Shown in pieces: positions 1-64,000 of a stretch of 64,000 nucleotides of DNA (positions are counted from its first letter, which is position 1; each line of letters starts with the position of its first letter). The stretch is from Solirubrobacteraceae bacterium (GTDB lineage Bacteria; Actinomycetota; Thermoleophilia; Solirubrobacterales; Solirubrobacteraceae). Position numbers and translations under genes: made by a program. The stretch is taken from assembly GCA_030447785.1 (NCBI GenBank), contig JAUJOF010000002.1, positions 301,383 through 365,382 of the forward strand, read 5' to 3'. The notes under the pieces were generated by a model that worked only from the letters and a program-made list of their open reading frames with translations, was not told the origin of the DNA and made no database searches.

Positions 1-696
1 CAAGACGCTCGAGGAGTTCGACTTCGCGTTCCAGACCTCGCTGCGACGCGACCCGGTCCTGCACCTCGGCCAGCTGGACTTCCTCGCCGGCCGCGAGAAC
101 GTCGTCCTGCTCGGCCCGCCTGGCACCGGCAAGAGCCACCTCGCGATCGCGATCGGGATCCGCGCCTGCCTGGCCGGACACCGCGTCGCGTTCAAGACCG
201 CCACCGAATGGGTCGCGCTGCTCGCCGACGCCCAACGCTCAGGGCGCCTCGACGCAGAACTCGATCGCCTCCAACGGATCCCGCTGCTGATCGTCGACGA
301 GGTCGGCTACATCCCGTTTGACCCGCAGGCCGCGAACCTCATGTTCATGCTCGTCTCGCGCCGCTACGAACGCGCCTCCATGATCGTCACCTCCAACAAG
401 CCGTTCTCGGCCTGGGGCGACATCTTCGGCGACGACGCCACCGCCGCCGCGATGATCGACCGCCTCGTCCACCACGCCGAGATCCTCGCGCTCAAAGGCG
501 ACTCCTACCGCCTCAAGGACCGCGACCTCACCCGCAGACCGCCGGCCGAAAACTGACCCCCCTCCGGAAGGACGCGCCCGCCGACGCCGCTCCGCCTCGG
601 CCTACGGCCTCGGCTCCGCGGCGCCAGCGGAAGACCGCGCTAGGTGGCCTACTTTTCAACCGGCGCGACCGGCCCAGTTTTCGACCGGCCTTGACA
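1..696 (+). mobile_element. IS21-family element, partial copy (istB end)
   Basis: The window opens inside an IS21-family element. Its istB gene and terminal region match, in the opposite orientation, the complete copy at 36091-38306; the distance from istB stop to element end is 140 bp in both. The element ends at 696 with ...CCTTGACA, the complement of the TGTCAAGG terminus of the other copy. Subterminal repeats with GGTGGCCTACTTTTCAACCG and GGCCCAGTTTTCGACCGG are the multiple-terminal-repeat type typical of IS21 ends. The other end and its target duplication lie outside the window. Confidence 0.9.
2..556 (+). CDS. istB: IstB-like ATPase, 5' end cut by window
   Basis: This is the C-terminal part of the IS21 helper ATPase, which binds target DNA and assembles with the IstA transposase. 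The reading frame opens at base 2. The visible part contains the Walker A motif GPPGTGKS and the Walker B-like motif LLIVDEVGYIPF, followed by the sensor segment MIVTSNKPFS. It ends PPAEN-stop, as does the full 254-aa copy at 36231-36995. The N-terminal quarter and istA are outside the window. No damage is visible, so this copy may be functional. Confidence 0.93.
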   Translation, partial: KTLEEFDFAFQTSLRRDPVLHLGQLDFLAGRENVVLLGPPGTGKSHLAIAIGIRACLAGHRVAFKTATEWVALLADAQRSGRLDAELDRLQRIPLLIVDEVGYIPFDPQAANLMFMLVSRRYERASMIVTSNKPFSAWGDIFGDDATAAAMIDRLVHHAEILALKGDSYRLKDRDLTRRPPAEN

Positions 697-806
697 GCGC
701 GGTCTCGCCTTTCACGCCAGCCATGGATTCAACTCTCGCGGGCCTGGGAGATGGTTCCTTTGCTCGGCAGTGCGGCGATACGCCAGCTTTGAACGTATCT
801 CGGGCA

Positions 807-814
807 GGTAGCCG
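807..814. repeat. 8-bp target-site duplication (left), GGTAGCCG
   Basis: GGTAGCCG at 807-814 is repeated exactly at 4557-4564. The two copies directly abut the terminal inverted repeats of the transposon at 815-4556. A duplication of 8-9 bp is typical of the IS1 family, so this marks a clean insertion. Confidence 0.93.
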
Positions 815-835
815 GGTAGTGGGTCAGTTTGAATC
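815..835 (+). repeat. Left terminal inverted repeat of IS1-like transposon
   Basis: The 21-bp repeat beginning GGTAGTGGGTCAGTTT and ending GAATC is the exact reverse complement of 4536-4556. It contains the last codons (Asp-Ser-Asn-stop) of the transposase on the minus strand. Confidence 0.93.
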
Positions 836-1693
836 GAGCAGCGCCGCGATCTCGCCCAGCGTACAGACGTGATCGGTGACGCCGGCCGCCATCGCCGGGG
901 TGCGCTTGGTCCGCGTGCCGTCGTCGTTCTCGACGGTGAGCGACTGGTGGACCCGCGCGAAGTTGTAGTGCATGTAGTGCAGGCTGACGGCATGGGCGAG
1001 GTTCTCGACCTTCTTTGAGAAGCCGTTGGTCAGGCGCGTGAAGCGGCGCATCCCCATCCGCATCGTGAGGTTCTGGCGCTCGACGTAGCTGGTGGAGATC
1101 TCGCCGGGGTCGGGGTCCCCCTTGACGATCCGCACATCCACTCCGGTGCAGACGTTGGGGCTGTACTTGCGCTCCTGGATCGTGGTGCCCTCTTCCGGGC
1201 CGTAGAGCTTGTGGATCATCGCGAAGTCCACGTCGTCCCCGAACGTGAAGTCCACGGCGCTGAGATAGGCGCGATGGCCGTCCGTCGAAAGCTGCACGCG
1301 GTGGGCTAGCCGGTCCTTGAGATCCTGCATGAACGTCCAGGCGTCGTCGGTCGTGCGCTCGCCCACCAACCAAGAGGGAACGAGCTTGGTATCGGCGCAG
1401 ATCGCCGTCCACGTCCACACATCGCCGTAGCCGAACGTCCCGCGATGCTCTTCGGGCACGTTCTTGGCCTTGGAGTAGCAGAACGACCAGATCTCGTCGC
1501 ACTGGATGTTCACGCAGGGAAGGTCGCGCAGGGCCTCGTCCTGGTACGCGGCGCAAGCAGCGCCAAGATCGGTCAGCAGCTTGACGACGGTGTTCTTGGC
1601 CGCGCCGGTCATGCGAACCGTCGCGCGGATGCTGTTGCCCTCCACCAGCGAAGCGATGATCTGCGCGCGCTTCTCGGTGGACAGCCTGTTCAT
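824..1693 (-). CDS. IS1-family DDE transposase
   Basis: The 289-aa transposase presumably mobilises the 815-4556 transposon. An N-terminal HTH region (about 10-45, EGNSIRATVRMTGAAKNTV) precedes a DDE core with Asp66 in QCDEIW, Asp138 in STDGH and Glu205 in SYVERQN. The YGDVWTWTAI and MHYNFARVH blocks are typical of single-ORF IS1-family transposases. The ATG at 1693 was chosen because family members begin MNRL; the open frame runs on upstream without similarity. The stop codon lies inside the left terminal repeat, so the protein ends Asp-Ser-Asn. It is divergent from the cargo genes, and the 90-bp gap to the 63-aa gene presumably holds both promoters. Confidence 0.92.
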   Translation of the reverse strand: MNRLSTEKRAQIIASLVEGNSIRATVRMTGAAKNTVVKLLTDLGAACAAYQDEALRDLPCVNIQCDEIWSFCYSKAKNVPEEHRGTFGYGDVWTWTAICADTKLVPSWLVGERTTDDAWTFMQDLKDRLAHRVQLSTDGHRAYLSAVDFTFGDDVDFAMIHKLYGPEEGTTIQERKYSPNVCTGVDVRIVKGDPDPGEISTSYVERQNLTMRMGMRRFTRLTNGFSKKVENLAHAVSLHYMHYNFARVHQSLTVENDDGTRTKRTPAMAAGVTDHVCTLGEIAALLDSN

Positions 1694-1780
1694 ATTGACT
1701 ATTATGCTTGAGCGGTCGGACGGAAACGGGGTAGGTTCGGACCGCGTGGCACAATTGGTCATCGAGGAGGGAGCGCCCCT

Positions 1781-1972
1781 ATGGCGAAGCATCAAAAGCA
1801 AGAGCACCAGCAATCTGCCCTGCAGCAGCCGATGACCGATCAGGAGATCCGCGAGGTCTTCCAGGAGCTGAACCTGCCGAGCAATCCGGCCCCCCCGCAA
1901 ATCCTGCAGAGGCCTCAGGCGCCGGTGATCGTCTTCCGCATCAGCGGCGACTCCCCTCCCCCCGGCCGCTAG
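1781..1972 (+). CDS. Small hypothetical protein (63 aa), transposon cargo
   Basis: The ATG at 1781 is preceded by a strong ribosome-binding site (GAGGAGGGAG about 8 nt upstream). The product is hydrophilic and Gln-rich at the N-terminus (MAKHQKQEHQQS), with a Pro-rich C-terminal tail and no recognised domain. It lies 24 nt before the SDH protease gene on the same strand, so the two are probably co-transcribed. It could be an adaptor or regulator of the protease; this is inference from position only. Confidence 0.6.
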   Translation: MAKHQKQEHQQSALQQPMTDQEIREVFQELNLPSNPAPPQILQRPQAPVIVFRISGDSPPPGR

Positions 1973-1996
1973 CCCTCGGTCAGCCGGTCGAGTACG

Positions 1997-2926
1997 GTGC
2001 CGAGCTGGACTGAACTGCTGGGCGAGCTTCAGCGTGCGGGGAGCCCACACGACGTCATTCGCCGACGTTATCTGGCACGACTCGGTGAGGTAACTCGACG
2101 GAACACGATCATCTACTACTCGGGATGGCTCCAGAAGCCGCAGATCTACCAGCAGGCGCCGGAGCCATTCGCAGTCAATGATCAGGACAAGAACGGCTTC
2201 ATGGCAACCATCCACCGGATGGATCGCTCAAAGGGACTAGATCTCCTGCTCCATACGCCAGGCGGAGACGTAGCTGCAGCCGAATCTCTCGTGAATTACC
2301 TGCGAGCGATGTTCGGCACCGATATGCGGGCAATCGTTCCTCAGCTTGCATTGTCGGCGGGCACCATGCTCGCTTGTGCCTGCAATGAGATCGTCATGGG
2401 CCAGCATTCCAGCCTCGGGCCGACCGATCCGCAACTCGGAGGACTGGCCGCCCACGGGGTCGTTGAGGAATTTCGTCAGGCCGCCAAGGAGATACACGAG
2501 GATTCCGCGAGGATCGCGGTTTGGCAGCCCGTCATTGCAAAGTACCACCCGACGCTGATCGGCGAGTGTCAGAAGGCGATCAAATGGACGGATCAGATCG
2601 TTCACAACTGGCTCAAGACCGGCATGTTCGCGGGCATGAACAAACCGGGTCCGGGCGCCCGCGCCGACAGGGTTATGAAGGAGTTGAGCGACCACGCGCT
2701 CACCCTCTCCCATGCGCGCCATATCGACTACGGCCGAGCAAGTGAGATCGGGCTTAAGGTAACCGCCCTAGAAGCCGATAACGACTTTCAGGACGCGGTC
2801 TTGACTGTCCACCATCTGGCTACCCAGACACTCGCTGACACCGGGACAATGAAGCTGATTGAAAATCAGGACGGCGTGGCTTTCGTTCAAACGGCCGCCA
2901 TCCAACAAGCCGTAGCGGTCGCCTAG
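1997..2926 (+). CDS. SDH-family (ClpP/crotonase-fold) serine protease
   Basis: The 309-aa protein resembles the serine dehydrogenase proteinase family (SDH_sah, related to SppA/ClpP). LDLLLHTPGGD at about 81-91 is the substrate-binding loop. ALSAGTMLA at about 118-126 carries the probable nucleophile Ser120. SSLGPTDPQLG at about 138-148 is the family block following the active site. There is no signal peptide or membrane segment, so a cytoplasmic protease is likely. The GTG at 1997 is used because the family N-terminus aligns from there. It is intact, in the cargo of the 815-4556 transposon with a SIR2-fold protein downstream. The role is unknown; defence is inference. Confidence 0.85.
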   Translation: MPSWTELLGELQRAGSPHDVIRRRYLARLGEVTRRNTIIYYSGWLQKPQIYQQAPEPFAVNDQDKNGFMATIHRMDRSKGLDLLLHTPGGDVAAAESLVNYLRAMFGTDMRAIVPQLALSAGTMLACACNEIVMGQHSSLGPTDPQLGGLAAHGVVEEFRQAAKEIHEDSARIAVWQPVIAKYHPTLIGECQKAIKWTDQIVHNWLKTGMFAGMNKPGPGARADRVMKELSDHALTLSHARHIDYGRASEIGLKVTALEADNDFQDAVLTVHHLATQTLADTGTMKLIENQDGVAFVQTAAIQQAVAVA

Positions 2927-3123
2927 GATGATTGCCAGCGTGCTCGCGCGGCTTTCTGGGCTATCTCCGAGCGACGGTCGGGCGACAGCTTCTGGGCGCG
3001 TGCTTTGCCGCCCTTCTTGCCGCCTTCACGGCCAGCCCGCGCGTTGGGACTCTCGGGCTCGGGTCCGGACTCATCGGTCGCCTTCTGGACCAGCTGCGCG
3101 GCGAGCTGGTTGAGATCGGCCAT
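2923..3123 (-). CDS. KGG-type small basic protein (MADLNQLA family)
   Basis: This is a 66-aa protein of a widespread uncharacterised bacterial type: an N-terminal ADLNQLAAQLVQKAT helix, an acidic/proline linker, then a Gly/Lys segment (REGGKKGGKARAQ) and a basic end (SEIAQKAARARW). Such proteins are often annotated as KGG-motif or histone-like; function is unknown. The start was set at MADLNQ by family resemblance, although an ATG three codons upstream at 3132 is possible. It is transcribed against the SDH gene, and the two stop codons overlap (TAG on each strand, 2923-2926). Confidence 0.7.
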   Translation of the reverse strand: MADLNQLAAQLVQKATDESGPEPESPNARAGREGGKKGGKARAQKLSPDRRSEIAQKAARARWQSS

Positions 3124-3206
3124 GAGGCGCATCGTAGCGTGGCCATCGGCCCGCTATAGGCGCAGCGCGAGTACCATTCGGGTCGGACGGGAAACCAAGG
3201 AGCGGG

Positions 3207-3437
3207 ATGACCGAGCGAGAGATCCATGTCGTACCCCACCTGAGCGGTTGGGAGGTCGTGATTTCGGGCCGCGAGGGGAGTTCGGTGCACGCGACACAGC
3301 GCGAGGCGCATCAGCGAGCCCATGAACTGGCTCGGCATGCTGGGGGCGAGGTCGTGGTACATGCTCGCGACGGCCGCATCCGCGAGAGCGAAATCGTCGC
3401 TCAGAGCGGGCGTGAACCGAGCGTTTCGGCGCTCTAG
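3207..3437 (+). CDS. DUF2188 family protein
   Basis: The 76-aa protein has the DUF2188 pattern: HVVPHLSGWEV at the start, a central T-x-REA-x-x-RAHELARHAGGEV helix and a final VVHARDGRIRESE. The ATG at 3207 follows AAGGAGCGGG, an acceptable ribosome-binding site. The gene ends 18 nt before the SIR2-fold gene, so the two are likely translated from one message. DUF2188 proteins are small stand-alone proteins of unknown function. Here it sits between a protease and a SIR2 protein inside a transposon. Confidence 0.75.
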   Translation: MTEREIHVVPHLSGWEVVISGREGSSVHATQREAHQRAHELARHAGGEVVVHARDGRIRESEIVAQSGREPSVSAL

Positions 3438-3455
3438 CCCTTAGGCAGCCTAGGC

Positions 3456-4547
3456 GTGGCCGCTGCTGCGTCTGTTACCCACACGGTGTTCGTCGTCGGG
3501 GCTGGCGCAAGCCTCGGTGAGGCCCAAGCTCGCCGCCCGAAGCAACAGCACGAGCATCCACCGTTAGACGCAAACTTCTTTCGTCGGAAGGCTTACTATC
3601 GGCCTAATCCGCTTTACACCAGCGTGAAAGAGCAGGCGACCCGCTTAGGTGTTTCCGATCTTGCACGCGACGATCCGCCCGTTGGCTTGGAGGACTATCT
3701 CGGCCGTCTGTACTTCAACGTACAGCACAATCCACGAGATGCAAGTGTACAGGCATACTTCCAGCTGATTGATTTGTACGCATGGGAGGTCATCGAAACG
3801 ACGAGGTGGATGATCGGCAAGAAGGGGTTAATGACAAAGGTCTTTCAGCGCGAGATCGCCGCCGGCCATGAGGTATCGATCATCACCTTCAACATTGATC
3901 TTTTGCTTGAGAATGCTCTGGAGCGGCTGGCTCATTCACGGCCCGGTGCTGCGTGGGGGTTGGGCGACGCGTATGGATTATTCACGAGTCCTAAGCCTGC
4001 CCGAGGATCGGGCGAGGTTTTCGAATGGAGTGGCGAGAGCGCAACTCGGATTCCCATCTACAAAATGCACGGGTCGGTCAACTGGGTTTTCCAGACCCGG
4101 AATTACTATCCCCCGGCGGATCTCGTCGGAAAGAGCGGGCGTGATTTTTGGCTGATCGAGGATCGACGGCTACCGGGCGCACGACTGCGCGTTCAATCCT
4201 CCGCCCGTTCGGGTCGCAATGTTTGGTACGCGTTTCCGCTGATCGTACCTCCGGTCTATGAGAAGCATGCCTTCATCCGTATGCATTTACAGGAGGTCTG
4301 GGGTAGGGCGGAGCAAGCGCTTAGAGCGGCGACCAACGTTGTGTTCTGGGGCTATTCTTTTCCCGTCGCAGACACGCACGCGCGGCACTTCTTCCAAGGC
4401 CTAGCAGATCAGAACCCCGTGCTACGGAGACCCGTCATTGTGAACCCGGATCCAGCTGCCGCCTCGGCACTCTGGAGCCTGCTCCGAGCCGATCGCGTCA
4501 CGCAGTACCGCAGCGCGGAGCACTACCTCGACGAAGATTCAAACTGA
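3456..4547 (+). CDS. SIR2-fold protein, transposon cargo
   Basis: The 363-aa protein has the SIR2/deoxyhypusine-synthase-like NAD-binding pattern: VVGAGAS at 13-19, ITFNIDLLLENAL at about 144-156 in the place of the canonical T-x-N-x-D block, KMHGSVNW at 204-211 and VFWGYSFPVAD at about 297-307. In stand-alone bacterial form such domains are commonly NAD hydrolases in anti-phage systems, for example ThsA and DSR-type proteins. That function is established for relatives and only inferred here. The GTG at 3456 is the only sensible start. The final residues Asp-Ser-Asn-stop lie inside the right terminal repeat. No second effector domain is visible. Confidence 0.82.
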   Translation: MAAAASVTHTVFVVGAGASLGEAQARRPKQQHEHPPLDANFFRRKAYYRPNPLYTSVKEQATRLGVSDLARDDPPVGLEDYLGRLYFNVQHNPRDASVQAYFQLIDLYAWEVIETTRWMIGKKGLMTKVFQREIAAGHEVSIITFNIDLLLENALERLAHSRPGAAWGLGDAYGLFTSPKPARGSGEVFEWSGESATRIPIYKMHGSVNWVFQTRNYYPPADLVGKSGRDFWLIEDRRLPGARLRVQSSARSGRNVWYAFPLIVPPVYEKHAFIRMHLQEVWGRAEQALRAATNVVFWGYSFPVADTHARHFFQGLADQNPVLRRPVIVNPDPAAASALWSLLRADRVTQYRSAEHYLDEDSN

Positions 4548-4556
4548 CCCACTACC
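4536..4556 (-). repeat. Right terminal inverted repeat of IS1-like transposon
   Basis: Exact reverse complement of 815-835. It supplies the last codons and stop of the SIR2-fold gene. The target duplication GGTAGCCG follows at 4557-4564. Confidence 0.93.
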
Positions 4557-4796
4557 GGTAGCCGGGGTTCGCACGTCGAACTCTTCGACGGTCAGCAGCG
4601 GCCGAGCGTCGTTGCGGGTGGCGCCGATCTCGGCCGCGCAACACGCGAAAGCCGTCACGTCCGCACCGGTCAACACCCGATCGCCCATTAACCCCGTAGC
4701 GTTCGGTGATTCGACACCATCATCGAGGCGCTCCTTGGATTGGGGAGTAGCGCGGTCGTCGGGATCCGATTGCCAGCACCCGAACTCGTCAGCCAT
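4557..4796 (-). pseudogene. 5' part of an ORF split by the IS1-like transposon
   Basis: If the transposon and one copy of the 8-bp duplication are removed, the minus-strand frame starting ATG at 4796 (MADEFGCWQS...) runs without interruption into 806-729. This gives a 105-aa frame ending ISQARES-stop. I do not recognise the protein. The exact frame continuity supports a once-intact gene, but a 318-bp open frame in GC-rich DNA can occur by chance. In the present sequence the 5' part reads a few codons into the terminal repeat and stops. Confidence 0.35.
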
Positions 4797-5079
4797 GAAC
4801 CCGTCATAGATTCACTTTTGCGCCCGGGGGGGACGGCTTGACGCAGGGAGCGAGCGGCAATCCGCCAGCTTCGAGCACTGTGAGCCACGACTCTTAGGGA
4901 AGGCTTCCGGTCCCGGAGTCGGCGGATCGGCACCCGAGAGCAGACTCCGCTCGCCCTGTTGACGAACGAAGTGCCCGACGGTCTCGGCCGGACTCCGCCG
5001 TCGCCTCACTGTCTCTGCCCCTTGAGAATGTCGCGCTCGCCCGTGGAACTTCGTGACGGCGGTCCGTGAGTGAAGCATC

Positions 5080-5520
5080 TCAAGCGGGGCAAGCGGCGAC
5101 CTCGGGCGCCGCGGTCTTGGTCGTGGTGTGAACGGTGTCGGCGGCGCGCTTGGCGGCGATGTCGCGCTCGACGGCGACGGCCAGCTTGGCCAGGTCGGGA
5201 TGGCCGATGACGCGGCGCAACTGCTGCTCGGCTTCGAGCATCCCGGCGGCCGTCCACTTGAGGCACATGTCGCCGTTCTGCCAGCGCTTGACGTTGCGGG
5301 CCACACGCCGGACAGTTCGATCATCGACTCGCACGGGTTTGTCGAGGAGAGCGTGCGCTTCATCCGGCCGCGGACGCCCAGGAGCGTCTCCTGCATGCCC
5401 TCGCGCAGCGAGGTCGCAGCGCCGGGATGCGAGCGGGCGAGCTCGTCGGCAAGCAGCCGGAGCTGGTCGAGCGCGCGGTCATGGTCATCGGTCGCCCAGG
5501 CGGCGCGCACTCCTGATCGA
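5080..5520 (-). pseudogene. IS256-family (mutator) transposase, C-terminal remnant
   Basis: Only the C-terminal third remains, in two frames. The first carries LRLLADELARSHPGAATSLREGM and RTLSSTNPCESMIE, the conserved IS256 block around the last catalytic Glu. After a frameshift near 5330 the second carries RNVKRWQNGDM, LKWTAAGMLEAE and QLRRVIGHPDL. Asp-containing catalytic segments and both element ends are missing. It lies just beyond the target site of the 815-4556 transposon. The 4797-5079 stretch before it has no recognisable gene. Confidence 0.8.
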
Positions 5521-5884
5521 CCAGGCCGGACTCTAAGCGGCATTGAGCCGGTCGTGCGCCACACGCTCGTCGCCGCACCGATCCTGATGCCGCTGGGGTT
5601 CACCCTCTCGGTCGCATCGCCGCAGTCCGAGAGGCCGAATCGCCTGATCTACCTGGTCTGCCTCGGCAGGCTCTCCGTGTCCATCGGGCCGTCGCGCTTG
5701 GCATCGGCCTTGTCACCGCATGATGACGGCACCGTCATCGCTTTGGTCTCACGCTGCTCCCGTGGCTGGTGGCAGCCCATGGTCAGGCGCTCCCCGGCAG
5801 ACTGTGCGAACGGGCGACATGGACCGCTACGACTCGGGCGCGCAAGCGCCCGTTCGGCGCCCACACTCGATCGAAGGAGTCGCC
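5521..5884. other. No gene recognised
   Basis: About 360 bp between the IS256 remnant and the next gene. Long open frames exist on both strands but none shows a motif or a ribosome-binding site. The last 20 bases hold the GAAGGAG ribosome-binding site of the 5885 gene. Confidence 0.5.
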
Positions 5885-6367
5885 ATGTCCTCTGTCCCCC
5901 GTTTTCACGCATGCCCCGACGAGCGGCGGCTGGTCGCCTCGCGAGCGGCGATCGGCTTCGCGCTGCTGAACTTGCCCCTCGGGGCAGCGGCCGTCGCCGC
6001 AGACTGGCCGACGACGGTCGACGCCCCCGCCGACCAGGGCTCCGCCGCGCAATCCTTCCTCTCGCGCGGAACCGCGCTCTCGGGCCCGGTCGCACCGGTG
6101 CTGCTAACCGGCGCCCTGGGGCTGCTGGCTCGCCGTCGCGACCGCTTTGGGCTGGCCGCCACCGGCCTCATCGGCGCGATGGGGACGCTGATCACGATCA
6201 ACGGCGCGCGCCAAGCGCTCTCGCGCCCGGCCGCCCATTCACCCAGGCCAGTGCTCATGGCCGGAGGGGCGATTTTCACCGCGCTCGGCCTGAGCCTGAC
6301 GGTGGCCTCCGGGCGCGCGCTCGCCGCCCACCGTGCCCCGGCCGGCCCTGTCCGTGAGGCTCGCTGA
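5885..6367 (+). CDS. Hypothetical four-helix membrane protein
   Basis: The 160-aa protein shows four hydrophobic segments: about 18-40 (AAIGFALLNLPLGAAAVA), 68-85 (GPVAPVLLTGALGLLA), 93-112 (LAATGLIGAMGTLITING) and 124-145 (VLMAGGAIFTALGLSLTVA). It is therefore probably an integral membrane protein of unknown function. The ATG at 5885 is chosen because GAAGGAG lies 6 nt upstream; the longer open frame from 5720 has no ribosome-binding site. It appears intact and monocistronic. No family is recognised. Confidence 0.65.
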   Translation: MSSVPRFHACPDERRLVASRAAIGFALLNLPLGAAAVAADWPTTVDAPADQGSAAQSFLSRGTALSGPVAPVLLTGALGLLARRRDRFGLAATGLIGAMGTLITINGARQALSRPAAHSPRPVLMAGGAIFTALGLSLTVASGRALAAHRAPAGPVREAR

Positions 6368-6750
6368 CGACTGGGCGGCTAATCTCGATGGTTCAGCGCT
6401 GCGATCCGCGCTTCCAAGCGACCAGCTGGACTTGTCTCCACGCCTGGAGCTCTACTCGAGAAGGAACGACACCACATGCTCGAGTAGCCATCATTTAGTG
6501 TCAGCGCCCGCGCTGGAGCGCAAGCCGATCCGCGTACGGCAAGGGGTCGAGCTCTGCCGAGGCGCCCCCTCTGGCCTTCCACTGCGCGAGTGCTGCCAGC
6601 CAACCTGCGCCGACAGGGCGCAGATGACCCCCCGACACTGACCCTCACGGGCCCGCGGACCAAGCCGCGCGGGGTCCACCGCCTGGCGGGCCACGAGCAC
6701 GAACGCAGAGACCATGACGCTCTGGCGTGGGCACTTAGAGTTGTCGGACA
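6368..6750. other. No gene recognised
   Basis: About 380 bp between the membrane protein and the APH-like gene. Only short shadow frames are present. The promoter of the downstream gene is expected near its 3' end. Confidence 0.5.
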
Positions 6751-7524
6751 ATGAGTCTGACGCCCACCGAAGGCTGCGAGGTACTTCTGCAAGCTGACCC
6801 GCCGGTGGTCCGCGTCGGCGACACGGTGCGCCGCCCAAGCAGCGGAGCTGCCGTCCATGCGCTGCTTGACCACCTGGAGCAGGTCAGCTTTCCGTACTCT
6901 CCGCGCCTTCTCGGCGTAGACGAGCACGGCCGTGAGGTGCTCAGCTACGTGGCGGGCAGCTCCGGCCGCCACGGCTGGGCGCACGTCGTGTCCGATGGCG
7001 GTTTGCGTGCGTTCGCGCAGCTTCTGCGCGCCTATCACGATGCGGTCTCCGACTTCGCCCCGGCGGTCGACGCGTGGGCACTTGAGGCGCGCCCGCCGCT
7101 GGACGGGGAAATCGTCTGCCACGGCGACTTTGGCCCGTGGAACGTGGTCTGGGATGCCGGACGGCCGGTCGGCCTGCTCGACTTCGATTTCGCCGGACCG
7201 GCGCCGGCGCTGACGGACGTCGCCCACGCGCTTGAGTACAGCGTCCCGTTTCGCGACAACGAGGAGTGCCTTCGCTGGTTGGCCTACCCGGCTCCACCTG
7301 ACCGCCGCATCCGCCTTGAGGCGTTCGCAGACGCGTACGGGGTGTCAGAGACGGCCGAACTGGCCGACGGCGTCATCGCCGGCCAGCGTGATCGCATCGA
7401 GCAGGTCCGCCGCCTGGCCGCGGCGGGACGACAGCCGCAGGCGCGCTGGGTCGCCAACGGGTATCTGGAGGACCTGGCCCGGCGCGTCGCGGTCTCGGAG
7501 CGCCTTGCCGAAGCGCTGCAGTAG
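6751..7524 (+). CDS. Aminoglycoside phosphotransferase (APH)-family kinase
   Basis: The 257-aa protein has the APH/choline-kinase fold motifs: the catalytic loop CHGDFGPWNV at about 126-135 and the metal-binding LLDFDFAGPAP at about 148-158. The N-terminal segment PVVRVGDTVRRP is consistent with a reduced nucleotide-binding lobe. It would transfer phosphate from ATP to a small molecule; the substrate cannot be told from sequence. It is one of four APH-type kinases within 30 kb. Intact, cytoplasmic, apparently monocistronic. Confidence 0.88.
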   Translation: MSLTPTEGCEVLLQADPPVVRVGDTVRRPSSGAAVHALLDHLEQVSFPYSPRLLGVDEHGREVLSYVAGSSGRHGWAHVVSDGGLRAFAQLLRAYHDAVSDFAPAVDAWALEARPPLDGEIVCHGDFGPWNVVWDAGRPVGLLDFDFAGPAPALTDVAHALEYSVPFRDNEECLRWLAYPAPPDRRIRLEAFADAYGVSETAELADGVIAGQRDRIEQVRRLAAAGRQPQARWVANGYLEDLARRVAVSERLAEALQ

Positions 7525-7660
7525 ACGCGACAACCTTCTCAGCTGCCGGCGGCTCTCTCGGCTTCGGCGACCCCGCTACTCGTCTCCGTCGTTGCCGTTG
7601 CGCACAACGCTAGCGGCTCGGGCAGCGCGCAATCCCGACCGCTGAGCTCCCCGGCGGCAG

Positions 7661-8029
7661 TCAACGGCTCTCGACATGGCGCTGCTGGCCGTCGGCGAGC
7701 GCGAGTTCGCTCTTGAGGCTCGCGTTCTCCTCGCGCAGGCGCTGGTTCTCGGCCCGTAGCGAGTCCAGTCGCTGGCGCAGCGACGCCTCCGTCCCGCGCT
7801 GCCGCGCGGGGACGCGGTCCGCACGCGTCGGTGTGTGGTCGCGCACCTGCTCGATCGCGGCGCGCAGCGCGGGCTGGGGTAGAGCCATTGGCGCGAGACG
7901 CCGGCGCGCCGGGCGACCGATTGGAAGCTGATCTGGGCGCCTTCGGCGTCCAGACCGCGCAGCGCCCGCTCGGCGCGCTCGAGGCCGATGCCGCGCGGCG
8001 GCGGCCTCGGTGAGAGGCCCAGCGGCCAT
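7661..8029 (-). pseudogene. Tn554 TnpC-like (DUF6262) protein, frameshifted
   Basis: Start ATG at 8029 has a strong GGAGGAG site. The C-terminal frame contains a coiled coil (SLRQRLDSLRAENQRLREENAS), as in DUF6262/TnpC accessory proteins of Tn554-type transposons. The expected middle part (ALRGLDAEGAQISFQSVARR then AGVSRQWLY) is read only in another frame, so two compensating frameshifts are needed. The gene follows directly, with overlap, the remnant of the Tn554-like recombinase upstream, the normal order in such elements. Confidence 0.7.
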
Positions 8030-8290
8030 CGCGCTCCTCCAGTGATTCGAGGCCGTCGATGATGCGGATCAGGTTCAGCCGGACCGGCTCGTTGATCTCG
8101 ACCAGCCGTCGGCGTCCGTCGGCCGCGGCCTGGGCGATGAGCTGCTCGGTGCGGCTGAGCTGGTCGCGATGCTGGGCCAGGAACGCGGCGGTGGTGAGGA
8201 AGCTGTCGCAGGTCAGGCAGGCGTTGGGGTGCGAGCGGGCTTCGGTGACGTGCGACTCGTCGGGCGCGACGGCGAACCGTTCGGTCCGGA
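8026..8290 (-). pseudogene. Tn554-type site-specific integrase, C-terminal remnant
   Basis: Translation of the minus strand gives a zinc-finger-like ACLTCDSFLTT followed by FLAQHRDQLSRTEQLIAQA and LVEINEPVRLNLIRIIDGL, the characteristic tail of Tn554 TnpA/TnpB-type tyrosine recombinases. The catalytic domain is absent, so only about 85 residues survive. It overlaps the start of the TnpC-like remnant. Confidence 0.75.
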
Positions 8291-8377
8291 GAGCACACTG
8301 ATGATCGCTCGCGCAGCGCTCCGCCTAGCCCGGCTGCGAACGACGACCTGTCCGCCTGCCGCCGTAGCATCGCGCCG

Positions 8378-8908
8378 GTGCGGCGCATAGCGGTAATCGG
8401 CTGTGGGGGGACGGGCAAGACCACCCTCTCGAACGAGCTGGGCCGGCGGCTGGGCCTGCCGGTGCTGCACATCGACGGGCACTACTGGCAGCAGCGACCC
8501 GACGGTGAACGGGTCGAATCGACGCCCGAGCAATGGCGCGCGATCCACGCCGAGATGATCGCCCGCGAGCGATGGGTGATCGACGGGATGAAGCTCGGCG
8601 TGCTGCCGGCGCGCCTGCAGACCGCGGACACCGTGGTCTTTCTCGACTTGCCCGTGTGGCGCTGCCTGTGGGGCGTTCTTCGCCGCCGTCTTCGCTACCG
8701 CGGCCAGATGCGTCCGGACATCGGCGTGTATGACCGCATCAACGCCGAGTTCGTTCGCTGGATCTGGTCGTTTGGCACGACCGCGCGTCCTCGCATCCTC
8801 GACCTCCTGAGCGAGTGCTCCTGCGAGGTTGTGGTGCTAGGCAGCCGTAGCGAGGTGCGCAGCTTCCTGCGGTCGCTACCGCACCTGCAGCCCGGGGTCG
8901 CTGCCTAG
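8378..8908 (+). CDS. Small P-loop ATPase, FlaR/adenylate-kinase-like
   Basis: The 176-aa protein begins RRIAVIGCGGTGKTTLSNEL, a Walker A with the GTGKTT core at about 9-16. LPVLHIDGHYWQ, ERWVIDGMKLG and TVVFLDLPVWRCLWGVLRRR follow. This is the pattern of the topology-modulation (FlaR-like) or adenylate-kinase-related ATPases. The GTG at 8378 places the P-loop at the normal distance from the N-terminus. A relative lies at 38971-39447. The substrate is unknown; a nucleotide or small-molecule kinase role is inferred. Confidence 0.82.
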   Translation: MRRIAVIGCGGTGKTTLSNELGRRLGLPVLHIDGHYWQQRPDGERVESTPEQWRAIHAEMIARERWVIDGMKLGVLPARLQTADTVVFLDLPVWRCLWGVLRRRLRYRGQMRPDIGVYDRINAEFVRWIWSFGTTARPRILDLLSECSCEVVVLGSRSEVRSFLRSLPHLQPGVAA

Positions 8909-9079
8909 TCCATCGCGCGTCGCACCGCGATCGCTCGAGTTGCGACAGCTTCTCGTGGTGCAAGCGAAGATGAACGCCCCGCCACCACGCCGTTTCACGA
9001 CCTTGGAAGTGAGCGTCACGCGGAGCGTCTGCGCGACGCAACCGAACGAGCACCATTGGCCGTCCCACAGGTCGATCCC

Positions 9080-9901
9080 TCAGCGGGCACCAGTGGAGCC
9101 GAAGCCCGGGTCCTGACCACAACTCTGAGCTTCGCCTCCAGGGGCCTTCATCCAGCTCAGCACGGTGGCGGTGCCGGGGCGGCGCGGTGCGCGGCCGGCG
9201 GCGATGTGCGAGCGCAGCCGCGCGAGTCCGTCCCGGAGCTCCTGCGGGTGGTCGCGCTGCATCCGTTCGAAGAAGCTCGTCGCGCCGACCTCCGCGGCCT
9301 CGAGCACGCGCTCGGGGTCGGCCGAAAGCGCCGCCAGCGATGCGTCCTGCATGTCCTCGAACTCGAACTGCACGGACCGCGCGCCGGGCAACTCCGCGAG
9401 GAACGCCGCGCGCGGCGGGTGGGTCGCCTTCATCCATGCGCGGCTGCTTGGAAAGTAGTCGAGGACCCAAAGCGAGGCGGCGTCCTCGCCGGTAAAGCCC
9501 TTGAGCACGAGCCGCCCGCCCGGGCGCAGGATCCGCCGCGCCTCGGCCAGCGCGGCGCCGCGGTCCTCCACATGGTGGAGCATCGAGATCATCGCCGCCG
9601 CATCGAAGCTCTCGTCCTCGAACGGCAGCTGCTGTGCATCCGCCTCAACGGTTTCGAGCCCCTTGACGGCGGCGTGCGCCAGCATCTCGGCTGAGCGGTC
9701 CACGACGACGGGCTTCCATCCCTCGCGCTTCAGAGCGAGCGCGTAGTTGCCGGTGCCGCCGCCGATGTCGGCGAGCCGCCACCCGGGCGCGTCGCGGAGC
9801 CCCTCGCGCAGCGATCGCAGAACCGATGGGCTGGCAGAGCGCGTCTCGTCGTACCGTTCGGCTTGACGGGAGTAGTCGGGGAGCAGACTCACCCAAGTCA
9901 C
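9080..9901 (-). CDS. Class I SAM-dependent methyltransferase
   Basis: The 273-aa protein carries the Rossmann motif I LADIGGGTGNYA at about 44-55, the acidic VVVDRS end of strand 2, EADAQQLPFEDESFDAA (motif II/III region) and RILRPGGRLVLKGF. It belongs to the Methyltransf_11/UbiE-like group of unknown substrate. The GTG at 9901 was preferred as giving MTWVSLLPDYSRQAERYDE; a second GTG at 9892 is possible. The gene is intact. The 170 bp downstream contain no recognised gene. Confidence 0.85.
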   Translation of the reverse strand: MTWVSLLPDYSRQAERYDETRSASPSVLRSLREGLRDAPGWRLADIGGGTGNYALALKREGWKPVVVDRSAEMLAHAAVKGLETVEADAQQLPFEDESFDAAAMISMLHHVEDRGAALAEARRILRPGGRLVLKGFTGEDAASLWVLDYFPSSRAWMKATHPPRAAFLAELPGARSVQFEFEDMQDASLAALSADPERVLEAAEVGATSFFERMQRDHPQELRDGLARLRSHIAAGRAPRRPGTATVLSWMKAPGGEAQSCGQDPGFGSTGAR

Positions 9902-10034
9902 GTGCCGCGACCCTACCCGGGATCGGGTCACGCTTTTCCCATCAAGCGCGACCCGGACGCAGCTTTCAGCGGCACCGTTCCTCGTCGTCGGCGGTCCCAC
10001 AAGCCGACTCCCCTCGGGGGACCCTCACTTCGGC

Positions 10035-10554
10035 CTACAGTTGCGCCGGCCGCTCGATGTCGAAGATGAGGACCCGCTGGCCGTTGAGCATCTCGTCGCG
10101 AAGCGGCCGTAGCCCCAATCGTTCGGCGACGCGCACCGACGGAGTGTCTCGGGGTGAATGACCGAGATCAGGCGTGGCGCGTTGCGCACGGTCCACGCCC
10201 AGTCGATCGCGGCGCGGGCAGCTTCGGTGGCGTATCCATGCCCCCACGCGTGGCGAGCGAGCTTCCAGCCGACCTCCAGGCCCGGCCAGCCTTCGGGGTT
10301 CCACAGGCTGCAGCGACCGAGCAACACACCGTCGACCCTGCGCTCGACCGCCCAGTTGCCGTAGCCACGAAGCGTCCAATGTCCGGTATGCACCGCCAAC
10401 TGGCGCCAGCTCTGCGGCGGTCGAGCACCCCGCCGATGTAGCGCATGACCTGTTGGTCGGCCGACATCGCCGCGTGAGCCTCGAAGTCACTCTCTCGCCA
10501 GCCCCGAAGCACGAGCCGGGTGGTCTCGAGGCGAGGCACGAGCTCGGCGTGCAC
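10035..10554 (-). pseudogene. GNAT acetyltransferase (RimJ/RimL type), two frameshifts
   Basis: Three frames must be joined. The first starts at 10554 with RLETTRLVLRGWRESDFEAH. The second carries GNWAVERRVDG, CSLWNPEGWPGLEVGWKLA and the acetyl-CoA loop HAWGHGYATEAARAAIDWA. The third carries RVAERLGLRPLRDEMLNG and ends near 10035. This is a typical RimJ/RimL-type N-acetyltransferase. As sequenced it cannot give a full product. Confidence 0.8.
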
Positions 10555-10857
10555 AGGACCACTCTACGTTGGACGCCGCGGTCTGCCGGCCCTCTGCCTC
10601 TGATGGTTGGGGCGGCGACTTGGGTGAACGAGACCGCCCTTGCGGCGGCACGTCGGTCATGGCGTGCGCCTGCGCAGGGTCGCCGCGCCGAGAACGAGCG
10701 CGAGCAGGATGCAGCCGCAGATCACTGCGAAGGTGGCGCTGAACCTGGTCCTCGCCGGCCACGCGCTGACGCTCGTCGGTCAGCCGGAGAGCCGCTGGCA
10801 CGACGCGAAGAAGCAGCACGCGACGCTGAGCCGGAGAGTCAGTTGGGCCGAAATGGG
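10555..10857. other. No intact gene; possible membrane-segment relic
   Basis: About 300 bp. On the minus strand around 10740-10665 one frame reads ATFAVICGCILLALVLGAAT, a plausible transmembrane helix, but an in-frame stop lies just upstream. I treat it as an unassigned relic or chance. Confidence 0.3.
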
Positions 10858-11484
10858 TCACGCGTTGAGCGGAGCGCGACCTCTCCTGTGATCTCGCTGG
10901 CGCCTATCCGCTCGCCATGGCTCTGCAGTGCCGGAAGGCTTGGCGAGCGCGCGATAGACGCTCGAGCGGCTGACGCCGAGGGCTTGGGCGATCTCGTTGA
11001 CGGTGTGTTGGCGGGCGGCATGCATCTAGCGGGCGGCGTTGATCTTGGCGGGCGTCAGCGCGGGCTTGCGCCCACCACGGCGGCCGCGGGCGCGGGCGGC
11101 GGCAAGTCGTGGTGCGCTCGCGGATGAGGTCGGCTTCGAACTCGGCCAGTGCTCCGAAGACGTGGAAGATCAGCCGCCCGCCCGGGGTGGTGGTATCGAT
11201 CTGCTCGCGCAAGCTACGCAGCCCCACCCCGTCCTGGTCGAGTCGGCGGGCCAGGGCGATCAGGTCGCTGAGCGAGCGCGCGAGGCGGTCCAGGCGCCAG
11301 ACCACCAAGGTGTCGCCCGGACGCATGTGCTCGAGGACCCTGGCCAGCTGGGTCGCTCGGCGCGCGTGCCCGTCGCGCTGTCGGTCCAGATGCGCACACA
11401 GCCCGCCGCGCGCAGCTCGTCGAGCTGCAACTCGGGAGCCTGGTCGGCGGTCGAGACGCGCGCGTAGCCGAGCAGCTGGGTCAC
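10858..11484 (-). pseudogene. Serine recombinase (resolvase/invertase), broken
   Basis: The start GTG at 11484 gives [14 protein letters not shown], the N-terminal block with the catalytic Ser. After a frameshift come [15 protein letters not shown] and GRLIFHVFGALAEFE, then ERTT. A further shift leads to GRRGGRKPALTPAKI, an in-frame TAG, and the C-terminal HTH ARQHTVNEIAQALGVSRSSV. At least two frameshifts and one nonsense codon make it inactive. A strong palindrome lies 119 bp upstream. Confidence 0.85.
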
Positions 11485-11602
11485 GCCGGCGAACGTATCG
11501 TTTCCCGCGGACGGCGCCGCGGCTGAGACGTTGAAAGTGAGACGGAGTTTTGAGACGCCGCTCACGACGGGTTTGCCGCAACGGCGCCGACCCGGGCGCG
11601 GT

Positions 11603-11628
11603 GTCTCACAAACGGTCGTTTGTGGGAC
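11603..11628. promoter_or_regulatory. Near-perfect 26-bp palindrome, possible recombinase site
   Basis: GTCTCACAAACG and CGTTTGTGGGAC form 12-bp arms with a single mismatch around a central GT dinucleotide. A dinucleotide centre between inverted half-sites is the layout of a serine-recombinase crossover or res subsite, and the broken serine recombinase starts 119 bp away. Operator function is the alternative. Confidence 0.5.
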
Positions 11629-12020
11629 GGGCGCGCGCCGACCCGCGTGTCGGTGATCTTCCGCTGCGACGTGCAGGACCCGGAGAGCTCGCGCCAACCG
11701 AGCCTTAGAAGCGTGCTCCGCAGGCGAACGCCGATCGTTCGCTTCCAGGTTGGGCCGCTGAGCAGCGCCGTCGCGAAGCGGCTCTTCGCTGCGCTCCGAA
11801 CGGTGTGGGGTCGACTGTCTAACCGAGCGAAAATGGCGAGCCGCGTTAGTAGAACGCAGTCACGAGCGCCGCTTGACGGCGCGGCGTTCGGCGCAGGCGA
11901 TCGTGACTCGCGCGCTGGTGTGCTGGCCGCTGTTGGGTCAATCACGGCCACGCACACCGCCGCGGGCGGGTTGGGCGGACGAGTCGGCGGCGGGGCAGGC
12001 GAAGGGCCCGCTGATGCGGG
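11629..12020. other. No gene recognised
   Basis: About 390 bp with overlapping open frames on both strands but no motif, no credible ribosome-binding site and no similarity that I can name. Confidence 0.5.
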
Positions 12021-12735
12021 CTATCGCCGACGGATGAATCTGCGCAGGATGAAATCACGCCATGGAACCTGACGTTCCTCGAAGGCGCGCAAGAGCTCGG
12101 CGTCGTCGTATCTCACAGCGAGTTTCGCGACGCTGACCGCGCTGGAGACTGGTGTGAGGACGAGCGCACGAGCCTGTGCCTGATCGTGACAGCCGACGGA
12201 GCCGGGGTTGAGGAATCGGCGGCCGCCATCCGTCAAGTCGTATTCGCGGTGGACATGACCGAAGACCACGGCATCACCCGCAACGCCAGCGAACAAGCGA
12301 TCGAAGTCGCTGCCGGTCGGATGAGCCGGGGGTTCGTCATCGGACCACTCGCCGTGCCGGCGCGCATAATGGATGAACACCGCAGTGACCTCGCCGCACT
12401 CGAGCGACAGCGTGTACGGCCAACGCTTCATGGCGTCGCGGTGGGAGTCAGAGAGCTGCCTACGCGTCCAACGCTGATGCGCGATCGCGCCTCTCGCAAC
12501 CAGGGCGGCGGAGGCTCGGGCAAGCCGAAGGCTGCCCACTCGTCATGGTTGCCCATCACGCACAGGACCTCCGACTCGACAAGCAGTGAGACCACCTCGT
12601 CGGGATACGGCCCCAGGGCAACCGCATCGCCCACGTGGACGACCACGTCGCAACCCGCTGACTTCAGCGCGTCCAGCGCAACCTCGTCGCTGGGAGGTTC
12701 GCGTGAGCGTCCGCGATGACCCCGATGCGCGGCAC
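12021..12735 (-). pseudogene. Metallophosphoesterase, frameshifted
   Basis: The pieces together form a calcineurin-like phosphoesterase of the YfcE type. GTG at 12735 starts PRIGVIADAHANLPA (the D-x-H metal site). A second frame gives VVVHVGDAVALGP (GD) and VLCVMGNHDEW (GNHD). A third gives VVFGHVHREYDL (GHVH) and RRFLNPGSVG. Two frameshifts separate them, near 12700 and 12520. All metal-ligand motifs are conserved, so decay or sequencing error is recent. Confidence 0.85.
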
Positions 12736-13084
12736 CTAGAGCAGAATATTCGTCGGCGTGGAAGCTCATCGTGCCCGCATCCGCCTCCGCGTCGGGATGG
12801 TGCAGCAGTGAGGCCGCGACGAGGTCCGGGTAGCGCCATCATCCGCGCGAAATCCACGCTTGGTGTTTGTCGCCATCTGCGCCGAGCCGGCGTCCCACGC
12901 TCCGATCGCGTAGCAGTGCCTGTTTGTCGTCGCGATTGCGAGCCATCGCTGGGGCTCCCGGTACGGTTTTGTCGCCACGATCGCCGATTCGACGGCGACA
13001 AAGAGCAGTTAGCCGCCGCATTCGGAGGCCGGCTTCCCACAGATGAACCTCTAACGGCGACCGTTCGTCGCCGGCCCGCGCGCG
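12736..13084. other. No gene recognised
   Basis: About 350 bp between the phosphoesterase and a recombinase remnant. Several short frames are present, none with recognisable motifs. Confidence 0.5.
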
Positions 13085-13300
13085 ATAGCGCGAGTTCGTG
13101 TCGCTTCGCGCTGGATGGCGCGGCAGACCGTGGAGCGTGCGACACCGAACAGGTCCCCGAGCTCGGCGGTGCTGTGCTCTCCCGCGTGATGGAGGGCGAC
13201 CAGATGCGCTTCCTGGCGCGGGTTGAGCTTGGGCTGCTTGCCGCGCAGCCGTCCCCTGGGCCTTGGCGACCTTCATACCCTCGCGGGTGCGCAGGAGGGC
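13085..13300 (-). pseudogene. Serine recombinase C-terminal remnant
   Basis: The minus strand reads RTREGMKVAKAQG, then in another frame RLRGKQPKLNPRQEAHLVAL and AELGDLFGVARSTVCRAIQR. This is the hinge plus C-terminal HTH of a resolvase/invertase distinct from the 10858-11484 one. The catalytic N-terminal domain is missing. Confidence 0.7.
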
Positions 13301-13379
13301 ATGCGACCGACCCACCGTCGCCTTCGACGTCATCCAGCGCTGTTCATCCCCGAGCGGCTGCGCGTGGAGCTCACAGCGC

Positions 13380-14443
13380 TCAGCGCTCAGCGCGCGCGGC
13401 CGCAGGCGCTGCGTCTGATTCCCCGCAGTCGCGGCGCACTGTGGATGACCGGGGCGGCTGGACCTGATCCAGGAGGCCGGCGCGGGTCTGGTCGTCGAGG
13501 AACGCTGCATTCAGGGCGGTGCGCGTCGTGGCGAGGAGGTCCTCATCGCTGAAGCCAAAGACATGTCGTGCCAGGGCGTACTCGGTGCCCAGTGTCGTCG
13601 CAAAGTGCGGAGGGTCGTCCGTGTTGAGCGTCACCGTCACGCCGGCTGCGCGAAGCCTTGGCAGGGGTGGTCCTCCAGGCCGAGAAGATCCCAAGCGCCA
13701 GGTTGCTCGATGGGCAGACCTCGAGCACGATCGCCTGTCGGACCAGTTCCTCGACGACCGCGTCGTCCTCGATGGCGCGGACGCCGTGACCCAGGCGGCT
13801 GATCGGTAAGTCGAGGGCCTCGCGGACGCTCTCGGACCCGAGGATCTCGCCGGCATGAACCGTGCAGCCCAGACCCGCCGATCGGCGAGTTCGAACGCCG
13901 CCGTGAAGCCGCTGAGCGGATTGGCTTGCTCATCTCCGGCCAACCCGAAGCCCGTCACCAACGGATGAGGGTCTTCATACAGCCGCCGCGCGATCCCCAG
14001 GGCGTGCTCTGGCGGCTCATGACGCAGCGCCGTGACGATCAGCCGCGCCTCAATGCCCGTTGCCGCCTTTGCGCGGCGCACGCCGTCAGCGACCCCGTCG
14101 AGGTGCTCCTGCCACGTCACACCTACGGAAGCTGCATGTGACGGCGACACGGTCAACTCAGCATAGATCGCACCTTCGTCGGCGAGCCCGGACAGGTAGC
14201 GGAAGGCGATCTGCGTAGTCGCCGGCGCTCGCCAGGCAAGAGGCTGCGGCGTCGTACGCCTCGAAGAACTGAGAGGCCGACGACCAGCGGTACGCGGTTT
14301 CCCCGTCGACCAGGGCCGATGGGATCGCCTTGGCGTTGCGGTGGGCGAGCTCCGGCGCGAGCCTGGGGGTGATCGTGCCCTCCAGGTGGACGCAACTCCG
14401 CCTTGGGAAGCGTCTCGTCAGCAGTCCACACGGCATCGCTCAT
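13380..14443 (-). pseudogene. add: Adenosine deaminase, multiply frameshifted
   Basis: The fragments, in order, match adenosine deaminase: LPKAEL then VHLEGTITPRLAPEL (the metal-binding H-x-H region is split by a frameshift), SASQFFEAYDAAASCL, ELTVSPSHAASVG, VTGFGLAGDE, a segment with HAGE, VLEVCPSSNLALGIF, and VTLNTDDPPHFATTLGTEY with the catalytic Asp-Asp. At least five frameshifts are needed. The ancestral protein would deaminate adenosine to inosine in purine salvage. No intact product is possible now. Confidence 0.82.
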
Positions 14444-14847
14444 CCTCCCGCATTGACCTGTTGGAGCGAAATCGCAGGCACTGGTGCGGGGTGCTCGCTG
14501 GACGGGCGTTTTGCGACCACGCGCGCGGAGCAGCAGAGCAGCGCCGGCGAGAAGGATGGGATGCCGCGAGGCGTGGAGCGCGTCGAGGCCCCATGCAGGC
14601 CTGCACCAACAGCGAGCCGACTGGCCACGTATCGCCGACGATCCCGCCGTAGACCAAGGCTTCGGCAGTTCACCGAGTCTGGTAGCAACAGTCCCAGATC
14701 GAGCTCAGCTCGCCCGCCGCATACAACCCGCGATGGGCGACGGCGAGAAGTCGGCTCGCCACAGGCAGCTACCTCAAGGGTTGGGGCCCGACATGTCAAC
14801 CGATGTGGCTCATGTCATTCGGCGAGGATCTCGATGCCGTGCGCGAT
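14444..14847. other. No gene recognised
   Basis: About 400 bp. Overlapping frames on both strands show no motif. It separates the deaminase relic from the 3' end of the SBBP gene. Confidence 0.5.
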
Positions 14848-16194
14848 TCACCCTCGGCCACGGCCCCCTCGGCGCTTGAGCTTGGCCACGAACGCGTCGG
14901 TAGCGCCATTGAAGGTGGTGTCGAAGGCCGCCGGGGTGGTGGGGAAGTCGCCCGATGCCGTGGTTCCCGTCACGAACGCGTCCCCCCGAGGGTCGAGAGC
15001 GACGCCGGCGCCATAATCGTGGCCGGCCCCGCCAAGGAAGGTGGCCCAGGCCAGCCGGGAGCCGCCCGGACCAAGCCGGGTGACATAAGTGTCGCGATCG
15101 CCGTTGAAGGTTGTGTCGAAGGCCCCCGAGGTGGTCGGAAAGTCAGCCGACTCGGTACCCCCGGTGACGTAGGCGTCTCCCCTTGGGGTGACGGCGACAC
15201 CGAGGGCGTCATCGGCGCCAGACCCGCCGAGGAACGTCGAGTACCGAAGGGCTCCCCCATTGGCCGTCAAGCTGGTAACAAAGGCGTCGGGGGGGCCGTT
15301 GATGGTGGCGTCGTAGGCACCCGGCGTGGTGGGGAAGTCGCGTGAGCGCGTGGGCCCGACGACGTAGGCGTTTCCCCTGGGGTCGACGGCGATACCAAAA
15401 CCGGCGTCCAGACCGCTACCTCCAAGGAAGGTCGAATACTGCAGGCGGCTCCCGTCTGCAGCAAGCTTGGTCACGTAGGCGTCGAAGTCTCCGCCGAAGA
15501 ACGGCGGACGAAAGCCGCCCTGGCCGGTGAAGGCCGTGTCGTAGGCGCCGGGGGTGGTGGGGAACTCCGGAGACCCGGTGATCCCCGCGATGTACGCCTC
15601 CCCTGTCGGGTCCACCGCGATACCGGAGCCGGAATCGAAGCCTGTCCCCCCGATGAAGGTGGAGTAGGCGACAGCTGACCCGTCGGCGGCCACCTTGGCC
15701 ACGTATGCATCGAAGCCACCATTGAAGGTGGTGTCGAACGCACCGGCGGTAGTGGGGAAGTCGGGAGAACGGGTGACCCCCCGCACGTACGCATTGCCCC
15801 GGGCGTCGACAGCGATGGCGTCGGCGTCATCGAAAGACGACCCACCGAGGAGGGTGGCATACTCCAGTCGCCCGGTTCGGTTGAACTTGGCCACGAACGC
15901 GTCGGTATCGCCATTGAAGACGGTGTCAAAGGCGCCGGGGGTGGCCGGGAAATCCGGCGAGCTGGTCCTGCCCGCGACGTAGGTATCGCCCCCGTTGACC
16001 GCGATGGCCAACCCGTCGTCGACGCCGCCGCCCCCAAGGAAAGACGAGGAGGCCAGCACGGCGTCGGCGAAAGGGGGGCGGACGTCGCCGCGACTGTCCC
16101 GCGGAGCAGCCGAAGCCGACACCGCCAGAAGACCGCCAAGGATCCAAGCCAGCAACACCGCCAAACCAGCCGATACCCGAGGACGTTCAATCAT
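14848..16194 (-). CDS. Secreted SBBP-repeat (beta-propeller) protein
   Basis: The 448-aa protein has an N-terminal signal sequence (VSAGLAVLLAWILGGLLA then ASA) and six tandem repeats of about 60 residues. Each repeat is built on IAVDPRGNAYV-x-G-x-T, DFPTTPGAFDTTFNG and DAFVAKLAADGS, ending YSTFLGGSG. These are SBBP (seven-bladed beta-propeller) repeats. The product is probably exported and may bind a surface ligand. The ATG at 16194 was chosen because AAGGGAAA lies 7-8 nt upstream; an in-frame start at 16230 is less likely. Repeat 3 has a short insertion (GQGGFRPPFFGG). The gene is intact. Confidence 0.85.
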   Translation of the reverse strand: MIERPRVSAGLAVLLAWILGGLLAVSASAAPRDSRGDVRPPFADAVLASSSFLGGGGVDDGLAIAVNGGDTYVAGRTSSPDFPATPGAFDTVFNGDTDAFVAKFNRTGRLEYATLLGGSSFDDADAIAVDARGNAYVRGVTRSPDFPTTAGAFDTTFNGGFDAYVAKVAADGSAVAYSTFIGGTGFDSGSGIAVDPTGEAYIAGITGSPEFPTTPGAYDTAFTGQGGFRPPFFGGDFDAYVTKLAADGSRLQYSTFLGGSGLDAGFGIAVDPRGNAYVVGPTRSRDFPTTPGAYDATINGPPDAFVTSLTANGGALRYSTFLGGSGADDALGVAVTPRGDAYVTGGTESADFPTTSGAFDTTFNGDRDTYVTRLGPGGSRLAWATFLGGAGHDYGAGVALDPRGDAFVTGTTASGDFPTTPAAFDTTFNGATDAFVAKLKRRGGRGRG

Positions 16195-16272
16195 TGATTT
16201 CCCTTCCGACCGCTGCGGTGTAGGCACCACCTAATCAACTACCAGCCCAACGTTAGCCAAAAAGGGATCGGC

Positions 16273-17637
16273 GGATTCTGGCGGTCAGTGCAACAGGAGC
16301 TCGGCGATCTCTTCGGAGGGCTTGGCGAACGCGAGGCGCTTGCGGGGTCGGTCGTTGAGCTGGTCGGCGACTCGGTCGAGGTCGGCCTCGCTGACGGCTG
16401 AGAAGTCGGTGCCGGCCGGGAAGTACTGGCGCAGGAGGCCGTTGGTGTTCTCGTTGGAGGCGCGCTGCCACGGGGCGTGGGGATCGCAGAAGAAGACGTC
16501 GATGGCGGCGTCGATGTGGACCTGCTTTCAGTCGCGCATCTCTGGTCCTTGGTCCCAGGTCAGCGAGCGGCGCAGGGACTCGGGCAACGTCTGGATCTTG
16601 GCCGCCAGCGCCGGGGCGACGTGCTCGGGCTTGTAGCCGTCGGGCAGCCCGACGAGCAGCGCGTAGCCGGTGGTGCGCTCGACCAGCGTGGCGATCGCCG
16701 TGGCGTTGCGCTTGCCGATCATCAGGTCGCCCTCCCAGTGGCCGGGCACCGCGCGATCGTCGGCCTCGGGCGGACGCTGGGCGATGTTGACCATGTCGGG
16801 AATGCGGTTCTTGCGCTGCCCGGCCTGGCGGCCGGGCTGGCGCAGCGAGCGGCCGGTGCGCAGACAGCGCGTCAGCTCGCGGCGCAAGGCGCCTCTCGAC
16901 TGCACGTACAGCGACTGGTAGATCGTCTCGGTCGACACCCACATCTCCCGCTGGTCGGGGAACTGGCGGCGCAGGCGCCCGGCGATCTGCTCGGGCGAGT
17001 AGCGCTGCAGGAGATCGTCTTGCACACGCTCTGCCAGCGCCAGGTTGGTGGCCAACTTGGCCGCCTTGGGCCGGCAGGCGCGCTCCCAGGCCAGCGCGTG
17101 CGCGGTCGTCGCCCGGTAGGCGCCGCCGCGGTCGGCGTTGCGCCCAAGCTCGCGGCTGACCGTCGAGGGCGCGCGACCCAGACGGCGCGCGATGACCCGC
17201 ACCGAGTCGCCGGCCGCTCGGCCCACCGCGATCTCTTCGCGCTCTGCCAACGACAGGCAGCGGCCCTTCAGATCGCGGCCACGGCGCGGGCGCACCCCGC
17301 CGCACGCGGTCACCCAGCGGCTGCCCTGCTTGCGGTAGGTGCCGACCTCCGCGGCCGCGTCGGCGATGAACCCGCCGCGCTGCAACGCTGCCCAGAACGC
17401 CTGAAACGCCTCGGCGTCCATCCGATTCGCATACCGGCCCATCGACCACTCCTGACCTCGCCAGCGGGACCCGTCGCACGTCGACGAGCCCCCGCGGCGG
17501 CGGCGCGCGCCGATCGCCGCTACGCCTCTCCCTCCGGGCTCGCCTCCGCGGCGACCGGCGCCCACCACACCAGCCCCACCGGACAGCTCCGCGAGCCCCC
17601 GCCTACCGGGCCGGTGTTGCGATCACCGCGAGAACCC
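16273..17637 (-). mobile_element. IS30-family element, copy 1
   Basis: The ends carry an imperfect inverted repeat: GGATTCTGGCGGTCAGTGC on the left, and the complement of GGGTTCTCGCGGTGATCGC on the right. The same two ends bound copy 2 at 39537-40489. The exact end base and the 2-3 bp duplication cannot be fixed by eye. It encloses one transposase gene with an internal stop. Confidence 0.8.
16285..17442 (-). pseudogene. IS30-family transposase with internal TGA
   Basis: The ATG at 17442 follows AGGAGTGGTCG. HTH segments (LAEREEIAVGRAAGDSVRVI and RRLGRAPSTVSREL) are followed by the IS30 core: REMWVSTETIYQSLY, VPGHWEGDLMIGKRN (first catalytic Asp), SLTWDQGPEMRD (second Asp) and RASNENTNGLLRQY (Glu). 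At 16528-16530 a TGA replaces the Trp codon that normally follows EMRD. The frame then continues correctly (KQVHIDAAIDVFFCDPH) to the true stop at 16285. A single G-to-A change explains it. Confidence 0.88.
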
Positions 17638-18042
17638 AAGGAACTTCTTTCGGCACCCCGCGGCGGCGGCGGCCTGGCGCCTCAGCGCGGTCGCGGTCTT
17701 CGGCCAACCATCCCTGTACGCGTTCCTAGATCTCGGGGCGAACAGGGGCACGTCGGCGTGACTCAGAGCGCCCGCGTCAGGCACCGACCAAGTCGCCGCG
17801 CCGCAATATTGGCGGGCGACGCTCCTGCTTGTCGCCTCTGGATCGCTGTCGCAGTTGGGCCTCGACCGCGACGTCATCGTTACGGAGCGATCCGAGCGCC
17901 ATCTTCCGCGTGGTTCGTAGGGTTAGCCGCACGACGCGGTTCGGCTACCCCTATTGCGGTCGCTGACAGAAACGAACGATGCTCCGGCAATGAGGCGACG
18001 GCGAAGCCGGGAACTGCCTTCAACCCAATCCGGGAGGCGCAC
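17638..18042. other. No gene recognised
   Basis: About 400 bp upstream of the RTX-like gene. It contains only shadow frames; the CGGGAGG ribosome-binding site of the next gene lies at its 3' end. Confidence 0.5.
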
Positions 18043-19305
18043 GTGAAAGCGCAGTGGATCAACCAGGGGATCGCGAAGGCAGTGATGACGTGGGTTGGAA
18101 TCGCCCCAATAAGACGCTCTGGGCTCCGCTATCGCCGCTTGACTCGCGACCGCCGCACAGCGTGCCGTCCTTCCTGGGCCGCAGCCTCCACGTGCGCGGC
18201 AGCGGTGCTCATCGCAGTGACGGTAGCGGCGATCGCGGCGGCGCCTGCGGGCGCGGCCACCGTGAGCGCCTCCGAAGCCAAGCTGACGTTCGTGGGCGGT
18301 GCGGAGCGAAACGACCTGCGCGTCACGGGCAAGCAGCTCACGCCGGGGTCGCTGCTCTGCAACCCCTATGCCTGGGACGTCTGCCTCGTGGTGCCAACGG
18401 GCGGGACGTACGTCACAACTGTCACAGACGAGGCGGGCGGGCTGCAGGCGGAAGCAACTGCTGGGCCCGCGACAGGGAAGCGACCTGCATCCACTCCTGG
18501 CAGCCGAACATCACCGGCGACCTCGATGCGGGCGACGACGCCGCGACACTCGACTCCGCCGGGGTCAGCGGCGGGCTGCTTGACGGCGGCGCGGGGGCCG
18601 ACATGCTCACCGGGACAATCGACTTCAACGGAGGTGCGGGTAACGACCTCCTGACCTACCCGCGGGAGCGCTGCTGGGGGACCCTGGCAGGAGGGCGGTG
18701 ACGGCGCTGACGTCCTCGTTGGCGGCTGGTGCACGCGGCAGGACGGGGGCCCCGGGCCAGACGTGTTCCGCGGCGGTCACGCCAGTTACGAGAAGCGCTC
18801 CGAGCCGGTCACAATCACACAGGACGGCATCGCGAACGACGGCGCGCCCGGCGAGGGCGACCAGACGGCGGAGGCGTCGGGCGTGACCGGCAGCGCGGCC
18901 GGGGACACCATGACAGGCGGTCCCGGGCCCGACCAGCTCAGGGGCGGCCCCGGGCCCGACCGGCTGCTCGGCGGTGCCGGCCCCGACTCTCTGAACGGCG
19001 GCGAAGACGACGACTGGATCGACGGCGAGGACGGCAACGACTACATCGAGGGAGATAACTGGGTTTGGCTCGACGGTTGGCAATCTTCTGCGGTAGGGGA
19101 CGATGTCATCATCGGCGGTGGCGGCAGCGACGAAGTGGACGGCCTAGCCGGCAACGACGATATGCGTGTGCGCGACGGACTGCAGGACACGGTCTACTGC
19201 GACGGCGGCGTCACCAGGGGGACGGCGGGGGACGCCGACAAGCTGACCGCCGACGCGATCGACACCACGCCGCATAACGACTGCGAGCAACGCAGCGCCG
19301 GCTAG
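18043..19305 (+). pseudogene. Secreted RTX-type calcium-binding-repeat protein, frameshifted
   Basis: GTG at 18043 follows CGGGAGG. The N-terminus has a long signal-like segment (AAAVLIAVTVAAIAAAPAGA) and then ASEAKLTFVGGAERNDL. A second frame carries ITGDLDAGDDAATLD and GGLLDGGAGADMLTG. A third (open from about 18700 to 19305) carries DQLRGGPGPDRLLGG, GPDSLNGGEDDDWIDG and VIIGGGGSDEVDGLAGNDD. The glycine/aspartate nonapeptides are hemolysin-type calcium-binding repeats. Two frameshifts, near 18450 and 18690, break the gene. It would have been exported or cell-surface. Confidence 0.78.
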
Positions 19306-19524
19306 ATCCAGCACGGCCTCAGCTTAAGGCACGCGTGCATCGCGCAACGACCTCCCCCGATGATGACCGGGCACGCACGTCGTACCGAAACGCGCCGCGA
19401 ATCCGGCTCGCGTGCTCGTCGAAGGAGGATCCTCTTGCGGCACAGCTTGCGACGCCGCGGCGCTCCGCGGCGCGCCGCTGGACGGTTGACGCAGAGCGCA
19501 CCACCCGCCGGCATCCCTGTCCTC

Positions 19525-19548
19525 GGACTGAGAGCATGCTCTCAGTCC
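19525..19548. promoter_or_regulatory. Perfect 24-bp palindrome abutting the APH(6)-type start codon
   Basis: GGACTGAGAGCA is followed directly by its exact reverse complement, and the palindrome ends one base before the ATG at 19550. It occupies the position where a ribosome-binding site should be. It could be an operator, or an mRNA hairpin that controls translation of the kinase. Confidence 0.7.
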
Positions 19549-19549
19549 C

Positions 19550-20431
19550 ATGAAGTTCCCTGACGAGCTGGCTCTGCCCGTGAACCTGGTCGCTGCCGCC
19601 GAGTGCGATGGGCGACAGAACTGGCTGACGACGCTCTGGAAGACCATCGAACGCCTGGAGACAGCGTGGTCCATCCGGCTCGGAGAGCCTTTCCAGCCCG
19701 GCGGACAAACGGCTTGGGTCGCTCCGACCGTGGGAGACGACGAGAACCTGGTGGTGAAAGTGCTCTGGCGGCACAGGGAGGCGGAACATGAGGCCGACGG
19801 GCTGCGCGTCTGGGATGGGCGGGGAGCCGTCCGTCTGCACGCCGCCGAGGAGATGGACGCCGAGACGATCGCGCTCCTTCTCGAACGCTGCCGGCCTGGG
19901 ACTGCCTTGAAGGCTCGACCCGAGCCCGAACAGGATCTTGTCATCGCTGGGCTCCTACGCCGGTTGTGGAGAGAGCCGCCCGTTGGCCACCGGTTTCGCA
20001 CGCTGCAGTCGATGTGCGAGCTGTGGGCCGACAAGTTCGAAGAACAGGCGGGCGACAGCCGCCGCCGCCTGGATCCCGGCCTGGCCCGCGAAGGCATCGC
20101 GTTGTTCCGTCAGCTACCGGCCAACGCCGAACGGGACGTGCTGCTGTGCACCGATCTGCACGCCGACAACGTGCTGGCCGCCGAGCGGGAGCCGTGGTTG
20201 GTCATCGACCCCAAGCCCTATGTCGGCGATCCCACGTATGACGCGATCCAGCACGTGCTGAACTGCGACGCCCGCCTGCATGTCGATCCTCATGCGCTGG
20301 TGCGACGCATGGCCGATCTGCTCGGACTCGACCCCGAGCGACTCGGGTTGTGGCTGTTCGCCCGCTGTGTCCAGGAATCACCCGAATGGCCGACGCTTGC
20401 AGGCGTGGCCGAGCAGATGGCGCCTGCGTAG
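19550..20431 (+). CDS. APH(6)/hydroxyurea-type antibiotic kinase
   Basis: The 293-aa protein matches the aminoglycoside/hydroxyurea resistance kinase family (APH_6_hur), which includes streptomycin 6-phosphotransferases. Recognisable blocks are the N-terminal RLGEPFQPGGQTAWVAP, the ATP-lobe NLVVKVLWRHREAEHEADG, the catalytic CTDLHADNVL at about 201-210 and the metal-binding WLVIDPKPYVGDP at about 217-229. Length is normal for the family. The substrate cannot be told from sequence. No Shine-Dalgarno is visible because a 24-bp palindrome fills the site, so expression may be controlled or leaderless. Confidence 0.87.
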   Translation: MKFPDELALPVNLVAAAECDGRQNWLTTLWKTIERLETAWSIRLGEPFQPGGQTAWVAPTVGDDENLVVKVLWRHREAEHEADGLRVWDGRGAVRLHAAEEMDAETIALLLERCRPGTALKARPEPEQDLVIAGLLRRLWREPPVGHRFRTLQSMCELWADKFEEQAGDSRRRLDPGLAREGIALFRQLPANAERDVLLCTDLHADNVLAAEREPWLVIDPKPYVGDPTYDAIQHVLNCDARLHVDPHALVRRMADLLGLDPERLGLWLFARCVQESPEWPTLAGVAEQMAPA

Positions 20432-20554
20432 TCGCTGACCTTCGCCGGAAGAGCTCGCTCGATGATCCACTGGCGGAGTGGTGGCGGTCGTCGCGGACGC
20501 TCTGCCGGGGCCGGCTGACCCCGGCTGAGGTTGCCGTCCGAGACACTTAGCGCC

Positions 20555-21466
20555 ATGAGCAGGCCAGCAGAAGCCGTCGTGCTGGAGTTGCGCAAGCGCT
20601 ACCGGCTCGATATCGGCGGCGGCGCCGCCCTCGCGGGCGGCTATGACGTCTGGGCGCAGTCCTGGCGGCTGGAAAGCGACCACGGTCCGGTCGTCGTGCG
20701 CGCCGACCATCGCCTCTCACCCGAGACCGCCGGCTGGCTATCCGATGTCCAGCGACGTGTCGCCGAGCGCGGCGTGCCGTGCTGCCAGCCGCTGTGCGCT
20801 CACGATGGCAGCGTGGCGTTCAGGGCGGGCGGGGCCACGATCACCGTGCGAGAGTTCGCCGAGGGGGCTGAGCTGGACCGCGACGACCCGGCCCAGGTCA
20901 GCGCTGCCGGCGCGACGCTTGGCCTACTACATCGAGCCGGCCTGGACATGGAGGTCGAACGCCCCGCGCCGAGCCCTTGGGACGCCAGCTTCTGGCCCGG
21001 CACCGACGACCCGCCGGCGCTGCACGACCAGGAGCTGGACTGCTGGGACGAGGCATTCACAGGCGACGGCGGTCGTGGGTTCGCCCGCGGATTGGTGCAC
21101 GGCGACTTCTGGTCGGACAACATCATCTGGTCTGCCGGGCACGTGGCCGCGGTCATCGACTGGTCCGAGGCTCGCCTCGACCTGCTCGCACGCGAGCTGG
21201 CCTGGGCGACCTGGGAGTTCGGCCACGATGGCGCGTACGAACTCGACGTTGAACGTGCCAGAACGTTCCTGGGCGGCTACCGCGAGGTCTGCGGCCCCTG
21301 GGAACATGGCCTGGCCGATGTGTTCATCGTGCTCATGCGCGTCCAGCTTCGTCTCAACGCCCGCTACTCGCTGGCCGATGCGGGCGACGTCGCATACAAC
21401 ACCTCGCTGCAGCGGGAGTTCGTGCGGCTGCGCCACCAGCCAGCCACACCCCTGCTCGACCCCTGA
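20555..21466 (+). CDS. APH-family phosphotransferase
   Basis: The 303-aa protein has GLVHGDFWSDNIIW (catalytic loop, about 184-197) and VAAVIDWSEARLDLLARELA (metal-binding Asp and following helix). The N-terminal VWAQSWRLESDHGPVVVRAD is the ATP-binding lobe. The ATG at 20555 (MSRPAEA) is the sensible start. It resembles homoserine-kinase-type/aminoglycoside phosphotransferases of unknown substrate. It lies 123 bp after the APH(6)-type gene on the same strand and could be co-transcribed with it. Confidence 0.85.
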   Translation: MSRPAEAVVLELRKRYRLDIGGGAALAGGYDVWAQSWRLESDHGPVVVRADHRLSPETAGWLSDVQRRVAERGVPCCQPLCAHDGSVAFRAGGATITVREFAEGAELDRDDPAQVSAAGATLGLLHRAGLDMEVERPAPSPWDASFWPGTDDPPALHDQELDCWDEAFTGDGGRGFARGLVHGDFWSDNIIWSAGHVAAVIDWSEARLDLLARELAWATWEFGHDGAYELDVERARTFLGGYREVCGPWEHGLADVFIVLMRVQLRLNARYSLADAGDVAYNTSLQREFVRLRHQPATPLLDP

Positions 21467-21909
21467 TGCCGTCGGACCCAGGCACGAGCGAGCCCGCCAA
21501 CAGCCGCCCCGCAAGCCGATGGCTTTCAGCGACGGTGCGTTCTGCGATCATGGCCGTGTGCTCAAGCGTGGCGTGCAGGTTCTCGGAACGCTCTACATCG
21601 GAGCCGCCCTGATCGGCCACGCGCAGGAGCGCCGCGGTGCGATCAGGTGCGATTGCAGGGAGGACTGCTGGTGTAAGAGGCCGGGACTCAGTCTCTTCCG
21701 CTGGACGGCCCCGGTCGGGCACAGTTTGCGCTGAGCAGACCGTTTCGACGGTCTCCAACGGCCGCCTGCGGGCCTTGGAGCAACAGCGACACCCCATGCC
21801 CGAGGGTGGCGGCCGCAAGGGCGAGCGGGCCCTCGAGGTGCCGAAAGACGCTCCCGCAGAAGGGAACCCTTGCGGGGCTTGAGCCCCGGCACCACGCGTC
21901 GCCAGGGCG
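21467..21909. other. No gene recognised
   Basis: About 440 bp between convergent genes. Some open frames cross it but without motifs or ribosome-binding sites. Confidence 0.45.
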
Positions 21910-22280
21910 GATCCGAACGAGCTCGTCAGCGGCAGCGCCCAGGTAGACCAGGTTTCCGCCGGGATCTCTGGTTCGAGCGACTCGCTCGCCCCACGGCTGG
22001 TCTTCGGGCTGGCGACGATCGGCGCGCCCGACGTGTGCAATCCTGCGACGCCGTCGACGTCATCGACGTAGACCCACATGCGTAACGTGTCCTCTTCGCC
22101 GTCGCCTCCGGCTCCGATGCCGATGCGCGAGTTCCCGCGCTCCATCGTCACGAAGCCCGGCTCGCCGTCCGACGGGAACTGGTAGGTCTGCGAGAATCTG
22201 CGCTGCTCGTAGAACGCGCGCGTAGCCCGAAGATCCTGAACGCGCACGAACCGGGAATGCCCTGTCGTGCGTGCTCTGAG
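21910..22280 (-). pseudogene. VOC (glyoxalase-fold) protein, frameshifted
   Basis: One minus-strand frame reads HSRFVRVQDLRATRAFYEQ, then FVTMERGNSRIGIGAG and RMWVYVDDVDGVAGLH, matching the first half of a VOC domain. After a frameshift near 21995 the next frame reads PWGERVARTRDPGGNLVYL, the conserved end with the metal-binding position. No clear start codon remains. The ancestor would be a metal-dependent dioxygenase, isomerase or drug-binding protein of unknown substrate. Confidence 0.72.
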
Positions 22281-22347
22281 TTTCCACGGGCAGCCACGAG
22301 CTCGTACCCACGTCCCGCTGAAGGAATCGGCTTGCGGCACGGCGGCC

Positions 22348-22389
22348 GGCATAGCCCTGTTGCTCTGCGGCATAGCCCTGTTGCTCTGC
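22348..22389 (+). repeat. 21-bp tandem duplication
   Basis: The unit GGCATAGCCCTGTTGCTCTG plus C occurs twice in perfect tandem just upstream of the ParB-like gene. A single duplication of this size is usually replication slippage. It lies between the VOC relic and the start of the next gene. Confidence 0.85.
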
Positions 22390-22412
22390 TGGCCGCTCGC
22401 CGTGAAAGGCTC

Positions 22413-22802
22413 GTGTCCGTCGTGCGCAAGCAGTACCACTTCTGGCCCGGCGATCATGCCCTCGACGCCTGGGATGTCGACCGGCTTATTCGGCTCAGCC
22501 GTGATCTACCGGTCGAGCAGGTGGCTGTCGACGACATCGCTGAGATCGACACCGTCTACTGGTTCGACGACCGCGATCAGACCCCGACCGTTCGCCGCGT
22601 CGTAGAGCACGTCCAACTCATCCAAGACGTCGACCTCTCCTATCCCATCATCCTCGGAGCCGAGGGTCGCGTCATGGACGGCATGCATCGGGTCGCACGT
22701 GCACTCCTCGAGGGACGCACGTCGGTCGCGGCTGTGCGCTTCACCAAGACCCCTGAGCCCGACTACCACGACTGCTGGCCAGAGGATCTTCCTTACGACT
22801 AG
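22413..22802 (+). CDS. ParB-like domain protein of unknown role
   Basis: The 129-aa protein contains QYHFWPGDHALDAWDVDRLI, VDDIAEIDTVYWFDD, then VDLSYPIILGAEGRVMDGMH and PEPDYHDCWPEDLPYD. The PIIL-x-x-x-GRVMDGMHRVARALLEG core resembles the ParB N-terminal nuclease-like motif (G-x-x-R-x-x-A). Stand-alone proteins of this type are common in actinobacteria and of unknown function. GTG at 22413 or 22422 could be the start; GAAAGG just upstream favours the latter. Intact. Confidence 0.72.
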   Translation: MSVVRKQYHFWPGDHALDAWDVDRLIRLSRDLPVEQVAVDDIAEIDTVYWFDDRDQTPTVRRVVEHVQLIQDVDLSYPIILGAEGRVMDGMHRVARALLEGRTSVAAVRFTKTPEPDYHDCWPEDLPYD

Positions 22803-22945
22803 CGCCGACAGCTCCTGGCCGGGCACGTCCCGCACGCCGATCGGCCTGCGGGAGCGCGACTGGACGGTGGGCGCTTCCAACACCGCGTCGGGCACCGGGC
22901 GCCCGGAGCGGGGGCGGGACTGATCGAGCCAGTACAACTGACGCC

Positions 22946-23423
22946 ATGACCAACATCCACTCGCCGCGCTTTGAGAGGGTGAGCGCCCGCAGGGCTGGCG
23001 CCCGTCGGGCGCGGATCGGCTATGAGCTGGGGACTGAGCGGATCGGCTGCAGCCTGTTCGAGGTACCGGCGGGCGAGGCGGCCTATCCCTACCACTTCCA
23101 CTACGCCGACGAGGAACTGCTGATCGTGCTCGAGGAAGACCGACGCTGCGAACGCCAGGGGCCAGCGCGAGCTCGAGCAGGGCGAGGCGGTTTCCTTCGC
23201 GGTAGGAGAAGAGGGCGCGCATCAGCTGATAAACCGCAGCGATCAGCCGGTCACCTTCCTAGCGGTCTCCAGCCACGGCCGGCCGGACATCGTCGTCTAC
23301 CCGGACTCCGACAAGATCGGCGTCGGCGAGCGCTTGCCACACGGCGGCGGGCTGCGCGCCTTCTTTCGTCGTGGGGACGCGGTCGGCTACTGGACCGGTG
23401 AGCGCCCACCGCAGACGGACTGA
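22946..23423 (+). pseudogene. Cupin-domain protein, frameshifted
   Basis: The ATG at 22946 gives GYELGTERIGCSLFEVPAGE and AAYPYHFHYADEELLIVLE, with the metal-ligand H-x-H...E pattern of a cupin. The frame is then lost near 23140. A second frame reads RELEQGEAVSFAVGEEGAHQ, LINRSDQPVTFLAVSS, then RPDIVVYPDSDKIGVG and ends at 23423. The two halves make a complete cupin, so two small indels near 23135-23165 inactivate it. Confidence 0.8.
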
Positions 23424-23427
23424 CGAC

Positions 23428-23880
23428 CCCTGTCCGGGCACGGAACGCCGACTGTACGTCCGTGCCGCGTCGCCGAGATCGACGCGGTGCTCGAACTCTG
23501 GCGCGAAGCAGAAGCAGCGCCCAGCACGACCGACTCGTCGAGGGCGCTCACCGCCCTGTTCGATCGAGATCCGAGGCGCTACTCGTTGCCGAGCAGGGCG
23601 GACAGCTCGTCGGGACACTGATCGCGGGCTGGGATGGCTGGCGCGGCAACCTTTATCGGCTCGCGGTCAAGCCAGCGCACCGGCGCTGGGGGTGGCTCGG
23701 GCGCTGGTTGCTGAGGCCGAACGCCGGCTCGCCCAGCGTGGCGCTTCTCGTGTCAGCGCGCTCGTGCAGGCCGAGCCCGGGGCCGCGGAGTTCTGGAAGG
23801 CCGTCGGCTACCAACCGGACGCGAGAACCCAGCGGTCGGTCAAAACGCTTGATGCGCCGCCGCGAACCGAAGCCGAATGA
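23428..23880 (+). pseudogene. GNAT acetyltransferase, frameshifted
   Basis: Three frames build a GNAT fold: RVAEIDAVLELWREAEAAPS with RALTALFDRDP, then ALLVAEQGGQLVGTLIAGWD and LYRLAVKPAHRR (strand 4 and acetyl-CoA site), then ALVAEAERRLAQRGASRVSA and PGAAEFWKAVGYQPDAR. Frameshifts lie near 23565 and 23690. No clear start codon is seen. It follows the cupin relic directly. Confidence 0.75.
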
Positions 23881-23948
23881 TGCGTATCCGGTTCCCGCTG
23901 CGGCACGTCTCGCACACGCAGGCCCCGCTCGGACCACCTCCCGACATC

Positions 23949-24509
23949 ATGACCCTCGTGGCTGAGTTAATCGTGGTGACTGGACCGCCGGGCGCGGGCA
24001 AGACAACCGCGGCGCGCGTGCTATCGGGCCTGTTCGACCACAGCGCCCTGGTCGCCGGCGATGACTTCTTCGCCTTCATCGACCAGGGCTACGTCGCCCC
24101 GTGGACCCGGGAAGCCGCTCGGCAGAACGATGTCGTCATCGGTGCGGCGGCCGCTGGTGCCGGACGGCTGGCCGCGGGCGGCTACACCGTCGTCTTCGAC
24201 GGTGTTATCGGCCCGTGGTTCCTGGAGAGATTCACTGCGGCCACGGGCCTCGGTGCGGTGCACTACGTGATGTTGCTCCCAGCCGAGTCGGTGTGCGTCG
24301 AGCGCGTGCGCTCGCGCGTCGGGCACGGCTTCGCCGACATCAAGGCCATGCGGCACATGTATCGGCAGTTCGCCGACGCCGACGTGGCCGCGCGACACGT
24401 GCTCGACAGCACCGGAGATGTCGAGACGGTTGCGCGGCGGATCCTTAGCTTCGTGCAGGAGGGCGCCGTCCTGTGGTCACTTCGAGGCGAGCCCAGCAGC
24501 TCCGCTTGA
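23949..24509 (+). CDS. P-loop kinase-like ATPase (AAA_33 type)
   Basis: The 186-aa protein begins MTLVAELIVVTGPPGAGKTT, with Walker A GPPGAGKT at about 12-19. LVAGDDFFAFIDQGYVAPW and VVFDGVIGPWFLERF follow, then a lid-like VCVERVRSRVGHGFADIKAM. The pattern fits small-molecule or antibiotic kinases of the AAA_33/zeta-toxin-like group. The ATG at 23949 is preferred because the P-loop is then at the N-terminus. Intact; the substrate is not identifiable. Confidence 0.8.
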   Translation: MTLVAELIVVTGPPGAGKTTAARVLSGLFDHSALVAGDDFFAFIDQGYVAPWTREAARQNDVVIGAAAAGAGRLAAGGYTVVFDGVIGPWFLERFTAATGLGAVHYVMLLPAESVCVERVRSRVGHGFADIKAMRHMYRQFADADVAARHVLDSTGDVETVARRILSFVQEGAVLWSLRGEPSSSA

Positions 24510-24517
24510 CGGATCCT

Positions 24518-24802
24518 CTACCGGAGCGATGCGAAGGCTGTCGCTAGTGCTTCGGCCATTTCCTCGACCGTACGCGTGCCGTCCACCTGCAGTGTTCTGA
24601 GCCCCAGGCCGGCCGCATCGTCGGCGACCGCGTCGGTGAAGATGCGGTCTCGCTCGAGAAGGTTGGCGAGAGCCTGCTGCGGATTCGTGGTGCGCGACCA
24701 GAACGCGGCCGCAGGTTCACGGTTCGTGAATACCGCACGCCGGAAGTTCGGCGTCGGTAGCAGCCAGACCGCGTGACGTGGCTCTGAAAGATGCGCTTGC
24801 AC
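24518..24802 (-). pseudogene. Kinase-like protein, 3' fragment cut by IS1380
   Basis: The minus-strand frame reads VWLLPTPNFRRAVFTNR, FWSRTTNPQQALANLLERD and TRTVEEMAEALATAFASL, the C-terminal end of a small P-loop kinase (phosphate-donor lid followed by a helix). The 5' part including the P-loop is missing, because the IS1380 element starts at 24803. It is convergent with the intact ATPase at 23949. Confidence 0.6.
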
Positions 24803-24827
24803 TAGCCCGGATCGTGCATGAAGCAGG

Positions 24828-24852
24828 AGCGGCCCCGCTGAGCGGGGCCGCT
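24828..24852. terminator. Strong GC hairpin inside the IS1380 left end
   Basis: AGCGGCCCCGC and GCGGGGCCGCT form an 11-bp perfect stem around a 3-nt loop, about 70 bp before the transposase start. There is no T-run. It probably shields the transposase from transcription entering from outside, a common IS feature. Confidence 0.5.
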
Positions 24853-24920
24853 GATCTGTCCGCCTGAGCAGGGATTCTGCGGGTTGCTGAAGCTCGCAGA
24901 TCGATCTCGGGAGGATCACC

Positions 24921-26265
24921 TTGAAGGTGACGCACGATGGGCGCCGATTCACCGTAGAAGTTGCGTCGGACGGAGCGGGCGTGGTGTCGCATGTCGGCAG
25001 CGCGCTGCTGGCCCAGGTCGCCGACAAGACGGGGATCACGCGGGCGCTTGGGCACGAGCTGGGGGCGCTGCAGCTGCGGGCCGGCAGCCACGATCGCGGC
25101 CGGGTCGTGCGCGATCTGGCGGTGATGCTGGCCGACGGCGGCGACTGTCTGGCCGACCTGGGCGCCGTGCGCGACCAGGCCGCGCTGTTCGGCGCGGCCG
25201 CGTCGGATTCCACAGCGTTTCGGGTGATCGATCAGATCGCCACAGAGCCGGAGGCGATCGGGTGGCTGCGGGCCGCGCACGCCACGGCGCGCGCCCGCGT
25301 GTGGAAGCTGGCCGGTGCGCCGCAGCGCTTGACGATCGACCTGGACGCCACGCTGCTTGCGGCGCACTCCGACAAGGAGGGCGCCGAGCCGACATGGAAG
25401 CGCGGCTACGGCTTTCACCCCATGTTGGCCTACGGCGATGAGACCGGCGAAGCGCTGGGCGGCCAGCTGCGGCCTGGCAACGCCGGCGCCAACACCGCCG
25501 CCGATCAGATCGCCGTGGCCGAGCAGGCGCTCGAACAGATCCCCCACGAGCACATCGAGGGCATCGAGCTGCTGCTCAGGGTCGACAGCGCGGGTGCCTG
25601 CCACGAGCTGCTGGACTGGGCCCGGGAGGCCAAGGTCGGCTACTCGGTGGGCTTCGATCTGACCGAGGCGGTGCGCGCCGCGATCGACGAGATCGCCGAT
25701 GACGCCTGGGTCTGCGCGATCGACCAGCACGACGGCCCGCGCGACAACGGGCAGGTCTGCGAGATCACCAGCCTGCTCGATCTGAGCGCCTGGCCGCCCG
25801 GATCGCGGGTGCTCGTGCGCCGCGAGCGCGCCCATCCCGGCGCGCAGCTGTCGTTCACCGACGTCGACGGCCACCGCTTCCAAGCGATCCTCACCGACCG
25901 CACCGACCCAGACATCGCCGCCATCGAGCGTGACCATCGCGCCCGCGCCCGCGTCGAAGACCACATCCGCAACGACAAAGACACCGGCCTGCGCAACCTT
26001 GCCCTTCCGCGACTTCGAACACAACCGCGTCTGGCTCGAACTCGTGCGCCTGGCCCACGACCTCATCGCCTGGACCCAACGGCTGCTGCTGACCGGCGAG
26101 CTGGCCACCGCCGAGCCCAAGCGCCTGCGCTACCGACTGCTGCACGTCGCCGCCCGCCTGACCTTTCACGCCCGCACCGCCCGACTGCGCCTCCCCGCAT
26201 CCTGGCGATGGGCCAGCGAACTGGCCGCCGCGTTCGCGCGCCTCGCCGCGCTGCCCGCGCGCTGA
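24921..26265 (+). pseudogene. IS1380-family transposase, single-base frameshift
   Basis: The TTG at 24921 follows GGAGGATCACC. The frame runs to about 25998 with RLTIDLDATLLAAHSDKEG (first catalytic Asp), KRGYGFHPMLAYGDETGEAL, LLLRVDSAGACHELLDW (second Asp) and RARVEDHIRNDKDTGLRNL (catalytic Glu). One extra T in CAACCTTGCCC then shifts the frame; the next frame continues PFRDFEHNRVWLELV to the normal C-terminus at 26265. The single homopolymer-type indel could be real or a sequencing error. Confidence 0.87.
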
Positions 26266-26468
26266 CCGCCCGCCGCCACCCACGACGACAATCACGCCGC
26301 ACCCGCCCGCGTCAGCCTGCCCACAACGCACCCCCCGACGACCCCAAGACGCCCCAACGGTCCTTCGCCACGTCCAAACGGCCACTGTGGCGCCACCCCT
26401 CACTCACACAAACACCCCGAGCGCCCGATCACCGCGTCCGGTCACCGCTTCGCGCACGATCCGGGCTA

Positions 26469-27330
26469 ATCAGCCGGTTGGACGAGCGCATCGCCGGTGA
26501 GCAGCTTGGAGAGGACGTGATCCTCATGCGCGCGGGAGAACCTGTCGCAGCGGCTGAGCAAGTCGCCCTCGTCCGGAGCCACATGCCGTTCGAGGTGACC
26601 GCCGACGACCGCGCGGCGATCGCAAAGCTCGCGGACGTCGACCTCGGCGAGGCGAACGACGGAGCGCGGGCGGCGGCCCTGTACGCCGTGGCGACGGCGC
26701 AGGGTCCGTCACACGTCGGGTTTCTCATGATGTGGCTGGCCGTCGACGCAATCGTCTACGAAGGGCGCAATCAGGTGAGGGAGCTGCGCCAGGCGCTCGC
26801 CGCGGCGGGGTTCGTCGAGGCTTGGCTCAACATGCAGGTCGGCCAGCTTGCCGGGCTGCGGGGGAACGTGGCTCACGGGAAGGCCGAGGCCGACGAGCTC
26901 GTGTATGACGGGGTTCTACGACATGGAAGCCATTGCTCGCGTCTTGATCGCGAGAGCTGCCGGGATTGACCCGGCGTGGCCCTCATCGCCGACCGCGGTC
27001 GCGTTTCGGCCGCACGTCGCCGCGGTGCTCGGTCCACAGGCGCGTGACTATGAAGAGGTCTGGCACGCGCAGGGTCTTCCGCGTGCGCACGCCGCAGCAG
27101 CCGACCCGACGCAACCTGAGCGCTACGACGCGGTCATGGACGGTCATGCCGCGTGGATCCCGGTTGAAGGCGGATCCCGCCTCGCACCTGATCACGAGCC
27201 ATTACCACGACGGGCTGCCCGAGTTCCCTCCGGAGGCGCTCAATCACGAGTACTACGGCGATGATGTCAACCAGATCTGCGGCGTCGTTCGCTCGGAGGC
27301 CGGGATCTCGACGCTGCACGGGGCCACCGG
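26469..27330 (+). pseudogene. HEPN-like protein, 5' truncated and frameshifted
   Basis: The frame opens at the IS1380 end and reads AGEPVAAAEQVALVRSHMPF, GFLMMWLAVDAIVYEGRNQV, VEAWLNMQVGQLAGL and RGNVAHGKAEADELVYDG. The RGNVAH segment fits the R-x4-6-H RNase motif of HEPN domains. One extra G at about 26910 shifts the frame to FYDMEAIARVLIARAAGID. A further shift near 27170 leads to LITSHYHDGLPEFPPEALNH. The N-terminus is lost to the IS insertion. HEPN assignment is by motif only. Confidence 0.5.
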
Positions 27331-27536
27331 AGGCGATCCCTCCTCGAGCCTTCGCTGGCACATGAACAATCGAGCGTCCGTCGTCCCGCGCCGACAGCAG
27401 CTCGCGCAAGGCCGGCCAGTTGAGCTGCCCGTGGTAGACGTCGTGCCCCGGAACCCGCGTCCACCTCGCCCAGTCAGCCGCATGGCGCTCCCCCGCCTCG
27501 CTCAGGGAGCCAAACCCATCGCCCATGGCGAGATCT
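27270..27536 (-). pseudogene. Methyltransferase N-terminal fragment
   Basis: ATG at 27536 starts GDGFGSLSEAGERHAADWARW and TRVPGHDVYHGQLNWPALREL. This resembles the start of actinobacterial class I methyltransferases (W-x-R-W-x-R-x-PGHD-x-Y). The expected glycine-rich motif is only recognisable in another frame (RRTLDCSCASEG) and is degenerate. The rest is absent. It overlaps, antisense, the end of the HEPN-like relic. Confidence 0.4.
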
Positions 27537-27657
27537 TCTCGCAGGCGAGCAGAGACACGGCTTCGGTCTTCGACGCGAGCGGCAGCACTCCTCAAGCCGG
27601 ATTGCCGGCCGCCCTTTGTCGCGGGTCCGATTCGGGGTGGGCGCTGGCTGTGAATCG

Positions 27658-29505
27658 TCAGGAGCCAAGTCTGAATGGGACTCCGCCGCGTGATGTCCTT
27701 GGGGCGTCGGGCCCCCCGGGGTGCCCAGCGATGGGGTTGCTTTCCGGGCCGAGTGCGGGGTGGAAGAGGACGTGGATTAGCTGGGCGTGGATGTTGCTGG
27801 CGCAGTGGCGGCGGTACCAGCGGCGATGGTCCGGGTCGTCGGACGGCGGCTGGAGGTTCAGCCACTCCTCGGTCGCGTACTCCGCCAGCGTCGCAAGCGC
27901 TTTCTGGCAGTTCTCGGGGATGATCGCTGCGCGTGCGCTGTCGACGCCGCGCTGGGTTAGCTCGACCATCTTCGCCCGAACATCGCGTTCTTTGTCGGTG
28001 GTCGCCTCGCTCAGGTGGGCTTGCATCTCCCGGAGGTGCTGTTCTTCGCGGGAGAGTTCCTCCTCGGCGGGGGAAAGGCCTATCGCCCATTCAGCGTCGA
28101 GCGCCGACAGGGCCTGTGCGCGTAGCTGGTGGCGGTCTACGCCGAACTTGTCCAGGATGCTCGCGGTTTCGCCTTGATGGTCGCGCGCGACCGCGAGGAG
28201 GAGGTGCCCTGTGTCGATGCGGTCGTGCTCGAGCCAGCGGACATCGCGTCCGGCTTGCTCGAAGAGCGCTGTCGCGCTCGAGCCGAAAGGAAGCAGTGCG
28301 GGGGCGTGCTCCGTGCTGCTTTCGGTAAGCCGCCCAACCTGGTCGCGCACGCGGTCGACCGCGAGGCCGACGGCTGACAGGGCGCGGGCCGTGGCGGCTT
28401 GCTCCTCACGTAGTAATCCGAGCAGGATGTGCCCACCACCGATCCGGGACTGTCGTAGAACGCGAGCCTCCTCCTGACCAGAGATGACTGCCTCCGCTGC
28501 CGAATCGGTGATGCGCTCGAAGAAATTCCAGCCCCTTGATTGGCCTTGGGCTGAGAGGACCCGAAGGACTTCCCCGCGCAGCGCATCCGCATCGCCACCG
28601 AATTCCAGCAGGATCGCCGCCGCCCGACCCTCGGTCTCAGCCGCTAGGCCGAGCAGAACATGTTCGGGGTTCACGTAGCTGCCCGCGGACCGCGCCTCCA
28701 CCGCCGCGAACACCAGGACCCGTTTCGCATGCTGGGTAAGCGCGATCGGCCCAGCGGTCAACTCGCCCGGGCCGGACGCGTCCCCGCTCACCGCCTCGCT
28801 CACACGCCCGCGCGTCACACCGCGGCCGGTGAGCACCCCCGACGCGACGCTATGCTCGGCGCGCAACAGACACAGAAGTAGGTGCTCGGTGCCCACATGA
28901 TCATCACCGAACTCGCGCGCCTCGTCCTCCGCGCGCGCTACCACCTCCCGTGCGGAGCCCGAGAAGCCCTCATAGTCACCATGCCCCGCAGCGATCTCGG
29001 CGAGCACCCGCTTGCGCAGCTCCCCCGGATCCGCCCCTAGCTCGCGCACGACATCGACCGCGGCCCCGCCATCCTCGCCAAGCAAAGCGAGCAACACCGC
29101 ACCCGTCCGCACGTGATCATGCCCCAGAGCCTCAGCCTCCCTGCGGGCAAGCTCCATGACCCTCTCACGCGCATCACCCGAGTCGGACCCGCTTGGGCTG
29201 TCCTCCGCGATCCGCCTCACCTCGCCACGAGCGCGCTCGTAGCCCACACCGAACAAACCGAGGACACGCGCGGCGAGCCCCTGGGGCTCGCCCAAAAGCC
29301 CAAGCAGGACATGCTCAACGCCCACATAGCGATGCCCGAGCGCGCCCGCCTCATCAGGTGGCAAGAAGACCACCGCATGCTTCGCGCGCTGCCCGAAACG
29401 CATCTGAGGCTCAGCCGCCCCCGGCCCCCTGCTCGCCCTGTTCAGCGCAGCCTCAAGGTCCTCAGCACCCATATGCGAAGAATGCTTAGGCCTGCGCCAT
29501 TCCAC
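27658..29505 (-). CDS. Six-fold Clp N-domain repeat protein without ATPase
   Basis: The 615-aa protein is made of six Clp-N (ClpA/ClpC N-terminal type) repeats. Each has the pattern A-x-x-EA-x-x-LGH-x-x-V-x-x-EHLLLGLL followed by A-x-x-x-L-x-x-x-G. Examples are GHRYVGVEHVLLGLL (repeat 1), GDDHVGTEHLLLCLL (repeat 3), SYVNPEHVLLGL (repeat 4) and HDRIDTGHLLLAVA (repeat 6). After about residue 445 comes an acidic helical stretch (EEELSREEQHLREMQAHLSE), then a C-terminal domain with YATEEWLNLQPPSDDP. No Walker motif exists anywhere. GTG at 29505 has GGAG upstream; ATG at 29472 is the alternative. A substrate or adaptor-binding scaffold is inferred. Confidence 0.85.
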   Translation of the reverse strand: MEWRRPKHSSHMGAEDLEAALNRASRGPGAAEPQMRFGQRAKHAVVFLPPDEAGALGHRYVGVEHVLLGLLGEPQGLAARVLGLFGVGYERARGEVRRIAEDSPSGSDSGDARERVMELARREAEALGHDHVRTGAVLLALLGEDGGAAVDVVRELGADPGELRKRVLAEIAAGHGDYEGFSGSAREVVARAEDEAREFGDDHVGTEHLLLCLLRAEHSVASGVLTGRGVTRGRVSEAVSGDASGPGELTAGPIALTQHAKRVLVFAAVEARSAGSYVNPEHVLLGLAAETEGRAAAILLEFGGDADALRGEVLRVLSAQGQSRGWNFFERITDSAAEAVISGQEEARVLRQSRIGGGHILLGLLREEQAATARALSAVGLAVDRVRDQVGRLTESSTEHAPALLPFGSSATALFEQAGRDVRWLEHDRIDTGHLLLAVARDHQGETASILDKFGVDRHQLRAQALSALDAEWAIGLSPAEEELSREEQHLREMQAHLSEATTDKERDVRAKMVELTQRGVDSARAAIIPENCQKALATLAEYATEEWLNLQPPSDDPDHRRWYRRHCASNIHAQLIHVLFHPALGPESNPIAGHPGGPDAPRTSRGGVPFRLGS

Positions 29506-29555
29506 AAGGCACCGCTCCAGCCAAGTGAGTCCTGCTCCTCGACGATCTCGGAAGC

Positions 29556-30236
29556 GTGGGCTACGATCGCAGTCGGGTGAAGTCAGTCACCGGCAACCAC
29601 CACCATCTGCCGCGTTGCGTCAGCCAGCCGGCCGCGGATCACGCGATCGCGCTCGGCCGCGAGGTCATGCAAGACGACCTTCTGCTCCTCGCCCTGCTCG
29701 GGCTCGACCACGATCAGCCCGCACGTCGAGCGCTCGAGGCCGCAGGCGTTACGCGCGAGGGGCTACTCGACGGCATCCGCAGCTCGGGCGACGAATCCCC
29801 TGACAAGCCCCGCGGCGTGACGTACTCGCCTGCGACGTACACGATCCAAGGCAGGGCCGAGGGCTTTGCCGCTGCGCTCGGTGACGGCCCGATCGCGCCC
29901 GAGCACGTGCTGCTTGCACTGCTATGGGATCCAGTCAGCATGTCATCGCACAGCTTGTGGAGGCTCGGCGTCGCGCGTGAGCGCATCCTCGACCGCCTGC
30001 GCGAAGCCGGCGTGCGCGTCCCCTCGGCGCCGCTTCCGCCGCAGCGCGAGATCGACTGGGGCGAGCGCGTGTGGTTCGACCGCGACAACGTCCGCGTCGT
30101 CCTTGACCACGTTCGACTGCGCTTATCGCCCGAGACGACGTGGGGCTTCAACTACGAGGACGAGCGGGCCTGGGTGGTCGCTGAGTCGAGCGTCGATGTG
30201 CAGTCGCTTGTGCGTCGTGCGCTCGCCACCGAGTAG
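29556..30236 (+). CDS. Clp N-domain protein with unknown C-terminal domain
   Basis: The 226-aa protein carries two Clp-N repeats: MQDDLLLLALLGLDHDQPAR with ALEAAGVTREGLLDGI, and PIAPEHVLLALLWDP with SLWRLGVARERILDRLREAG. A C-terminal part of about 70 residues follows (DWGERVWFDRDNVRVVLDHV, WGFNYEDERAWVVAESSVD) with no recognised fold. GTG at 29556 or 29577 could be the start. It is transcribed divergently from the six-repeat Clp-N gene with only 50 bp between, so the two probably share a regulatory region and a function. Confidence 0.8.
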   Translation: MGYDRSRVKSVTGNHHHLPRCVSQPAADHAIALGREVMQDDLLLLALLGLDHDQPARRALEAAGVTREGLLDGIRSSGDESPDKPRGVTYSPATYTIQGRAEGFAAALGDGPIAPEHVLLALLWDPVSMSSHSLWRLGVARERILDRLREAGVRVPSAPLPPQREIDWGERVWFDRDNVRVVLDHVRLRLSPETTWGFNYEDERAWVVAESSVDVQSLVRRALATE

Positions 30237-30473
30237 TCGAGGTCAGCAACCACCCGAAGCCGGCTAGGCCCGCTCGGCTTGCGTCGACAAACAGGACTCC
30301 CTGGATGCGGGTTTCCCAGCCGAGAGTGACGCTGGCATGCACGAACCGCGATCCGAGAGGACGGATGATGGTGGCAGTCGATCCCACGCAGCTCGCTGAC
30401 CGGCTCGGCCTCGAGTGCGGCGCAAGGACGGGCCGACCGAGTCCGACGGATGGCCTATCGCGGACGTTGCGAT

Positions 30474-31268
30474 CTACGCGGCGCCCGCCAAGAAGTTGTC
30501 GACGCTTAGCCCGTTGGCTCCGACGCTCAAGACCCTGCACTTCGAGTCACTACCGATGGCAAACCAGCCACCCGCAGGCCAGCACACGCCTTGGCCTTCT
30601 GCCAGCAAGCGACGTGACCGGTCGTCGGCCGCCCAGCCACGCCCTTCCACGAACACCGCGAGGTGGTCGCTGTTCCACGGATGACCACCGGTGACGTGCG
30701 GACACGCGGCCTGACCTCGCTCGGTCAGCGCGCCGGCCGCGGTGGCCGCGGCGACATAGGTCTCATAGCGCTCTCGGGCGCCAGCTCCGCTTCCGCAGTC
30801 GAACAGCTGCATCGACGGTGTCTTGAGCGCCGGCTCGAGTTCAACGAGGACCCCACCAGATTTGTACGCGTGCGCCGACTCCGTCAGGAACCTTTCGAGC
30901 GAAAGCTCGTCTCCGGCCAGCGTGAGCACCCTGCAGAAGTTCTTTAGCGCCGGGGGGCCATCTCCGTCGGCGCCGAATGCCGACCACTGGCCACGCTGCC
31001 AGAACGCGCCCTGACCGGCGTCCAGACGTACGCGGCGGCGGTCGTCCACCGCCCAGCCGCTGCCCTCGGCCACGACCGCTAGGCGATCGCGTTCAACCGA
31101 CTCGTTCCAGCGGGCAAAGCCCGAGAACCAGCTGTGCGGCCCAGCGCTGCGGAGCTCGCTCTTCATGTCCTCCTGGACGACCGGGACGCCCGCTTGCTTA
31201 GCGGACTCTATGAAGACGCGCCAAGCGCCCCAGGCAGCCCCTCCGTCTTCGCACTCGAAGGTACGCAT
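30474..31268 (-). CDS. Hypothetical protein with internal duplication
   Basis: The 264-aa protein consists of two related halves of about 125 residues. The halves start MRTFECEDGGAAWGAWRVF and MQLFDCGSGAGARERYETYV. Each contains HLAVFVEGRGWAADD-like (DRLAVVAEGSGWAVDD), GQG-x-x-W-x-x-G-x-W-x-A-x-G, CRVL, and a final LS-x-x-x-FL. The family is not recognised, but the duplication supports a real gene. It is intact in a region of relics. The start is ATG at 31268. The 237 bp after its stop hold nothing identifiable. Confidence 0.65.
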   Translation of the reverse strand: MRTFECEDGGAAWGAWRVFIESAKQAGVPVVQEDMKSELRSAGPHSWFSGFARWNESVERDRLAVVAEGSGWAVDDRRRVRLDAGQGAFWQRGQWSAFGADGDGPPALKNFCRVLTLAGDELSLERFLTESAHAYKSGGVLVELEPALKTPSMQLFDCGSGAGARERYETYVAAATAAGALTERGQAACPHVTGGHPWNSDHLAVFVEGRGWAADDRSRRLLAEGQGVCWPAGGWFAIGSDSKCRVLSVGANGLSVDNFLAGAA

Positions 31269-31582
31269 CAGGCGACCACAACGTACGCCCCGTGTCCAGG
31301 ATCGCCCGGACCCCCGTCCGTAGAGGCGAGGCGAGTCGACCAGTCGCCGGAGGCCCCTCCGGTAGGAGGGTCTCCTAACGGGACCGGCCCCGCTGGGTGC
31401 AGATTGCCCAGCTCGCCCTCACATCGCCACGCCGAGGTGCTCCGACCGCCTCGTGCACGATGCAGCAGGGATTCCGAGCCGCCGACAGATGCCGGGCAGC
31501 TTGTCCGCGAACTTCCGGGTCGGCTCGCCGTTGAGCGTGTTGACCCCTCGTACGTGTTATTAGTTGAACTTGGCGCATCGCG
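31269..31582. other. No gene recognised; one AT-rich inverted repeat
   Basis: About 310 bp without a convincing gene. GTTATTAG at 31556-31563 and CTAATAAC at 31583-31590 form an 8-bp inverted repeat with a 19-nt loop, conspicuous in GC-rich DNA. It overlaps the 3' end of the IS110 frame. Confidence 0.4.
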
Positions 31583-32596
31583 CTAATAACGAGGCTCGTA
31601 ATTGGCTTCTAAGGCCCTGAGGTTAAAGAGCAGATGCCGAGGGTGCGGGCGCGCTGAGGGCGTGGCAGGACGGCCGGCTGGGTCGTGCATCAGGCGTGAG
31701 AGAACGATGGTGTGCAGGGCGCAGTTGAGCTGGCGGTCGCCGCCGCGGTTGAGGCGGTAGCGGACGGTCTGGCCCAAGGAGGCGGGGATCGGGGCGGCGC
31801 CGCCGAGCATCGCGAAGGCGCCCTCGGTGCGCGGGCGGCCCGGGTGTGACCAGGAGACTAGAGCTGGGGCGGCGCTGATCGGCCCACGCCGATGTGGGCG
31901 AGCAGCTGGGCGACGGTGCGACGGACGATCTGCTCAAGCTCGGCCTCGAGGTCGTTGGCTTCGGCCTCGAGCGCAAGCACGCGCTGGGCGCAGCGGCGCA
32001 GCGCGATGACCGTCGCGCGGTGCTCGACGCTGTGCGACGGCGAGGTGCGCAGCCTGGCGCGGCGGAAGACGAGCCCGTCGGTGGGCGTTGAGCGCAGCTG
32101 GTTGCGCAGCTCTTCGCAACTGGTGACCACCAGCGCCTTGAGATGGTTGATCGCGCGGGTGCGCGCGCGGATCGCGCCGCGACGGGTGATGAGCAGAACG
32201 CGCGCCGCTTCGCGGTCTCCGCGACAGCGCGGCTGGGCGAGATGCTCGCGCGAGAGCGCCTCGCGGGCGGCGCGGACCGCGTCGAGCTCGTCGGACTTGG
32301 CGCCGTTGCGCCGAGCCGGCCGAGCCGGCCGGTCGATCTCCACGACGTGCTCTGTGTGCTCGAGCAAGAACGTCGTCAGCCCCGGCGCCGAAGCTGCCGC
32401 TGGACTCGATCGCCCAGACCCGCCGACCGCCGGCGTGCTGGCGCGCGAAACTCAGCAGCCGCTTGAACACGACCGGGTTGGCCGGCGTGTCGCAGACGGC
32501 GATGACCGCCGCGGTGCCGGCATCGACGACGGCGGCGGTGTGCGCGTCGCGGTGGGTGTCGACGCCGATGACATGATCGACGCGCTGTGCGAGCAT
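31583..32596 (-). pseudogene. IS110-family transposase, frameshifted, C-terminus lost
   Basis: ATG at 32596 gives VDHVIGVDTHRDAHTAAVVD (DEDD-type catalytic Asp) and VWAIESSGSFGAG. After a frameshift the next frame reads LEHTEHVVEIDRPARP, GAKSDELDAVRAAREAL and VVTSCEELRNQLR. A further shift leads to PGRPRTEGAFAMLGGAAPIP and GGDRQLNCALHTIVLSRLMH, the conserved transposase_20 end. The normal 35-residue tail is replaced by unrelated sequence. Element ends were not found. Confidence 0.85.
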
Positions 32597-32786
32597 CGGC
32601 CTGCAAGAACCTCCCGACACGATCGGGTGAACAGGTGGCCGACCTAGACCGTCGCGCGGCAGGACGCTGCAGGTCACGTTCCGTGGCAGCAGAACGGACA
32701 AGCTTCTGATCAAGCCAGTGTGCAGGCGTGGTTCGCGCTGCGGGACAGCTCTCGGCGCGTCTCTCGCCGCTTATTCTCCTGGCCCG

Positions 32787-33260
32787 ATGCTTTCGCCGCC
32801 CGAACCAAGCCGCATCGCTAAGCGGACAGACGCCGAAGAGGTCGCCGAGCTGATCCACCGTTTTCAGGCGGAGTTCGAGGAGTACACGGCGGGTGCCGAG
32901 ATTATCACCCCTCGCGTCCGCGAACACATCGTGGGCGATCTGAGCGTGTTCTTGCTGGCCGGACCGCCCCGCGTCGGCGTGGCTCAGCTGCGCTTTCGCG
33001 AGTACCTGCTCACGGGCGCGCCGACGTGCTACTTGGAGGAGCTCTACGTGGTGCCTGACCGCCGCGGCGAGGGACACGGGCGAATGCTCATGGAGACGGC
33101 ACTGGAGGTGGCGCGCGAGCGCGGGGCGACCACGGTGGAACTGGGCGCCGCCGTCAATGACACCGCGGCGCGAGGGCTCTACGAGAGCCTCGGGTTCACG
33201 AACCTCGAGAAGGAGGGGCGGCCCGAGACGCAGATGCTCTACTACGAACGTGAGTTGTAG
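32787..33260 (+). CDS. GNAT-family N-acetyltransferase
   Basis: The 157-aa protein has the GNAT pattern: FLLAGPPRVGVAQLRFREY, CYLEELYVVPDRRGEGHGRM with the acetyl-CoA loop RRGEGHG at about 93-99, and AVNDTAARGLYESLGFTNLE. ATG at 32787 (MLSPPEPSR) is chosen because the GNAT fold begins soon after; the longer frame from 32718 has no ribosome-binding site. Intact; the substrate is unknown. Confidence 0.85.
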   Translation: MLSPPEPSRIAKRTDAEEVAELIHRFQAEFEEYTAGAEIITPRVREHIVGDLSVFLLAGPPRVGVAQLRFREYLLTGAPTCYLEELYVVPDRRGEGHGRMLMETALEVARERGATTVELGAAVNDTAARGLYESLGFTNLEKEGRPETQMLYYEREL

Positions 33261-33375
33261 GCAGCCGCGTGAGACGCGCGTCCAGCGTCGCACAGGTCGA
33301 TCGTTGAGCGCGAACATCAAGGGCACAACGCGGCTCGCTCACTGTCAGGCGAGTGGGGCGCGCACGCGGACGGCA

Positions 33376-33407
33376 GGTAGTGGGTCAGTTTCAACTGACC
33401 CACTACC
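33376..33407. repeat. Fused terminal repeats of the IS1-like transposon (32-bp relic)
   Basis: A near-perfect palindrome: GGTAGTGGGTCAGTT, then TC, then the exact complement. The left 16 bases equal the first 16 of the terminal repeat at 815, and the right 15 equal the outer end of the repeat at 4556. It is flanked by GGACGGCA (33368-33375) and GGACGGCG (33408-33415), an 8-bp duplication with one mismatch. It is therefore a relic or minimal derivative of the same transposon family rather than an ordinary terminator, although it lies between convergent genes and may act as one. Confidence 0.75.
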
Positions 33408-33903
33408 GGACGGCGCGCTCTCCCGACCAGTGCGTCACCTCGCAGCCATCGGGCTGGAACCCGAACCTCGCGTAGCGCGCGCTCGGGCGTTTCGGTCGAA
33501 CACCCACAGGGTCGCCTCGCGCCAGCCACCCTCGCGCAGCTTTGAGAGCGCCGCGGTGAGCAGTGCGCGGCCGATGCCGGTGCTCCAGCATTGGGGCGCG
33601 ACATAGGTCGCTGCGACCTCAGCGGTCTGGTCGTCGGCGTCTTGGTCGCGGCTGGGCGTGGACAACGTGCAGAACCCCACCGTCTTGCGGTCGGCGTCGA
33701 TGGCCACGAGCGTCTCCGACTCCTCGGCGGCCTCGTCGCCAAGAATTCGCGCGCCAGACGTCCTCGCGGTCATCGATCGAAAGCCGGTCGAGCAGTTCGT
33801 CGGCCAGCAGATCGCGGTAGGCGCTGCGCCACGCCGCGACGTGCACCGTCGCGATCGCTGCTGCGTCGCTGGCAGAGGCACTCCGCACCGTAAGCCGAGC
33901 CAT
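33403..33903 (-). pseudogene. GNAT acetyltransferase, two frameshifts, end supplied by transposon relic
   Basis: ATG at 33903 starts ARLTVRSASASDAAAIATVH and LADELLDRLSIDDREDVWR. The second frame reads ETLVAIDADRKTVGFCTLS, VAATYVAPQCWSTGIGRALL and REATLWVFDRNARAR. The third reads YARFGFQPDGCEVTHWSG and ends AVR-stop. The TAG stop is formed by the GGTAG at the edge of the 32-bp transposon relic. Frameshifts lie near 33750 and 33490. Confidence 0.8.
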
Positions 33904-33924
33904 AGCTCATGAATAGCGCACCGC

Positions 33925-34926
33925 CGAGCTGGATGATCGATTCCATATCGATGGAATCAGTGGTCGTAGGCGATGAGGCTGCGGTCCCAGCTGCCGGCGA
34001 GTTGGTTGTGGCGGATGGCGGCGGCCAGAGCGAGGATGCGGGCGGCGATGCGGGCCATGAGGCCGGGCATGGTGCGTGCGCCGTGGCGCTCGAGGAGAGT
34101 TGGCCTTGAGGGTGTCGATGATCGATTCGATCCACTGGCGGGCCGCGCCCAGCTGGCCGTGGCGTCGTGGTTCGTCCTTGCGGTCGGGCCGGATGAGTCG
34201 TGCGCCCATCTGCTCGACCATGGCTTCGAAGTCGCGGCCCGCGAAGCCCTTGTCGGCCAGGATGGTGCGTGCGGCCACGGGCAGGCGTTCGAGGATCTCC
34301 GCGGCGACCTTGCGCTCGCTGACGTTGGCTGGGGCCAGTTCGAAGCCCCCAGGCATCCCGTCGGGCGCGCAGACCAGCACGAGGCGAAATCCCCAGAAAT
34401 GACGGGAGTGCGAGCGGCTCCATCCGTAGGCGGCATAGCCGGCCAGCTCCGAGCGCCGGGCGGTCTCGCGCGACTGCCCGCAGGGGACCGGGGTGCCGTC
34501 CACCAGCCACAACTCGTCGCAAAACGAGGGCGACTCGAACACGATGAGGTTGAGCAGGCGCACGATCTGGGGGCCAGGGCGCGGACGCGCTTGTTGTAGG
34601 CGGGCTGCTTGGGAAGGTAGGGAAACAGGTGCCCGAGGCGGTAGCGCGCGATGGCCAAAAACCGCCGGTCGCCGGGGCAGTCCAACAGCATCTGCGCGAC
34701 AGCCAGACAGAGCAGTTCAGCGTCGGTGATCTGGGGCGGGCGACCAGGCCCACGGCGGGGTGCGAAGAAGTCATCAGCCAGGACATAGAGTCCGATGAGG
34801 AGCGTGTCGAGGCAGGCGGGCACTGGGCCTCCAAGGTCGACGGTGTGAGAACACCGGTCTGTCTTCGACACCTCCAGCCGCCCACCCCGCTGGCCCTCAC
34901 GCAATTCGGAATCGATCATCTAGCTG
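33925..34926 (-). mobile_element. IS982-family element
   Basis: Ends carry an inverted repeat: GAGCTGGATGATCGATTCC on the left and the complement of CAGCTAGATGATCGATTCC on the right. A target duplication was not identifiable. It sits between a GNAT relic and an APH relic. Confidence 0.75.
33957..34871 (-). pseudogene. IS982-family transposase, two frameshifts
   Basis: The N-terminal frame reads CLDTLLIGLYVLADDFFAP, ITDAELLCLAVAQMLLDCP and LGHLFPYLPKQPAYNKRVRA. A shift near 34565 leads to LWLVDGTPVPCGQSRETARR (catalytic Asp), HFWGFRLVLVCAPDGMPGGF and ARTILADKGFAGRDFE. A return shift near 34110 gives RIAARILALAAAIRHNQLAG and ends at 33957. Blocks and spacing are those of IS982 DDE transposases. 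Confidence 0.85.
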
Positions 34927-34992
34927 GGACCTGCGAGTGCTCGCAGGGGATCTGCCAGCGTCGGTGACCAGACCACGGGACCTGTGGTGCGG

Positions 34993-36075
34993 TCAGGGTG
35001 TGTGGCCGGCCAGCAGCTGGTGGCCGTGGCGGGCGAGCACCGGGATGTAGCCGCCTGTGGGGGCAGGGTGCGTAGGGGGCTGGGGAGCGGCCGTGCCGTA
35101 GTCGGTCAGGAGGTCTGAGTGCTGGCAGCGGGCGCCGTAGGCCATGGCCAACACGAGGGCGGCCATGGCGACGCGCCAATCGCCACGGCTGAAACGGGTG
35201 GCCCGGGCTTGCTGGTAGTCGTCGAGGAGTGCCAGTGACTCCTCGAGCTGGGGCACCTGACGGGGGTCTTGATGGTCCAGTCGGCGGTGAACGCGTGCGC
35301 GGCCGCGCCCGCGAAGGCTGGCTCGGGTCCCAGCGCCAAGCTGTCCCAGTCATAGACGGCGCTCAGCGTCCCACGATGGAAGCGCAGGTGCTCCACGCGC
35401 CAGTCGCCATGGCCGATCACCCACGGGTCGGCCGCATGGTCGTCGAGCTGTCTGCGGGCTTGGGCGGCCAGCTCATCGATCCACTTCGCGCTGTGTGCGG
35501 TGCCCGCGAAGTCAAAGCGCCGGTCGTGGGGGCGCTGCCAGAGCCGCTCGGTGGCATCGCGCCATGACACCAGCCGCGACGGGGTGGGAACCGAGCGGGC
35601 GGTCTGGATCAACCGGGCCAGCCCGGCGGCCACCGCGCGGCGGATCGCCGGATCGTGCGCGTCGGCGCGTTCACCTGCGTCGATGAGCGTCTCGACCAGC
35701 GCGATGCCCTGCGCGATCGGCGTGGGCGCCAGCAGCGGTCGCGGCGCCGGAAAGCCCGCATGGCCAGAGCCTCCTGCACGTGCTGCATGGCGGCCAGGTG
35801 ATCGACGTCGGCTTCGCGGCGGTAGGCCTTGAGCACGACACGACGTCCATCGGCCAGCCGAAGGCCATGAACGCTGCCCACGCTGGTGGCGAAGAACTCA
35901 TAGGCCGCCACTGCGGACTCAAGACGCTCGCGGCAAAACCCCCGATGACAGCGACGATGCGCCCCGGCTCGGTCGTCTCAAAGATGTCACGCTCAAGCTG
36001 AGGCTCACCAACCCAGTCTGCGAACGTCGCCGCGATCATCGACGAACCATCAAGGATGTCCTCCTCGCGCGACAC
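34993..36075 (-). pseudogene. APH-family phosphotransferase, three frameshifts
   Basis: The pieces, in order, are: FADWVGEPQLERDIFETTEP; then EFFATSVGSVHGLRLADGRR with VVLKAYRREADVDHLAAMQH (ATP lobe Lys); then DPWVIGHGDWRVEHLRF and LSAVYDWDSLALGPEPAFAG (catalytic HGDW and DWD); then LEESLALLDDYQQARATRF. Frameshifts lie near 35915, 35720 and 35260. The IS21 element inserted 16 bp or less upstream of the first possible start, separating it from its promoter. Confidence 0.82.
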
Positions 36076-36230
36076 GCGCGCATCATCACCTGTCAAGGCC
36101 GGTCGAAAACTGGGCCGGTCGCGCCGGTTGAAAAGTAGGCCACCTAGCGCGGTCTTCCGCTGGCGCCGCGGAGCCGAGGCCGTAGGCCGAGGCGGAGCGG
36201 CGTCGGCGGGCGCGTCCTTCCGGAGGGGGG

Positions 36231-36995
36231 TCAGTTTTCGGCCGGCGGTCTGCGGGTGAGGTCGCGGTCCTTGAGGCGGTAGGAGTCGCCTTTGAGCGCG
36301 AGGATCTCGGCGTGGTGGACGAGGCGGTCGATCATCGCGGCGGCGGTGGCGTCGTCGCCGAAGATGTCGCCCCAGGCCGAGAACGGCTTGTTGGAGGTGA
36401 CGATCATGGAGGCGCGTTCGTAGCGGCGCGAGACGAGCATGAACATGAGGTTCGCGGCCTGCGGGTCAAACGGGATGTAGCCGACCTCGTCGACGATCAG
36501 CAGCGGGATCCGTTGGAGGCGATCGAGTTCTGCGTCGAGGCGCCCTGAGCGTTGGGCGTCGGCGAGCAGCGCGACCCATTCGGTGGCGGTCTTGAACGCG
36601 ACGCGGTGTCCGGCCAGGCAGGCGCGGATCCCGATCGCGATCGCGAGGTGGCTCTTGCCGGTGCCAGGCGGGCCGAGCAGGACGACGTTCTCGCGGCCGG
36701 CGAGGAAGTCCAGCTGGCCGAGGTGCAGGACCGGGTCGCGTCGCAGCGAGGTCTGGAACGCGAAGTCGAACTCCTCGAGCGTCTTGCGCGCCGGGAACCT
36801 GGCGGCCTTGATCCGGGCCTGGCCGCCGTGGCTGTCACGCGAGTCGGTCTCGGTCTTGAGCAGCGCGGCGGCGAACTGCTCAAAGCTCCATTCCTCTTGG
36901 CGGGCGCGGTCGGCGAGCTTCGGCAACGCCCGCGCGGCGGCGGGCGCCTTGAGCTGACGGAACAGATGCGCGAGCTCCGACGACGGGCGGGTCAT
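36231..36995 (-). CDS. istB: IstB-like ATPase of IS21 element
   Basis: The 254-aa AAA+ helper protein starts MTRPSSELAHLFRQLKAPAA. Walker A GPPGTGKSHLA is at about 110-120, Walker B LLIVDEVGYIPFD at about 170-182, and MIVTSNKPFSAWGDIFGDD follows. It binds DNA and ATP and directs the IstA transposase to target DNA. Its ATG overlaps the istA stop in an ATGA, so the two are translationally coupled. Intact. Confidence 0.95.
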   Translation of the reverse strand: MTRPSSELAHLFRQLKAPAAARALPKLADRARQEEWSFEQFAAALLKTETDSRDSHGGQARIKAARFPARKTLEEFDFAFQTSLRRDPVLHLGQLDFLAGRENVVLLGPPGTGKSHLAIAIGIRACLAGHRVAFKTATEWVALLADAQRSGRLDAELDRLQRIPLLIVDEVGYIPFDPQAANLMFMLVSRRYERASMIVTSNKPFSAWGDIFGDDATAAAMIDRLVHHAEILALKGDSYRLKDRDLTRRPPAEN

Positions 36996-38185
36996 GCGAT
37001 CAGCGCGTCGTAACGCTCCAGCGGCCGGACCTCGACGGCCGGCTCGGCCGGCTCGCGGCCGGCGCGTAGCGCCCGGGCGTGCCCGAGATCGGTGATCGTG
37101 CGGTGCCGCGCGAACGACCGAACATGGCGGCCAGCGAGCTCGCCGGTGTCCAATGCGACCACGAGGATCTCCCGGTCAGTGACGCGCGCTTCAACGCGGC
37201 GGCCGACCAGCCCAGGGTCGAGCGAGTAGTCGCAGGTGTCAAAGCGCAGGAACGGGTCCGGCGGGACTCTGAGCACCCAGCGGCGGTCGACGTCCGGCGC
37301 CGTCGCGGGCAACGGCGCCATCACCGCCCGCTCGTGCTCGAGGCGGTCGACCGGCCGGGCCCGCAGCGTCTTGTGCGTCCGGGCGTTGACCTGCGCGAAC
37401 CACGCGTCGAGCTGGTCCTGGAAGTCGAGCTCGTTCGCGAACCGGCGGCCCGGCTCGAAGTTCGTCTCCGCGTAGCCCTGGAGCCGCTCAACGGCGCCCT
37501 TGGCCTGCGGATCGGCGGGCTCGCAGAAGCGCCAATCGACCCTCAGCTGCCCGCAGAACGCGGCGAACTCGTCGCTCGGGCGGCCGCCGTGGCCATGAAT
37601 GCCGGCCTGGCGATCCCAGACCAGCGTGCTCGGCAGCGCGCCGAGCTGCCAGAGGCAGCGCCGGATCCCGGCGAGCAGGTCGGGAATCTGCTTGGTGAAG
37701 ACCAGCGCGCCAGCGCCCGCGCGCGAGTAGCCCAAGCACGCAACCACCACCCAGCCCCGCCGCATCTGGCCGTGCCCGACCGGGACCTCCGCCGCGGGCT
37801 CCCAGACGTCGAACTGGCAGATCTCCCCAGGCCGGTAGACGGTCCGCTGAAACGCCCTTGGCGGCGGCACAAACAACGGCCGCACCTCGCGCAGATAGTC
37901 ATCGACGATCGTCTTGCCGCCCTCAAAGCCCAGCGGCGCGATCAACTCACGGATCCGCTGGCCCGGCAACTTCGAGTCGGCCTGCAGCAACCGATGAATC
38001 TCCTCCTTGAACGCATCGAGCTTTGAACCCGCCGCCTCCCGGCGATAGGCCGGCGGCTCACCGCTGTGAACCGCCCTGCTGATCGTGTCGCGATGCAACC
38101 CCGTCCGTCGACTGATCTCGCGCATCGACAAGCCGCGCACGAAGTGCAGCCGCCGGATCTCCGCCCACTGCTCCACCTCGACCAC
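36992..38185 (-). CDS. istA: IstA transposase of IS21 element
   Basis: The 397-aa transposase begins at GTG 38185, with GGGAGG 6 nt upstream. An N-terminal HTH (RGLSMREISRRTGLHRDTIS) is followed by the DDE core: EICQFDVWEP (first Asp), STLVWDRQAGIHG (second Asp) and DPQAKGAVERLQGYAETNF (Glu). A C-terminal DNA-binding region follows with LRVPPDPFLRFDTCDYSLD. Length and order are normal for IS21. Intact and coupled to istB. Confidence 0.95.
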   Translation of the reverse strand: MVEVEQWAEIRRLHFVRGLSMREISRRTGLHRDTISRAVHSGEPPAYRREAAGSKLDAFKEEIHRLLQADSKLPGQRIRELIAPLGFEGGKTIVDDYLREVRPLFVPPPRAFQRTVYRPGEICQFDVWEPAAEVPVGHGQMRRGWVVVACLGYSRAGAGALVFTKQIPDLLAGIRRCLWQLGALPSTLVWDRQAGIHGHGGRPSDEFAAFCGQLRVDWRFCEPADPQAKGAVERLQGYAETNFEPGRRFANELDFQDQLDAWFAQVNARTHKTLRARPVDRLEHERAVMAPLPATAPDVDRRWVLRVPPDPFLRFDTCDYSLDPGLVGRRVEARVTDREILVVALDTGELAGRHVRSFARHRTITDLGHARALRAGREPAEPAVEVRPLERYDALIA

Positions 38186-38423
38186 CCCGGTCCTCCCGAG
38201 CTCGCTCTGCGCAAACGAGCCCAGGCTCCGCAGACCACCGGACAACGACCCAGGTGGCCCACATTTCAACCGGCGCAGGTGGCCTAGTTTTCACCCGGCG
38301 CCGACATCACCCTTCACACAGCCGGCCGCGGTCAGGGACCCCTACGGACGCTTCCCGGGGCCTCGATCAACGCGTCGTGGTGCTCGGTTCTCAACGCTCC
38401 TGCCGAGTACCGTCTCGATCAGC

Positions 38424-38882
38424 GTGTCTGTCGAGTTCCGCGCTGTGAACGCCGACCACGAGCCAGCGCGCTCGCTGATCGAAGCAACACTCGCCGCAGG
38501 CAGGATGACGTACGGCACAGCCGGTGCAGAGGAATCGCCTGCCGATACGGCCCCCGAGATGTCTCCGCCCGACGGTGCCTTCCTCGTGGGATTCGAGCGA
38601 GATCGACCGGTCGCCTGCGGCGGACTCAAGCGCTTCGATGCCGAGACCGTCGAGGTCAAACGGATGTACGTCGTTCCCGAGGCGCGAGGCCGCGGCCTCG
38701 GGCGATCGCTTCTTCGTGCCCTCGAGGAAGAGGCCCGGCGACTTGGCTATCGCCGTGCCCGCCTCGATACCGGCCCTCGCCAGCCGCACGCCCGGGCGCT
38801 GCACGAGTCCGCCGGATATGTGCCGATCGCCGCGTACAACACCGATCCGGTCGCCGACTACTGGGGCGAGAAGCGTCTCTGA
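38424..38882 (+). CDS. GNAT-family N-acetyltransferase
   Basis: The 152-aa protein contains GAFLVGFERDRPVACGGLKR, VEVKRMYVVPEARGRGLGRS with the acetyl-CoA loop EARGRGLGRSLL at about 87-98, and GPRQPHARALHESAGYVPI. GTG at 38424 (SVEFRAVNADHEPAR) is the likely start. It lies 117 bp after the IS21 element, which may have displaced its native promoter; IS21 ends can supply outward promoters. Intact. Confidence 0.84.
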   Translation: MSVEFRAVNADHEPARSLIEATLAAGRMTYGTAGAEESPADTAPEMSPPDGAFLVGFERDRPVACGGLKRFDAETVEVKRMYVVPEARGRGLGRSLLRALEEEARRLGYRRARLDTGPRQPHARALHESAGYVPIAAYNTDPVADYWGEKRL

Positions 38883-38970
38883 CCCCGCTCCCTCCCGCAA
38901 AAACGTCTCCCGTGCGTAGCCCGGGCGTCGTTTCTCTATCGAGGCTGCCTCGACGTCCGGTCGGGCGAAG

Positions 38971-39447
38971 TCAGGGCAGCTTCGAGGCGACGGTCGAGAG
39001 AAAGCAGCGGAGCTCACCCGGTGTTCGCAGGATGTGCACGTCGGCGCCCGGGGCGAAGGTGGCAGCCGCGTCGAGCACCGCGGCCCTGCTGCGGTATCGC
39101 CATGTCAGCAGCCACCACCAGAAGTCGGCGCGTTCGCGTGACCGTCGCGCGGCACGCCAGGCACAACGCGCCAGCGAGAAGTCGAGGACCATGACGGTGT
39201 CGGCTCTTTCCAGCCGAGCAGCGGGCGCATCGTAGGGCCCTAGGTCCCCGTCCATGATCCAGCGGTCGGGAGCGGCGAGCACGTGCTGCAGCTGCGTCCA
39301 CTCGTCCCGTGGCATCGGTGCCAGGCCCAGGCGCCAGAAGTGCCTATCCAGCGCGACGACGGGCAGCCCGGCGATCCGCCCCAGGTGAGCCGCCGCTGTC
39401 GACTTTCCCGCCGCACCACGGCCCAAGACGACCACTCGCTCCATCAT
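38971..39447 (-). CDS. Small P-loop ATPase, FlaR-like
   Basis: The 158-aa protein starts MMERVVVLGRGAAGKSTAAA (Walker A GRGAAGKST at about 9-17). LPVVALDRHFWRLGLAPMP, DRWIMDGDLGPYDAPAARL and TVMVLDFSLARCAWRAARR follow. Order and motifs match the gene at 8378-8908, so both belong to the adenylate-kinase/topology-modulation group of P-loop ATPases. Start ATG at 39447 (or 39444). Intact. Confidence 0.82.
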   Translation of the reverse strand: MMERVVVLGRGAAGKSTAAAHLGRIAGLPVVALDRHFWRLGLAPMPRDEWTQLQHVLAAPDRWIMDGDLGPYDAPAARLERADTVMVLDFSLARCAWRAARRSRERADFWWWLLTWRYRSRAAVLDAAATFAPGADVHILRTPGELRCFLSTVASKLP

Positions 39448-39536
39448 GAAGATGATCCCCGCTGCGCGAGAAGCCTTCGAGAAGCCGCGTGGACGCAGCT
39501 CTCCGGGCAGAGCAGAGCATGCCAATCGAGGAACCT

Positions 39537-40489
39537 TGGGTTCTCGCGGTGATCGCAACACCGGCCCGGTAGGAGGGCGTCCGGGGGAGGCGTCTGGTGT
39601 GGCTGGTGGGGTGGGCGTCGGTCGCCGCGCAGGCGAGCCCGGAGGGCGAGACGTAGCGGCGATCGACGCGCGTCCCGGCGTTGGGGGGCTCGTCTGTCGG
39701 TGATGGTCCTCGAGGTCAGGAGCTGTGGATGGTCGGTTTCTCCAACCAGCTGGTCGCCGAGGCGATCCAGCCGATTGCGCTGCGCTGCAGGCCGGTGGGT
39801 TTCTCACCGATGCGGCCGCGGTGGCTGGCACGCATCGCCGTCGCGCCCGCGGGTGGGTGCACGAGGCCGGTGGGGTGCGCCCGCGCCGCGGCCGCGATCT
39901 GAAGGGCCGCTGCCTGTCGTTTGCCGAGCGCGAGGAGATCGCGTTGGGCACAGCGCGCGAGGAGTCGGTGGGGGTGATCGCCCGGCGGCTGGGGCGGGCG
40001 CCGTCGACGGTCTCGCGCGAGCTGGCGCGCAACGTCGATCGCCGCGATGGTGGCTACCGGGGCAACGACGGCCCATGTGCAGGCCTGGGAGCGCGCGAGC
40101 CGGCCCAAGGCGGCCAAGCTGGCGGTCAACGTGGCCTTGCGCGAGCGGGTGGCAGACGATCTGGCGTGTCGCTTCTCGCCCGAGCAGATCGCCGGGCGCC
40201 TGCGCCGCCAGTTCCCCGACCAGCGGGAGATGTGGGTGTCGACCGAGACGATCTACCCGTCGCTGTACGTGCAGTCGCGCGGGGCGCTGCGCCGCGCCTC
40301 CAACGAGAACACCAACGGGCTGCTGTGACAGTACTTCCCCAAGGGCACCGACTTCACTGCGTTCACCGAGGCCGACCTCGACGCCGTCGCCGACGAGCTC
40401 AACGACCGGCCCCGCAAGCGCCTCGCCTTCGCCAAGCCAATCGAAGAGATCTCGGACCTGCTGTTGCAATGACCGCCAGAATCCGCCGA
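39537..40489 (+). mobile_element. IS30-family element, copy 2, internally deleted
   Basis: The same ends as copy 1 are present: TTGGGTTCTCGCGGTGATCG on the left and the complement of GCGGATTCTGGCGGTCA on the right. The copy is about 950 bp against about 1365 bp, because the middle of the transposase has been removed. It could be moved only by a transposase supplied in trans. Confidence 0.78.
39728..40470 (+). pseudogene. IS30-family transposase, catalytic core deleted
   Basis: N-terminal blocks GVRPRRGRDLKGRCLSFAER, LGRAPSTVSRELARN, then after a frameshift PEQIAGRLRRQFPDQREMWV and STETIYPSLYVQSRGALRR are present. The frame then jumps straight to ASNENTNGLL. Relative to copy 1 the first two catalytic Asp blocks are gone. 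The junction lies in GCGC-rich sequence, suggesting microhomology deletion. A TGA follows NGLL, then QYFPKGTDFTAFTEADLDAV to the end. Confidence 0.82.
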
Positions 40490-40584
40490 CCTCATTCGGA
40501 ACGCGACCGTGAATCAGCCGAAGCTGTGCGCACCACTCGGCGGCTCGGTCGGGGCCGGTCTGCGGCGGGTTTCGGGACCCGCGA

Positions 40585-41810
40585 TACTGGCGTTCGAGCG
40601 GATCGGCGCCGACGTGATGCGCTGGCTGTACTGCCAGCAGCCCCCGACCCAGAACATCCGCTTTGGCTACGGGCCGGCCGACGAGGTCAAGCGCAAGCTG
40701 CTGACGCTCTGGAACTCGGCCCGCTTCCTCGCCGACTACGCGGCGATCGAGGGCTTCGAGCCACGCTATGCCGACCTCGACGAGGGCGTGACCGGGGTAC
40801 AGCTCCGCTCGCTCGACCGCTGGCTCCAGGCCCGCAGTCAGCAGCTGGTCGCCGACGCCGAGGCCGCGTACGACCAGTACCTCACCGTCGACGCGATCCG
40901 CGCGGTCGACAGCTTCGTCGCCGACGTCTCCAACTGGTACATCCGCCGCTCCCGCCGCCGTTTCTACGTGCTCGACGAGGCGGCGTTCCGCACGCTGTGG
41001 ACTGCGCTCGTACAGCTGCTGCGAGTGGTGGCGCCGATCATGCCGTTCCTCGCGGAGCATCTCTGGCAGGCGCTGGTCGTCGAGCCGTGTCGACGGGCGC
41101 CTGACTCGGTGTTCCTGGCAGGCTGACCGGAGCGCCGTGCAGAGCTCCTCGACGAGGACCTGCTCGCGGAGATCGCCGCCGTCCGTAAGGTGGTGCAGGC
41201 GGGCCGCCGGGCGCGCGGCGAGGCGGGCGTGAAGCTGCGCCAGCCGCTGCGGCGGGCGTACGTGCGTGGGGCCGGCGCGGCGGCCAAGCACGTCGAGGAG
41301 ATCGCCGCGGAGCTGCGCGTCAAGTATGTCGGCTTCGACGAGGGGCCGGTGGCGCGTGTTCGCATCCTGCCGAACCTGCGCGTACTCGTGCCGCGGCTGG
41401 GGCCGAAGGTGACGGGGGTGCGCGCGGCACTCGAGCGGGGCGACTTCGAGGAACTCGACGGCGGCCGTGTGCGAGTGGCCGGCGAGGACCTCGCATCCGA
41501 TGACATTGTCCGCGGTAGCGGATCGAGGGTCGAGGGCTGGACGATCGCCGAGGACGACGGTGTCAACGTCGCAATCGACATCGAGCTCGACGACGAGCTC
41601 CGGCTCGAGGGCCGCGCCGATGACCTCATTCACGCGCTCAACGCAAAGCGTCGCGAAAGCGGTTTGGAGCTCACCGACCGGATCGAGGTCACGCTCCCGG
41701 AGCGCGACGCCGAGCTGCTCGCGCACGCCGACTGGATCATGCGCGAGGTGCTTGCGCGCCGGCTCGGAGTCGCTAGTGACCTCGAGGAGCCGTTGATCGA
41801 GAAGGTCTAA
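40585..41810 (+). pseudogene. ileS: Isoleucyl-tRNA synthetase, C-terminal fragment with internal TGA
   Basis: The frame joins IleRS at FERIGADVMRWLYCQQPP and continues NIRFGYGPADEVKRKLLTLW, RSLDRWLQARSQQLVADAEA, VADVSNWYIRRSRRRFYV and PIMPFLAEHLWQALV (anticodon-binding domain). SVFLAG is followed by TGA at 41124-41126, where IleRS has Trp in LAGWPE. The same frame then resumes AVRKVVQAGRRARGEAGVKL and runs to 41810. The whole catalytic domain (HIGH and KMSKS) is missing upstream. This is a relic; the functional gene must lie elsewhere. Confidence 0.87.
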
Positions 41811-42281
41811 GCCCGCGGCGGTCCGTCCACACTCAGCGGCGCCAAGGTGGGGCGAGCTTGGAGAGCGACGGGGCCCACGGTCCGGACGCTGCACCACTAC
41901 GCCGAGCGCCGCGCAGCAGCGAACCACAAAGCGCGCCCCGCGATACACCCCGGCCACTGAGCTGCCGTGGCTGCATGACTGAGCTGCAGTTGCCCGCTTC
42001 CCCGTTGAGCAGCGATTCGCTGACTCTGCCTGCATGACGGGCGCGCGGTCGTGGGGGCCGTGGCCGCTGCCTTTCAGGACCCGCTCACTGATCGTTTCGT
42101 CGCAGCCGTTCCGCTCCGCGTGACGACCCGGGTGCGCGCTCGTGGCTGGCTTCGCAGGAGCCCGCTGTTCGCTCCTCCCTCCACTTCTTCGGTCAACCGA
42201 AGGGCGCGAGTACGTATGCCGGACGGTGCGACCGTGAGCCGAGCCTGGACACGTCGGCGTGCATTCCGGGGCTACCGCTTA
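41811..42281. other. No gene recognised
   Basis: About 470 bp between the IleRS relic and the IS630 element. Open frames exist but none with a motif or ribosome-binding site. Confidence 0.5.
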
Positions 42282-43526
42282 GTGCTGCCCGCCGGAAATT
42301 CTGTCGCGTTGAAGGAGGGGCGGGCTGGTTGACGAACGTTATGGCGTGGGACGGGTGGCCACAGCGATCGAACTCGACGCGGTAGCGCGGGGTGAGCTTG
42401 AGCGGCGGGCGGGGAGCCTGACGCTGCCCTACCGCGTCGTCGTGCGCGCCAAATTGGTGTTGCTGGCCGCTGACGGGCATGGCAACCGTGAGATCGCGCA
42501 GCGGGTCGACATGTCGGCCGACCGGGTCGGGGACTGGCGAAGACGGTTCGCGGCTGAGGGCGTTGATGGGCTTGAGGATCGAGCGCGGACGGGTCGTCCG
42601 CGCCGTTTTCCCCCCGCAAGAGGTCGCGCAGGTCAAGGCGATCGCGTGCGAGTTGCCCAAGGCCCACGGCGTCGCGCTGTCGCGCTTTAGCCGCTCTGAG
42701 ATCCACCGATTCGTCGTCGAGCAGGCCATCAGCCAGGCGTCGGCCTCGACGATCGGGCGCTGGCTGGCCCAGGACGCGATCCGCCCCTGGCAGCATCGGT
42801 CGTGGATCTTTCCGCGCGACCCCGACTTCCTGGAGCGCGCCGGCCCGGTGCTCGACCTCTACGCGGGGCGCTGGGAGGGCAAGCTGCTCGAACCCGGCGA
42901 CTGTGTGATCAGCGCCGACGCCAAGCCCTCGATCCAGGCGCGCCGGCGCATCCACGAGACCGCGCCGCCCGCACCGAGGCGCGCCCAGCGCGTCGAGCAT
43001 GAGTACGAGCGGATGGGCGCGCTGACCTATCTGGACGCCTGGGACGTGCGGCGCGGCGGGGTGATCGGGCGCAGCGAACCCAAGGGCGGCATCGCCGCGT
43101 TCGATCGGCTCGTCTGGCAGGTCATGACCAAGGAGCCCCACGCCAGCGCGCGACGCGTGTTTTGGATCGTCGACAACGGCTCTGACCACCGAGGCAAGGC
43201 GTCCGTCAAGCGCCTCCAGGGCCGCTGGCCAACGCTGATCCTCGTCCATCTCCCCGTCCACGCAAGCTGGCTCAACCAGGTCGAGATCTACCACTCGATC
43301 ATCCAACGCAAGCTGCTGGCCCCCAACGACTTCCACACCACCGCCCAGCTCGCCCACGCACTCAACGACTTCGAGCACCGCTACAACGAGATCGCCGAAC
43401 CCTTCGACTGGACCTTCACCCGCCAGGACCTCGCAGACCTCCTCGCCCGCCTCGACCAGCGAGACCACGAGAGCTCACCGCTCGCGGCGGCCGCCTGATC
43501 ACGACGGCAGTTGCGGCGGCCAGCAC
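42282..43526 (+). mobile_element. IS630-family element at a TA site
   Basis: The ends carry the inverted repeat GTGCTGCCCGCCGGAA / GTGCTGGCCGCCGCAA and are flanked by TA at 42280-42281 and 43527-43528. This is the standard TA duplication of the IS630/Tc1 group. It contains one transposase frame with a single +1 shift. Confidence 0.85.
42346..43498 (+). pseudogene. IS630-family transposase with +1 frameshift in a C-run
   Basis: GTG at 42346 starts GRVATAIELDAVARGELERR with HTH DGHGNREIAQRVDMSADRV and DWRRRFAAEGVDGLEDRARTG. In TTTTCCCCCC at about 42605 the frame must move by one base. The continuation PPQEVAQVKAIACELPKA, GDCVISADAKPSIQAR (Asp), RVFWIVDNGSDHRGK (Asp) and VHASWLNQVEIYHSIIQRK (Glu) is complete to 43498. 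Removing one C restores a normal protein. Sequencing error, inactivating indel or programmed frameshift are all possible. Confidence 0.87.
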
Positions 43527-43599
43527 TAAGGGAGATAGTGACCCCGCTCATCCCCCGCGCCTTTCCCGCCGCACGCCGATGGCTAGTGTGCCGCCGCGA

Positions 43600-44085
43600 C
43601 GACCGCGCCTGAGGCCCCGGGATGCCCGCGCCGGCCGCCGCATCGATCACCAAGATGGCCGGCAAGCTGCTGGCCGCCCGTGCGGCCCGCAGACGCCAGG
43701 GGGGCGGTGGCGGGGCGGAGAGGACAGCACGGCAGCGCTGGTGGTCGTGGTGCTGGTCTTGGGCCTGCCCGTCGGGCTGGTTCTCGGGCTTGTGCTGCTG
43801 ATGAGCACCGCGGCCGGCGGTCAGCAGCAGGCGTGCGCCCCGGTGGGAAGCGGGGGGCCACTGCCGGCCAGCTTCACGGGGCCCGGGTCGCTGGGCGAGG
43901 TCGGCGGCACCGGCGTCAAGCGCTCGCTGGTGGAGCGGGTGCGCTCCGCCTCGCCGTACGCGGGCGCGAAGATCACTCCGGGGACCTACGGCACCACCGC
44001 CTACGGCCCGCCGTGGGGCGGCATCCAGGGCGCTGGCAACGCCACCTCGGGGGCCTGCCGATCCGCGGGCGCTCACCGCCGTTGT
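43600..44085 (+). pseudogene. Conjugative-element membrane/cell-wall protein, N-terminal fragment
   Basis: The frame shows a transmembrane segment (VVVVLVLGLPVGLVLGLVLL), a linker with STAAGGQQQACAPVGSGG, then SLGEVGGTGVKRSLVERVRS, ASPYAGAKITPGTYGTTAYG and PPWGGIQGAGNATSG. This is the front of a protein type seen in actinobacterial conjugative elements ahead of a peptidase or lysozyme domain. The frame shifts at ATSGG and ends within a few codons, where it meets an antisense gene fragment. Assignment is from memory of such elements. Confidence 0.55.
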
Positions 44086-44720
44086 AGGCCGCCGCCTGGC
44101 GGCGGGCCTGTTGCTCGGCCTCGCGCTCGCGCCGGCGGGCCTCCTTGGCCGCCTCCTCATCGCCGGGCTCCTCGCCGGGGTGCTGGCCCTCGCCGGCGCG
44201 CTGCTCGCCGATCCGCTCGCGCCGCTTCTGCTCCTCCTCGGCGCGCTGACGCTGGACGGCCAGGCACGCGCGGATGTAGTCGCCGGCCAGCTGGTCGGCG
44301 ATGTCCTGGCCGACGATCAGCGCGCTGTAGGGCGTGCTTGGAGGCCCGGGCCGCCTTGAGCGCCTGGGCCTGCCCGATCCGCTCGCGGCCAAAGCGCACC
44401 ACGAACTCGTCCGCGGTGACGGGCAGCAGCTCGCACAGCGCCTCGAGGTCGGCACGGGTGGCCTCGTCCAGGCCAAAGCGCGCGATGGGGTGGTTGGCGT
44501 GGGCGTCAAAGACGCCGGCGGGCAGGTCCTCGTCCTGCTCGCCAGGGCCGCTGACGATCACGGCGATCGGGTCGTCGGCCAGCTCCTCCCAGCACTCCCA
44601 GGTGACGGGCTCGTCCCACTGGTGGGCGGGCCCGTCGAGCACGCGCACGGCCACGGCGGGCAGCCCTCGTGCAGGCGCGCCAGCTCGACCAGGGCTTGAT
44701 CGCGCTCTGGGGCACGACGC
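44086..44720 (-). pseudogene. Conjugative-element-like hypothetical protein, truncated and frameshifted
   Basis: One minus-strand frame reads LPAVAVRVLDGPAHQWDEPV, TWECWEELADDPIAVIVSGP, AHANHPIARFGLDEATRADL and LCELLPVTADEFVVRFGRER. A second continues LIVGQDIADQLAGDYIRACL and a long charged helix (RAEEEQKRRERIGEQRAGE). This is a plausible partition or coupling-type protein of an integrated element, but the family is not certain. Its 3' end is fused tail to tail with the 43600 fragment, which implies a deletion. Confidence 0.5.
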
Positions 44721-45012
44721 CCTGCGCGACGGCGGCCTTGGGGTCATCGCCGGCGCCCAGGCCTGGACGATGCCGCTGATCGTGCGTCCGCCGTCGCCTT
44801 GAAGCCGCTGACGACCTCGGGCCAGGCAATCGGCAAGCAAACCAGCGCCTACATCGAGGCCATCGGCGACTGCTTGAAGCGCACCAGCCGATGCCCTGCC
44901 TCCCCGAACCGTCGCATTCCTCGAGGAACAGCTTGAGCGCGACTGGCCCACCGACTGGCCCATTAACGCCAAGTACATGAAGAAAACTCCCGGCTGTGCG
45001 GGGTTTCGTGAG

Positions 45013-45085
45013 TACCGCTACGGGGATTCGAACCCCGGTTTCCGCCGTGAGAGGGCGGCGTCCTAGTCCCCTAGACGATAGCGGC
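45013..45085 (-). tRNA. tRNA-Glu (CTC)
   Basis: Acceptor stem GCCGCTA pairs with TAGCGGT (one G-T). The anticodon stem CCGCC/GGCGG encloses loop CTCTCAC with anticodon CTC. The T arm is CCGGGGTTCGAATCCCCG-like. 73 nt, discriminator A, no encoded CCA. It borders the conjugative-element debris at 43.6-44.7 kb. Confidence 0.93.
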
Positions 45086-45188
45086 AGGCGGCCCAGCAGG
45101 GTAGCGAAGGCGGTGCGCCGCCTGCGGCCCGGCGGGTTGCTGTCGCGATGCGATTCCGCCGGCCACGGCTGTACAATGAGTGTTGCAC

Positions 45189-45272
45189 GCGGGCGTGCTG
45201 GAATTGGTAGACAGGCATGGTTCAGGTCCATGTGTTCGTAAGAGCGTGGAGGTTCGAGTCCTCTCGCCCGCA
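45189..45272 (+). tRNA. tRNA-Leu (CAG)
   Basis: Acceptor GCGGGCG/CGCCCGC, class II tRNA with a long variable arm (TGTTCGTAAGAGCG region) and anticodon CAG in TTCAGGT. 84 nt, discriminator A, no encoded CCA. The IS1595 transposon starts 20 bp downstream. Confidence 0.93.
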
Positions 45273-45339
45273 TCCTGAGTCGTCCGGGGCAGGGCAAGTA
45301 TCCCTTGACAGTACGTAGTTTTTTTGGGATCATGCAGGT

Positions 45340-46281
45340 GTGCCTCCCGTCGATCGCAACAACCCGCAGCGCGCCGACTCGTCGGACTCGCGCATGTCGA
45401 TCATGGAGTTCATGCGGGAGTTCCCCGACGATGCCGCGTGCCTGCGGTGGCTGTGGCGCGAGCGGTGCTCAGAAGACGGCGAGCACGCCCACTGCCCCAA
45501 GTGCGAACGCACCCGCAAGTTCCACAAGCTGACCGAGCACCCCGCCTGGTCGTGCGACACCTGCGGCCACCACCTGCACCCCACGGCGGGGACGATCTTC
45601 CACAAGTCGTCCACGTCGCTCCAGCTGTGGTTCTACGCCATGTACCTCATGGCCAGCACTCGCTGCGGAGTCTCGGCCAAGCACCTAGAGCGCGAGCTTG
45701 GCGTGACGTACAAGACCGCATGGCGCATGGCCAACCTCATCCGCAACCAGCTCATGACCCAAGACGGCGACGAGCCGCTGTCCGGCGACGTGGAGGTAGA
45801 CGAGACTGCGGGTGGCGGAAAGACCCGCGCGTCAGACCGGCGCAAGGGCCGTCAGCACGTGATCGCCAAGATGAGCAGGCGCCCGACGATCTGGGGCGCC
45901 GTCGAGCGCGGCGGACGCATTCGCGTTGAGGTCGTGCGCTCGCGTGGGACCGTCGATGTTGAGGGGGCGCTGTTTGAGTACGTGCTGCCCACGTCGATGA
46001 TCTTCACGGATGAGTGGCTTGGCTACACGGAGCGGGTCGGGAGCAGGTATATCGGCCATCGCCGCATCCGCCATGAGGATCGCGTCTACGTCAGCGGGTC
46101 GGTGCATACGCAGACCATCGAGGGGTTCTTCGGCAACCTCAAGAACGGCATCCGGGGCAACTACCACTCCGTGTCGAGCAAGTGGCTTCAGGGCTACCTG
46201 AACGAGTACGCGTGGCGCTACAACCGCCGGGTCGAGCCCAAGCGGATGTTCTCGGACCTACTGCTGCGTGCGGCTTCGTAG
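45340..46281 (+). CDS. IS1595-family (ISXO2-like) transposase
   Basis: The 313-aa protein has an N-terminal zinc ribbon (HCPKCERTRKFHKL with Cys52/55, CDTCGHHLHPTAGT with Cys72/75). Then come STSLQLWFYAMYLMASTR, GVSAKHLERELGVTYKTAWR (HTH) and the DDE-type core: SGDVEVDETAGGGK, TSMIFTDEWLGYTERV and TIEGFFGNLKNGIRGNYH. Such transposases belong to the ISXO2/IS1595 group. GTG at 45340 is the start. Intact. Confidence 0.92.
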   Translation: MPPVDRNNPQRADSSDSRMSIMEFMREFPDDAACLRWLWRERCSEDGEHAHCPKCERTRKFHKLTEHPAWSCDTCGHHLHPTAGTIFHKSSTSLQLWFYAMYLMASTRCGVSAKHLERELGVTYKTAWRMANLIRNQLMTQDGDEPLSGDVEVDETAGGGKTRASDRRKGRQHVIAKMSRRPTIWGAVERGGRIRVEVVRSRGTVDVEGALFEYVLPTSMIFTDEWLGYTERVGSRYIGHRRIRHEDRVYVSGSVHTQTIEGFFGNLKNGIRGNYHSVSSKWLQGYLNEYAWRYNRRVEPKRMFSDLLLRAAS

Positions 46282-46308
46282 TCGCCCGCCGCCCCTTGCG
46301 GCTTCGGA

Positions 46309-46548
46309 TTATCCGCCTTTGCGTTTGAGGACTTCATGGAACTCTACCTCCGTCTTCCCGCACTGCCGCAATAGCTCCTTGAAAAAGCCATGGTCGGCTA
46401 TCTCCGCGTTGCCATGTGAAGCGCGCGTTTGCCTAATCACAGCGCCTGCCGTGTCGTACTTGATCCAGGTCTCGTGCTTTCGGGAACGAACCAGCTCAAA
46501 TCCGTTCCGCACGATAACCTTGCGATAGTCATTCCAGCGGGGAGGCAT
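46309..46548 (-). CDS. hicA: HicA-like toxin
   Basis: The 79-aa protein reads PRWNDYRKVIVRNGFELVRS, RKHETWIKYDTAGAVIRQ and then SHGNAEIADHGFFKEL. It has the double-stranded-RNA-binding-like HicA fold pattern: G-F-x-x-x-R-x-x-x-HxxW, a basic strand, and a final helix. The usual catalytic His corresponds to KHETW. HicA toxins cleave mRNA. It overlaps the upstream HicB-like gene by 20 bp. ATG at 46548. Confidence 0.75.
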   Translation of the reverse strand: MPPRWNDYRKVIVRNGFELVRSRKHETWIKYDTAGAVIRQTRASHGNAEIADHGFFKELLRQCGKTEVEFHEVLKRKGG

Positions 46549-46954
46549 CCGTAGGCGTAGGGGCGTCCACGCTCGCCCACCACACGACCCGTGGGGCATC
46601 CAGTAGCGGGATGTACATCGCATGGTGAGCGACTGCGAGCGCGAGCCGCGGTGCATCCTCACGCAGAAACTCCAAGTACTGCTCAACTGAGTCGCCAAGA
46701 TCCTCCAAGGCGTCCTGCTGGAATGCTCCATAGCCGAGTGCGTTCAAGGCAGGGGCTATCGCGATCCACCCCCCCTCGCTAGGGCGCACGATGACCGACA
46801 GCCGCGCTGGTTCGACGCGAACCGAATATGAATTCGCACCGGCCGCGGACCGCGGATAGCGAATGCCCACAGAGACTTCGTCTCCCTCGGAGTGAGCGAT
46901 CTTCAACCCCGCGTCATCGGTAATTCCGCCAGCGACAAGAGTAGACGGGCTCAT
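46529..46954 (-). CDS. hicB: HicB-like antitoxin
   Basis: The 141-aa protein contains RLSVIVRPSEGGWIAIAPAL, NALGYGAFQQDALEDLGDSV and EQYLEFLREDAP. This resembles the partial RNase-H fold of HicB antitoxins (E-G-G-W-x-A-x-x-P, then an A-x-x-x-L helix). A C-terminal extension follows without a clear HTH. It lies immediately upstream of hicA and starts inside the DUF3467 stop (ATGA, 46951-46954). Antitoxin function is inferred from fold and position. Confidence 0.65.
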   Translation of the reverse strand: MSPSTLVAGGITDDAGLKIAHSEGDEVSVGIRYPRSAAGANSYSVRVEPARLSVIVRPSEGGWIAIAPALNALGYGAFQQDALEDLGDSVEQYLEFLREDAPRLALAVAHHAMYIPLLDAPRVVWWASVDAPTPTDASPLE

Positions 46955-47244
46955 GATTCCTCCTCAGGGGGCGGCGCCTGCTCGTCCGCGAGGCGCTGCA
47001 ACTCCTCGTGCTTGGCTAGATGACCACTGAGCACCTGCATCAGCGGCATCAGGAACGTTGGCGACAGCTTGAGCCGGGCAACCACGATGGGGCGTGGTGC
47101 GGGCGATCCCGGCACCATCTGTATGAAGTCCAATGTCACGTCGTGCGGCGACTGGCTCGATACGGCCGCAAAGTTGGCGTAGACGCCCGTATCGTGCTCG
47201 GGCGGCACGACAACCTCGACGGATGTGGGCTCATCGGTGGCCAT
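46951..47244 (-). CDS. DUF3467 protein
   Basis: The 97-aa protein reads GVYANFAAVSSQSPHDVTLD, FIQMVPGSP, VVARLKLSPTFLMPLMQVL and a C-terminal helix, the DUF3467 pattern (Y-x-N, DF, AR-x-x-x-SP). Its stop overlaps the hicB start (ATGA), so it heads a three-gene translationally coupled operon with hicB and hicA. The function of DUF3467 is unknown. Confidence 0.75.
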   Translation of the reverse strand: MATDEPTSVEVVVPPEHDTGVYANFAAVSSQSPHDVTLDFIQMVPGSPAPRPIVVARLKLSPTFLMPLMQVLSGHLAKHEELQRLADEQAPPPEEES

Positions 47245-47379
47245 GGGCAGTAGTCCATCGCCAGCCGCCCAGTCGCAGTTGAGCGGCGACCCGCGATCAC
47301 GGCCGACGATACCAGCACCCCGGTAACGGCGTTCCCGTTCCCGGACGAGTAGGCGTCAAGCCGGATCTCCCGGCTGCAC

Positions 47380-47562
47380 CTACTGCTTCGGGCCGCTGTC
47401 GTCCGTAGCTGAGCGCTTGCCCGTCACGCTGCGCATGAGGTCGAAGACTTCCTTGCGCGTCGGGATGGGGATGTCGGCGGGCTTGTAGCGCCGGCCCTGC
47501 TTGTCCTTGCCCTGCGGGCGGGTCTTCTGCGTAGGCTCGGGGGTGTGAGACTCGTCGGACAC
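47380..47562 (-). CDS. Small basic hypothetical protein
   Basis: 60 aa, MSDESHTPEPTQKTRPQGKD followed by KQGRRYKPADIPIPTRKEVF. Hydrophilic, Lys/Arg rich, without recognised domain. It lies upstream of and on the same strand as the DUF3467-HicB-HicA operon (135-bp gap), and divergent from the HNH-type gene with 26 bp between starts. Confidence 0.5.
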   Translation of the reverse strand: MSDESHTPEPTQKTRPQGKDKQGRRYKPADIPIPTRKEVFDLMRSVTGKRSATDDSGPKQ

Positions 47563-47588
47563 GCCTAAGGGATCGTAGCGGTCGCGTC

Positions 47589-48332
47589 ATGGCATGCATC
47601 TTCTGCGGAAGCAGCGGCCCCATCGACAAGGAGCACCTGCTCAATAGATGGCTGCGAACGTACCTCCACGACGAGCAGGCTGGGCGTCCGGGAGCGCAAA
47701 TCACTGGCGGTCAGAACAAGCCCCTGACACGGAAGATCCACACATACCCGCTGAAGGGTTGGCGTCGCGTTGTATGCAAGGACTGCAACAGCGGATGGAT
47801 GGGGCGACTAGAGGGCACCGAAACAGGGGTGCGGCCGTTCCTCGAACCACTGGTGCAAGGCAAACCGGTCGTGCTTTCGGTCCAAGACCAAGAGCTGTTT
47901 ATGCGCTGGATCGTGAAGCTGGCGATCGTCTGGGAGTACCTGGACACCGACACGATCACGACGACGCCGGCTCTACGCAGGCGCTTCATGGAGACGCAGC
48001 TTCCGCCTCTAGCTACCCAGATCCGTGTCGGCAGCTTCGACATCTACTCGGCCAGCACGCCGATGTTGTACTGGCATGAGGCCCACGTCATGCAAGGCGA
48101 GCACATTGGCTCGTCCGATGCGCTGCAAGCGCAATGGACGTCCATCACCATCGCGCACATCGCGATCCACATATTCATGGGCACTTGGGAAGAGCAGGTC
48201 ACCGTTGGCCTCCCCGACCACATCGCCCCGAAGTACCGGCAGATCTGGCCCGTCCTTGGTGCCCAATCCTTCCCGGCCGCTCCCCTGATCACCCAGCTCG
48301 ACATCGCGCGGATGATGCACCCGGTCGACTAG
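47589..48332 (+). CDS. HNH-endonuclease-type protein
   Basis: The 247-aa protein starts MACIFCGSSGPIDKEHLLNR (Cys-x-x-Cys with a nearby EH pair). At about 61-72 it has VVCKDCNSGWMG, the second zinc knuckle typical of HNH nucleases (C-x-x-C-N-x-G). The rest is an all-alpha-looking region with ELFMRWIVKLAIVWEYLD and AHIAIHIFMGTWEEQ and has no recognised fold. Probably a DNA nuclease or a nuclease-fold protein. It is cargo of the IS1595 transposon. Intact. Confidence 0.68.
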   Translation: MACIFCGSSGPIDKEHLLNRWLRTYLHDEQAGRPGAQITGGQNKPLTRKIHTYPLKGWRRVVCKDCNSGWMGRLEGTETGVRPFLEPLVQGKPVVLSVQDQELFMRWIVKLAIVWEYLDTDTITTTPALRRRFMETQLPPLATQIRVGSFDIYSASTPMLYWHEAHVMQGEHIGSSDALQAQWTSITIAHIAIHIFMGTWEEQVTVGLPDHIAPKYRQIWPVLGAQSFPAAPLITQLDIARMMHPVD

Positions 48333-48432
48333 AGGCTGGCCGTCGATCTCCTCGTCCTGCTCGCCATGCGAGCACATGTTCGCTCCGTTCTTACGTACGG
48401 TAAAGGGATACTTGCCCGGGGCAGTTGCGAAC

Positions 48433-49167
48433 GTGCGTTCGAATGACTCACCCTCGGAGACCGTCGAGCAAGCACTCATCCTCGAGGGTGAGGGACGCAC
48501 GGCGACGGAGATCGCGCGGCTCTTGGGGGTGCCCCGGAGGACCGTCGCTGACTGGCTCGCCGGGCGTGCACCGAAGCTGGCGCCGACTGACTTCGGGGCT
48601 CGGGCCGTTCCTGCCGAAGCCGAGGCGGCCTACGTCCACTTGCTCGGCCTCTACCTCGGCGACGGGTGTCTCTCGGCCCATCCGAGGAGCGTCTACAAGC
48701 TGAGGATCACCCTTGATGCCGTCTATCCCGGCATCATCGACGAATGCGTCGTGTCGATGCGCGCGGTCGTTGGCACTCGCGTGCGTTGCCGACCGCGTCG
48801 ATACGGCGACGTCGAGGTCTACGCGTACTCGAAGCGCTGGCCTTACCTCTTTCCTCAGCACGGACCGGGGATGAAGCACCTTCGTCCCATCGCTCTGCAC
48901 CAGTGGCAGGAGGTTCTGGTAGATCGTCACCCCGAGCGACTGCTGCGCGGCCTCATCCAGTCGGATGGGTGCCGCTTCATCAACACTGGCCGCAACTGGC
49001 TGTGCCCGCGCTACTCGTTCAGCAACCGCTCAGCAGACATCCGCGGCATCTTCTGCGATGCATGCGACGTCCTCGGCGTGCGCTGGACAACAGCGCCCCA
49101 CACCGTCTACGTGTCTCGCAAGGCCGACGTCGCACGCCTCGACGAATTCATCGGTCCCAAGCGTTAA
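48433..49167 (+). CDS. HTH-LAGLIDADG homing-endonuclease-like protein
   Basis: The 244-aa protein has an N-terminal HTH (TATEIARLLGVPRRTVADWL) followed by two LAGLIDADG-like motifs: HLLGLYLGDGCLS at about 70-82 and LLRGLIQSDGCRF at about 170-182. It also has YSFSNRSADIRGIFCDACDV. This fits a monomeric two-motif homing-endonuclease fold. GTG at 48433 is the start; longer frames run into the transposon. Without the IS1595 element it would begin 28 bp after tRNA-Leu(CAG). A paralogue at 51016-51786 lies next to tRNA-Trp. Confidence 0.78.
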   Translation: MRSNDSPSETVEQALILEGEGRTATEIARLLGVPRRTVADWLAGRAPKLAPTDFGARAVPAEAEAAYVHLLGLYLGDGCLSAHPRSVYKLRITLDAVYPGIIDECVVSMRAVVGTRVRCRPRRYGDVEVYAYSKRWPYLFPQHGPGMKHLRPIALHQWQEVLVDRHPERLLRGLIQSDGCRFINTGRNWLCPRYSFSNRSADIRGIFCDACDVLGVRWTTAPHTVYVSRKADVARLDEFIGPKR

Positions 49168-49266
49168 CGGGCGCGCCGGCTGCGTGGGCTGCGCATCGTC
49201 GCGCGCGGGCGCCAAGCGACGGTTTATCCGTCCCCCCGGGATGGAATCCTCACGTCAGCTTCACCG

Positions 49267-49632
49267 ATGTGCCTCGACCTCGACATCCCCGCCGACCGGC
49301 TGGCTCCCGCGCAGGCGCGAGAGGCGCTGCGGTCGCTGGGCGCGCAGCTCGACTCCGACCTCGCGCCGGACATGGAGCTGCTCGTCACCGAGCTGGTGAC
49401 CAACAGCGTCAAGTACGGCCCGCCGGGGATCGTCCGGGTCCGCGCCCATACCGAGCATCCGCGCCATGTGCGCGTCGAGGTGATCGACGGCGGCGACGGC
49501 TTCGTGCCCGAGGTGCGCGACCGGCCGCGGACCGAGGCGGGGGCGTGGGGCCTGCACCTGGTCGAGGAGCTCACGGACCGCTGGGGCGTGTACGCGGGCT
49601 CGACCCACGTCTGGTTCGAGCTCGAGCGCTGA
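49267..49632 (+). CDS. RsbW-like ATP-binding (anti-sigma) protein
   Basis: The 121-aa protein shows the GHKL ATPase boxes: MELLVTELVTNSVKYGPPG (N box), VEVIDGGDGFVP (G1) and GAWGLHLVEELTDRWGVY (G2). Stand-alone HATPase_c_2 proteins of this size are usually anti-sigma factors or serine kinases of the RsbW/SpoIIAB type. The partner is not adjacent; a SpoIIE-type phosphatase at 60400 is a possible distant member. Intact. Confidence 0.85.
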   Translation: MCLDLDIPADRLAPAQAREALRSLGAQLDSDLAPDMELLVTELVTNSVKYGPPGIVRVRAHTEHPRHVRVEVIDGGDGFVPEVRDRPRTEAGAWGLHLVEELTDRWGVYAGSTHVWFELER

Positions 49633-49641
49633 GCCGCGCCC

Positions 49642-50112
49642 TCAGACGTCCGGGTCGCCGCGGTATCTCTGGATGACCTCGGCGACTAGGATCTCGAGAC
49701 TCTGCAGGGCGAGGAAGACCAAGACCCCGACGAAGGCAGAGACCGGCCAGGCGACGAACCCCGTGAGGATCGTCGCCAGCCCGTAGACGGTGGCGGTCGC
49801 AGCTCCGACCGAGATGAAGTCCAGCGAGGTGCCGAGCATCCGGACCTCCGCCGGGGCGTGGCCCGCCCGGACGCGAAATCCTCGCGTCACGAGCCCCACC
49901 ACCACAGCGACGCCCAGGGCGGCGGCCAGGCCGAAGCCGAGAATCTCGAGCGGGGTGGGCGCCCCGCGCGCAGTCTGTAGCAAGCCGAAGGACACGGTGA
50001 TCGTGATCGAGAAGCCGAAGGCGGTGCTGTTGTCGCGGACGGTCGTGCTGACCGCCTTCGCGCCGAGGCCGCGCCCGAGGTCCTCCCCACCCGGTGCCTG
50101 CTGATCGCCCAT
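49642..50112 (-). CDS. Hypothetical four-helix membrane protein
   Basis: The 156-aa protein has four hydrophobic segments: FGFSITITVSFGLLQTA, ILGFGLAAALGVAVVVGLV, LDFISVGAATATVYGLATIL and VSAFVGVLVFLALQSLEILV. The C-terminus is AEVIQRYRGDPDV. The ATG at 50112 is the first in-frame start after the SRPBCC gene. Family not recognised. Confidence 0.65.
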   Translation of the reverse strand: MGDQQAPGGEDLGRGLGAKAVSTTVRDNSTAFGFSITITVSFGLLQTARGAPTPLEILGFGLAAALGVAVVVGLVTRGFRVRAGHAPAEVRMLGTSLDFISVGAATATVYGLATILTGFVAWPVSAFVGVLVFLALQSLEILVAEVIQRYRGDPDV

Positions 50113-50134
50113 CGCGTGCCCGAGCGCGCGGGTT

Positions 50135-50413
50135 TCAACCGGCGGCTGCCAAGTAGCGGTCCAGCATGTGGGGCCAGCCCTGAGCGCAGGCGAGCGCATC
50201 GCGGTAGGCCTCACCACTCTCGCCGTGGTGCCCGAAGGCGCGGTGCTCGACATCGACGCGCGTCGAAGACTCCCGCGCGGAGATGAAACGGACCTCGACC
50301 TCATCGGCAGGCCCCCAGACGTGGAGCTCGTCGGTGAAGTGGGCGAGCGCGCGCTTCGGCGCGAGCGGCACGGTCACGCTCCGCTGGATGGGTGGGTCAC
50401 CCGGCGCGTTCAT
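50135..50413 (-). CDS. SRPBCC-domain protein, shortened
   Basis: The 92-aa protein starts NAPGDPPIQRSVTVPLAPKR with ALAHFTDELHVW, typical of the first helix of SRPBCC (START-like) proteins. It then jumps to GPADEVEVRFISARESSTRV, DVEHRAFGHHGESGEAYRDA and GWPHMLDRYLAAAG, the last strand and C-terminal helix. The usual central beta sheet (about 50-60 residues) is absent, without a frame change. It is either an in-frame deletion or a minimal relative; ligand binding is doubtful. Confidence 0.6.
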   Translation of the reverse strand: MNAPGDPPIQRSVTVPLAPKRALAHFTDELHVWGPADEVEVRFISARESSTRVDVEHRAFGHHGESGEAYRDALACAQGWPHMLDRYLAAAG

Positions 50414-50442
50414 GACGCCTCATGCCCTACCCATGACACTGA

Positions 50443-50516
50443 TCGGGGAGACAGGATTTGAACCTGCGACCGCCCGGCCCCCAGCCGGGTGCGCTACCAG
50501 ACTGCGCCACTCCCCG
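50443..50516 (-). tRNA. tRNA-Pro (GGG)
   Basis: Acceptor CGGGGAG/CTCCCCG. The anticodon stem CCGGC/GCCGG encloses a loop with anticodon GGG. T arm GCAGGTTCAAATCCTGT. 74 nt, discriminator A, no encoded CCA. It lies 10 bp from tRNA-Gly on the same strand. Confidence 0.93.
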
Positions 50517-50526
50517 TGGAGTGCAG

Positions 50527-50597
50527 AGCGGGCGACGGGAATCGAACCCGCCCTAGGAGCTTGGAAGGCTCCTGTGCAACCACAACACTTCGCCCGC
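50527..50597 (-). tRNA. tRNA-Gly (TCC)
   Basis: Acceptor GCGGGCG/CGCCCGC. The anticodon stem GGAGC/GCTCC has loop CTTCCAA (anticodon TCC). The T arm contains CGGGTTCGATTCCCG. 71 nt, discriminator T. Probably co-transcribed with tRNA-Pro downstream. Confidence 0.93.
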
Positions 50598-51015
50598 CCG
50601 CTACGGCCATGCTAGCGCGCCTACCGGGCCGCCGGTGGGCGCGGACATCGGTGGGAACGTTCCCGTCATCCTCGACCAGGCCGGGCGGTCAGGGGCCGAA
50701 CCAGTTGTGGCGACCCCCGAAGAATGACCGTCTGCCGCTGAACGCGCGCCCAGCGGCGAGTCCAGCAGGGCACGAGCCACGCGCGCTCTGGGACGGCCGA
50801 GACGCTGGAGGGGACGGTGCGCGCCGCGGCCTTGCCCAGCTCCCTGGGTACTTGCGAATCGCCTCGGTTTGTAGTGCCTGGCCTCGGCGACGACCGTGAT
50901 GCCCACGTCGCGCCAGCGCGCGGCCAACCTCATGCGTGAAAGCCTCGACGGCGGCGCGCTGCACTCGAATGCGCATTCCCCACCGTCCTAGCGGACACCG
51001 GACCGATCCGGCCGC
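50598..51015. other. No gene recognised
   Basis: About 420 bp between tRNA-Gly and the LAGLIDADG-type gene. Minus-strand frames such as VRLAARWRDVGITVVAEAR are open but show no recognisable domain or start signal. Confidence 0.45.
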
Positions 51016-51786
51016 TCATCGCTTGGGACCGACGTGCTCATCGAGGAGGGCCACGGCGTCCCGCCGCGCGATCGAGATGTGCCAGCGACCCCATGGCCGC
51101 CAAGCGACGCCGAGATGGTCGCAGGCGTCGGTGAAAATCTTGCGGATGTCGTCGGACCGGTTCGAGAACTGGTAGCGCGGATAGACGTAGTCCCTGCCCT
51201 TGACGTGCACCCGGTTCACGCCGCGCCATCCATCAGAGTGGATCAGGCCACGCAGGAAGTGCCCGGTGTGCTCGTCCACGATGCGCTGCTGCCAAGCGAC
51301 GAGCGTGATGCGCCGCTTGTGTTTGCGGCCCGGTCCGTGCTGAGGGAACAGGCACTCCCAATGGCGGTTGTAGGCGCTCAACACGATGCACGCCTGTTCA
51401 GGTCGTTTGTAGAGGCTCGAGCGTTGGCCCGGGATGACCTCGCCGATCGCCCGGCACGCCTCGGTGATGAGTGACGGATAGGCCGCATCGAAACCGACGC
51501 GCAGACAGACGCTCGAACCTTGATGACTCAGGCATCCATCACCGAGGTAGAGGCCAAGGACGTATGCGTAGTCCACCGCTGACGCCAATCTCGGGCCACC
51601 CCCGCCGCAGTTGCGACACCCACGATCGGGAGGCGGGCGCTGTGGTACCTCGCCGCGTGCCCAGCGCGCCACCGTTCCCTGGCTCACTCCAGTGCGGCGA
51701 GCGACCTCGTGCGTGCTGAGGCCGGAGCGGCACAGCCGCAGGATGTTCGCCACGACCTCCTCGGAGAAGACTCGACCCCTCGCCAC
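51016..51786 (-). CDS. HTH-LAGLIDADG homing-endonuclease-like protein
   Basis: The 256-aa protein has HTH LSTHEVARRTGVSQGTVARW, a zinc-knuckle-like CRNCGGGG, and two LAGLIDADG-like motifs: YVLGLYLGDGCLS at about 80-92 and FLRGLIHSDGWRG at about 177-189. YQFSNRSDDIRKIFTDACDH and a C-terminal EHVGPKR, nearly the same as its paralogue's FIGPKR, follow. ATG at 51786 lies 64 bp from the 5' end of tRNA-Trp, divergently oriented. It is the paralogue of the 48433-49167 gene. Intact. Confidence 0.78.
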   Translation of the reverse strand: MARGRVFSEEVVANILRLCRSGLSTHEVARRTGVSQGTVARWARGEVPQRPPPDRGCRNCGGGGPRLASAVDYAYVLGLYLGDGCLSHQGSSVCLRVGFDAAYPSLITEACRAIGEVIPGQRSSLYKRPEQACIVLSAYNRHWECLFPQHGPGRKHKRRITLVAWQQRIVDEHTGHFLRGLIHSDGWRGVNRVHVKGRDYVYPRYQFSNRSDDIRKIFTDACDHLGVAWRPWGRWHISIARRDAVALLDEHVGPKR

Positions 51787-51850
51787 GAACGTATGTTCCC
51801 ATAGCTTCCGGACGGAAGCGCCGAGTGCGCTTCGGTACGCTGAGCTCCTC

Positions 51851-51924
51851 GGGGCACTAGCTCAATTGGCGGCAGCGCCGGTCTCCAAAACCGGAGGTTC
51901 CAGGTTCGAGTCCTGGGTGCCCCG
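51851..51924 (+). tRNA. tRNA-Trp (CCA)
   Basis: Acceptor GGGGCAC/GTGCCCC. The anticodon stem CCGGT/ACCGG has loop CTCCAAA (anticodon CCA). T arm CCAGGTTCGAGTCCTGG. 74 nt, discriminator G, which is normal for bacterial tRNA-Trp. No encoded CCA. The 280 bp that follow before tRNA-Leu(TAG) hold no recognisable gene. Confidence 0.94.
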
Positions 51925-52203
51925 CTTCGCAACGATCGTTCTTCCAGGCCGTCCCCACGTCGGTCCCTCCGCTGAAGTTCCGCCGCGCGCCCGCCGCAGC
52001 GCCCGGAGCTCGGGCACTCCCTTGCGGTGGTCGTGTGGGCGAGTTCCAAGACCTCGACGCGGTGGCCGCGAGCCAGCGGGGTTGCCGCCAGGAGCTCAAG
52101 GTCGTGGGCGGCAACCGGGACGAGAACGACACGGGTCTGGCTCTTGGTCTTGGTGACCCAATGGCGACCGTCCGTGCCGATCTCCAAGTCACCGACCGAC
52201 CGA

Positions 52204-52285
52204 TGCGGGCGGAGGGACTCGAACCCCCACGGCTTGCGCCACCGGCACCTAAAGCCGGCGTGTCTACCGGTTCCACCACGCCCGC
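52204..52285 (-). tRNA. tRNA-Leu (TAG)
   Basis: Acceptor GCGGGCG/CGCCCGC, class II with a variable arm around GGTGGCGCAAGCCG, anticodon TAG in CTTTAGG. 82 nt, discriminator A, no encoded CCA. Confidence 0.92.
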
Positions 52286-52306
52286 GCGCGGGATATTTTG
52301 CCGAAC

Positions 52307-52807
52307 ATGGCCACTCGCGCAGTTGACACCCCGCGCGACACGATCATCGAGTACCCCAACCGCGACAAGGCGGGATCGAAGCTCGTGAAGCTGGTCGTCG
52401 TCGGGCTGCTGCTCGCGAGCACGGCGGTCATCGTGATCATGAGCCTCGGCGGGTGGGAAGCCACGCAGGACGCCAGGACCGGCCAGATCGTCTTCGCGGT
52501 GCTCTACGTGCTGCTGGCCTTCTACATCGCGCGCTGGCGCAGCGGCATGCTGCCGGTCGCCGCGGCGCTGGCCACCCTCCTGGCCCTCTTCGCTGCCGTC
52601 GCCGCGCCGCAGTGGTTCGCGCGCGACAAGCCCGGCTTCGACTCGCCGCCGCTCGAGGGCTCGATCCTGGGCCTGCTGGCCTTCGTCATCATCGGCCTGC
52701 AGCTGGCCATCATCGTCTTCGCGACGGCCGGCTTTCGCCAGAAGTGGTCGGTCGAGGTCGAGCGTCGCCCCGACGGCGCACGACGGGTCGGTCCGCGCGC
52801 CGCCTGA
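52307..52807 (+). CDS. Hypothetical membrane protein
   Basis: The 166-aa protein has four hydrophobic stretches: KLVVVGLLLASTAVIVIMSL, GQIVFAVLYVLLAFYIA, LPVAAALATLLALFAAVAAP and LGLLAFVIIGLQLAIIVFAT. A cytoplasmic-looking basic tail follows (QKWSVEVERRPDGARR). The ATG at 52307 lies just after tRNA-Leu(TAG), on the opposite strand. Family not recognised; intact. Confidence 0.75.
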   Translation: MATRAVDTPRDTIIEYPNRDKAGSKLVKLVVVGLLLASTAVIVIMSLGGWEATQDARTGQIVFAVLYVLLAFYIARWRSGMLPVAAALATLLALFAAVAAPQWFARDKPGFDSPPLEGSILGLLAFVIIGLQLAIIVFATAGFRQKWSVEVERRPDGARRVGPRAA

Positions 52808-52821
52808 CCGGCGTGTCGTGA

Positions 52822-52905
52822 TGCCCGGGGCGGGACTCGAACCCGCACGCCCCGAAGGGCAATGGCTTTTGAGGCCATCATGTCTGCCCATTCCATCACC
52901 CGGGC
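52822..52905 (-). tRNA. tRNA-Leu (CAA)
   Basis: Acceptor GCCCGGG/CCCGGGC, class II with a long variable arm (TTGCCCTTCGGGGCG), anticodon CAA in CTCAAAA. 84 nt, discriminator A, no encoded CCA. It is the third tRNA-Leu isoacceptor in the window. Confidence 0.93.
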
Positions 52906-52932
52906 GGGGCCGACATCGTAGGGTGACGCGTC

Positions 52933-53475
52933 ATGTCCGCGAGCTCTCATCGCCTCGCCGTGCCGGCGCTCTGTGTCGCGGCCGTGCTCGCCGTCGCGGG
53001 TTGTGGCGGCGCGGAGGCGCCCGCCGAGCAGGAGGCTGCCGCCCCGCCCAGCCAGACCGCCCCGCCGTCCGCGACGCAGCCGCCGCCGCCCGAGCAGCCC
53101 GGTCCGGCGAGCAAGCCCGAGGTGAAGGTGCCCGAAGGCCCACCGCCCGAGGAGCTCGAGACCAAGGATCTCGTCGAGGGCGACGGCCAGACCGCCCGGG
53201 AGGGCGACATGGTCACGGTGCAGTACGTCGGCGTGCTCTACGACACTGGCGAGGAGTTCGACGCCTCCTACGACGCTGGCGAGCCCTTCACGTTCACGCT
53301 GGGCGCCGGCGAGGTCATCCCGGGCTGGGACGAGGGCATCGCCGGCATGCAGGTCGGCGGGCGCCGTCGGCTGGTCATCCCGCCCGATCAGGCCTACGGC
53401 GACCAGGGCTTCCCGCCGGCCATCGGCCCCGGCGAGACACTCGTCTTCGTCGTGGACCTCGTCTCGGTCGAGTAG
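52933..53475 (+). CDS. FKBP-type peptidyl-prolyl isomerase lipoprotein
   Basis: The 180-aa protein has a lipoprotein signal peptide with lipobox LAVAGCGG (Cys24) and a long Pro/Glu-rich linker (PPSATQPPPPEQPGP). A complete FKBP domain from about 83 onward has TAREGDMVTVQYVGVLYDTG, EEFDASYDAGEPFTFTLGAG, VIPGWDEGIAGMQVGGRRRL and IPPDQAYGDQGFPPAIGPGE. It would be anchored outside the membrane and assist folding of exported proteins. ATG at 52933. Intact. Confidence 0.92.
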   Translation: MSASSHRLAVPALCVAAVLAVAGCGGAEAPAEQEAAAPPSQTAPPSATQPPPPEQPGPASKPEVKVPEGPPPEELETKDLVEGDGQTAREGDMVTVQYVGVLYDTGEEFDASYDAGEPFTFTLGAGEVIPGWDEGIAGMQVGGRRRLVIPPDQAYGDQGFPPAIGPGETLVFVVDLVSVE

Positions 53476-53591
53476 CAGCCCTCGCCGGCGGGCACCTTCG
53501 GAGCGCAAGCCACGAGACCCGGAGGGACCATGGACGACGACGCTCGCAGCCGGCGTGCGCAGCGTGGCCATCCACAGCCCGCCCCGGGCAG

Positions 53592-54383
53592 TCAGACGTC
53601 CAGCGCGAGCAATGGCTCGACGAGGCCCGCCGGCGCGGCCAGCAAACCGGCGGGCGCCTCGCCGCGCGCCTTCAGCTCGCGTACCTCCAGCCCCGCGCGC
53701 TCGCACACGAGCGCGCCGGCGGCGATGTCCCACTGCTGCAAGCCGCGCTCGTAGTTGGCGTCCAGGCGGCCCGCGGCCGTCCAGGCCAGGTCGAGCGCGG
53801 CCGAGCCCACCCGGCGCACGTCGCGCACGCGCGGAAGCAGGCGGGCCACCACGGCGGCCTGGGCCTGGCGCACCGCGGGGTCATATCCGAAGCCGGTGGC
53901 CACCAGCGCGGTGGCGAGCTCTTCGCGCGTCGACGCCTCCAGCGCCCGGCCGCCGAGCGTGGCCGCCCCGCCGCGCTGCGCGGCGAACAGCTCGTCGCGC
54001 AGGGGGTCGTACACAACGCCCGCCAGCGCTCCGTCCTCGTCGTGCACCGCGACCGACACGCACCACTGTGGGATGCCGAACAGGAAGTTGACCGTGCCGT
54101 CCAGGGGATCGACGATCCACAGCAGGCCGGCGCCGGCCTGGTCGTCACCGCCGCTCTCGCCGCCCTCCTCGCCCAGCACCCGGTCGCCGGGCCGCCGCGC
54201 GGCCAGCACCTCGCGGATCGCCCGCTCGGCGGCCATGTCGGCTTCGCTGACCGGATCGGTCGGCGTGGACTTCGTGCCCACCGCCTCCTCGTCGCGCCGC
54301 TCGAAGCGCTCGGCCAGCAGCTCGCCGGCGGCGCGCGCGGCCTCGGCGGCCACCACGCCCAGGGCGCTCGGCGTGGCGCTCAC
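53592..54383 (-). CDS. Inositol monophosphatase family protein
   Basis: The 263-aa protein has the metal-site motifs: VLGEEGGES at about 69-77, WIVDPLDGTVNFLFGIPQW at about 89-107, and LQQWDIAAGALVCERAG near 217-233. Members hydrolyse inositol-1-phosphate, histidinol phosphate or related sugar phosphates with Mg2+. Which of these applies here is unclear. GTG at 54383 (SATPSALGVVAAEAARAAG) is the family-consistent start. Intact. Confidence 0.9.
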   Translation of the reverse strand: MSATPSALGVVAAEAARAAGELLAERFERRDEEAVGTKSTPTDPVSEADMAAERAIREVLAARRPGDRVLGEEGGESGGDDQAGAGLLWIVDPLDGTVNFLFGIPQWCVSVAVHDEDGALAGVVYDPLRDELFAAQRGGAATLGGRALEASTREELATALVATGFGYDPAVRQAQAAVVARLLPRVRDVRRVGSAALDLAWTAAGRLDANYERGLQQWDIAAGALVCERAGLEVRELKARGEAPAGLLAAPAGLVEPLLALDV

Positions 54384-54500
54384 GACACCGCCGGGCGGGG
54401 CTGCGCCCGGGGACGCCCCGCCTGCGCGCGCGGATGGTCCTGGGCGCGGCGGGCGAGGCCGGGGAAGGCGAGGCCGATGGCGTCCATCGCGGGCGAGGAT

Positions 54501-55781
54501 ATGGATGGCGCGCTCGCGGCGCGACCTGCCAGCATCCCCGCCGCCATGGGATCCTCGGTGATCGTCCAGCGGCTGGCGGGGATCCGGCGCCGGGCCGCGG
54601 GCAGCGACGCGGAGCGGCGCGCGGCGCTGGCGGCGGCGGAGGAGCTGCGCTCGCTGGGCTACCGGCCGCGCATCGAGACCGTCTGGGTGCGCCCCTACGA
54701 CGGGCTGGTGCACGTGCTGCACTGCGTCGCGGGCCTCGTCGCGAGCCTGGTGATGGTCGAGGGACCGGTGGTCGGCACGGCGCTGGCGGGCGTCGCGCTC
54801 GCGCTGGCGCTGGACGAGCTGACCGGCGCGGCGCGTCTCACGCGCGCGATCACCCCGCGGCGGGCCACCCAGAACGTCGTGGCCGAGGACCCGCGCCGCG
54901 CCGGCTCCGAGCTGACGGGCGCGGGGGGCTTCGCGGCCGGGGGGCCCACCGCGGGTGGCGAGCCGTCGGTGCGCCTGCTGCTCACCGCCGCGCTGGACGC
55001 GCCCCGCGCCGGCGCCCTCTCGCGCGGCCTCACCCGCCGCCTGTGGGGCCGCGCGCGCCGTCTGCTGCGCGGCCACCTCGCCGGACCCCACGCGGTGCTG
55101 GCCGCCTCGCTGGCCGCGCTCACCGCGTTCGGCCTGGCGCGGGTGGCCGGCGCCGACGCGCAGTGGCTGGGCGCCGGGCAGCTTCCCTTCTCCGTAGCCC
55201 TGCTCCTTCTGGGCGCCGCGTGGGTCGACCTCTGGCTCTCCGCCCCCGCCGTGGGCGAGGTCGACGCCACCGGGCCCGCGGCCGCGCTCGCGGTGGCCGG
55301 CGCGCTGCGCACCCGTCCGCCGCCCCGCCTGGCCGTCGATGTCGTGCTGGCCGGCGCGGGCGACGGCCCCTCGCTGGGCATGCGCGCCTTCGTGAGCGCC
55401 CGGCGCAGGCGCGTGCCCCCCGAGGAGGTCGCCGTGCTGCACTTCGATCCCTGCGCCGCAGGCGCCCCGGCGTGGATCGAGCGCGAGGGTCGGCTCCTGC
55501 CGCTGCGCTTCCATCCGCAGCTGCGCGGGCTGGCCGCGGCCACCGCGCGCGACGAGGCCCACCTGGGAGCCACGAGCCGCGTGTCGCGCGGCGAGAGCGG
55601 CGCGCTGGTCGCGCGCCGGCGACGCTGGCCCGCCCTGGCGCTGGCCTGTCTGGACGGCGACGGCCACCCCGGCGCCGCGGTCGACAGCGACCCACTGCGC
55701 GGCGCGGTGGAGCTGGCGCTGGGCGTGGTGGCGCGCCTGGACGCCGACCTCGCGGAGCACCCGGCGCGCGGTCCGCGATGA
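54501..55781 (+). CDS. Membrane protein, M28-peptidase-like but degenerate
   Basis: The 426-aa protein has hydrophobic segments LHCVAGLVASLVMVEGPVVG, VVGTALAGVALALALDEL, VLAASLAALTAFGLARVAGA and FSVALLLLGAAWVDLWLSA. Soluble regions include TQNVVAEDP, LLLTAALDAPRAGALSRGL and LAVDVVLAGAGDGPSLGMRA. The layout recalls zinc peptidase (M28)-like membrane proteins, but the metal-binding residues are not evident, so catalysis is doubtful. ATG at 54501 or 54546. Very GC-rich and open in several frames. Confidence 0.6.
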   Translation: MDGALAARPASIPAAMGSSVIVQRLAGIRRRAAGSDAERRAALAAAEELRSLGYRPRIETVWVRPYDGLVHVLHCVAGLVASLVMVEGPVVGTALAGVALALALDELTGAARLTRAITPRRATQNVVAEDPRRAGSELTGAGGFAAGGPTAGGEPSVRLLLTAALDAPRAGALSRGLTRRLWGRARRLLRGHLAGPHAVLAASLAALTAFGLARVAGADAQWLGAGQLPFSVALLLLGAAWVDLWLSAPAVGEVDATGPAAALAVAGALRTRPPPRLAVDVVLAGAGDGPSLGMRAFVSARRRRVPPEEVAVLHFDPCAAGAPAWIEREGRLLPLRFHPQLRGLAAATARDEAHLGATSRVSRGESGALVARRRRWPALALACLDGDGHPGAAVDSDPLRGAVELALGVVARLDADLAEHPARGPR

Positions 55782-55815
55782 TGCGTGGCGTGGCTTCGCC
55801 GACCAGGAGGACGCG

Positions 55816-57804
55816 ATGAGCACCCCGGGCGACGCGCGCGTGCTGTGGGAGCCCCCGGCCGAGCTGCGCGAACGCGCGGCGCTGACCGGCTACCTGCGTT
55901 GGCTGGAGAGCGAGCGCGGCTTGCGCTTCGACGGGTATGAGGACCTGTGGCGCTGGTCGGTGGAGGACCTCGAGGGCTTCTGGCAGTCGATCTGGGACGT
56001 CTTCGAGGTGCACGCCTCCGCGCCGCCCGAGCGGGTGCTGAGCGAGCGCTCCATGCCCGGCGCGCGGTGGTTCCCCGGGGCGCACCTGAACTTCGCCGAG
56101 CACGTCTTCCGCGCCAAGGACGGCGACGCGGTGGCCATCGTGCACGCCTCCGAGCTGCGCGGCCAGGCCGAGACGACGTGGGCGGAGCTGCGCGTGATGA
56201 CCGCGCGCATCGCCGCCGGCCTGAGGGCGCTCGGGGTTCGCAAGGGCGATCGCGTGGTCGCCTACCTGCCCAACGTGCCCGAGACGGTGGCCGCCTTCCT
56301 GGCCTGCGCGACGCTGGGGGCGGTCTGGTCCAGCGCCGCGCCCGAGTTCGGGGCCGCCGGCGTGGTCGACCGCTTCTGCCAGATCGAGCCCAAGGTGCTG
56401 CTGGCCGTCGACGGCTACCGCTACGGCAGAAGGGACGTCGACCGCCGCGAGACGGTGGCCCACCTGCGCGACGCGCTGCCGGGCCTGGAGCACACCGTCC
56501 TGCTCCCCTACCTCGATCCCCAGGCGACGCTCGAGGGAACCATGGACTGGGACGAGCTGCTGGCCACGGGGGACGGAACGGCCACGCGCTTCGAGCCGCT
56601 GCCCTTCGAACACCCGTTGTGGGTCCTGTACTCCTCGGGCACCACCGGACTGCCCAAGGCCATCGTGCAGGGCCAGGGCGGGATCCTGCTCGAGCACCTC
56701 AAGCACCTGCACCTCCACCTCGACGCGCGCGCCGGCGACCGCGTCTTCTGGTTCACCACCACCGGATGGATGATGTGGAACCTCCTCGTCGGGGTGCTGC
56801 TCACCGAAGCGGCCATCGTCCTCTACGACGGCAGCCCTGCGTACCCGGATCTGGGGGTGCTGTGGGACCTGGCCGAGTCGGCCGGCATCACCACCTTGGG
56901 CACCAGCGCCGCCTACCTGGGAGCCTGCCTCAAGGAGGGCGTGCGGCCGGCCCAGGGACGCGACCTGCAGCGCCTGCGCGCGGTGGGCTCCACCGGCTCT
57001 CCCCTCTCCCCCGAGGGCTTCGACTGGGTCTACGACGCGCTGGGACCCGACATCTGGCTGTTCTCCACCAGCGGGGGCACCGACGTGTGCACCGCCTTCG
57101 TGGGCGGCGTCCCGCTGCTGCCCGTCTACCGCGGCGAGCTGCAGGCTCGCGCGCTGGGCTGCGCGGTGGAGGCCTGGGACGAGGCCGGCAACGCGGTGAT
57201 CGATCAGGTCGGCGAGCTGGTCGTCACCCAGCCCATGCCCTCCATGCCGTTGTTCTTGTGGAACGATCCCGACGGCTCGCGCCTGCGCGAGAGCTACTTC
57301 GACGTGTTCCCCGGGGTGTGGCGCCACGGGGACTGGATCGAGATCACCGCGCGGGGCAGCGCGATCGTCTACGGGCGCTCGGACTCGACGCTCAACCGCG
57401 GAGGGGTGCGCATCGGCACCAGCGAGATCCTCCGCGCCGTGCTGGCCGTGGAAGAGGTCGTCGATGCGCTGGTGGTCGACCTGGAGGGCGGGTCCCGGGC
57501 CGGGGAGGCGTGGATGCCCCTGTTCGTGGTGCTGCGCGAGGGCGCGCGCCTGGACGACGAGCTGGTGGCCACGATCCGCCGCCGCGTGCGCGAGGACTGC
57601 TCGCCGCGTCACGTGCCCGACGAGGTGCGCCAGATCGCCGAGGTGCCGCGGACGCTGTCGGGCAAGGCGCTCGAGATCCCGGTCAAGAAGATCCTCATGG
57701 GCGCCGACCCCGAGCGGGCAGCCGCGCGCGACGCGCTGGCCAATCCCGCCGCACTGGATGTCTTCGTGGCCATGGCGCGCGGGAACGGCGAGCAGGGGCG
57801 TTGA
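55816..57804 (+). CDS. Acetoacetyl-CoA synthetase
   Basis: The 662-aa protein is an acyl-adenylate-forming enzyme of the acetoacetate-CoA ligase type. It shows RWFPGAHLNFAEHVFRAKD near 92-110, LYSSGTTGLPKAIVQG (ATP/AMP loop) near 272-287, WFTTTGWMMWN, FSTSGGTDVCTAFVGGVPL, YGRSDSTLNRGGVRIGTSE near 519-537 and the C-terminal lysine region PRTLSGKALEIPVKK near 613-627. It would activate acetoacetate with ATP and CoA (EC 6.2.1.16), feeding ketone-body carbon to lipid metabolism. AGGAGG precedes ATG at 55816. Length is normal. Confidence 0.92.
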   Translation: MSTPGDARVLWEPPAELRERAALTGYLRWLESERGLRFDGYEDLWRWSVEDLEGFWQSIWDVFEVHASAPPERVLSERSMPGARWFPGAHLNFAEHVFRAKDGDAVAIVHASELRGQAETTWAELRVMTARIAAGLRALGVRKGDRVVAYLPNVPETVAAFLACATLGAVWSSAAPEFGAAGVVDRFCQIEPKVLLAVDGYRYGRRDVDRRETVAHLRDALPGLEHTVLLPYLDPQATLEGTMDWDELLATGDGTATRFEPLPFEHPLWVLYSSGTTGLPKAIVQGQGGILLEHLKHLHLHLDARAGDRVFWFTTTGWMMWNLLVGVLLTEAAIVLYDGSPAYPDLGVLWDLAESAGITTLGTSAAYLGACLKEGVRPAQGRDLQRLRAVGSTGSPLSPEGFDWVYDALGPDIWLFSTSGGTDVCTAFVGGVPLLPVYRGELQARALGCAVEAWDEAGNAVIDQVGELVVTQPMPSMPLFLWNDPDGSRLRESYFDVFPGVWRHGDWIEITARGSAIVYGRSDSTLNRGGVRIGTSEILRAVLAVEEVVDALVVDLEGGSRAGEAWMPLFVVLREGARLDDELVATIRRRVREDCSPRHVPDEVRQIAEVPRTLSGKALEIPVKKILMGADPERAAARDALANPAALDVFVAMARGNGEQGR

Positions 57805-58151
57805 CGCTCGCGCTGGTCGCGCTGGCCGGTGCCGTGGGGGTGAGCGCCCGCTACGGCCTGGGTCTGCTCAGCGCGTCGCTGTGGACGACTCTCGCCATCA
57901 ACGTGGCGGGCTCGCTGGCGCTGGGCGTGCTGCTGGGCGCGGACCGGGGCCTCGCCCCCGCGGTGCGCGAGGCCGTGGGCATCGGGCTCCTCGGAGGCTT
58001 CACCACCTTCTCCACCTTCTCGTTGCAGGCGGTCACCGAGGTGGAGGCGGGGCGGGTCGCCACGGCGATGCTGTACGTCGCCTCATCGGTGCTGCTGGGC
58101 CTGGCGGCGGCCGCGGCCGGCTACGCGGCGGCCCGCGCGATCACGCGCTGA
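57801..58151 (+). CDS. crcB: CrcB/FluC fluoride channel
   Basis: The 116-aa protein has four transmembrane helices and the FluC signature LLGGFTTFSTFSLQAV (Phe box), with SARYGLG near the start and LAINVAGSLALGVLLG in helix 2. FluC channels export fluoride as dual-topology dimers. TTG at 57801 overlaps the stop of the acetoacetyl-CoA synthetase gene (TTGA), indicating translational coupling. Only one crcB is present here; a partner is not needed for homodimeric types. No fluoride riboswitch was seen. Confidence 0.9.
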   Translation: MTLALVALAGAVGVSARYGLGLLSASLWTTLAINVAGSLALGVLLGADRGLAPAVREAVGIGLLGGFTTFSTFSLQAVTEVEAGRVATAMLYVASSVLLGLAAAAAGYAAARAITR

Positions 58152-58160
58152 GCAGGGGCG

Positions 58161-59306
58161 TCAGCGCGGCGACGGGCTGCGCTCGTCGCTGCGCTCGCCG
58201 CCCGACCACAGCGGCGAGGGCGGGCGAGGCGCCTCGCGCTGGGGGCCCGCGGGCACCGGCGCGCTGGGCGCGGGCTGCTCGGTGTCCGGGCCGGGCATCG
58301 GCGTGGGCGGCGCGGCGGGCCGCTCCGCGCCCGGGTCTGGCGGTAGCTCTTCGCGCGGGCGCAGCCCGAACGCCACCGCGCCCAGGCCGATCACCAGCAG
58401 CACCACGGGCCACCACAGCAGCGAGGGGCCGCCGTCGGCGTCGACGGTCAGGCCGGCGAAGAGGGCCAGCGCCAGCGCGCCGAGGTAGGCGGGCCCCGGC
58501 TCGCGGTCCACGGCGGCGTAGGCCAGCAGCGCTCCGCCGCCCACCAGCACCACCAGCTCCCAGGCCCACGGGGTCCCCTCGGCCAGCGGGCCGATCGGGG
58601 CCAGCGCAGGGATCCGCTCGGCCGCCAGCGTGACCGCCAGACCGGCCAGCGCCACGCCGCCGGCGTTGACGAAGGCCACGGCCTGGCGGCGATGGGCGTC
58701 GCGGGTGAAAGTGGCGGCCACGACGAGGCAGATGAGGCCAGCGAGCAGCAGGTAGCGGAAGGCCTCCAGGCGGTCGTCGAGCAGGAAGATCAGGTCGGCC
58801 AGCGCCAGCACGGTGACCAGGCCGGCCACGCACGCCACGAGCGTCACGAGGGCCGAACGCTTGGTCGCCGCCAGCGCGACCGCCAGCGCGGTGAGCACGC
58901 CCGCGGCGAAGGTGGTGGCCGCCGGCGAGGCCAGCCGCCCGTCGTCGCCCAGCGCGTCGGCCAGATCGCTGAGGGCCAGCAGCGCGAGCACCAGGCCGCC
59001 GACGAGCAGGATCGTCACGTAGGGCCGCGGACCGCCCCGAGCCCCGTCGGTCGCGCCGGGAGCGGGCGGCGCGCCCTCGGAGGAGCCCGGCACGCCGGCG
59101 TCCTGCCCCACCCGCGCCAGCGCGCCCATGGCCAGCACGAGCAGGGCGCCCGGCGCGCTGAGGACGGCCAGGCGCACGCCCGCCGCCCACGCGTCGACCA
59201 GGCGCAGGTCGGCGACGATCAGCCCGAGTGCCAGCACCACTGCGCCCGCCGCGACGACGTCGCCGCGGTGGGGGTGAGGACGGACCGCGTCGGCCAAACG
59301 CCGCAT
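58161..59306 (-). CDS. Hypothetical multi-pass membrane protein
   Basis: The 381-aa protein has about ten hydrophobic stretches, for example VVAAGAVVLALGLIVADLRL, YVTILLVGGLVLALLALSDL, VTLVACVAGLVTVLALADL and LLWWPVVLLVIGLGAVAFGL. A Pro-rich, probably cytoplasmic C-terminal tail of about 65 residues follows (PPTPMPGPDTEQPAPSA). Family not recognised. ATG at 59306. It converges on crcB with only 9 bp between stops. Confidence 0.75.
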   Translation of the reverse strand: MRRLADAVRPHPHRGDVVAAGAVVLALGLIVADLRLVDAWAAGVRLAVLSAPGALLVLAMGALARVGQDAGVPGSSEGAPPAPGATDGARGGPRPYVTILLVGGLVLALLALSDLADALGDDGRLASPAATTFAAGVLTALAVALAATKRSALVTLVACVAGLVTVLALADLIFLLDDRLEAFRYLLLAGLICLVVAATFTRDAHRRQAVAFVNAGGVALAGLAVTLAAERIPALAPIGPLAEGTPWAWELVVLVGGGALLAYAAVDREPGPAYLGALALALFAGLTVDADGGPSLLWWPVVLLVIGLGAVAFGLRPREELPPDPGAERPAAPPTPMPGPDTEQPAPSAPVPAGPQREAPRPPSPLWSGGERSDERSPSPR

Positions 59307-59316
59307 GGGGCGCAGA

Positions 59317-59515
59317 CTAGAGCCCGGGGTTGGGCGCGGGCGCGTCGCCCGAGTAGTCGTAGAAGCCGATCCCGGACTCGGTGATGGCCTCGATGACCAG
59401 GTCGCACTCGCCGAGGTCCTGGTAGCTCGTGGTGGTCTGGATGCGCCCGCGTGTCGCCTCGGCGTCCTCCTGGAGCTGCGGTCCTTCAGCACCGCGCGGG
59501 CGAGCTGCTTCTCGA
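59317..59515 (-). pseudogene. 3-hydroxyacyl-CoA dehydrogenase relic (ends joined)
   Basis: The minus strand reads LSRIEKQLARAVLKD, then after a frameshift QEDAEATRGRIQTTTSY and LGECDLVIEAITE, all from the NAD-binding domain. It passes directly into SGIGFYDYSGDAPAPNPGL, the extreme C-terminus of the same family. About two thirds of the protein is missing between the two parts, and the first strand is also absent. It lies next to an intact enoyl-CoA hydratase, its usual partner in fatty-acid beta-oxidation. Confidence 0.75.
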
Positions 59516-59547
59516 TCCGCGACAGCCCTGCTTTTATGCTCCCTCCC

Positions 59548-60327
59548 ATGAGCCTCGTCATCACCGAAGATCGCGGCCCGGTGCGCCACGTCGTGCTCAA
59601 CCGGCCCGACAAGCGCAACGCGATCAACGGCGAGCTGGTGGTCGGCCTGCACGAAGCGCTGCGCGCCGCGGCGGCCGACAGCGCGGTGCGCTGCGTGGTG
59701 CTGCGCGGCGAGGGCGCGATGTTCTCCTCGGGGATGGACTTCGGCTCGCTGAGCGACCTGGCCTCCCGGCCCGACCGCCTGCGCGAGCTCCGCGGCGCGA
59801 TCCTGGCGGCGTGGAACCTCTGCGAGGAGATGACCAAGCCCACCATCGCCCAGATCCACGGCGGGTGCATCGGCGGAGCCATGGAGCTCGTCCTGGCCTG
59901 CGACCTGCGCGTGATGGCCGCCGACGCCCTCATCGGCCTGGTCGAGACGCGCGTGGGGCTCATCCCCGACGTGGGCGGCTCCTCGCGCCTGCCCGCGGTG
60001 ATCGGGCTGGGCCGCGCCAAGGAGATGATCATGGCCTCGAGGCTGATCGACGGGACCGAGGCCGAGCGCATCGGCCTGGCCAACCGGGTGGCGCCCGCCG
60101 ACGAGCTCGAGGCCGCCACCGAGACGCTGGTGGACGAACTGCTGGCCTGCGCGCCGCTGGCCGTGGGGCTGGTCAAGCGGGTCATGGACGCCGCGGCCAA
60201 GCCCGCGCTGGCCGCCACGCTCGAGCAGGAGGCCATGGTGCAGGAGCGGTGCGCGCGCAGCGAGGACTTCACCGAGGGCGCCGCGGCGTTCGCCGAGAAG
60301 CGCCAGCCCACCTTCAGCGGGCGCTAG
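59548..60327 (+). CDS. Enoyl-CoA hydratase/isomerase family protein
   Basis: The 259-aa crotonase-fold protein has VRHVVLNRPDKRNAINGELV, VLRGEGAMFSSGMDFGSLSD (oxyanion-hole loop), AQIHGGCIGGAMELVLACDL (second oxyanion glycine) and GLVETRVGLIPDVGGSSRLP. At the catalytic positions VETRVGLIPD keeps the first Glu region, and the second position is Asp rather than Glu. This is more typical of isomerases, so hydratase activity is uncertain. ATG at 59548. Intact. Confidence 0.88.
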   Translation: MSLVITEDRGPVRHVVLNRPDKRNAINGELVVGLHEALRAAAADSAVRCVVLRGEGAMFSSGMDFGSLSDLASRPDRLRELRGAILAAWNLCEEMTKPTIAQIHGGCIGGAMELVLACDLRVMAADALIGLVETRVGLIPDVGGSSRLPAVIGLGRAKEMIMASRLIDGTEAERIGLANRVAPADELEAATETLVDELLACAPLAVGLVKRVMDAAAKPALAATLEQEAMVQERCARSEDFTEGAAAFAEKRQPTFSGR

Positions 60328-60399
60328 CGGAGCGGCCTGCGCGCCGTTGCGCCGCGCCTGTGCGAACCCCTGCAGATGTCGTGCCGCCCTGCTCGATGC

Positions 60400-61851
60400 C
60401 TACTCCACCGCGAGCACGACGATGGTGGCGTCGTCTTCGAGGGGCTCTCGCCAGCAGTCCGTGACGGTCTGCTGGATGGCCATGGCGGTGGCGGCTGCGG
60501 TCGGATTGTCCGCGCGTTCCAGCCCTCGGCGTAGCCCTTCCACGCCGAATCGCCCACCGTCTTCTGTATGCCGTTCGGTGATGCCGTCGGTGATGAGGAT
60601 GAGCCGTTCGCCCGAGTGCAGCTGACGCTCGACGGGTCGAAAGGTGCGCTGGGCATCGCCGGTACCCAATGCCGTGTGCTGTGGTCCCTCGAGTTCGGTG
60701 AGGTTGCCGTCGAGGTCGACCAAGTAGGCAGGGGGGTGGCCGCAGTTGACCCAGCTCAACGTCGCGGTGGCAGCGCGCCATCGTGCGATGAGCGCGGTGA
60801 CGTAGAAGTCGGGGTTGCCCAGTCGCCGGACCGTGTCGTGCATGATCTCGAGCGCCTGTTCGAGGTTGTGCCCGCTGCGCCGCGCGGCGCGCAGCGCTCC
60901 GAGCGCCGCCGCGCCCAATCCGGCGGCGTTCGGTCCGCTGTCGGCGGCGTCGGCGATGGCCAGCCACGCCCCGTCGCGGTTCTCGACGAAGTCAAACCAG
61001 TCGCCGCCGACTTCGTAGCTGGGAAGCAGGGCTCCGGCGAGCTGCGCGCCGGCGATCCGCGCGATGCGCGGCGGAAAGAGGTTCTGCTGGATCTCCGCAG
61101 CGGGTGTCGTGGGTTTGCGTCGCCGCGCCGCCGCGATGAAGTCGGTGTAGTCGTTGGCGAGCTCGAGCGCCGCGGCCCCCTGCTTGGCGATGTCCTCCAG
61201 GGAGCTCACCGGCGCTCCCATGCACAGCAACAGCCCCGTCACCCGCCCACGCAGCCACAACGGCTCCGCCACGCAGCCGGGGAGGCGCTGCTCCAACCGG
61301 CCATAGAAGGCGGGTAGGCCTTCGGGGACGATCTCCGGGCCGAGCGCCGGCGGATGCTCGAGCCGGCTTGGGAACTCCTCTGAGCCCGCAAGCCGCAACA
61401 GGTGCGAACCGTCGATGTCGATGACGTAGAGCGCGACGGCCACTCCGGCCGCGCGCCGGGCCTCGGCCACGAGTTGATCGGCGACCAGATGCGGCGGCAC
61501 CTCATCGAGCACGCGCGTGACCTCCAGCGCGAGCGGACGGTCACGGCCAAGCTGTCCCGGCGCGCGGAAGGGCATGGTCGCCACCGAGCCCGGCGCCCGA
61601 GGTGGCTCGTGCGATGCTTCGCTTGCGCGCTGCTCGAGCGCTTGCTCGAGCGCCTGTCGGGTCGGGAAGTGGCGGTAGAGCGTCGAGCGGCCAACGCCGG
61701 CAGCGGCGGCGATCTCCACCATGCTGACGCGCCGGTCGCCCATCAGCGCGCTGGCGGCCTCGAGCATCCGCTCCCTGCTGGCCACCGCGTCGGCCCGCGT
61801 CAGAGCGCGGCCGCTGTCAGAGGCAGGATCTGCTGGCGCCGACTCGGTCAT
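60400..61851 (-). CDS. TetR-type HTH fused to SpoIIE-type PP2C phosphatase
   Basis: The 483-aa protein begins with a TetR DNA-binding domain (REMLEAAS-like RERMLEAASALMGD, MVEIAAAAGVGRSTLYRHFP at about 44-63). A middle region of about 150 residues, possibly GAF-like, contains AVALYVIDIDGSHLLRLAGS. From about 250 comes a SpoIIE phosphatase domain: LFPPRIARIAGAQLAGALLP, YEVGGDWFDFVENRDGAWLA, WVNCGHPPAYLVDLDG, RLILITDGITE and EDDATIVVLAVE. The catalytic metal Asp residues appear present. It may link a ligand signal to dephosphorylation of an anti-sigma antagonist. Intact. Confidence 0.85.
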   Translation of the reverse strand: MTESAPADPASDSGRALTRADAVASRERMLEAASALMGDRRVSMVEIAAAAGVGRSTLYRHFPTRQALEQALEQRASEASHEPPRAPGSVATMPFRAPGQLGRDRPLALEVTRVLDEVPPHLVADQLVAEARRAAGVAVALYVIDIDGSHLLRLAGSEEFPSRLEHPPALGPEIVPEGLPAFYGRLEQRLPGCVAEPLWLRGRVTGLLLCMGAPVSSLEDIAKQGAAALELANDYTDFIAAARRRKPTTPAAEIQQNLFPPRIARIAGAQLAGALLPSYEVGGDWFDFVENRDGAWLAIADAADSGPNAAGLGAAALGALRAARRSGHNLEQALEIMHDTVRRLGNPDFYVTALIARWRAATATLSWVNCGHPPAYLVDLDGNLTELEGPQHTALGTGDAQRTFRPVERQLHSGERLILITDGITERHTEDGGRFGVEGLRRGLERADNPTAAATAMAIQQTVTDCWREPLEDDATIVVLAVE

Positions 61852-62090
61852 GCCCGTCGCTGACGGTACCGCTGCGGCGGGGCAGAGTTTGGGCTGCGTT
61901 CCTCCACGTGCCTGCGTCCGCGCCGTGCTGTCCCGCTCGCGACACGTTTGTCTCCCCTGTCGAGGGGTAGAGGGGCACCAATGGTGTCCCGTCTACGAGA
62001 CAGCCCGTGTGCTGAAGGCAGTTGTCGGAACGATATGCGCCTGTGGCACACCGCGACTCGCAGTTCGACCAGAACGACCGGGAGGTAGGC

Positions 62091-63101
62091 GTGAGAGGGC
62101 AGGCACCGGAGGAGTTCTGGGAACGCATGAGAAGCGACAAGCGCTCCGGGCGCCAGCCCGAGGGGCCCGCCCATCCGCGCGAGGGGTCGATGATGCAGAC
62201 GCTCAGGCGCACGGCGAGCGAGTTCTCCGAGGACAACCTCACCGATGCCGCCGCAGCCCTGACGTATTACGCGGTTCTGTCGATCTTCCCCGCGCTGCTG
62301 GCCATGGTCTCGATCGTCGGGCTGGTCGGAGACCCGCAGACCGTCACCAGGGCGCTGACCGACACCATCAGCTCCATCGGCCCTGCGTCGGCGGTCGACA
62401 CCCTCCGGGGGCCGATCCAGGGACTCACGCAGAGCAGCGGAACCGCCGGCATCCTGCTGATCGTCGGCATTGTGGCGGCGCTGTGGACCGCGTCGGGCTA
62501 CATCGGCGCCTTCGCGCGTGCCTCCAACGTCATCTACGAGGTCGAGGAGGGCCGCCCGTTCATCAAGCTGCGCCCCCTGCAGATGCTCGTCACGCTCGTG
62601 CTCGTCGTGCTGCTGGCGCTGGTGCTCGTGGCCCTGGTGCTGACCGGTCCGATCGCCGGCGCGGTCGGTTCCGCGGTGGGCCTGGGCACGACCGCCGTGA
62701 CCGTCTGGAGCATCGCCAAGTGGCCGGTGCTCTTCCTGGTGGTGGTCTTCATGTTCACCGTGCTCTACTACTCCGCGCCCAACGCCAGGCTCGGCGGCCT
62801 GAAGTCGATCGTCCCCGGTGCCGCCCTGGCGATCGTGGTGTGGCTGGTCGCCTCGGCCGCCTTCGCCTTCTACGTGGCGAACTTCGGCTCCTACAACAAG
62901 ACCTACGGGTCGCTGGGCGCGATCATCATCTTCCTCGTCTGGCTGTGGATCACCAACCTCGCGATCCTGCTGGGCGCCGAGCTCAACGCCGAGCGCGAGC
63001 GAAGCCGCGAGCTCCAAAGCGGCGTGCCCGAAGCCGAACGCGAGCTCCAGCTCAGGGAGCGCTCCCAGCCCAAGGCCAAGAAGCGCTCACGGACCGCATG
63101 A
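62091..63101 (+). CDS. YihY/BrkB-family membrane protein
   Basis: The 336-aa protein has the BrkB pattern: DNLTDAAAALTYYAVLSIFP at about 54-73, then GILLIVGIVAALWTASGYIG, LVTLVLVVLLALVLVALVLT, VLFLVVVFMFTVLYYSAPN and SLGAIIIFLVWLWITNLAIL, making six transmembrane segments. A charged C-terminal tail follows. GTG at 62091 has GGGAGG 6 nt upstream. Its stop overlaps the next gene (ATGA), so it heads an operon with a Holin-X and a DUF3618 gene. Biochemical function of the family is unknown. Confidence 0.87.
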   Translation: MRGQAPEEFWERMRSDKRSGRQPEGPAHPREGSMMQTLRRTASEFSEDNLTDAAAALTYYAVLSIFPALLAMVSIVGLVGDPQTVTRALTDTISSIGPASAVDTLRGPIQGLTQSSGTAGILLIVGIVAALWTASGYIGAFARASNVIYEVEEGRPFIKLRPLQMLVTLVLVVLLALVLVALVLTGPIAGAVGSAVGLGTTAVTVWSIAKWPVLFLVVVFMFTVLYYSAPNARLGGLKSIVPGAALAIVVWLVASAAFAFYVANFGSYNKTYGSLGAIIIFLVWLWITNLAILLGAELNAERERSRELQSGVPEAERELQLRERSQPKAKKRSRTA

Positions 63102-63688
63102 TGAAAAGGGAGAGCCCACAGGAGTACTGGGAGCGGGTCAGAAGCGTTGACCGGTCCGACGCGCGGCCGTCGGCGCCGTCTGGCGCTGCCTCGCAGCCAG
63201 ACAGATCAGAGGGAGCGATGCCGGCGACCGATCGGCCGGCAGGGGACGTCCCTGCGCCGGATCCCGGCGCGCACTCGGGCAGGCCTGCTCAACCGGCCAC
63301 CGAAGAGCCTTCGACCCCCGAGCTCTTCCAGCAGCTCGTCGACCAGACCAAGACGCTGGTCAAGCAAGAGGTGCGCTTGGCCCATCTCGACCTGCTGCAG
63401 AAGGGAAAGAAGGTCGGCATCGGCGCCGGGATGTTCGGCGGCGCTGGGCTGCTCGGCTTCTACACGGTCGGACTGCTGCTCGCGACGATCGTGCTGGTGC
63501 TCATCGAGATCGGCATCGTGGCCTGGCTGTCGGGCCTCATCGTCACGGTGCTCGTCGCCGCGGGGACCGCGGTGCTGGCATTGGTCGGCAAGAAGGAGAT
63601 CCAGCAGGCCACCCCGCCTGCGCCCGAACAGGCCATCGGGAGCGTGAAGCAAGACGTCGACACCGTGAAGAGGAGGGCGCGTAGGTGA
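63098..63688 (+). CDS. Holin-X-family (phage holin-like) membrane protein
   Basis: The 196-aa protein has a disordered N-terminus. Then come LFQQLVDQTKTLVKQEVRLA and HLDLLQKGKKVGIGAGMFGG, and two membrane segments (LLGFYTVGLLLATIVLVLIE, GLIVTVLVAAGTAVLALVG). This matches the actinobacterial Holin-X superfamily (formerly DUF1469). N-terminal residues SPQEYWERVRS echo APEEFWERMRS of the preceding BrkB protein, a shared short motif. The start overlaps the upstream stop and the stop overlaps the downstream GTG. Confidence 0.82.
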   Translation: MMKRESPQEYWERVRSVDRSDARPSAPSGAASQPDRSEGAMPATDRPAGDVPAPDPGAHSGRPAQPATEEPSTPELFQQLVDQTKTLVKQEVRLAHLDLLQKGKKVGIGAGMFGGAGLLGFYTVGLLLATIVLVLIEIGIVAWLSGLIVTVLVAAGTAVLALVGKKEIQQATPPAPEQAIGSVKQDVDTVKRRARR

Positions 63689-64000
63689 GCGAGATGGATT
63701 CAACGGCGGGCCGGCAGGCGCCCGTGCAGGAGGCGAGCGAGACCGAGCAGCTGCGCGGTGACATCGCCGAGACCCGCGAGGAGCTCGGCGACACCGTCGA
63801 GGCTCTCTCCCAGAAGGCCGACGTCAAGGCGCAGGCCAGGGGAGCGGTGGACGAGCAGAAGGCGAAGTTGCGCGCCAAGCGCGACGAACTGAAGGAAAAG
63901 GTCTCAGGCGCGGGCGGCTCCAGCGAGGGCGGCGGCGACGCTGGTCAGCGCGCCAGGGCGCTCGTCGACCAGGTGTCCCAGCGCGCCAGCCGACAGCCGC
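63685..64000 (+). CDS. DUF3618 protein, cut by window end
   Basis: GTG at 63685 overlaps the previous stop (GTGA). The visible part reads ETEQLRGDIAETREELGDTV followed by EALSQKADVKAQARGAVDEQ. This is the DUF3618 pattern (L-x-x-D-I-x-x-T-R-x-x-L-x-x-T-V-x-x-L), a helical cell-envelope-associated protein usually encoded after Holin-X. The frame is open to the window end. Confidence 0.85.
   Translation, partial: MSEMDSTAGRQAPVQEASETEQLRGDIAETREELGDTVEALSQKADVKAQARGAVDEQKAKLRAKRDELKEKVSGAGGSSEGGGDAGQRARALVDQVSQRASRQP

Follow-up and report, generated by a model that had tools for sequence, protein, structure and literature searches.

The window analysed here, a stretch of 64,000 nucleotides from a Solirubrobacteraceae bacterium, contains an IS1595-family element spanning exactly 45293-48416 (3124 bp), which is probably best explained as an insertion sequence with passenger genes ("transporter IS"), including hicB-hicA, with the gene encoding a DUF3467 protein as a passenger. 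Insertion sequences with passenger genes are already known; here, a predicted toxin-antitoxin pair is part of the cargo of an IS1595 element (Table 1).

Table 1. Features of the IS1595-family element and its target duplication (positions in the window).
Feature	Position	Strand	Evidence or remark
Target duplication CGGGGCAG, left copy	45285..45292		Identical to 48417-48424
Left TIR GGCAAGTATCCCTTGACAGTACGTA	45293..45317	+	Contains TTGACA -35-like box
IS1595-family transposase, 313 aa, intact	45340..46281	+	NF033547 and PF12762
hicA, predicted toxin, 79 aa, KHETW subtype	46309..46548	-	PF07927, 19.5 bits; relatives
hicB, predicted antitoxin, 141 aa, HicB core and C-terminal AHHxxYI extension	46529..46954	-	Relatives and fold
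DUF3467 protein, 97 aa	46951..47244	-	PF11950, 38.7 bits (cutoff 25); ATGA overlap with hicB
Small 60-aa protein, undescribed family (EPxQ-T...IPIPxRxxF...VA)	47380..47562	-	Homologues in further IS1595 elements
Divergent cargo gene, 247 aa, HNH-like N-terminal half (CxxC...EH...VCKDCNSGW)	47589..48332	+	phrog_38451
Right TIR	48392..48416	-	TTTACC where left TIR has TTGACA
Target duplication CGGGGCAG, right copy	48417..48424		Identical to 45285..45292

Transposase, Element Ends and Insertion Site

The initial annotation had placed the element in the IS1595 family, and this is borne out by an intact IS1595/ISXO2-like DDE transposase, terminal inverted repeats (TIRs) and a target duplication. 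The transposase scores 173 bits against the NCBIfam IS1595 model (NF033547; cutoff 75) and 103 bits against Pfam DDE_Tnp_IS1595 (PF12762), with the whole domain covered, and is 49-58% identical to seven relatives.

Regarding the ends, the inverted repeat described previously holds as a 26-nt match between 45292-45317 and 48392-48417 with 92% complementarity (24 of 26), and the element drawn at 45292-48417 is real, but each of its ends is off by one base and the 6-bp flank GGGGCA is not the target duplication. Once each end is shifted by one base, the 25-bp TIRs begin GGCAAGTATCCCTT, with a GGC start (opening GGCAAGTAT), and the flanks hold the perfect 8-bp duplication CGGGGCAG, which rules out GGGGCA. 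The TIR core GGCAAGTATCCCTTKAC was found just twice in the 64-kb window (chance mean 0.01), and two matches were obtained in none of 100 shuffles. The G+C content is 63% in the element and 70% in its flanks.

In a genome of the same genus, tRNA-Glu, tRNA-Leu and the right-hand gene adjoin one another and the element is missing; this orthologous empty site provides direct evidence for insertion. The joined flanks aligned well across the tRNAs and the gene to the right, but a short stretch at the junction shows no base-by-base conservation. The element is a real transposon, inserted downstream of tRNA-Leu, and we infer that it has itself transposed. It is single-copy in its own genome, so that copy number gives no sign of recent activity, and the only other DNA match to it there is a distant transposase stretch. 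On contig C17 of this genome (G000; L072, 3596-5418), two distant IS1595-like transposase frames lie close together in opposite orientation.

Sister Elements and Their Cargo

Searches with the transposase DNA revealed copies in the same family, while protein searches added four more genomes and two plasmids. Each of the 12 complete related IS1595 elements (L065, L066, L067, L069, L070, L071, L129, L130, L131, L132, L133, and L134), 10 of them actinobacterial and two on proteobacterial plasmids, carries cargo and is flanked by a perfect 8-bp duplication, although the scan scored TIR and duplication jointly and some selection is therefore built in. A perfect 8-bp repeat and a long TIR around a transposase in every complete case are not expected by chance. 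The transposases of L065, L066, L067, and L069 are approximately 55% identical to that of the window and their TIRs start with CACA, not GG; both types give 8-bp duplications.

GG-type TIRs are present in seven elements (the window, L071, L129, L130, L132, L133, and L134), all seven of which have a TTGAC box at the transposase end that is absent from the other end. This asymmetric box fits a transposase promoter. The window element has a promoter-like site at the left TIR (45305-45333). The transposase would probably be transcribed from the TTGACA box within the left TIR and would recognise both TIRs, the insertion downstream of tRNA-Leu having duplicated 8 bp.

Cargo resembling toxin-antitoxin systems was detected in three of the 13 elements: HicBA in the window, a Gp49/HigB-like and helix-turn-helix (HTH) combination in L134, and a VapD-like gene in L130. 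The HigB/Gp49-like toxin gene and HTH gene (L134, 4321-4990) lie inside an AT-rich IS1595 element, and the VapD-like gene (L130, 4539-5060; 33 bits, below cutoff) is in an IS1595 element on a Geminicoccaceae plasmid. HicA, HicB and DUF3467 were absent from all 12 sister elements examined. A recurrent cargo protein of about 280 aa with SALDHLAW and DKHR motifs is encoded in L065, L066, L067, L069, L131, L132, and L133, and had no Pfam or NCBIfam match. Its assignment as a HEPN ribonuclease was considered and is not claimed, the R-x4-H motif being present in six of the seven proteins, lost in L067, and accompanied by no family match.

The Small 60-aa Gene and the Divergent Cargo Gene

The small gene in the cargo, already recognised in the initial annotation, belongs to an undescribed family of 45-61 aa proteins with the motif EPxQ-T-KG-IPIPxRxxF, and its product had no match in Pfam, NCBIfam, PADLOC or PHROG. 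The first homologues were found beside transposases in L065 and L067, and then in L066 and L069; the family further includes L114/L133, L115/L132, L131, which adds a further copy, L112/L135, and L113. In a search of 101 genomes of the bacterial family, five matches were strong and each fell within a duplication-bounded element; a further two were weak, both in G372 and neither with an IS1595 transposase in view: L112/L135, a convincing family member near a contig end, and L113, a likely remnant (EPKRTTPAGVRIPVLSREDF within a longer frame). Strong matches occurred in five of the eight family genomes with a related transposase and in none of the 93 without (Fisher p=7e-7, 101 genomes), an association biased by a profile seeded from such elements and by the relatedness of the genomes. 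Less biased is a search of 296 genomes of the phylum that was blind to transposases and returned two more members, L114 and L115, each immediately adjacent to an IS1595 transposase.

Eight of the 11 actinobacterial elements in the comparison have the small gene, the exceptions being L070, L071, and L134, and neither plasmid element does. The gene is mostly divergent from a cargo gene, with starts about 20-30 bp apart. We tentatively regard it, with confidence somewhat short of an even balance, as a hallmark accessory gene of a mainly actinobacterial IS1595 lineage, usually with the 3' end of the transposase gene on one side and a divergent, exchangeable cargo gene on the other, and serving the transposon, not a single cargo; in the window, HicBA would have been added to this design. 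In the preferred interpretation of the element, the small gene and a divergent cargo gene make up the part of the design in common with the sister elements, and the DUF3467-hicB-hicA block, which lies between the small gene and the end of the transposase gene, is an addition. All seven elements encoding the recurrent protein of about 280 aa also have the small gene, which could therefore also have a role connected with that protein; in L066 and L069 the two genes are not adjacent.

Regarding the divergent gene of the window element, its presence in the cargo agrees with the initial annotation. The first half of its product resembles phrog_38451 (E=4e-12), a PHROG family of unknown function, and residues 2-117 have weak similarity (34% identity) to a Gordonia phage protein that a single record annotates as an HNH endonuclease. 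The motifs CxxC, EH and CxxCN can be recognised, but searches of Pfam and PDB gave no match to support the HNH assignment, for which the evidence is weak; the product is to be treated as HNH-like.

The hicB-hicA Pair

The string of overlapping minus-strand genes encoding DUF3467, HicB and HicA inside the element, including the ATGA overlap between the DUF3467 gene and hicB, was confirmed. The start of hicA at 46548 overlaps the end of hicB by 20 nt, and hicB has its own ribosome-binding site (GAGGAGG); a longer, mechanically called hicA open reading frame from 46731 is misleading. Both proteins were identified through relatives, since HicA alone scores 19.5 bits against PF07927, below the cutoff of 27, and HicB had no Pfam match. 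Searching the phylum with HicA yielded a single relative (L043, Candidatus Subteraquimicrobium, Actinomycetota), 46% identical in the alignment and passing the Pfam cutoff, and this relative seeded a productive genome scan with a two-row HicA alignment (window and relative; KHETW-type HicA motif), which detected 29 related hicA loci in many phyla. A hicB-like gene lies directly upstream of hicA in 28 of these 29 loci, mostly overlapping it. The window HicA is 33-44% identical to 23 HicA relatives, with RS-KHETW and H45 invariant, and in an alignment of 22 relatives the window HicB retains the core along with the AHHxxYI portion of a C-terminal extension found across the group.

Structural comparison points in the same direction. 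Residues 51-100 of the HicB model have a pLDDT of about 90, and its best PDB fold matches are the HicB proteins 6u0i, 4p78 and 6g26 and the antitoxin 3k6q, with probabilities of 0.94-1.00, yet Foldseek E-values of at least 0.02. Profile searches of the PDB matched HicB to 3k6q (E=5.5e-14) and weakly to 2yzt, and HicA to 1whz (E=7e-4). The homology of HicA and HicB is thus supported by relatives, by the conserved gene pair and by the predicted fold. Scans of viral contigs with the single HicA, DUF3467 and HicB proteins and with the two-row HicA alignment gave no matches, nor did tblastn of the three proteins, or of the L043 HicA, against plasmids.

The HicA toxins of the HicAB family are small, His-dependent proteins that cleave mRNA; HicB binds and masks the toxin, and because the antitoxin is the shorter-lived partner, losing the pair is costly. 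By analogy, the passengers here would include hicB-hicA, in that order, as a type II toxin-antitoxin pair, with HicA acting as the toxin and HicB as the antitoxin; loss of the element would then be costly, and stabilisation of the element by the predicted pair is plausible. Autoregulation by HicB is uncertain because no DNA-binding domain is evident in the window protein.

DUF3467 and Alternative Explanations

The initial annotation had suggested a three-component HicAB variant, in which DUF3467 would be an operon regulator or co-antitoxin replacing the DNA-binding domain missing from HicB. The ATGA overlap with hicB on the same strand favours such a reading, as does the lack of a recognisable DNA-binding domain in the window HicB when the L043 relative has a Phd domain (PF12910/PF02604) and the HicB of L091 has an N-terminal region that is ParD-like by eye; most relatives' HicB proteins, however, also lack such a domain, and lack DUF3467 as well. 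None of the 29 related hicA operons contains DUF3467 or the triplet. A PF11950 search of 296 genomes of the phylum gave 54 matches in 50 genomes, and a HicA search of those 50 genomes found HicA near only one of them, the window itself, leaving 53 of 54 not near HicA, with the caveat that the profile may miss divergent HicA and that several DUF3467 copies are near contig ends. The initial annotation had itself stated that scarcity of DUF3467 beside hicB elsewhere would refute this variant, and these counts agree with that outcome. The DUF3467 protein, aligned with 15 other DUF3467 proteins, yielded a low-confidence model without a credible fold match, and we consider a three-component system improbable; the tempting claim of a conserved DUF3467-HicB-HicA system is thus removed as unsupported. 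We favour reading DUF3467 as a local passenger, translationally coupled to hicB and probably acquired in this lineage, not as a defining third component. A HicB-like or DNA-binding fold for DUF3467 was also sought, with no credible match from a weak model (mean pLDDT 67) that excludes nothing, and sequence searches of the PDB gave no match. The one DUF3467 detected on a viral contig had no adjoining HicA. In a Nitrospirota locus (L100), DUF3467 (2789-3133) lies about 1.5 kb from a hicB-hicA pair (4661-5213) on the opposite strand.

Toxin-antitoxin pairs carried by chromosomal transposons may be inert, and the hicBA block could be a decayed or inert passenger of an element that persists through transposition alone, a reading compatible with the other cargo in most relatives, the divergence of HicA and the single copy of the element. 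The open frames, the overlapping gene order and the KHETW/H45 residues are all kept, though, and make decay or inertness rather unlikely. The block could also act in phage defence and not in stability, given the HNH-like gene next to the predicted toxin-antitoxin pair and the varied cargo in sister copies of this mobile element, but no gene of the element had a PADLOC match and no defence context was found, and there is little reason to favour this proposal. The interpretation as a transporter IS with a hicB-hicA pair and DUF3467 among its passengers accordingly remains the preferred one.

Relation to Known Systems

Insertion sequence copies with passenger genes are called transporter ISs in PMC3129680, where the IS1595 paper (Siguier, Gagnevin, Chandler 2009) is cited. 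IS1595 elements with passenger genes resemble the window element in the IS1595 transposase, the TIRs, the 8-bp duplication and passengers unrelated to transposition, whereas the cargo of the window differs by the HicBA-type pair and the recurrent undescribed 60-aa gene. No report of either in IS1595 elements was found in the open-licence literature searched, which is weak evidence of novelty.

The closest case is that of toxin-antitoxin pairs in Tn3-family transposons (PMC7157771, the main text of which has no mention of HicA or IS1595). They share a type II toxin-antitoxin pair inside a transposon, predicted as such in the window, whereas the window transposase is unrelated (IS1595), no resolvase or res site was seen in the element, and toxin-antitoxin cargo is limited to the three of 13 IS1595 elements compared. 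The comparison shows that IS1595-type elements, barely above insertion-sequence size, can have toxin-antitoxin modules, here predicted ones, among their cargo in the manner of Tn3 transposons; it also exposes an undescribed small-gene family linked to the IS1595-type elements. With HicAB type II systems (antitoxin SWOL_0700, PDB 3k6q; HicA-like 1whz), the pair shares the HicA core with conserved His, the HicB core fold and the overlapping gene pair, but differs in the order hicB-hicA, the KHETW motif, the C-terminal AHHxxYI antitoxin extension and DUF3467 ahead of the pair.

Neighbouring Features

An exact 18-bp direct repeat, TCCTCGTCCTGCTCGCCA, is present at 44527-44544, outside the element on the left, and at 48349-48366, inside it near the right end. 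Upstream of the element, overlapping open reading frames in different frames (42346-43498) resemble a frameshifted IS630-type transposase. The proteins encoded at 48376-49167 and 51016-51786 look alike, each having an HTH at the N-terminus and matching LAGLIDADG weakly. Both are encoded near tRNA genes, and the former also adjoins tRNA-Leu in a same-genus genome (L148).
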